Part shown: piece by piece, positions 1 through 33,393 of the stretch
Layout: every line of letters begins with the position of its first letter
Position numbering within the stretch: the first letter of the stretch is position 1
Assembly (NCBI GenBank): GCA_024653325.1
Contig: JANLFX010000031.1
Span: forward strand, 1-33,393
Length of the DNA: 33,393 bases
Direction: 5' to 3'
Source of the DNA: Anaerolineae bacterium
GTDB lineage: Bacteria; Chloroflexota; Anaerolineae; JACIWR01
Notes under the pieces: generated by a model
Databases searched by the model: none
Seen by the model: the letters and a program-made list of their open reading frames with translations, nothing else
What the model was told of the DNA's origin: nothing
Position numbers and translations under genes: made by a program

Positions 1-69
1 TTCGGCGGGGGCGGGTCCCGCGGCAGGAGGATGAGGTGGAAACTCCATAGGGGGGCTTGCGCGGCTTTC

Positions 70-191
70 GTCCAACAAGGCGTTGGAGCGGACGCGCAAG
101 GACAGAACGGACTTCACGAGAGAGAGTGGTAGGTAGTGAAGGGGGTTTCGCGCGCCTACCGGGGGCGCGCCGCTCAACTTAGTCGTTAGCC
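70..191 (+). other. attC-like integron recombination site
   Basis: R''-like GTCCAAC (70-76) and R'-like GTTAGCC (185-191) flank imperfectly complementary arms: GTTGGAGCGGACGCGC (82-97) pairs with GCGCGCCGCTCAAC (165-178) except for two unpaired bases on the left arm. About 122 bp, within the usual attC size range. Confidence 0.72.
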
Positions 192-230
192 TGCGCTTTG
201 GGTTCAAGCATACGCGTAAGGAGTGAACAG

Positions 231-458
231 ATGAACACCCAAGTTATAGACAAAGTGGTGGAGCAATTGAAGTCTTTGCCGTATGACTTACAGCGTCAAG
301 TGTTGGAATTCACTCGCGTTCTGGCACTTTCTGTACCACGTGGTGTGGCTGGGAAGCAATTGTTGCTGTTCGCGGGTACGATTCCATTTAGTGATGTGGA
401 CTTGATGCGAGAAGCCATAGAGCAAGGGTGTGAACAGGTAGACGCCCATGAGTGGTAG
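231..458 (+). CDS. VapB-like (DUF2281-type) antitoxin
   Basis: Short ORF with RBS aaggag just upstream of ATG 231 (better than the listed start 198); overlaps the following PIN-domain gene; sequence KVVEQLKSLPYDLQRQVLEFTRVL. Confidence 0.75.
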   Translation: MNTQVIDKVVEQLKSLPYDLQRQVLEFTRVLALSVPRGVAGKQLLLFAGTIPFSDVDLMREAIEQGCEQVDAHEW

Positions 459-846
459 GTATCTCCTGGACACCAGCATCCTTATTGCCTTGTTCGCCGG
501 TGAGACAACCGTCAAAGAGAAATTGACTCAAGCCAGCGAAGTTTTTGTCCCCAGTATTGCTGTTGGAGAACTCTACTACGGGGTATGGAAATCACAGCGG
601 AGCCAAGAGAACCTTGCTCGGATTGACGAACTGGTAGCAGAGAGCGTGGTTTTGAACTGCAACGCTGAGACAGCTCGTTGGTATGGAGAAATCAAGAATA
701 CTTTGCGAGTCAAAGGGCGTCCAATACCCGAGAACGATTTGTGGATTGCGGCGATTGCGTTGGAACACAATTTAGTGTTGGCAACGCGAGACGTGCATTT
801 CGAAGAGATTGACAACTTGAAGGTGGAAATGTGGTTAAGCCAGTAA
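448..846 (+). CDS. VapC-like PIN-domain toxin ribonuclease
   Basis: MSGRYLLDTSILIALFAGE...VPSIAVGELYYG...IPENDLWIAAIALEHNLVLATRDVHFEEI: conserved PIN acidic residues; overlaps the antitoxin. Confidence 0.92.
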   Translation: MSGRYLLDTSILIALFAGETTVKEKLTQASEVFVPSIAVGELYYGVWKSQRSQENLARIDELVAESVVLNCNAETARWYGEIKNTLRVKGRPIPENDLWIAAIALEHNLVLATRDVHFEEIDNLKVEMWLSQ

Positions 847-851
847 ACGCA

Positions 852-873
852 GGCTAACATGCGCATAAGCCGA
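852..873 (+). other. 5' arm of a second attC-like site, interrupted
   Basis: GGCTAACATGCGCATAAGCCGAC directly after the vapC stop; GGCTAAC is the reverse complement of GTTAGCC at 185-191, as expected for a cassette's own R''/R' pair in circular form. Confidence 0.62.
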
Positions 874-1140
874 CAGACCCTCCCCCGGTTTTGTGGACAG
901 GGGGTTAAGCTACACCTGGTAGTAGAGCTGCTCATACTCCACCGGGCTGAGGTAGTCCAGCGACGAGTGAAGCCGGCGCCGATTGTAGAATGCCTCGATG
1001 TAGTAGAAGAGGTCAGGTCTCGCCTCATTGCGAGTGCGATATGCGTGGTGGTACACCACTCGCTCTTCAGGGTGCCGATGAAGCTTTCCATCGGGGCATT
1101 GTCATACCAGCTTTCCACACCGTTCACATCGACCTGAATA
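874..1140 (-). pseudogene. IS3-family transposase (orfB) C-terminal remnant with adjoining IS end
   Basis: Minus strand reads [16 protein letters not shown] then, after a frameshift, [51 protein letters not shown] (stop at 910-912): typical IS3 orfB C terminus. N-terminal part absent. Outer boundary approximate. Confidence 0.8.
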
Positions 1141-1218
1141 CGGTTAGTAGTGGCCAGCTTGAAAGCACCTCTTGGTCCTTCGCTGGCGGACACGGAGAAG
1201 GTGTAGGTCACGCTGACG

Positions 1219-1725
1219 GTGGATGCCGGGGCGGAGGACGTGGAGGTGAAACGGCGGGAGAAGGCGGAGGGATTACGGCGGGGGCGGATTTTGCGGCTGA
1301 CGGAGGAAGCGCTGGAGCAGGGTGGGGTACTGACCCAGGAGGACCTGGCCCGAGTGCTCAAGGTGGATGCGCGGACCATTCGCCGGGACATGAGTATCTT
1401 GCAGGCAGAAGGTCACCTGGTGCACACCCGGGGTGCGGTGAAGGGGGTGGGGCGGGGGCAAACGCACAAAGTGCGGGTTATCGAGCTGTGGCTGGATCGG
1501 GAGGGATATGACAAGATAGTCCGCTGGTTGCATCACTCAGCCCAGGCCATCAAACGTTACGTGAGCACCTTTTTGCGGGTGGTGGTGCTGCACCGGCAGG
1601 GGAGGTCAGTGGAGGAGATCGCCTTTCTGACCCAGTCGTCGGTGCGTTTGGTGAAGGACTATCTGGGGGGTATGAGGCGGCGCTGGGGGTCTCACACCGG
1701 CGGGAGAGGCTGGAAGAGGAAATAG
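1219..1725 (+). pseudogene. DUF1670-like protein, probably truncated and/or frameshifted
   Basis: RILRLTEEALEQGGVLTQEDLARVLKVDARTIRRDMSILQAEG...IKRYVSTFLRVVVLHRQGRSVEEIAFLTQSSVRLVKDYLG resembles the downstream DUF1670 ORF; lacks its N terminus; homology appears to continue in another frame (RLEEEIARVTARSELPTEGEKGG*) to about 1777. Confidence 0.5.
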
Positions 1726-1785
1726 CGCGGGTCACTGCCCGGTCGGAACTTCCCACCGAGGGGGAAAAAGGGGGGTAGTGAGGAG

Positions 1786-2580
1786 ATGAGCCGGGTGAAT
1801 CCCTACGCCAGCATCGAGAAGCGGACCTTCGAGAGCGCCTTGATGCACCTTTTGGAGACGGAATACGGGTTGCTAGGCGGGCGGCGCATCCTGCAACTGA
1901 TGGTGGAAGACGTGATGGGCCTGGTAGAGGAGTTCTACCCGGCCAGCGAGCGGGTGAGCAGCGGGACGTTGGTTTGGAGTTGTACGGCGGACGAGGGGAA
2001 GAAGGCCGAGCCGGGGAAGCGGACGGAGGAGTACAAGACGGTGACGGTGCAATTGCCCTTTGTGAACAAAGCCGATTTGCGGGCGCGGACCGAGAAGAAG
2101 ACGCCGCGAGGCAAGAGGCGGGAGGTAGCGGAGGAGCGGGACAGGCAGCGGCTGGCGCGGATGGTGAAGGCGGCGGCGGAACAGGGTGGGCTGCTGACCA
2201 TTGCCGAGCTGAGTGTGATTCTGAACAAGTCCTACGAGGTGACGCGGCAGTACGTGCGGGAGTGGGAAGAGGAGACGGGGGAGCTGCTGCCGCTGAAGGG
2301 TTACCGGATGGACCAAGGCAGCCGACCGACACACAAGCGGGAGATGGTGCGGCTGTGGGAGCAGGGGATAGAGCCGCCGGACATTGCCCGCGAGACTGGG
2401 CGCAGCCTGAAGGCGGTGGAGCGATACTTACAGGACTACCAGCGGGTGCTGATGCTTCTGAAGCAGGGGCTGAGCGCAGAGGAGATCAGGGTACTGACTG
2501 GACGTGGCAGGCAAGTTGTGTTAGAATATATCCAGCTTGCCCGCCAGTACCACCCGGAGTTGTTCGCTGAGGCAGATTAG
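1786..2580 (+). CDS. DUF1670 domain-containing protein
   Basis: Full-length ORF MSRVNPYASIEKRTFESALMHLLETEYGLLGGRRILQLMVEDV... with helix-turn-helix-like segments; RBS gaggag upstream. Confidence 0.75.
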   Translation: MSRVNPYASIEKRTFESALMHLLETEYGLLGGRRILQLMVEDVMGLVEEFYPASERVSSGTLVWSCTADEGKKAEPGKRTEEYKTVTVQLPFVNKADLRARTEKKTPRGKRREVAEERDRQRLARMVKAAAEQGGLLTIAELSVILNKSYEVTRQYVREWEEETGELLPLKGYRMDQGSRPTHKREMVRLWEQGIEPPDIARETGRSLKAVERYLQDYQRVLMLLKQGLSAEEIRVLTGRGRQVVLEYIQLARQYHPELFAEAD

Positions 2581-2777
2581 CGAAGCTAGGGTATTGTGAC
2601 AGGTGTCCCAACTGAAACTCAGTTATTGTGGTGCACTACGAGCCTTGTTTGATCCGGACAGTATTGTCTCAAACCTACGAAGTATGTTCATGGTGTCAAT
2701 TTCCAATGCCTCCCTGTCCATCTGCTCATAATACCCCCCATCAGACAAATTCTGGTTCAGAATGCGCCATAGCCTCA

Positions 2778-3665
2778 TTGGAACACACGCTATCCATCAT
2801 TCGGCTTCACCCTGTTGCGTTCTACTTTACTCTGGTCTACACGCTCGCCTGGGCAGTATGGATTCCATTGGCGATCGCCCGGCGCGGCGCAAGCGGTAAC
2901 CAGGTCAATCTTTCGCTTACCTTATTGGCTGGAGCTGCGCCCAGTGTAGCTGCCACGCTTACTACCTGGGTAGCCTTCGGCCGCAAAGGCGTGGCTCACC
3001 TTTGGCGGCGTCTCATCTGGTGGCGCATCAGTCCGCCATGGTACCTCGCCGCCCTTCTCATCCCGGCTATACTTGCGATCCTGACAGCGGCACTCGTCGT
3101 TCTATTTACCGGTCTTTCGCCAGCGTTTTTCGCAGGCACGCAACCCGCCAGCCTAATGATCGGCCTTCTGATATACATCCCGATGGCCGTGTTCGAAGAA
3201 GTGGGCTGGCGCGGATTCGCTCAACCTGGTCTTCAAGCGCGACTTTCGGCCCTTGGCGCCAGCGCCATCCTTGGTATGGCCTGGAGCATCTGGCATCTGC
3301 CCTACTTTCTCATACCTGAGTTTAGCTTCTTCCCTGCGGATTCACTTCAGAGATTCATCACCGGCTTTGCTATCTACTCGCTTGGCACTATCCCGACTTG
3401 TATCTTGATGGCATGGCTGTTCAACAACTCCACGGGTAGCCTTGTGCTACCTTGTGTTTTTCACGGCGCAACCAATGTCTTCAGCGGCACATTCCTCATT
3501 CCACTGATTAGAGCCAGCGGGTTCATTGCCCTTGTGCTGAGTGCCGGGCTCTCAACGCTCGCCGCCGCGGTTGTCCTGGTCGTGTTCGGTTATCGCCGGC
3601 TTGTCCGCGGATCTGTTGGACCGGAACACCCAGCCTTCTTTCGGTGCTCAGCGCTATTCTGCTGA
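2778..3665 (+). CDS. CPBP (CAAX/Abi-type) intramembrane metalloprotease
   Basis: EEVGWRGFAQPGL plus WHLPYF and FHGATNVF motifs in a multi-TM protein; TTG at 2778 is a plausible start inside the 2628 ORF. Confidence 0.8.
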   Translation: MEHTLSIIRLHPVAFYFTLVYTLAWAVWIPLAIARRGASGNQVNLSLTLLAGAAPSVAATLTTWVAFGRKGVAHLWRRLIWWRISPPWYLAALLIPAILAILTAALVVLFTGLSPAFFAGTQPASLMIGLLIYIPMAVFEEVGWRGFAQPGLQARLSALGASAILGMAWSIWHLPYFLIPEFSFFPADSLQRFITGFAIYSLGTIPTCILMAWLFNNSTGSLVLPCVFHGATNVFSGTFLIPLIRASGFIALVLSAGLSTLAAAVVLVVFGYRRLVRGSVGPEHPAFFRCSALFC

Positions 3666-5068
3666 TGCTATCCTTTCCACCTTACAATCTCTGGCCGTTC
3701 ATCTGGGTGGCTTTCATTCCCATGCTCCTGGCCCAGTTCCGGGTCATGCCGCGCCGGGTCTCCAGCCTGGCCTCGGCCATCGCCATCGGCGGCTGGCTGG
3801 GCGGCTACCTGACACCCATCTTCGCCGGCAGCGGTGTCTATATGACCTGGCTCCCGCTGCTCATTGCCGGCATCAGTTATCTGGCCGATAGTGGTGTGCG
3901 CGCCTTTCACGAGCGCACCGGATACCGCTGGTTCGTCGGATACGGTACGCTCACCTGGGTGGGCTTTGAGATGATTCGTGGCTTTATCCCCATCATGGGC
4001 ACCTGGGGATTTGTTGCCAGCACCCTCTACAGCCAACCTTGGCTCATACAGCCGGTGAGTATCTTCAGCATCTTTGGCCTCGGTTTGCTCATTATGTCCG
4101 TCAACTACGGGCTGGGACTAGGCGCATTGTATATCTTTGACCGGCGCTGGAAACTGGACCAGGACGTTCCGCCCCTTGCCGGGCGCTCGGTGCGCAACTG
4201 GATGCTGGGCGTGCTGGCCGTGCTGGTCGCCTGGACCGGCCTCAGCTTGGCTCTCTACCACACACCGGCGACACCCACAGTCCGCGTGGCCGCGCTACAC
4301 TATGACGCGGGCGCGCCTCCCTGGAACTCAGTGGATAAATTCAGCGAGCTCACCCGCCAGGCAGCTCAAGGTGGCGCCCGCATCGTCGTCTGGCCGGAGA
4401 TAGCCATTGAGGGCGATCCGCAGGGGGCAAGCGCTCCCGAATTTCGCCGGTTAGCCGCCGAGACCGACGCCTACCTGACCCTGGGCTACTTTGTCCGGGT
4501 GACCGAGCGGGTTTGGCGGAACGAGACCACAGTGCTGTCGCCAGACGGCCAATTTCTGGGCGTCTATGGCAAAGACCATCCTGTGACCTTCGCCGGGGAG
4601 AGCAGTCCGACGCGCGGGACCTATCCGGTGTATGATACGCCTCTGGGCCGAATCGGTACCATCATCTGTTACGACCTGGATTTCACCGATACGGCCCGCA
4701 AGATTACCCGCAACGGCGCACAACTGATTCTGGTTCCTTCCCACGACTGGCCCCAGATAGCCACAAAGCACTACACCCATCTGCTCTTCCGTGCGGTGGA
4801 AAACCGGGTGAGCATGGTCAAAGCCGACAACAGCGGCAACGATTCGGTCATCATTGACCCCTACGGGCGGATCATTGCGGCCGCGCTCACGCCCGGCGGC
4901 GATCGTACCGGTCAGGTTGTGATGGCCGATGTGCCCCTGGGCACGGGGGATTCGCTTGCCGTTCGCCTGGGCGACTGGACCGGATGGATTGCTCTGGCGG
5001 GGATGGCATTTTTCATCATTTACGATCCTGTGACGAAGGTAAGAGCAAAGCGAAATGCCTCGCTCTGA
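3644..5068 (+). CDS. Apolipoprotein N-acyltransferase-like membrane protein with carbon-nitrogen hydrolase domain
   Basis: N-terminal TM helices; nitrilase triad candidates in VVWPEIAIEG (E), GKDHPVTFAGE (K), IICYDLDFTD (C). Confidence 0.82.
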   Translation: MLSAILLMLSFPPYNLWPFIWVAFIPMLLAQFRVMPRRVSSLASAIAIGGWLGGYLTPIFAGSGVYMTWLPLLIAGISYLADSGVRAFHERTGYRWFVGYGTLTWVGFEMIRGFIPIMGTWGFVASTLYSQPWLIQPVSIFSIFGLGLLIMSVNYGLGLGALYIFDRRWKLDQDVPPLAGRSVRNWMLGVLAVLVAWTGLSLALYHTPATPTVRVAALHYDAGAPPWNSVDKFSELTRQAAQGGARIVVWPEIAIEGDPQGASAPEFRRLAAETDAYLTLGYFVRVTERVWRNETTVLSPDGQFLGVYGKDHPVTFAGESSPTRGTYPVYDTPLGRIGTIICYDLDFTDTARKITRNGAQLILVPSHDWPQIATKHYTHLLFRAVENRVSMVKADNSGNDSVIIDPYGRIIAAALTPGGDRTGQVVMADVPLGTGDSLAVRLGDWTGWIALAGMAFFIIYDPVTKVRAKRNASL

Positions 5069-5191
5069 CGTCCCATGGAATAGCTGGCTGATGGCATGGC
5101 GGGTTGGCAGGTGAAGGGGGGAAGCGCGGTGCGTTCTCGTGCACCGCGCTCTGGTATTGCGCTCGGTTTGGCATGAGGGATGGGCTGGCTA

Positions 5192-7423
5192 TCAGGGGCC
5201 AGCCTTATTAGAGGCCGTGATTTTGACCACCCATATCTCCCCTGGCTCCAATGGCTTGTCAATCACCAGGCGAACATCATCAAACCGGCAAGGTACTGCC
5301 TGGCCGGTGGTGAGGTCTGTAGCCGTGTAGTTTCCTGGTGGTATGGCAATGCCAAATCTGGGTTGTACCGGCTGATCTGTGTGGTTGAAGGCGAAGAAGA
5401 TGTAGAAGCGGTCATACCCATCCTTCCCCTCCAAGAGACGCGGTTCGATGTCCAGGTCTTGTGACACCCCATCCACCTTCACCGGTGGCTCAATCCTCGC
5501 CAGTCGTGTTAACCCTTTAAGCAACTTTCCGGCATTCTCATCCCCGAACTTATAGAAGCCCAGGCTCAGCATGGTGCCCACGAAGATAGCCCAACCCTGA
5601 CCATAGTGATTAACCACAATGGCCGGTCCACCATCCTCGAACTCTCCCACCACTTCGGCCGTATCGGCCAGGATTTCCATCTCCTCCCGGAAACGAGCCC
5701 CGGCCAGCGTATCCCCCTTGTTCAACAGGGGCAGTGCCGGATGGTTTCTGGTGAGACGAATATAACAGGGTGTGTTCTCTTCCAATCCTGTCGCTCCCCG
5801 CTCGCGACAACCGAAGACGTGTTCCAGCCCCAATCCCGGCACCGCTTCACTACAGTAGCCGGTTTCATCATTCCAGGCAGTACGGGCTTCGGCAATGACG
5901 ATCCCACCCCGCCGGACGAATTCCTCAATTCGGGCTGCCGCAGCGCGGGACAGCATAAAGGAAAAAGGCAAATACAGCAAGTCGTAGTCTTTGAGCTGTC
6001 CGGCAGCGATCTGGTCCACATGGACAAAATCCGCCGGGATATGCTCCTGATAAAGGGCTCGGTAGGCCCCGACATAGCTGCGACTGGGGATATAATGCCA
6101 GGGCTGACGCATGCATACCCACATGATATTGGCCAACACGTTCCAGCAGATAGCTGCCCGCGCCCGACTGGGTCTGGCGGCGTAGAAGAGATCCATGTTC
6201 TGAGTGATGATTTTCGCCGCTGCGCCAGCGGCCAGAGCCCGCTCGCTGGGCGTGCCATCCAGATTGGCCAAGCCGAAACCGGCTGATTCGTAACCACTGC
6301 TCATGGGATGCCAGGCGTAGAAGCACAGCCCCTTGGCCCCGTGGGCGATGGGCTGCCAGGCATAGGCGCGGGCATCCGCAGCAGTCATGTGCGAGGCAAA
6401 CATGCCCACGTAACCGTGTCCCCCCTGCAACTCCCCCAGCCAATATGGTGCCCCGACGGAATCACAGGCGGAGCGGGTGCCGGCCAGCATCGCTGCTCGA
6501 AAGGAGGGATCGCTGGTTTCCCTGGCTCCCACATGTTTGGGATAAAGCGAGGTGCCCCAGATGTCCACCTGACGGGCCATACGCCAGTCATCGGGTGAGC
6601 CTTGCTCGTCAATGGGCAGGGTGAGGATGGAAGGGATAGCCGCGTGGCTGGTGGTAATGTGATCATCAGCTCGGCGCACTGTATCGTGCCGCCAGCGCAA
6701 GTCCTCGGCTAGCTTGTCCATGATGAACTGTAACCAATCTATGTATTCGGTGTAGGTCATCAGGGAGATGAATTTGGGGGGCAGTACCAGATCCCAAGAG
6801 GAAAACTGGCGATACCAGGCAGCGTTGAGCGCGTCCAGGTCTGGGTACCGGCGTTGCAGCCAATCACGGAAACGCTGGACAGTGTGATGGCAGTAGCAGA
6901 ACATGGCCGGCTGGGGCAGGAAATCGAAGTATCCCCATTGAACGATATGCGGTTCGCTCCACAGGTCCCAGGCCAGGAAAGGCTTGTAGCCGGTGATGTG
7001 TTCGGCCAGGGTTTGCATGAAGCGTTCGGCAGCGGCGCGTACGCCAGGATGATCGTAACAGTAACCCGGCGCCCCTTGAGAATCAATGGGCACGCCTCCC
7101 GCCGAGACGTAGCGACAGTCGGGATAATATTTCACCAACCAGTCCGGCGCCGAATCGAGGTAAAGCTGGACTATAACCCTCAGCCCTACCTCCTCGGCCA
7201 GCTCCATCAGCAGGTCTACCGCCTCGAAGTGATATTCACCGGGGCGCGGTTCACCGCTGGCCCAATCCACCCAACAACGGACGGTGTTGAAACCACAGTC
7301 GGCGATGTTGCGCAGGTCCTTTCGCCAGGTCCGCCGAGCATCTGGGCCCGGTGGTCGGACCATGGTCGCTCTGGTTTTCCCACCTGTATACCAGGTAGCG
7401 ATAGGAATAAACTTTTCGTCCAT
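5192..7423 (-). CDS. GH42-like beta-galactosidase
   Basis: GFNTVRCWVDWASGEPRPGEYHFEAVDLLMELAEEVGLRVIVQLYLDSAPDWL, AWDLWSEPH, trimerisation-type middle domain. Confidence 0.87.
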   Translation of the reverse strand: MDEKFIPIATWYTGGKTRATMVRPPGPDARRTWRKDLRNIADCGFNTVRCWVDWASGEPRPGEYHFEAVDLLMELAEEVGLRVIVQLYLDSAPDWLVKYYPDCRYVSAGGVPIDSQGAPGYCYDHPGVRAAAERFMQTLAEHITGYKPFLAWDLWSEPHIVQWGYFDFLPQPAMFCYCHHTVQRFRDWLQRRYPDLDALNAAWYRQFSSWDLVLPPKFISLMTYTEYIDWLQFIMDKLAEDLRWRHDTVRRADDHITTSHAAIPSILTLPIDEQGSPDDWRMARQVDIWGTSLYPKHVGARETSDPSFRAAMLAGTRSACDSVGAPYWLGELQGGHGYVGMFASHMTAADARAYAWQPIAHGAKGLCFYAWHPMSSGYESAGFGLANLDGTPSERALAAGAAAKIITQNMDLFYAARPSRARAAICWNVLANIMWVCMRQPWHYIPSRSYVGAYRALYQEHIPADFVHVDQIAAGQLKDYDLLYLPFSFMLSRAAAARIEEFVRRGGIVIAEARTAWNDETGYCSEAVPGLGLEHVFGCRERGATGLEENTPCYIRLTRNHPALPLLNKGDTLAGARFREEMEILADTAEVVGEFEDGGPAIVVNHYGQGWAIFVGTMLSLGFYKFGDENAGKLLKGLTRLARIEPPVKVDGVSQDLDIEPRLLEGKDGYDRFYIFFAFNHTDQPVQPRFGIAIPPGNYTATDLTTGQAVPCRFDDVRLVIDKPLEPGEIWVVKITASNKAGP

Positions 7424-7441
7424 TTCTGTCCCCTCGGTTTA

Positions 7442-8652
7442 TCATTTTACATTCTCTCGCAGCCACGCCACAAGCGCCTGGCGGGTCGCGTTCCATGCAC
7501 TGGTTAGCACATAAGAGCCATGCCCATTGCCCGGCAGGGCGATAACCTGACACGGGCCTGAAGCCAGCTTTTCCATCTCACGGGCTTGTTGTAACACCAG
7601 ACCCCTAACACCAGACCCCGCCGATCATCTTCAGCCGCCAGGAGAAGAATGGGGCGCTGGCCCAGTTGGGCTATCTCGTTCACCGGCGGGCCGGAGATCA
7701 CCACCACGCCCGCGATCCGGGCGTCCTGTATTGCAGCCAGAATCACTGTCTCCCCTCCCCGGTCCGCTCCCACCAGCACGATATGGGCGGGGTCAACGAA
7801 TGACAGCGAGCGCAGGTAGCTCACTGCCGCCAAGGCTCCTTCGGGCTCCTGGATCTTGAGAGCCACCGGCAGTGAAACGTACCCCTGCCGCGCCAAGTCG
7901 GCAGCCAATTCCAGCCATTCGGTCTTCTCCCCCAGGCCGTGGGAGCCAGTGGAGACAAACACCAGTGCCGGCAATCCCTGCCCTGTCGCCGGGCGCACTA
8001 AAGCAGCATCGGCCTCTCCTCCCTCGACCGGGATAACCACATCCTCTTGAAGTACCTGAGTCACGGCTCGCTGTTCGATCAATCCCAGCCGCGCCGGACC
8101 AACCTCGGCCATTTCTAAAACACCATCGTAAATGGTAGTCACGACAATGGTGTTGTTCTGGCCGTATTTCAGCAACCCGCTAACGTCGGCGTAAGGGGCA
8201 AACGGCTTGCGCACCGGCTCAACTCGCTGCCCATTGACGAAGACCGAGGAATCGTACGGGTTGAACCAGGCGCTGATCCCGACCGGTTTGCCCTGCCATT
8301 CGGCAGGCACCTGAATCTGGCGCCGATAGACCACTACCCTTGCCTGGCCCACCAGCTCTTTCAATCCCTGTTCCGACCAGGAAGCAGGGGCCTGTACCTC
8401 AGCCCAGCCACTATCGTCGTAATCCGGCTCAGTCATCTCTGCGTTGAACATCTCCACCTGCTGGTAACGCCATAGACCGCTCAACTCGATGACGTTGGTC
8501 AGGCTCACATCGGTGATGGCCTCTTGGCCCTCGGCCAGGATCAAGGGAGTAGGAGATGGCCCTATCGCCGATGTGCAGCCGCTAGCCGAGACCACGGCCA
8601 GCGCTATCGTCACCAGAATACACTTCGCTTTCATCAAAGCCCCTCCTCTCAC
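7442..8652 (-). pseudogene. Lipoprotein with GH2-like sugar-binding domain and dienelactone-hydrolase-like alpha/beta-hydrolase domain; frameshifted near the C terminus
   Basis: Lipobox ASGC; DYDDSGWAEVQAPASW...VYRRQIQVP...SSVFVNGQRV; hydrolase domain follows. A 14-bp tandem duplication at 7592-7619 ends the ORF at 7504; removing one copy restores ...LQQAREMEKLASGPCQVIALPGNGHGSYVLTSAWNATRQALVAWLRENVK* ending at 7442. Confidence 0.75.
7592..7619. repeat. Perfect 14-bp tandem duplication
   Basis: TAACACCAGACCCC occurs twice head-to-tail (7592-7605, 7606-7619). Confidence 0.98.
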
Positions 8653-9649
8653 CGCAAAAAGACCACCCGCTCTTCCTGCACCGACTCGTGAACGGCGGCC
8701 ACGATGCGGGTGACCTCCAACCCCTGGTGGGCAGTCGCCATCGGCTGACGGCCCTCGACCAGGCAGGCGATGAACGAATCAACCATGTCTACCGGAAAGC
8801 CGCGCAGACGCCCATCTACTTCTGTTACCAGAGTGCCAGGATAGGTGAACGTCTGCCCGGCCTGATGGATCATTTGATCCTGCGTGTCAATGAACAACGC
8901 ACCGCGCTGGCCTATGATCTCGAACTTGAGATCGAAAAGTGTGGGTAGCGAGGTCGGTAGAATCCAGCAGGTCTCGAACACTGCCTGGGTGCCGTCGTCA
9001 AAGCTGAGGATGGCCTGTATGGCATCCCAGGTATCCACACCCAGGGAAGGGAGTACTCGCTTGGTAGCCGTGGCGTAGCACCGGACCGCTTTTTTGTCAC
9101 CGAGCCAGAGGGCCAGGTCCACCAGATGGGGCAGCAGAAACCAGCCCACTGTGCTATGTGCCGCCCAATACAACATGCGCGTGGGAACGAAGATGGTATC
9201 GTTCAGCCGCCCGTTCATCAGCTCGACCTCACCCACTTCCCCGCGGCAGATGGTCTCCCGGGCCCGAATGAAGGCCGGGTTCCAGCGGTTCTCGAAAGCT
9301 ACCTGGCAGAATATATCCGCTCGCTCTACCGCTTCCAGCATTTGCTCGGCCTCGGCCACTGTGGTGGCGAAGGGCTTTTCCACCAGTAGATGCACACCCC
9401 GCTGCGCCGCCTCGAGCACCGGCTGGCAATGCGCGACGTCCGGCGTAGCGACGATCAAAGCGTCCGGTCGTACCTGTTCGAGCAACTCCCGGTAGCTGGT
9501 GTAGCCAGGACCGGCGAAGCGGGCCGTCGCCTCGGTCAATATCTGGGGATTGGCGTCACCTATAGCTACCAGCGTGGCGTCGTGATTCTGAGCTACGGCG
9601 CGGGCGAAGAGACGCCCACGCGTACCCATGCCTACAATGCCGATCCTGA

Positions 9650-9653
<4 letters not shown>
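8649..9653 (-). CDS. Gfo/Idh/MocA family oxidoreductase
   Basis: MIRIGIVGMGTRGRLFARAVAQNHDATLVAIGDANP; PDVAHCQPVLEAAQRGVHLLVEKPFATT. Confidence 0.92.
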
Positions 9654-11340
<1,687 letters not shown>

Positions 11341-11344
<4 letters not shown>

Positions 11345-14127
11345 TCGGCCACCTCTCCCAGCTTCACTGCTCTAAACAACTCCTGGCGGGTCAGTTGCCA
11401 GCCGGTACTGAGCGCGACCAGGACGAAAATAAACCCAAACACCCCGTAAATGGGCCAGATCTGCTCCCAGGCCACGTGGGGCACGAAGGGCGGAACCATA
11501 CTAGCAGCACCCAGGAGCGGGGTGAAACGAAAGCCAGTCCACAGCCCCAACACCGTCCCGGCTATGGTGCCCAAAACAATTAACCCCGCCTGCTCGATAA
11601 TAAGCAGACCTATCACCTGGGACAGCGAGAAGCCCAGAGTGCGCAAGATGCCTAATTCAACCGTTCGCTTTTCCAGCGACACCAGACCATAGAACAGGAA
11701 ACCCAACACCGTCAGCGCAGCCGAGGCCATGAATCCTGCCGAGAGCAACCCCAGTCTGCCTTGTCGTTCTGGCTGAGCTTGCTCGTCAGCGATGAGGGCA
11801 TTGGCATCGCGGAGCAAGGCCACGCGCACGTCCCAGGCCCGTAATTGAGACACAATGGCCTGCGTATCGGCTTCTGGTGTGGTGGCGAGCCATACCTCGT
11901 AAGGCAATGGCCCGCCGAATTGTTTGTTCAGATAGTCCAGACTGGCGATGAAAAACGGCCCCTGGGTAGGGTTTGTACGAGGAAAGTAATCTATCACCCC
12001 GGCGATAACGAAAGCGATCTCCCTGTTTTGTCCGGCGGTGATCACTTGTAGATGAAGCCGATCACCCAGGCTCAGGCCACTGTCGGCCAGGAACGAGCGG
12101 CTGACCAAGAGGGCCTCTGAATTTGTTTCCAGCGCGTTCATCAGGGTTTCCAGTGGACAAGGGGCAAAATCGGGCCGGAAGAAAGCCACCTGACCGAAAC
12201 TGGTCGCATCCACGCCAATGAGAATTCCCTCGAACAGTTGGCCACCCAGGCGAGTATAGGCAGGGTAATCACCTACCCTGGTTGCAGCATCCACTCCAGG
12301 GAGTAGCAGGTGTTGGCCGATGGGCAGGGGAGCGGAATCGGTGATTTCCACCAGGCTCAAGTCGGCTCCGGTGTGATAGAGGACCCGATCTACCAGGTTA
12401 GCGTCCAGAGTTTTGGCCATGGAGACGCTGAAGATCGCCAGGCTCATGGTGAGGATCAGGAGGAGAAGCGGGCCACCGCGGGTACGCGCCAGGCGCGCCA
12501 GATTGTCGAGCCCCAGTCTCAATTGCACTCCCGGCAACACCCGGCTCAACTGGGCCACGGCCCGTACAAACCACGGGCACAACCGCACGAAGAGTAAAGC
12601 GCTGGCTAAAACGAACAGGGTGGGAGCCAGAAACAACAGCAGGTTGGTCAGCGGATCGTCTCCTACAATCAACCCACCCCGCTTTTCCAACAGCCTGTAC
12701 CCGTACCAGGCGGCAACGAAAAGCAGCAAATCGAGGAATCCGCGCTGCCATAAGGGCCGCCGGAGCGTTCGTGCTATCTCTTGCTTGTAGATTACTACCG
12801 TATAGCCTGCCACCGCAGCCGTGGGTCCGAGTCCCACGAGTAGCACCAATCCGACGGCAGCCACGGTGAACCGCAGGCTGGCCCACGGCATGCCTACCGG
12901 TAACGTCGGGCCGGGGGCAAAGACCAGAAAGCTTTTTGTCATCCCCAGTCCCCGGGCCAGAACCGCGCTCAGCGGCAACCCCATGGACAATGCTATCCCT
13001 CCGACCAGCAATTCTTCCAGGAACGCGGTCCCTACGATTTGCATCCTGCTGGCACCCCGGCTGCGCAGCAGGGCGATCTCTCCCTGGCGGCGTTGGGCCA
13101 GCAACCCGGCGACCAATCCCAGAAAGAAAAGCACCAGCCCCAGCACAGGCACGCTGAAAGCATACAAAGAAACGACCAACTCCTGGAAACGGCGCTGGTA
13201 TTTGCTCATCGCCTCCTCAGGTGAAACAATGAGGGTTACCTCGCTCAGACGCTCGCTGGCCTGGGCGCGCAGCCTGGCGATTCGTCCCAGCAGTGCCGGC
13301 ACGTCACTTGTGCGTACGCTTTGCCCATCGAAGATCAGATACCAGGCAGCGCTATACACCTCCCCAGACAGGGTTGGGGCGATCTGGCTGATGAAACTCT
13401 CTTCAGAAACCAGTAATACCTCGTTGAAAGTGTTTGGCGCATAGAACCAGGAGAGGTCAGCGGGGTCTCGTGGTTGCCAGATACCGGCGATGCGCACCGG
13501 TATCATGGGGAATTGACCACTGGTGTCGTTTGCTGCCTCTTGAGTGAGCAAATACTCCTGACCGACCTGCAGGTCCAATTCTTCGGCCAGCGTCCGGCTA
13601 ACTAGTACTTCCAGAACCCCTTTTTCTACGCTGGTGGAAGAGGGCCAATCACCAACGGTGATCTGCATCTGTGCAGCAAGGCCCTTGAGGAAACCGATAC
13701 TCACGGTGGACAGGGATACCGGCTCCGTCGGCGAAACACGTTGCAGGTGCAGCTTTTCGGTGGCGGCATAGCATACCGTGGCCTGTAGGGGCAGCCCCAC
13801 GGTCGAGGCGCTCTGGCCCATCAGGTAATCGCCAAGAGGCTGGACTTGTTCCCACTCCAGTTGGCCATACCAGGCCCCCCGGTAGACAAACAGGAAGCTG
13901 AAAGGCGGGCGACCGCGTTGTCCCTCTTGTCCCTGTAACAGCTCCTTTCGCCACAGGGTATAACTGACCGCGTCGGCGTACAGCGGCACGCTGCTAATCA
14001 GGACCACGGCCACGAGGGTACCTACAATTGCTCCCGCTACGAGCGTCCGCTCGCGCCAGGACCGCTTGAGAACCATCCACCCGATGGAACGCAGCATCTG
14101 TAGCACATCGGTCAAGGATTTCACCAC
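11341..14127 (-). CDS. FtsX/MacB-like ABC transporter permease with two FtsX-type domains
   Basis: AQRRQGEIALLRSRGASRMQIVG and LEKRTVELGILRTLGFSLSQVIGLLIIEQ; MacB-like periplasmic regions; ATGA overlap with the ATPase gene. Confidence 0.9.
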
Positions 14128-14177
14128 TTCTTAATGGCTCCCGTCCTTTCCTCGGGTGGCTAGCAATTCCTACCTGA

Positions 14178-15026
14178 CTACCCTTTCAGCCCGGTCAGGG
14201 CAATCCCCTTCACAAAGTAGCGCTGCAGGGCTATGAATACTATCATGGCCGGGATCACACTGACGGCCGTGCCGGCCATTTGCAGATGATGAAATTGAGC
14301 CTCCATCCCATAGGTACGCAAGCTGTTCAGGGCGAGAGGAACAGTGAACAACTCGCGGGATTGCACCACCAGCAGTGGCCAAAGGAAGGAGTTCCAGGTT
14401 GAGATGAAGTTAAAGGAGCCCAGGGTAGCCAGGGCTGGACCACTCAAGGGGAGAATGATCTGCCAATAGATACGGAATTCCGAAGCACCGTCAATGCGGG
14501 CGGCATCAATAAGTTCGTCAGGGATGTCCAATATGAACTGGCGCATCAAGAAGATACCATAAGCGCTGACTACGCCCGGCAAGATCAACCCCGCATAGTT
14601 GTTTAGCCAGCCGAGTTGTTTGACTATGTAAAAGACAGGTATCAGAGTGACGAAAAACGGGATCATCATGCTGGCCAGCACAAGCAGGAAAAGGACGTTG
14701 CGTCCTGGGAAGTCGTACTTGGCGAAAGCAAAACCGCATAAAGAACTGGTGAAAAGCAATCCGGCCACGGTGAGACCCGTGACCAACAGGCTGTTGAAGT
14801 AGGAGCGCACCAGGGGTACCACCCGCGCCACGTCAATGTAGTTGTGCCACTGGGGTATGGCAGGCAAAAGCGGCGGTGGCAACCGGGTGACTTCCTGGGA
14901 GGTCATCAATGACGCGGAGAACATCCAAAAGAACGGCAACAGCATCCAGACCCCTGCCGCCATTAGAACCAGATACTTCAAGGTAGAACTGACCATAGCT
15001 GGTACAGAAAGTCTTCGTCTAGCCAC
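14178..15026 (-). CDS. Carbohydrate ABC transporter permease (MalG-like)
   Basis: ELIDAARIDGASEFRIYWQIILPLSGPALAT EAA loop; MalG-type TM layout. Confidence 0.92.
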   Translation of the reverse strand: MARRRLSVPAMVSSTLKYLVLMAAGVWMLLPFFWMFSASLMTSQEVTRLPPPLLPAIPQWHNYIDVARVVPLVRSYFNSLLVTGLTVAGLLFTSSLCGFAFAKYDFPGRNVLFLLVLASMMIPFFVTLIPVFYIVKQLGWLNNYAGLILPGVVSAYGIFLMRQFILDIPDELIDAARIDGASEFRIYWQIILPLSGPALATLGSFNFISTWNSFLWPLLVVQSRELFTVPLALNSLRTYGMEAQFHHLQMAGTAVSVIPAMIVFIALQRYFVKGIALTGLKG

Positions 15027-15051
15027 GTCCTTTTCTCCTCACCCGTCCGTT

Positions 15052-16020
15052 TCAACGGCGTTCTTGCAGAAGACGCAACTGAATCAGAGTAATGACAAAA
15101 ATAATGACGAACAGAATAACCCCCATAGCAGTAGCCCGGCCCATACGGAAGAACTTGAAAGCGGTGTTGTACATGTGTAGCATAACCACCATAGTGCTGC
15201 CAGCCGGTCCGCCTCCACTGGTCTCCCCAGCCAGCCCCGTGGTAGCGGCAAAAACGACATCGAACACTTGCAGAGCACCGATGGTGTTCGTCACCACGAT
15301 AAAAAGCAAAACTGGACGCAGCAGAGGCAGGGTGATGTGCCAGAAGCTTTGCCATGCATTGGCCCCGTCCACCGCCGCCGCGTCGTAGTATTCCTGGGGG
15401 ATCCCCTGCAGCCCGGCCAGGTAAATGATAATATAGTAACCCACGTACTGGTACACGGCAATGCCGATGATGCACGCCAGCGCCTGGCGCGGGCTGGATA
15501 GAAACGGCTGCGGCGGTAGGCTCAATTTCGTCAGAATATTATTGATCAGCCCGTAATTCTTATTTAATAACGTGGCCCACATCATGCCCAGCGCCAGAGG
15601 AGCAGTGACGATGGGCAGAAAAAAGAGCGTGCGCCAGAAAACGCGCACCTTTATCCGGGTGTTGAGCAACAATGCACCCAGCAGTCCCAACACCGTGTTG
15701 ATCCCAACCCCACAAACAGTGAAAACAAAGGTGTTGCGCAAAGCCCGCTGGAAGACCGAGTCTTTGGTCAGGAGATAACGATAATTATCCAGACCAGCAA
15801 AGGGCATCTGCGGAATAGGCTCGATCAGATTCCAGTGGTGAACGCTCACCCAGAAGGTGAACAGAATGGGGCCAATAGTGAAGAGAAGAAGGGCAATGAC
15901 AGCAGGGCTGACAAACAAATAAGCCCACAGCGCCCTACGGCGAAACAGACCGCTTCTGCCCCAGGGCCGCATCAGGCCAGACATCACCGTACTGATAGTT
16001 TCTGCCAGTTTACGGCTCAT
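15052..16020 (-). CDS. Carbohydrate ABC transporter permease (MalF-like)
   Basis: EYYDAAAVDGANAWQSFWHITLPLLRPVLLF EAA loop. Confidence 0.92.
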   Translation of the reverse strand: MSRKLAETISTVMSGLMRPWGRSGLFRRRALWAYLFVSPAVIALLLFTIGPILFTFWVSVHHWNLIEPIPQMPFAGLDNYRYLLTKDSVFQRALRNTFVFTVCGVGINTVLGLLGALLLNTRIKVRVFWRTLFFLPIVTAPLALGMMWATLLNKNYGLINNILTKLSLPPQPFLSSPRQALACIIGIAVYQYVGYYIIIYLAGLQGIPQEYYDAAAVDGANAWQSFWHITLPLLRPVLLFIVVTNTIGALQVFDVVFAATTGLAGETSGGGPAGSTMVVMLHMYNTAFKFFRMGRATAMGVILFVIIFVITLIQLRLLQERR

Positions 16021-16102
16021 CGCCCATACCTCTTTGACCGAACGGAGTGGGAAAAGGGAGCCGATGTCCTCAGCTCCCTTTTCCCGTGATCACAGTTTCC
16101 GG

Positions 16103-16456
16103 CTATCGTTTCTCGGCCAGAATACGATTGGCTTCCTCTGCGGCATCGGCCAGGGCTTGTTCGGGTGACTTTTGTCCATACCATGCTGCCTCGATCTCAG
16201 TCTGCAGCGTGGTTTTCACTTCCTGGCCACCAGGAACTACAGGCTCGGGTCTGGCGATGGCGGTCGAATCCACGTATGCTTGCAAGAACTCATCGTAGCG
16301 ATCGGCCAGCGCTTTCTGGTCGGAAAGGCGGCTGGGGATCGCGCCCAGGGCACTGGTCAGGAAATCACCAATCAATACCTGAAGACCGGTTTCAATCTGA
16401 AGCGGTAGGGCAGATGCCGTCTTGCCCTCTTGCCAGAATCGCCGTTTGGGTGTATG
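16103..16456 (-). pseudogene. C-terminal remnant of a sugar ABC transporter solute-binding protein
   Basis: In-frame minus-strand segment FWQEGKTASALPLQIETGLQVLIGDFLTSALGAIPSRLSDQKALADRYDEF...SPEQALADAAEEANRILAEKR; upstream in-frame stop at 16457-16459 and no N-terminal domain or signal peptide nearby. Confidence 0.7.
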
Positions 16457-16684
16457 CTAATAATCTGCTTCTACAAAAATACGGCATCTTTGTGCTGATG
16501 CCGAAAGGCCGGAACTGGCCCGCGAGATCGAAGGACCAGCCTCGAAGCCGGCTTGGTATTGGGGAACTGCTGGTCAACCTGCGCGAGCAACGGAACGGTG
16601 TTGAGGGGGAACCGTAACCCCTTTCAGGAATGACTATGAGTGGATTAAACGCTTGGGCATGTATCGGTCAGCGAGTTAGCGAAT

Positions 16685-17146
16685 ATGAGCGACGAACATC
16701 GAGCGCCGTGGGAATGCATCTACGCCAAGGAAGACAGAAGTAAATGCAAGCCCGGCAAGGAACCTGAATCTGACCAAGAGTATTTCGAGGTTCTATGCTT
16801 GTGCCTTCTGCAGGCGGGCCTGAATTGGGGTTCGATAAGAAAGCATTGGTCCAGGTATCGAGAGGGGTTTGACGGGTTCGATATTCAGAGACTATCCCAG
16901 GCGCAAGCCGAAGTGTTACTCGAAGCGCCCCAGGTGATAAAGAATCGCAAGAAAGTGGAAGCCGTGATCTACAACGCCCAAGTGTTTCAAAGGATGAAGC
17001 AGGAATATGGTTCGTTCTCTGGCTTTCTCAGGTCATTGAAGCAGTTGCCTGACGAAGACGCGATTCGTGTGCTGATGAGTCAGTTCAAACACGTTGGGGC
17101 ATACACAGCCGAGTATTATCTCCATTCGGTGGGGTACTGGAAATGA
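16685..17146 (+). CDS. DNA-3-methyladenine glycosylase I (Tag)-like protein
   Basis: YFEVLCLCLLQAGLNWGSIRKHWSRYREGFDGFD...VIKNRKKVEAVIYNAQVFQRMKQEYGSF matches the Tag-family pattern. Confidence 0.72.
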   Translation: MSDEHRAPWECIYAKEDRSKCKPGKEPESDQEYFEVLCLCLLQAGLNWGSIRKHWSRYREGFDGFDIQRLSQAQAEVLLEAPQVIKNRKKVEAVIYNAQVFQRMKQEYGSFSGFLRSLKQLPDEDAIRVLMSQFKHVGAYTAEYYLHSVGYWK

Positions 17147-17409
17147 ACATACGTTCACTACAATGCCCAATATCCTAACCTCGATGCCCCTGTCCTCGGT
17201 CATTCTGGCCTCTCCTTCTGCGCCCACACGAACGTAGACTCTTTGCAAGTCTCCAGAAGGATGCTGCTTGAAAGGGGGTGGTCAAACTGTTAAGAGGCTG
17301 AGCGGTTACGTATGGAAAAGAGATTCTGAAGCGAGTCGGCACACGCGGAGGCCGACTTCAGCAGACAACCGAAGGAAACGTATCTGTTGAGGATTAAGGA
17401 GGTTGTTAC

Positions 17410-18621
17410 ATGCCGAAAACGATTGCTGTAGTTGGAGCCCTGGATACAAAGGGCAAGGAGTTTGCCTTTGTCAAAGCAGAGATCGAGCGGCGGGGGCATA
17501 AGGCCCTGGTCATTGACACCAGCGTGATGGGAGAACCCGTCTTTCAACCGGACATCCCTTCTGCCCGGGTGGCCGAGGCCGGTGGCGTCAGCCTCAAGGA
17601 GCTTAGGGAAAAGGCGGACCGGGGCCTGGCCATGGATGTCATGACTAAAGGCATCAGCAAGGTAGTCCAGGAACTCTACGATCAGGGCAAGATTGATGGC
17701 ATCTTCTCCATGGGCGGTTCGGCCGCGACATCCATCGGTACTTCAGCCATGCGGGCCCTGCCCATTGGCGTTCCCAAAGTTATGGTCAGCACCCTGGCCT
17801 CGGGCGACACCAAAGCTTACGTGGGAATCCGCGATGTGGTTATGTTCCCCTCGGTGGTAGATGTCGCTGGGGTTAACCGCATCAGCGCCCGCCTCTACGC
17901 CAACGCCGTGGGTGCAGTGGTGGGCATGGTAGAGACGCCGGCTCCCAAGATCGAGGAGAAGCCCCTGCTGGCCGCCTCTATGTTCGGCAACACCACTCCC
18001 ATCGTCAATCGCTGCCGCGAGACAATGGAAAGGCACGGTTACGAGGTGCTGGTCTTCCATGCCGTGGGCACCGGTGGGCAGACTTTGGAGAGCCTGGTAG
18101 AGGAGGGCTACATCACCGGGGTGTTGGACATCACCACCACGGAATGGGCGGATGAGCTGGTGGGAGGGGTGCTGTCAGCGGGGCCAACCCGCCTGGATGC
18201 GGCGGCCAGGAAGGGAGTGCCTCAGATCATCGTCCCAGGCTGCCTGGACATGGTCAACTTCTGGGCTCCGGAGACGGTGCCAGAGAAATACAAGGGACGG
18301 CTGTTCTATCAATGGAATCCTAACGTGACGCTGATGCGCACTACCCCGGAGGAGAACGCGGAGTTGGGGCGCATCCTGGCCGAGAAGGCCAACAAGTCCA
18401 CAGGACCGGTGGCCTTCTTCCTCCCGCTCAAAGGAGTCTCTATGCTGGATGCTCCGGGCAAGGAATTCTGGTGGCCAGAGGCGGACCGGGCCCTATACGA
18501 CGCCATCAAAAAGCACCTGCGGTCGGACATCCCTGTCTACGAAATGGACAACAACATCAACGATGACGAATTCGCCGATGCCGTGGCCAACAAGATGTTG
18601 GAGTTTCTGGGAAAGAAATAA
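17410..18621 (+). CDS. UPF0261 / Tm-1-like ATP-binding domain protein
   Basis: [22 protein letters not shown]...[59 protein letters not shown] aaggagg. Confidence 0.92.
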
Positions 18622-18632
18622 GGAGGGGCAAG

Positions 18633-19478
18633 ATGGGCAAGAGAATCGCACGGGCAGAGATGCTCAAGAACTTTAGAGAGAAAGTGAAAAGGGGTGAACC
18701 CATCGTCGGTTGTGGGGCCGGCACAGGCATTTCCGCCAAGATGGCGGAAGCGGGGGGCGCTGACCTCATCATCATCTATAACTCCGGACGCTATCGGATG
18801 GCAGGGAGGGGTTCCCTGGCCGGGTTGTTGCCTTACGGCGACGCCAATGCCATCGTCCTGGAGATGGCCCGTGAGGTGATCCCGGTGGTGAAGAAGACAC
18901 CGGTCCTGGCCGGGGTGTGTGGCACCGATCCCTTCCGGGATATGGAAGTCTTCATGAAGGAACTGATCGCCATCAACTTTTCAGGCGTCCAGAACTTCCC
19001 CACCGTTGGGCTCATTGACGGGGTGTTTCGCCAGAACCTGGAAGCCACCGGCATGGGCTATGACAAAGAGGTCGAAGCCATCAGGATCGCCCACGAGATG
19101 GACCTGTTCACAGCTCCTTATGTCTTTGATGAAGACCAGGCCAGGAAGATGGCTGAGGCGGGAGCCGACATCCTCGTTCCCCACGTGGGTCTGACCACCG
19201 CGGGCACCATCGGGGCTGCCGTTGCTTTGACCCTCGACGAAGCTATTGATAAAGTCATGGCTATGGCCAGGGCGGCCTGGGAGGTCAACCCGGATCTCAT
19301 CGTCCTGTGTCACGGCGGCCCTCTGGACGAGCCGCAGAATGTGGGCTACGCGCTGGAGAGAATGCCTGGCATCGCCGGCTTCTTTGGCGCTTCCAGCATC
19401 GAACGGCTGCCTACGGAACGCGCTATTACGGAGCAGGTGCGGGCTTTCAAGTCCCTGAAACTGGCGCGGGCAACATGA
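18633..19478 (+). CDS. Phosphoenolpyruvate hydrolase family / TIM-barrel signal-transduction-like protein
   Basis: [53 protein letters not shown]...[26 protein letters not shown]. Confidence 0.9.
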
Positions 19479-19716
19479 AACGCGTGAACGATTGGCTCGA
19501 GATGCTCTTTATCTAACGACCCTTTTGAGGATGGTTTCTCTGTCCATGATGGCTATGCGGGTTATTCACAGGACAGAGGACCATCCCCACTTTCGATTGC
19601 TTATGGACCATGTTGTTAGTGATGCTTACTCAGCCAAGGAGACGCGTCGTTGCTCATCTTCATTAGCAACACTCCCCAGCGAGTTCACCTGGTTTCCAAA
19701 CAAGGAGGATCGGCAC

Positions 19717-20514
19717 ATGCCTGAACAAGAACAAGGGAAGAAAGAGACTTTGGGGAGAAGAGGTTTCCTTTACACCGTGGTCGGTGGTGCAATTGCAGCG
19801 ATCTCTGGCTGGATCGCCGGCTTCTTTCCGAAAAGCGGGACAATCGAGCAGGAGGGAATGAGTTTGAGTGCGGCGGAAGCCAGGATTTCTGCTCTTGAAG
19901 ATAAGATTGCCAGATTGGAAATGGAACTGGCACGTACCGTTCAACCTATAGCCCAATTAGAGGGTGAGAGGAATGAACGCGTGGTTTTCCAAAAAAGCGA
20001 ACTCTCGGTGATCAATCCAGAGGGGGTGCTGCTCAATCTCGTGGCCACTAATGGGCATGTCGGGATCAGGTTCTATAAGGATTTTGGATTTGGAAATGAA
20101 AAGGAGACCAATCCCTGGCACATGGGCTTTATCGAGGGAGTGCCGGGCTATCAGGGACTGGCCATCCTTCGAGACTGGCGATTCACCGCTGCCCTGTGGG
20201 ATGAAGATGGAAAGTTGCTGGTGGGAAGGCTTCATCCTCATCCGCCTGCGAATCAGCCGGCGCAAGCCAGGTTTCAGGTAAGAGGAACTCAGGATGAGGT
20301 CCAGACCATCATTGAAGCCAACGCGGAGCAAAGCGCCGACATCTTCCAGGTGATTGATGGGGAAGGCACCAGGTACCTGGCGGTAGACGGAACGGGCAAT
20401 TTGATCGTGGGATCCCATGACAACCCGAAAGAAGTTATTTTGTATGACACCGTTGACCAGAGTGCCTATTCCTTAAAGGTGACGAATGGACATCTGACCT
20501 TGACGAAGGTGTAG
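19717..20514 (+). CDS. Hypothetical exported protein with twin-arginine-like signal and coiled coil
   Basis: ATG 19717 has RBS aaggagg at 19702-19708; N terminus MPEQEQGKKETLGRRGFLYTVVGGAIAAISGWIAGF, then a short coiled coil. Confidence 0.75.
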   Translation: MPEQEQGKKETLGRRGFLYTVVGGAIAAISGWIAGFFPKSGTIEQEGMSLSAAEARISALEDKIARLEMELARTVQPIAQLEGERNERVVFQKSELSVINPEGVLLNLVATNGHVGIRFYKDFGFGNEKETNPWHMGFIEGVPGYQGLAILRDWRFTAALWDEDGKLLVGRLHPHPPANQPAQARFQVRGTQDEVQTIIEANAEQSADIFQVIDGEGTRYLAVDGTGNLIVGSHDNPKEVILYDTVDQSAYSLKVTNGHLTLTKV

Positions 20515-20614
20515 CTGCCTCACTATTGAGGTGAGGCCTTGAACGTACCCGGGCAAACAATCGTTGAGCGAGAAATTGCAAGTACTGGGGTTGTGCAAAA
20601 CAGGAGGTGCTGGG

Positions 20615-20797
20615 TTGAGCGACAAAAGCACAATCCTCTCCGGAAAGTTACCGTTGTCAGAGGATAGCCTGCAATCTGGGCCGATCAATCGTACCCACGG
20701 GCTACCGGCCCTGCTGGCCATTTCCCATGCGTTGGCCTCTGCCGCCGACCCGCCATCGCTTTACACCACGGCAATAAGAATCCTCCTGGCCTGGTGA
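20615..20797 (+). pseudogene. Possible N-terminal remnant of a GAF/sensor-type protein
   Basis: RBS aggagg before TTG 20615; GLPALLAISHALASAADPPSLYTTAIRILLAW* resembles the helix preceding GAF domains in sensor proteins, then stops. Confidence 0.3.
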
Positions 20798-20867
20798 AGA
20801 TGGTTTCCTTTTGCTCGCCATGACTGCAGCATTCTCCCGGATCGTGCAAATGTGGCAATATTTAAAG

Positions 20868-20910
20868 AGGCCCTTGTCCCCACAGGTGGGACAAGGGCCT
20901 GTCTATTTTT
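20868..20910. terminator. Intrinsic terminator, probably bidirectional
   Basis: AGGCCCTTGTCCC / GGGACAAGGGCCT perfect 13-bp stem with 7-nt loop followed by gtctattttt; lies between convergent genes. Confidence 0.85.
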
Positions 20911-20925
20911 CAGCGTGGCTCAATA

Positions 20926-21966
20926 TCAGGGTACGATAGCGAACACCCGCGCCGGGAAGCCGGAGCCAGCTTTAGGCTTGGGAAAAGCGGCTATGACTAT
21001 GGCTCCAGCCTCGGGGACCTGATCCAGATTGGTCAGCAGCTCAATCTGATAATGGTTTTGAGACAGGATATAGGCTTCGCAAGAGTAATCATCCACGCTG
21101 GTGGATAGGCCGGGGTCGGTGTCGGTGGGCTCGTGACCCGAAGCTGTGATTTTCCTCTCCTCATAGAGGTACTTGAGGACCTCCATGCTCCAGCCGGGGT
21201 AGTGAGCGACACCATTGGCATCCTCGTTACGCATGGCCGCCATGTCGGGCCAGCGTTTGGACCAATCGGTCCTCATGGCTACGAAGGCTCCCTCTGGAAT
21301 GGGGCCGTACTTGGCTTCCCAGGCCTTCACGTCCTCCATCGTGATGGTGTAGTCCGGATTCTTGGCCACTTTCTCGTGGACATCAATGACCACCAGGGGC
21401 AGGACCATTTCCTCCACGCCGATTTCGTCAATTGTCCTTAACCCTTTGATGAAATGCGCTGGCGGGTCACAATGGGTACCCCATTGTCCCACATGGGTGA
21501 AGAGCTCCGCGAAGAAGCCCGAGCCCATGGTGCCCACCCCCTCTTCGTACCAGTACAACGTCTCCCGCGTTGAATCCGGGAAGCCTGGCCAGTGAGGTAT
21601 GCCCGGCTCAAAGGCATGGGTCAGGTCCACGAACTTCTTGGCCTTCAGCGTCTTCAGGGCCTCCCACAAGGGCAATGCTGGCCTCTCCACACCGGGGATG
21701 AACAGTTTCCAGCCCACAGCGATGACGTTGGGGTCCTTAATGAGGGCGTAGCTTGCATCCTCGGCGTGCTTGGCGTTGGTGGCCTCGACTATCTCCATAT
21801 AGCGGTCACCATCACCCAGATAAAGAGCCGCTATTTTGCTCAGCGTATCGCCGCTTTGCACGACGTAAGTGGTGCCTGGCTGCTGAGCGAAGACTACGCT
21901 CGTTCCGCTGACCAGAATCAGCGCGGAGATAAGCAAAATCGAGATGGCTTTCGCTTTCTTGCTCAT
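20926..21966 (-). CDS. Exported LysM-domain / cyclase-family (kynurenine-formamidase-like) fusion protein
   Basis: Signal peptide; LysM TYVVQSGDTLSKIAALYLGDGDRYMEIVEATN; cyclase region FVDLTHAFEPGIPHWPGF and HVGQWGTHCDPPAHF. Confidence 0.88.
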   Translation of the reverse strand: MSKKAKAISILLISALILVSGTSVVFAQQPGTTYVVQSGDTLSKIAALYLGDGDRYMEIVEATNAKHAEDASYALIKDPNVIAVGWKLFIPGVERPALPLWEALKTLKAKKFVDLTHAFEPGIPHWPGFPDSTRETLYWYEEGVGTMGSGFFAELFTHVGQWGTHCDPPAHFIKGLRTIDEIGVEEMVLPLVVIDVHEKVAKNPDYTITMEDVKAWEAKYGPIPEGAFVAMRTDWSKRWPDMAAMRNEDANGVAHYPGWSMEVLKYLYEERKITASGHEPTDTDPGLSTSVDDYSCEAYILSQNHYQIELLTNLDQVPEAGAIVIAAFPKPKAGSGFPARVFAIVP

Positions 21967-21999
21967 TTCTTCCCCCCTTTGGTACTTTGTTTGTGGTGA

Positions 22000-22046
22000 G
22001 GGCAGATTTTGCGTCTGCCCAGGGCAACCACAAGGGGCGCCCCTAC
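22000..22046. repeat. Intergenic palindromic repeat
   Basis: GGGCAGA-TTTTGCG-TCTGCCC hairpin (22000-22020) followed by GGGCAACCACAAGGGGCGCCCCTAC. Confidence 0.6.
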
Positions 22047-22369
22047 CCAGAACACAATGTCTGTATGAGTCGGACCGATGGACTGCGCAGGTAGTTAATC
22101 GGTGACGATAACATCACCCCCTTTCCTTGCTCATCTACATTGGGCACGGCATCCGTTCGCCATTGACGGGTCGCACCCCGGAGAACATCGCTAATGTCTC
22201 TGAATGCCCTGTATTTCAACGGTGAAAATAGGCAGCCATTGGACTCGTTCTGCAAAAGCGCTGACTGATTTGCGATTATAACGGGGTTCAGATGGGGGTT
22301 GTGATTATATAATACCACAATTTGCAGCCAAATTCAATAGTGAGGAACGGCGCTGTGAGGGCGAAAGAA

Positions 22370-22398
22370 TTGACATGGGTTCGAAAATGTGTTAGAAT
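22370..22398 (+). promoter_or_regulatory. Sigma70-like promoter
   Basis: TTGACA (22370-22375), 17-bp spacer, TAGAAT (22393-22398), upstream of the sugar ABC operon. Confidence 0.75.
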
Positions 22399-22410
22399 AA
22401 CATCACGATG

Positions 22411-22433
22411 AACAATTGTATTATACAATTGTT
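22411..22433. promoter_or_regulatory. Perfect palindromic operator-like site
   Basis: AACAATTGTA-TTA-TACAATTGTT, placed just downstream of the predicted +1 and upstream of the RBS. Confidence 0.7.
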
Positions 22434-22466
22434 CAAATCGGCAATCGAGAGCCCGGAGGTGCTTAC

Positions 22467-23453
22467 GTGTTTGGGGGTGAGCTACGCTCTCAATGTAATG
22501 TCCTGGCATTGGAGTCAACCGGGCGTTACCCTGTTCCACTCAAATCTGTGAAGAATTGGTGGCTAAGCTGGGGTAGGGAGACCTGTACCGCTTATCTGTT
22601 TCTGTTGCCCAGCTTTCTTGTTTTCGCCGTTTTCACTTTCCTCCCCGTTATTTTCTCCCTCGTCATCTCCTTGTTCCGCTGGAATCTGCCCCGTCAGCCG
22701 GTCTACATTGGCCTGGACAACTTCAAATGGTTGTTCACCGATCCAATTGATGCACCGGCTTTTCACCAGTCGGTTATCAACTCGTTTTACTATGCCCTGG
22801 GCGGAATCCCGCTGAACATGGCTATCTCCCTTGGCCTCGCTTTGTTGCTTAACCGCCGGTTGCGCGGCGTGGAACTTTTTCGCACTATGTATTTCTTGCC
22901 CACTATCACCTCGACAGTGGCAGTCTCGGTGGTTTGGATGTGGATTTATCACCCGGCGGACTATGGCCTGTTGAACGGTCTTCTGCTGAGGTTGGGCCTG
23001 CCACCACAATCCTGGTTGCGCGACCCTCGTCTGGCCATGCCTGCATTGATTGCCATGGGCATCTGGAAGGGGATGGGTTATAATGTCATCATCTTCCTGG
23101 CTGGCCTCCAGAACATTCCTGCGCATTTGTACGAAGCGGCGGAAATTGATGGCGCGGGAGAGTTCGCCAAGTTCCGGAAAATTACCTGGCCATTGCTGGG
23201 TCCCACCACTTTCTACATTCTGGTCATTTCCGTGATCAACTCGCTCAAGGCTTTCGCTCAGATACATGTGATGACTCAGGGAGGGCCTTTGGGCAGGACG
23301 ACTACCATTGTCTATTACCTCTACCAGCAGGGGTTCGAGACCTTTCGCATGGGCAAGGCCTCGGCGGTGGCCGTGGTATTGTTTGCCCTGTTGCTGGTGC
23401 TGACTTTTATCCAGTTCAAAGCTGTGGGTTCGCGGGTCTATTACTACGATTGA
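22467..23453 (+). CDS. Carbohydrate ABC transporter permease (MalF-like)
   Basis: GTG 22467 with RBS ggaggt; HLYEAAEIDGAGEFAKFRKITWPLLGPTTFYIL EAA loop. Confidence 0.9.
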   Translation: MFGGELRSQCNVLALESTGRYPVPLKSVKNWWLSWGRETCTAYLFLLPSFLVFAVFTFLPVIFSLVISLFRWNLPRQPVYIGLDNFKWLFTDPIDAPAFHQSVINSFYYALGGIPLNMAISLGLALLLNRRLRGVELFRTMYFLPTITSTVAVSVVWMWIYHPADYGLLNGLLLRLGLPPQSWLRDPRLAMPALIAMGIWKGMGYNVIIFLAGLQNIPAHLYEAAEIDGAGEFAKFRKITWPLLGPTTFYILVISVINSLKAFAQIHVMTQGGPLGRTTTIVYYLYQQGFETFRMGKASAVAVVLFALLLVLTFIQFKAVGSRVYYYD

Positions 23454-23457
23454 TGGG

Positions 23458-24342
23458 GTGAAAATGTCCGGTCTGGTTGGGTCACGTCTGGCCATGCGCG
23501 CTAAACTGTGGCGACATCCACGCCAGATGGTTTTCGCCGCTCTCTGGTACGTGTTCCTGGGCGGTGCAGCCGTGGCAGTTATTATGCCTTATTTGTGGAT
23601 GCTTTCCACTTCCCTTAAAGGTACTGCTGAGCTTTTTACCTATCCACCCACTTGGATTCCCCGTGTCTGGCGTTTTAGAAATTACCTTGATGCCTGGAAC
23701 GCCGCTCCTTTTGCCCTTTATTTCTTCAATAGCCTTTTTGTGGCCCTGGTGGTCACGTTGGGACAGTTGGTGACCTGTTCCCTGGCTGCCTACGCCTTCG
23801 CACGGATGGAATTCAAGGGCAAGAATGTAGCCTTTGCCCTTTATCTCAGTACTACGATGATCTCCGAGCAGGCGACTCTCATCCCATCCTATTTGTTGCT
23901 CAAGGAACTGAATTGGTTGGACACGTATATGGCGTTAACTGTGCCTTTTCTGGCCAACGCTTTCGGCATCTTCATGCTCCGCCAGGCATTCATGACTATT
24001 CCCAGGGAGCTGGAGGACGCGGCCACAATGGACGGTTGTGGCCGGCTGAGATTCCTGGGGCAGGTAATTCTGCCGCTGACCAAGCCCGTGCTGGCCTCGC
24101 AGGCCCTTTTTGCGTTCATGAACAACTGGAACAGCTACTTATGGCCTTTGATCGTCACCACCAGTAAACATCTGCGTACCATCCAGGTCGGATTGCGCTA
24201 TTTTGTGGGACAGGAGGGGGGGACACAGTGGGGTATTTTCATGGCGGCTACGGTTTTCGTTTCCTTGCCGGTGGTTCTTGTCTACTTCCTGGTTCAAAAA
24301 TCTTTTGTGGAAGGTATCGCCATGACCGGGGTGCGTGGCTAA
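23458..24342 (+). CDS. Carbohydrate ABC transporter permease (MalG-like)
   Basis: PRELEDAATMDGCGRLRFLGQVILPLTKPVLASQALFAFMNNWNSYLWPL EAA loop. Confidence 0.92.
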   Translation: MKMSGLVGSRLAMRAKLWRHPRQMVFAALWYVFLGGAAVAVIMPYLWMLSTSLKGTAELFTYPPTWIPRVWRFRNYLDAWNAAPFALYFFNSLFVALVVTLGQLVTCSLAAYAFARMEFKGKNVAFALYLSTTMISEQATLIPSYLLLKELNWLDTYMALTVPFLANAFGIFMLRQAFMTIPRELEDAATMDGCGRLRFLGQVILPLTKPVLASQALFAFMNNWNSYLWPLIVTTSKHLRTIQVGLRYFVGQEGGTQWGIFMAATVFVSLPVVLVYFLVQKSFVEGIAMTGVRG

Positions 24343-24359
24343 AAAGGAGGGGGTGAGTT

Positions 24360-25673
24360 ATGAGAAAAGCGCTGGTTGTGTTGCTGGTGGTTGTGTTCGC
24401 CTTCGCCGGATGCCAGGCAGAAGGAGGCAAACCTACTGCTCTTCCGACCCAGGCGCCGGGCCAGGCGATCACTTTGGAATTCTGGTATTCTTTGGGCGGC
24501 AGTTCTGGCAAGGTAGTTGAAGCATTGGTGGCCGAGTTCAATCAGACCCATGATAGCATCAAGGTTAATGCCACTTACCAGGGGGGCTACGCGGAGATCA
24601 TGGCCAAGGTGTGGAGCGCCGTGTATGCCAAAGAAACGCTGCCACACGTGGCTCACCTGGGTGCGGCCCCATTACTGGGCGAGACGGGGGCTATCGTGCC
24701 CATTACCGATTTCACCGATGGGCCCAATGGTATTGATCGTTCTCTCATCCGCGATGCTTTCTGGGCTTACAATTCAGCTCAGGGTAAAGTGTGGAGTATG
24801 CCTTTCAACAATAGTGTGCCGCTGCTGTATTACAATCGGGATCTGTTCTTGCGGGCAGGACTTGATCCAGACAGCCCGCCGAAAACATGGAAGGAGGTGA
24901 TCGAATACGGCAAAGCATTAACTCAGGACACCGATGGGAATGGGGAGATTGATCAATGGGGTTTCAATACCCACTCAGATACGCACTGGTATTTGAGCGC
25001 GATGTTTCTGGAAAACGGCGCCCAAATTATCAGTGCCGATGAGACACGAGTGCTCTACAACAGTCCCCAGGCGGTGGCGATGCTGGAACTGTGGGGTAAG
25101 CTGGTGACCGAGCACAGGATAATGCCCCCGGCGCAACATAACGAGGCCAAGAGTGATTTCCTGGCCGGTAAGCTGGGGATGTTCCTGGCGTCCAGTGCCA
25201 ACCTGCCCAGTTTTGAGGAGGAGGCTTCTTTCCAACTGGGAGCGGCACCGTTGCCATCTCTGGCTGGCCAGGACCCGGTGGAATCTATCGGCGGGGGCAG
25301 CCTGGTCATCTTCCAGAACGAGGACCCAGCTATGCTGGATGCCGCCTGGGAGTTTGTGAAATGGATGACCAGTCCTCAGAGTTCGCTTTACCTTTCAACC
25401 AGGACCGGCTATGTGCCGATCTACAAGGATGCATTGGCCTGGCCGGAGTTGGCGAGCTATCTGGAGGAGAATCCTTTGCGCCGCGTGCCAATAGAAGCGT
25501 TGGAATACAGTTACGCCATTCCCATCTTCGTCTCGTTGGGCACCAGTGACGGTCAGCTTCGCAAGGCTGTCGAATCGGTGGAGTTGGGAGCAGCCACTGC
25601 CCAAGAAGCCCTCGATATCGCTAAAGCAGTGGTGGATGCGGACATCGCCGAGCGCTTGCAGGAGCAAGAATAG
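24360..25673 (+). CDS. ABC transporter extracellular sugar-binding lipoprotein
   Basis: Lipobox FAGC; ITLEFWYSLGGSSGKVVEALVAEFNQTHDSIKVNATYQGGYAEIMAKVWSAV; RBS aaggaggggg. Confidence 0.93.
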   Translation: MRKALVVLLVVVFAFAGCQAEGGKPTALPTQAPGQAITLEFWYSLGGSSGKVVEALVAEFNQTHDSIKVNATYQGGYAEIMAKVWSAVYAKETLPHVAHLGAAPLLGETGAIVPITDFTDGPNGIDRSLIRDAFWAYNSAQGKVWSMPFNNSVPLLYYNRDLFLRAGLDPDSPPKTWKEVIEYGKALTQDTDGNGEIDQWGFNTHSDTHWYLSAMFLENGAQIISADETRVLYNSPQAVAMLELWGKLVTEHRIMPPAQHNEAKSDFLAGKLGMFLASSANLPSFEEEASFQLGAAPLPSLAGQDPVESIGGGSLVIFQNEDPAMLDAAWEFVKWMTSPQSSLYLSTRTGYVPIYKDALAWPELASYLEENPLRRVPIEALEYSYAIPIFVSLGTSDGQLRKAVESVELGAATAQEALDIAKAVVDADIAERLQEQE

Positions 25674-25674
25674 C

Positions 25675-25700
25675 GTAGGACAAGCTTCAGCTTGTCCTGC
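25675..25700. repeat. Short perfect inverted repeat (REP-like or terminator-like hairpin)
   Basis: AGGACAAGCT-TC-AGCTTGTCCT (25677-25698) immediately after the SBP stop; no T-tract. Confidence 0.6.
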
Positions 25701-25778
25701 GGCCCATTTTCAAAACTAAGTGTTCGCTGAAGTCATAATGATTGGCCGCTTTGCATTGATTAACAAGGAGGTTTAGAC

Positions 25779-26279
25779 ATGAAAAAACTGTTTTTAGCGC
25801 TGGTTGTTTTTTCACTGCTGGTCGGGGTCTTAGCCGCCTGTGCGCCCAAGAAGCCTGCGGTCCCCAAGGGCGAGGTGGTGTTGACGGTCAAGGGCAATAT
25901 TAAGGCAACCAATGTCGGGGAGGAGTATCAGTTTGACCTGGATATGGTCAAGAAAGAGGGCAAAGACCTGAAGACCAACGATCCGTGGTTGGAAAAGGAG
26001 TTGACTTACACGGGTATACCCCTTAGTCGGTTGATGGAGATGGTAAAGCCAGGTGATGGGGCAACCACACTTAAGCTGGTGGCCGTAGATGGCTACAGCG
26101 CCGAGGTCAAAATCGCGGACTGCAAGGGGACGGACATCATGCTGGCTTATGCTGCCGATGGTCAAGACTTGTCTTCCGATATGGGGGGGCCGCTTAAGCT
26201 GGTCTTCGCCGATAGTCTGGCCGAGGTATATTCGCCCGAGGCCTGGGCGTGGATGGTGGTGGAGATCACTGTGAAGTAG
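25779..26279 (+). CDS. Lipoprotein with sulfite-oxidase-like molybdopterin-binding fold
   Basis: Lipobox LAAC; DPWLEKELTYTGIPLSRLMEMVKPGDGATTLKLVAVDGYSAEVKIADC...PLKLVFADSLAEVYSPEAWAWMVVEITVK. Confidence 0.72.
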   Translation: MKKLFLALVVFSLLVGVLAACAPKKPAVPKGEVVLTVKGNIKATNVGEEYQFDLDMVKKEGKDLKTNDPWLEKELTYTGIPLSRLMEMVKPGDGATTLKLVAVDGYSAEVKIADCKGTDIMLAYAADGQDLSSDMGGPLKLVFADSLAEVYSPEAWAWMVVEITVK

Positions 26280-26312
26280 GGTATAGCAGCAGCATACCAG
26301 GGATTGGGCAAT

Positions 26313-26347
26313 TTGTAGGGGCGCAGTGTTGTGCTGCGCCCCTACAA
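26313..26347. terminator. Strong hairpin between convergent genes; terminator-like or dispersed palindromic repeat
   Basis: TTGTAGGGGCGCAG / CTGCGCCCCTACAA perfect 14-bp stem with 7-nt loop. Confidence 0.6.
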
Positions 26348-26352
26348 TGGTA

Positions 26353-27426
26353 TCATTCAATTGGAATTTCCAGAGTCACCTTGGTACCCCGGCCTACACT
26401 ACTTTCGAACGCGAGCTGACCGCCCAGCATTTCCACCCGTTCTTGCAGAGTGGCAATGCCCAAGGTTTTCTGCTGGCGGGCGGAGGCCATTGCTCCGGCT
26501 ACGTCAAAGCCGATGCCATCATCTTCGACTATGGCCCGCACCAATTTGGGCTCGATGTCCAGGTTGACCTGGATGCGGGTCGGTTGGGCATGCTGGCGGG
26601 CGTTGTTAAGCAGTTCCTGGATGACACGAAATACGGTCACTTCGGTGTGAGGGGGCATGCGGCGTTCCTTACCGGCGATAGAAAGGTTCGTCGGAATGCC
26701 GCTATTCTCGGTGAAGCTCTCCACATAACGTTTCAGGGTCGGGACCAGGCCCAAATCGTCCAGGATCATCGGCCGTAGTTCGAAGATGAAATTGCGGGTT
26801 TTTTGGAATGTGCTGTTGACGGCGGCTTTGAGGGCGGCCAGCTCTGCCCGGGCCCGTTCCTTGTCCATATCGAACAGGCGTTCGCAGATTTCGGCCTGGA
26901 GGATCAGGTTGGTCAGGCTTTGCGCCGGGCCATCGTGCATTTGCCGGGCCAGATGTTGGCGTTCGTTTTCCTGCGCTTCGATGATGCGCACGATCATCTG
27001 CTGGCTGACGCTTTTGGGGGTGCTGGTCGTCTCGGCTGGCTGAATGGCCAGCATCTCTTGATCGGCGATTTCCAGGAAGCGGCGCAGCAAATCGGCCAGC
27101 TTTTGCAAATGTTGCTGGTCGCTCTGGAGTTTTTCCAGTTGGCCTTTCATCATGAACAGGCGTTTCTGAGCTTCCTGCGCGGCGGTGTAGACTTCCTGAA
27201 TATCTGAGCGGGGTACGGTATCAAAATTGGCCTCGATCTGGCGCAGGCGGTTGGTGATTTGCGCGTTGCGGCGAGCCAGCTTGTCCACTTCATCGCTACT
27301 CTGCTGAATGAGCAGGTCAATTTCTTTGAGTTCTTTCTGGGTTTGCTCGTATTCTTTATGACATTCCTGGATGTGTTGTTGCAATGGGGAAAGGGAAGGC
27401 GCGGACGCAGTTTGTTCTGTGGTCAT
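26353..27426 (-). CDS. DegS-like soluble sensor histidine kinase (HisKA_3)
   Basis: N-terminal coiled coil; ENERQHLARQMHDGPAQSLTNLILQAE H-box; N-box VIQELLNNARQHA; DDGIGFD. Confidence 0.92.
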   Translation of the reverse strand: MTTEQTASAPSLSPLQQHIQECHKEYEQTQKELKEIDLLIQQSSDEVDKLARRNAQITNRLRQIEANFDTVPRSDIQEVYTAAQEAQKRLFMMKGQLEKLQSDQQHLQKLADLLRRFLEIADQEMLAIQPAETTSTPKSVSQQMIVRIIEAQENERQHLARQMHDGPAQSLTNLILQAEICERLFDMDKERARAELAALKAAVNSTFQKTRNFIFELRPMILDDLGLVPTLKRYVESFTENSGIPTNLSIAGKERRMPPHTEVTVFRVIQELLNNARQHAQPTRIQVNLDIEPKLVRAIVEDDGIGFDVAGAMASARQQKTLGIATLQERVEMLGGQLAFESSVGRGTKVTLEIPIE

Positions 27427-28151
27427 GGGCTACTCCTTTTGTCGCCTGTCAAGTCCGGCGACCTGCTAGCGGTATCCTGAAGCCGCACCCACCCTCGCCG
27501 CAAAGCGTAGAGGGCAGCCTGAGTGCGGTCATTGACAGCCAGTTTTCTCAGGATCGAGGTCATATGGTTTTTCACCGTTTGTTGGCTAATCCCCAATTCG
27601 TGAGCAATTTCTTTGTTGCTCAGGCCACGGGTGATCAGTTGCAGGATCTCCATCTCGCGGGGCGAGAGAGGCATGAACAGTTCTTCGGTGTCACCCCACA
27701 CGCCTTCTAGCTGCTCGAATTCTTTGAGCAACCAGGCTGCCACCTGGGGCTTGTCCAACACGTTATCCTCGATAACGTAATGACCGGCAGCCACCTGTCG
27801 GACGGCATCCACCAACTTATGAGGGGTGACGTCCTTGGGATAATAAGCGGCCGCTCCGGCGCGGATGGCATGGAAAACCTGCTCATCGTCGTGGTATGCG
27901 GTCAGCATGATTACGGCGATGTTGGGCAAGTCCGCCTTTAGGCTGCGGGTTACCTGCAACCCGTTCATGGAAGGCAGGTTGATGTCCATAAGCACCACAT
28001 CCGGTATCAGTTCGCGGGCTAGACGCAAAGCTTCCTGGCCATCGTCTATTTCGGTGATGACCTCGATGTCTTTCTCTGCCTCCAGGACACGGCGTAATCC
28101 CTGGCGGAAAAGGGGGTGGTCGTCAACGATCATCACGCCAATTTTTTTCAT
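27423..28151 (-). CDS. NarL/FixJ (DegU-like) response regulator
   Basis: IGVMIVDDHPLFRQGLRRVLE, VVLMDINLPSMNGL, LuxR HTH LSPREMEILQLITRGLSNKEIAHELGISQQTVKNHM. Confidence 0.95.
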   Translation of the reverse strand: MKKIGVMIVDDHPLFRQGLRRVLEAEKDIEVITEIDDGQEALRLARELIPDVVLMDINLPSMNGLQVTRSLKADLPNIAVIMLTAYHDDEQVFHAIRAGAAAYYPKDVTPHKLVDAVRQVAAGHYVIEDNVLDKPQVAAWLLKEFEQLEGVWGDTEELFMPLSPREMEILQLITRGLSNKEIAHELGISQQTVKNHMTSILRKLAVNDRTQAALYALRRGWVRLQDTASRSPDLTGDKRSSP

Positions 28152-29098
28152 TCGCTCTCACCTCCCATGGGCAAGGTCTGAGCTTCTCTGGCGGATGGTA
28201 GAGCGGCAGGAATAGGGTAGGGTACTGTTAATACCACGCGGGTGCCCCCATCTCCTTTATTGAAAATTCGCAGACTCCCCCCTAAAAACAGGGCCCGGTC
28301 TCGCATGCCTATCAATCCCCAACGGTGTTTGCCTGTCCCTTCCAAAGCATTCCAGGAAAAGCCCTGGCCATTATCCTCGACAACGAAAACAAGGGTCTCG
28401 CTCCCCACTTCTACATCCACAGTAACCTGGCTGGCTTTGGCATGCTGGCGAATGTTGCGCAGAGCTTCCTGGATGATGCGAAAGATGGTTATCTCCATCG
28501 TCGGTGGCAAGCGGGCGGTTAGATTGTCCAGGTGGGTGTGTACCTCCAGCCCGGTGGCGTTCTGAAATTGCTGGAGATAGTGTCCTAAGCTGGCTGCCAG
28601 GCCCAATTCGTTTAAAAGTAACGGCGGCTGCAATTCCGTGACCAGATTTTGCATTGTTTCCAGGCCGGCGCGAAGTTCGGTCTTAAGCAGACGAAGGCCT
28701 TCGTGGACAAGGACAGGTTCATCGTCCAATAAACGATCGCACGATTCCAGCTCGAAAACGGCATTGGCCAGAAGTTGCCCCAATCCTTCTTGCAGCTCGC
28801 GGGCGATCCGCTGTCGCTCCTCCTCCTGGCTTTGGATCAGTTGAATCCGCGATTCATTTTCGTGGATTGTGGTGGCAGGTTCCATGAGGTATTGGCTATC
28901 GGCTGCGTAACGTTCCGCTAGGTAGTGGAGCCGTTCAGCCAGTGATTGCCAGGCTTCTGCTTCCCCCGGTGGTAGAGTCCCACTCCAATAGATACTATCC
29001 ACTTGGCGGATGAGATCTTCCAGGGCTGCGCGGGTCTGGGCAAGAATAGCCACGGCCTTTGTAATAATATCTTGCTCGCTCTCGCCTCGTGTGCTCAC
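28148..29098 (-). CDS. HisKA_3-type histidine kinase homologue lacking the phospho-acceptor His
   Basis: QEEERQRIARELQEGLGQLLANAVFELE (Q at the H position); intact-looking ATPase boxes IIQEALRNIRQHA, EDNGQGF, WGLIGMRDRA. Confidence 0.9.
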   Translation of the reverse strand: MSTRGESEQDIITKAVAILAQTRAALEDLIRQVDSIYWSGTLPPGEAEAWQSLAERLHYLAERYAADSQYLMEPATTIHENESRIQLIQSQEEERQRIARELQEGLGQLLANAVFELESCDRLLDDEPVLVHEGLRLLKTELRAGLETMQNLVTELQPPLLLNELGLAASLGHYLQQFQNATGLEVHTHLDNLTARLPPTMEITIFRIIQEALRNIRQHAKASQVTVDVEVGSETLVFVVEDNGQGFSWNALEGTGKHRWGLIGMRDRALFLGGSLRIFNKGDGGTRVVLTVPYPIPAALPSAREAQTLPMGGESE

Positions 29099-29219
29099 GT
29101 CCTCTACTCCCTGTTCTATCAGTAGTATACCACAAAACGGGGCGTTTATGCAAGGCTTTTCTGGCTTGTCCTACACCCCCATGCTGAAGTACACCTGATA
29201 AGCGGGTGGGAATGAGAGG

Positions 29220-30491
29220 TCATGGTGCAGGGGCAGAGTTTGATACAATGCCGCGCATTCCGCCCGGGGTAACGGCGATCAGGCGCGCGGGTAACAGGGT
29301 GTTGGTCAAATCGGCCTCGCTGGTGGATATCACCCGGATATAGTTATCGGTCAGGCCCGACCAGGTGTATCCTCGTGAGGTGTTTCGCCTGTGTTCCCAC
29401 AGTACCTCCAGGGTCTGGCCGACAAACGCCTGCTGGAATGCGACACTCAGGCGCTGTCCCAGGGCGATCATTTGCCGGGCACGGGCCTTCTTGACGGCCG
29501 GTGGCACTTGGTCGGGAGCTGTGGCGGCGGGTGTGCCAGGTCGCGCAGAGTAAGGGAAGACATGTAATCGAGCAAAGGCCATGCGGGCGACAAACTCGTA
29601 ACTGGTGGCGAATTCCTCATCACTCTCGCCGGGGAAGCCGACGATGAGGTCGGTGGTGATAGCTACTCCGGGTATGGCTTCCCGCGCGGCAGCCACGATT
29701 TGAGCGAACGTGTCCGTGGTGTAGCGGCGGCCCATACGCTGCAAGGTGGCATCGCAGCCGCTTTGCAATGGCAGGTGTAAATGACGACATAGGCGATGGT
29801 CTTGCCACAGCGTAAAGAACTCGGGGGAAAGGTCCCACGGCTCGATAGACGACAGTCTCAGGCGTGACACAGCGGTGTTGGTCAGGATGTCTGTTATCAG
29901 CGAGTGGAGATCCCCTTGCTGTGTTCCTGTGGCGTCTTTGCCATAAGCTCCCACGTGCACGCCGGTAAGGACAATTTCTTTGTATCCCTCGGCGATGCGA
30001 GCACGTATCTCGGCCAGTATCTCATCACGGGGACGGCTGCGCTGCGGTCCCCTGGCCACACGCACGATGCAGTAAGTGCAGGCGTTGTCGCATCCGTCCT
30101 GGATTTTGACAAAGGCACGGGTGCGAGGCAGCAGGGAGCGGATGTCGGGTGCTGGTTGCTGGAAGCTGGTGGCTGGCTGGATCAGGTCGAGCAGGCGGTG
30201 CTTGTCTGCGTTGCCAACTACCAGATCGGCGTCGAAGGGCTCGTTAGCCAGTTCAGCGTAGCAACCGGTGACCACCAGACGTGCATGAGGATTCAGGCGG
30301 CGCAGACGGTGGGTGGCCTGGCGCGATTTGCGGGCAGCAACGTGGGTCACCGTGCAGGTGTTCAATACACACAGATCCGCCGCTTCTGCTGAGGTCACCA
30401 GCTCATGCCCGGCAGCAGCGAACTGATGGGCCAGCGTCTCGACCTCGCTCTGATTCAGTTTGCAGCCCAACGATTCCAGATAAACGCGCAC
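29220..30491 (-). CDS. mtaB: tRNA (t6A37) methylthiotransferase MtaB-like radical SAM protein
   Basis: MRVYLESLGCKLNQSEVETLAHQF; radical SAM CDNACTYCIVRVARGPQRSRP; C-terminal TRAM-like region. Confidence 0.85.
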   Translation of the reverse strand: MRVYLESLGCKLNQSEVETLAHQFAAAGHELVTSAEAADLCVLNTCTVTHVAARKSRQATHRLRRLNPHARLVVTGCYAELANEPFDADLVVGNADKHRLLDLIQPATSFQQPAPDIRSLLPRTRAFVKIQDGCDNACTYCIVRVARGPQRSRPRDEILAEIRARIAEGYKEIVLTGVHVGAYGKDATGTQQGDLHSLITDILTNTAVSRLRLSSIEPWDLSPEFFTLWQDHRLCRHLHLPLQSGCDATLQRMGRRYTTDTFAQIVAAAREAIPGVAITTDLIVGFPGESDEEFATSYEFVARMAFARLHVFPYSARPGTPAATAPDQVPPAVKKARARQMIALGQRLSVAFQQAFVGQTLEVLWEHRRNTSRGYTWSGLTDNYIRVISTSEADLTNTLLPARLIAVTPGGMRGIVSNSAPAP

Positions 30492-30527
30492 GTTTCCCTA
30501 ACCCGGACCAGCCGCAAACAAACAGGC

Positions 30528-30593
30528 AAACCACAAAGGGCGCGAAGGAGACCACGGCCTGTACCTTTGTGTCCTTGGTGTCCTTCGTGGTTC
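30528..30593. repeat. Imperfect inverted repeat
   Basis: AACCACAAAGGGCGCGAAGGAGACCACGG opposite CCTTTGTGTCCTTGGTGTCCTTCGTGGTT. Confidence 0.6.
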
Positions 30594-30649
30594 ATTTTCT
30601 TGCCCAATAAGCAAGAATTTCACTCCAAGCACTGCCGCTGGCCCATTCC

Positions 30650-31063
30650 CTACTGCACAGAAAAGCTCACCGTCTTGGACAACGCGCCGTCAAGGTAAAC
30701 CTCAACCTTATAGCTGCCCGTGGGCCAGAGTTGATCGTTGGTCAGGTAGGCGGCGACATAGCCGGACCCCGATTTTTCCAGGGTGAGGGGCTGTTCATAC
30801 AGGAATTCGCCACCGTAGTACCACTTCCAGGTCACCACCTGGCCCTGCTTCAAGTTGGACACTTTAACCGAGCAGTAAAAGGTGTCTTCAGGGGCATAGA
30901 TCGAGGTCTCGTTGACCGGTTTGTAATCATCGGTGATGTCCTGGCAGGTCACGACGTTCTCGATGGTCGGTTCGCCGCCTGTCAGATTGCAGCAGGCCAG
31001 GGTGGTGAAGCTTAGTACGGCGAGCGACAGGACGAGGATGAGTAAGCGGGTAAGTTTAGACAT
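30650..31063 (-). CDS. Small secreted lipoprotein of unknown function
   Basis: ATG 31063 with RBS aaaggag; MSKLTRLLILVLSLAVLSFTTLACCNLTGG lipobox; Ig-like beta-rich remainder. Confidence 0.7.
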   Translation of the reverse strand: MSKLTRLLILVLSLAVLSFTTLACCNLTGGEPTIENVVTCQDITDDYKPVNETSIYAPEDTFYCSVKVSNLKQGQVVTWKWYYGGEFLYEQPLTLEKSGSGYVAAYLTNDQLWPTGSYKVEVYLDGALSKTVSFSVQ

Positions 31064-31089
31064 TTTGCTCCTTTCCATTTTCAGGTGAT

Positions 31090-31131
31090 ACTTGCCAACT
31101 TGCTAACCTACAAACTTGCCAACTTGCTAAC
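31090..31131. repeat. Tandem 18-bp direct repeat (24-bp period)
   Basis: ACTTGCCAACTTGCTAAC at 31090-31107 and 31114-31131. Confidence 0.95.
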
Positions 31132-32236
31132 TTTCCACCTCCGCGATGATCTCTCGCAGCCTGGATAGATGAGCGCGGGTGAGAGGATTGGGGGGCAGGA
31201 ACGGGCATACTCGGCTTTCTCTGGTGGATACATCAAAAGTGCCGATGCGCCGGGCCAGGTCTACAATCTCGGTTTTGTCCATTCCGATCAGCGGCCGCAA
31301 TACTGGCTTGTCCAGGCCGTAGGTAATAGCGGCCAGGTTTTCCAGGGTCTGGCTGGCCACCTGCCCCAAACTGTCCCCGGTGACGATGGCCTGGGCTTTG
31401 TGCAGGTCGGCCAGTTCACTGGTTTTGCGCAGGAGGGCCCGTTTGCAGAAGATGCAGGTCCAGCGCTCCTCGCCGATATTTTGCAGCTTTTCCACAATAG
31501 GGCCGACGACCTCGGCGTGATCCAGAACAATGGGTTTGATGTCCCACCCGTAAGCGTAGCGGCTCAACACGGCACAGTTGTCCATCGCTTTAGCCGTCTC
31601 CACCTCGCTGGAAGCGAAATGGACAGGGATTACCCCGCAGCCACGGCGCATGATCAGCCAGGCGGCGACCGGCGAATCAATCCCGCCGGAAAGCAGGGCC
31701 ATCACCCGTCCCTGAGTGCCCAGCGGCAACCCGCCAGGGCCGGGAACTGAGCGCCCGAAGACGAGAGCGTATCCCTGGCGCACCTCGATGCCGATTTCCA
31801 GATCGGCAGCAGTGGAAAGATCCACGCGGGCCCCGGTGGCAGCCTGCACGTGGCCGCCCACTACGCGGTTGATTTCCGGTGAGGTGAGGGGAAAGCGCTT
31901 GTCGGCGCGGCGGGCAGCGGTATGGAAACTCATCGTCGGATTCAATCCCGCCTCTTGAGCCAGGCGGAGCGCTGCCTCCTTAATATCCTCGATGTCGGCA
32001 TTGACCTGGATCACCGGGCTGAGGGAGACCACGCCGAAGACGCGTTGCAGATGCGACAGCGCCTCATTCCCAGCTTCGGTTTCCACGTAAACGCGCTGCC
32101 CCTCGCTGGTCACTGTGCCCGTCAGACCATTTTTCTTCAGGCAATCCCGCAGATTACGCCGCAGCCGTTTGACAAAGAAGCTGCGGTTCTTGCCCTTCAG
32201 TCCGATTTCCCCGTAACGAATCAAAATCAGACTCAC
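31127..32236 (-). CDS. thiI: tRNA 4-thiouridine synthase ThiI (no rhodanese domain)
   Basis: MSLILIRYGEIGLKGKNRSFFVKRL; THUMP region; LLSGGIDSPVAAWLIMRRG PP-loop. Confidence 0.93.
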   Translation of the reverse strand: MSLILIRYGEIGLKGKNRSFFVKRLRRNLRDCLKKNGLTGTVTSEGQRVYVETEAGNEALSHLQRVFGVVSLSPVIQVNADIEDIKEAALRLAQEAGLNPTMSFHTAARRADKRFPLTSPEINRVVGGHVQAATGARVDLSTAADLEIGIEVRQGYALVFGRSVPGPGGLPLGTQGRVMALLSGGIDSPVAAWLIMRRGCGVIPVHFASSEVETAKAMDNCAVLSRYAYGWDIKPIVLDHAEVVGPIVEKLQNIGEERWTCIFCKRALLRKTSELADLHKAQAIVTGDSLGQVASQTLENLAAITYGLDKPVLRPLIGMDKTEIVDLARRIGTFDVSTRESRVCPFLPPNPLTRAHLSRLREIIAEVES

Positions 32237-32272
32237 GTTTACTCCTAACCTGCGGATCAGTGAATCAGTAAC

Positions 32273-32421
32273 TGGACTCTGGCGTTTTGGGCTCGTAGTG
32301 ACGACTTTAGTCGTCTGCGGGCGGAAAAGAGCGACTGAAGTCGCTACTACGAATCTACATCTTGTGGCAATGAAACAACTGCCTACAATGTATAGCGGTG
32401 CTCAAAATTCGCCAGACTCCA
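32273..32421. repeat. MITE-like element with imperfect terminal inverted repeats and nested palindromes
   Basis: TGGACTCTGGCGTTTTGGGC (32273-32292) vs reverse complement of GCTCAAAATTCGCCAGACTCCA (32400-32421); internal TCGTAGTGACGACTTTAGTCGTC ... GAGCGACTGAAGTCGCTACTACGA. Confidence 0.55.
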
Positions 32422-32522
32422 GTCAGTAAATCAGCAAATCTGCAAATCTGCAATACGTTGTCCGCGATGAATCGTTTCGCTGATTCGCTTTCTCGCTGAC
32501 TCGTTCCTCGCTGCTTTGCTCC

Positions 32523-33302
32523 TCATTTGCGCCGACCAGCCAGGGCTCCTAATCCCCAGACGATGATAAACAGGGGCATGACCAGAATCAGATCAAGGAT
32601 CAGCACCAGGGTAAGGGCGAAGATGGCCATGTTGACCGCTTCCAGCAGGCTCAGCGGCAATCGAGCCAGCAGGTCCGAGGGACCGATCCTGGTGAAATAC
32701 CACAGCGCGCCGGCCAGCGCGGCGACCAGCACACCGACTAGCAGCCATGCCCTGGTGTCTGCCTTGCTAGGGAAGAGGGTATTGCCGATACTGAACAGCA
32801 ACCACAGTACAACCAAATCGCGCGCTGAATGCAAGTCAATGTGAGTGCGCAGAGTGGATAGTTCTGTAGCGAGATGTGGTGCGCCCAGAAAATAGGTGGG
32901 CATCGGGAACCTGAAACCCAGAGCGACGATGATCACCAGTACCGCACTGCCGCCGATGAGCGGGGCCACTCCGATCAAGGCATCACGGAAAGGGTCTGGC
33001 TTTTTCGCCGGCAGAATATGTCCCAGGGCGACCCCCTTATCTGTTTTTTGTGGCCAGAAATTGATTTTGTTCACTTTCACAAACAGGAAAGTGGCGGCCA
33101 CGAAATGACTGATCTCGTGTACCACTGTTCCAGGAAGCAATATCAGAGCCAATATCCACATGGCCAGGCTGCCGATGATGGGGATTGAAATCAGCGCCTG
33201 GCCAATGAATTCCAGAACCAGGTTTTTCAGCAGGTAGAAAGCGACCAGGATAGTGATCAGCCACCCCAGAGAGAAGTACCACTCCGTGACCGCTTCGTTC
33301 AT
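32523..33302 (-). CDS. Integral membrane protein with HExxH motif (M50-like metallopeptidase candidate)
   Basis: GTVVHEISHFVAATFLFVKVNKINFWPQ plus multiple TM helices. Confidence 0.6.
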   Translation of the reverse strand: MNEAVTEWYFSLGWLITILVAFYLLKNLVLEFIGQALISIPIIGSLAMWILALILLPGTVVHEISHFVAATFLFVKVNKINFWPQKTDKGVALGHILPAKKPDPFRDALIGVAPLIGGSAVLVIIVALGFRFPMPTYFLGAPHLATELSTLRTHIDLHSARDLVVLWLLFSIGNTLFPSKADTRAWLLVGVLVAALAGALWYFTRIGPSDLLARLPLSLLEAVNMAIFALTLVLILDLILVMPLFIIVWGLGALAGRRK

Positions 33303-33393
33303 GGGGATGTATCCTCGTTGCTATAGCGATACCCACACCGTAGCTCGACAATGTTAAATTCGGGCTTTTTGACCTCTCCTAACCCCTCCCTCA

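What the first reader, a model, noticed from the sequence alone, without database searches (positions are those of the whole stretch)
70..873. VapBC toxin-antitoxin pair carried as an integron gene cassette
The TA pair is preceded by a 122-bp attC-like structure (RYYYAAC-type box 70-76, GTTAGCC 185-191, arms complementary except for unpaired bases on one strand). Directly after vapC lies GGCTAACATGCGCATAAGCCGAC, shaped like the 5' arm of another attC. CGCAGGCTAAC (848-858) is the exact reverse complement of GTTAGCCTGCG (185-195), so the cassette's own R'' matches its own leading TTAGCC, as expected for a circularisable cassette, while the upstream site's R'' (GTCCAAC) does not match, as expected for a different upstream cassette. 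If the host is not a proteobacterium this would be an informative integron array.
Basis: partly seen in the sequence, partly recalled or inferred. Interest (0 to 1): 0.85.

Follow-up and report, generated by a model that had tools for sequence, protein, structure and literature searches.

The report
Broken vapBC integron cassette in Chloroflexota
A Chloroflexota bacterium carries a toxin-antitoxin gene pair that once moved as an integron gene cassette; the recombination site in front of it is intact, but the one behind it was cut in half at an insertion sequence, so it is a real but stranded example of a known kind of mobile gene.

Summary
Window 70-191 is a genuine attC site. A covariance model built from 17 attC sites of related genomes, with this site held out, finds it at 41.5 bits (E = 1.5e-8). 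The next hit in the window scores 13.9 and the opposite strand 13.4. VapB (231-458) and VapC (448-846, PIN domain) follow. The cassette starts at G|TTAGCC (185/186) and its own R'' box is GGCTAAC (852-858).

The cassette's own attC is only a 5' half (852-874), cut at the end of an IS3-family remnant (875-1144). As it stands it cannot be excised.

The refutation tests went the other way. The same genome holds a truncated integron integrase and further attC sites; one follows a second toxin-antitoxin-like cassette and shares the 15-base start GGCTAACATGCGCAT with the window's half site. In a relative (L074), an 82% identical VapC sits beside a decayed integrase gene, starts at the same GTTAGCC with a conserved leader, and ends in a complete attC. 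Other relatives carry this vapBC with or without attC.

Toxin-antitoxin cassettes and Chloroflexota integrons were both known, so this is a new, decayed member of a known kind.

The parts
1..69 (+). Tail of the preceding cassette (cut by the contig edge; no gene assigned)
   Evidence: Inference from the complete attC that follows; contig starts at position 1
70..191 (+). Complete attC site: R'' 70-76 GTCCAAC, L'' arm 82-97, variable part, L' arm about 165-178, R' 185-191 GTTAGCC
   Evidence: Held-out covariance model 41.5 bits, E=1.5e-8; arm pairing against shuffles
186..874 (+). Remnant of the vapBC gene cassette, from the crossover point G185|T186 to the truncation of its attC
   Evidence: Leader homologous to L074 only from GTTAGCC on; R'' matches leading TTAGCC
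231..458 (+). vapB, antitoxin, 75 aa
   Evidence: Co-conserved with vapC at 52-76% identity in most of the closest loci; no Pfam match above cut-off
448..846 (+). vapC, PIN-domain ribonuclease toxin, 132 aa
   Evidence: PF01850 2.7e-20; VapC structures 4e-15
852..874 (+). 5' half (R'' GGCTAAC plus L'' ATGCGCATAAGCCGAC) of the cassette's own attC
   Evidence: Shares GGCTAACATGCGCAT with the own-genome attC at C67:689; complete attC at the same place in L074, L157, L166
875..1144 (-). IS3-family insertion sequence remnant (one end plus the C-terminal part of the transposase)
   Evidence: NF033516 2.5e-5; element end at 875 shared by copies with unrelated flanks

Best explanation
This is the stranded end of a chromosomal integron cassette array in a Chloroflexota genome. 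An integron integrase of the IntI family once recombined a circular vapBC cassette with R' of the upstream attC (between G185 and T186), placing vapBC behind an older cassette. VapB and VapC form a type II toxin-antitoxin pair: VapC is a PIN ribonuclease and VapB neutralises it, so loss of the cassette would be punished, which would stabilise the array. Later an IS3-family element inserted into, or a deletion carrying its end joined to, the cassette's own attC at 874/875. That removed L' and R' and froze the cassette. Shown here: the attC, the half attC, the IS junction, the integrase remnant, other attC sites in the genome, and intact versions of the cassette in relatives. Inferred: past recombination by IntI, toxin activity, the stabilising role, and that contigs C136, C128 and C67 belong to one integron.
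For: Held-out attC model hit, strand-specific, against a best of 18.1 bits in 621 kb of other loci. Integrase remnant over the curated cut-off in the same genome, 86% identical to an intact IntI of a class relative. Further attC sites on C67 and C62. In L074 the order decayed intI / GTTAGCC / vapBC / complete attC. Homology starts at the cassette edge: leader 74% identical, flank 40%, best of 500 shuffles 63%. Complete attC right after vapC in L157 and L166.
Against: The integrase gene lacks its N-terminal third and lies on another contig; nothing links the contigs. The downstream attC is half. The bottom strand of 70-191 does not fold canonically as its minimum. Several relatives carry the same vapBC without attC. 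No promoter-like site was found.
Confidence: 0.92

Rival explanations
1. An ordinary chromosomal vapBC that lies by chance next to an inverted repeat resembling attC; no integron was involved.
For: Homologous vapBC without attC are common in the class. Folding energy of 70-191 is unremarkable.
Against: Held-out covariance hit, other attC sites and an integrase remnant in the genome, cassette edges conserved in L074 and L075, and complete attC sites in relatives.
Confidence: 0.03
2. A lone attC and a single cassette inserted at a secondary site outside any integron, rather than part of an array.
For: Only one complete attC lies on the contig, and the contig starts 69 bases upstream of it.
Against: The upstream site is a full attC whose R'' differs from its R', as expected for a preceding cassette in an array. 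The C67 attC shares its first 15 bases with the half attC.
Confidence: 0.15
3. The cassette is still mobile, using an intact attC elsewhere or the upstream site.
For: The upstream attC keeps all boxes and could be recognised by an IntI supplied in trans.
Against: Excision needs two sites around the gene; the downstream one lacks L' and R'. The only integrase in the genome is truncated.
Confidence: 0.04

Closest known systems
Toxin-antitoxin gene cassettes of sedentary chromosomal integrons (for example phd-doc and ccd of Vibrio; review PMC8618304)
   Same: Two-gene toxin-antitoxin unit between integron recombination sites; leading TTAGCC matches its own R''.
   Different: VapBC type, Chloroflexota host, own attC truncated, integrase remnant only.
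Vapbc cassette of Anaerolinea sp. SulCav_AS07 (locus L074)
   Same: VapC 82% identical, same cassette start and leader, attC directly after vapC.
   Different: L074 has a complete attC and lies first in the array next to a decayed intI; its next attC is broken by a group II intron.
CALIN elements (attC clusters lacking an integrase; IntegronFinder 2.0, PMC9024848)
   Same: attC present on the contig without an integrase; such elements are regarded as degraded integrons or contig fragments.
   Different: Only one complete attC on this contig; integrase and other attC sites are on other contigs of a draft genome.

Membership tests
attC recombination site | R''/R' boxes and paired L''/L' arms with extra bases on the L'' side | tested here: met
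   arms; held-out covariance model, strand-specific
attC recombination site | recombination of the bottom strand by an IntI | not testable with these tools
   Needs an excision/integration assay
integron | integron integrase gene (intI) | tested here: inconclusive
   Remnant over the TIGR02249 cut-off on contig C128, N-terminal third missing; link to this contig unknown
integron | more than one attC in the genome | tested here: met
   C67 two sites, C62 one, plus this one
integron | attI site next to intI | not tested
   None identified beside the truncated intI; in L074 GTTAGCC lies beside the decayed intI
integron gene cassette (mobile unit) | gene plus a complete attC at its 3' end | tested here: not met
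   Only R'' and L'' remain, 852-874; IS remnant follows. It is a remnant of a cassette
VapBC toxin-antitoxin system | PIN-domain toxin with acidic catalytic residues | tested here: met
   PF01850 2.7e-20; D8, E41, D97, D115 present in the sequence
VapBC toxin-antitoxin system | small overlapping antitoxin gene upstream | tested here: met
   vapB 231-458 overlaps vapC 448-846 by 11 bases; co-conserved in relatives
VapBC toxin-antitoxin system | toxicity of VapC and neutralisation by VapB | not testable with these tools
   Needs expression experiments

The most novel reading that the evidence does not exclude
Integrons are a routine, class-wide gene-shuffling system in this Chloroflexota class (attC hits in 56 of 100 genomes sampled), and one vapBC lineage has been captured, moved and stranded in them repeatedly, passing between cassette and non-cassette life.
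Probability: 0.5. Interest if true: 0.5.

Novelty: new member of a known kind. Interest (0 to 1): 0.38.

Why it matters
It documents a toxin-antitoxin cassette in an integron outside Proteobacteria, with a series of relatives showing intact, decayed and attC-less versions of the same gene pair. That series makes it possible to ask how toxin-antitoxin genes enter and leave cassettes and whether they stabilise arrays in Chloroflexota too. As a single locus it is ordinary: integrons in Chloroflexota and toxin-antitoxin cassettes have both been reported (PMC8618304, PMC9668308).

Tried and rejected
Rfam has no match in the window. My first arm scanner used the strict R' consensus GTTRRRY and missed the site; the relaxed one found it. 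BLAST of the attC against the own genome found no second copy, which only shows that attC sites differ in sequence; the covariance model found them. I considered that the IS3 element might target attC sites: its other copies in the class sit in unrelated sequence, so this was rejected. The genome-wide pattern search for the missing L' arm was mis-specified (it found only the half attC itself on the other strand) and gives no information; the window search for it gave 5 matches against 3.6 expected. A tree of vapBC shows the attC-bearing members clustered (3 label changes; 3 of 500 shuffles as low) but not one clade, so one or several captures remain open. No sigma-70-like promoter was found in 1-1200.

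Full report
What was checked. The window is the complete contig C136 of a 211-contig draft genome (93.7% complete), so position 1 is a contig edge. Its arms pair over 14 bases with two single extra bases, both in L'' (GTTG[G]AGCGG[A]CGCGC against GTTG-AGCGG-CGCGC). It is the best site in the window; 0 of 2000 dinucleotide shuffles of the first 1000 bases and no reversed-sequence control in 264 kb reached its score.

Covariance model. Rfam holds no matching family, so I built a model from 17 attC sites found in genomes of the same class, most of them near integron integrases or in arrays, leaving the window's site out. The training alignment supports the structure: 91.5% of cells paired, 54 cells with two-sided changes, no shuffle as high, and slid versions far lower. 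The model finds window 70-191 on the + strand at 41.5 bits, E = 1.5e-8; the next window hit has 13.9 bits and the same place on the other strand 13.4. In 621 kb of loci fetched for other reasons its best hit was 18.1 bits.

Same genome. TIGR02249 (integron integrase) finds one match above the curated cut-off, at the start of contig C128, covering positions 105-313 of 315. It is 86% identical to the intact IntI of a class relative over that part. Its N-terminal third is missing, so it is a pseudogene or a misjoined end. The covariance model finds further attC sites: C67:689-761 (69 bits), C67:3568-3649 (59.9 bits), C62:193-256 (36 bits), and a weak one at C181:4532-4603 (25.9 bits, E = 0.016). 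The first C67 site begins GGCTAACATGCGCAT, the same 15 bases as the half site after vapC. It follows a DUF4258 gene and an MqsA-like gene, which looks like a second toxin-antitoxin cassette (the MqsA match is below Pfam's cut-off).

The cassette in relatives. In L074 (Anaerolinea sp. SulCav_AS07; VapC 82%) the order is: a frameshifted, stop-containing intI on the minus strand, GTTAGCC at 4737, vapBC, a complete attC at 5405-5476 (49.9 bits), a second cassette gene, and a further R'' followed by a group II intron. The 46-base leader from GTTAGCC to the vapB start is 74% identical to the window's, where the best of 500 shuffles gives 63% and the 46 bases further upstream give 40%. So homology starts at the cassette edge. 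L157 and L166 have complete attC sites directly after vapC. L075 keeps GTTAGCC in front and GGCTAAC behind but shows no complete attC. L076, L156 and L159-L165 carry homologous vapBC with no attC hit. A tree clusters the attC-bearing members without making them one clade.

What is broken. After vapC only R'' and L'' of the cassette's attC remain (852-874). From 875 the sequence matches an IS3-family element end that occurs in several class genomes with unrelated flanks. The element itself is a remnant; homology ends near 1144. No matching L' arm is found in the window above chance. The cassette is therefore not excisable as it stands.

Function. VapC has a PIN domain, the four acidic residues D8, E41, D97 and D115, and closest solved relatives that are VapC ribonucleases. 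NCBIfam tRNA(fMet)-type VapC models match below their cut-offs, so the RNA target is not assigned. VapB has no clear family but is co-conserved. The likely role is array stabilisation by addiction, by analogy with toxin-antitoxin cassettes of other chromosomal integrons; this is inference.

Novelty. Integrons have been reported in Chloroflexota (PMC8618304; PMC9668308) and toxin-antitoxin systems are among the commonest cassette functions. I found no paper in the held library describing a vapBC cassette in Chloroflexota, but most subscription journals are not held. A side result, attC hits in 56 of 100 related genomes, suggests integrons are common in this class; the E-values are rough.

Noticed in passing
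100 related genomes of the same class: 56 of 100 genomes hold at least one attC hit at E <= 1e-5, many in clusters, and 18 of 60 hold an integron integrase over the cut-off. Integrons look common in this class.
   Followed up: partly
L186 (own contig C67) 113-666: A DUF4258 gene overlapping an MqsA-like gene, followed by a 69-bit attC: a second likely toxin-antitoxin cassette in the same genome.
   Followed up: partly
L074 6347-6514: A group II intron (RF02003) starts just after an R'' box of the second cassette, so the next attC there is interrupted as well.
   Followed up: partly
L179 1769-3120 (G009 contig C142): Another vapBC lies between two complete attC sites but in the opposite orientation, with a TATAAT-like stretch in front.
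   Followed up: partly
window 1219-2580: Two neighbouring DUF1670 genes with helix-turn-helix regions follow the IS remnant; their role is unknown.
   Followed up: no
L186 1-45: The start of contig C67 looks like part of an attC in the opposite orientation to the others on that contig (20.7 bits, cut by the contig end).
   Followed up: no
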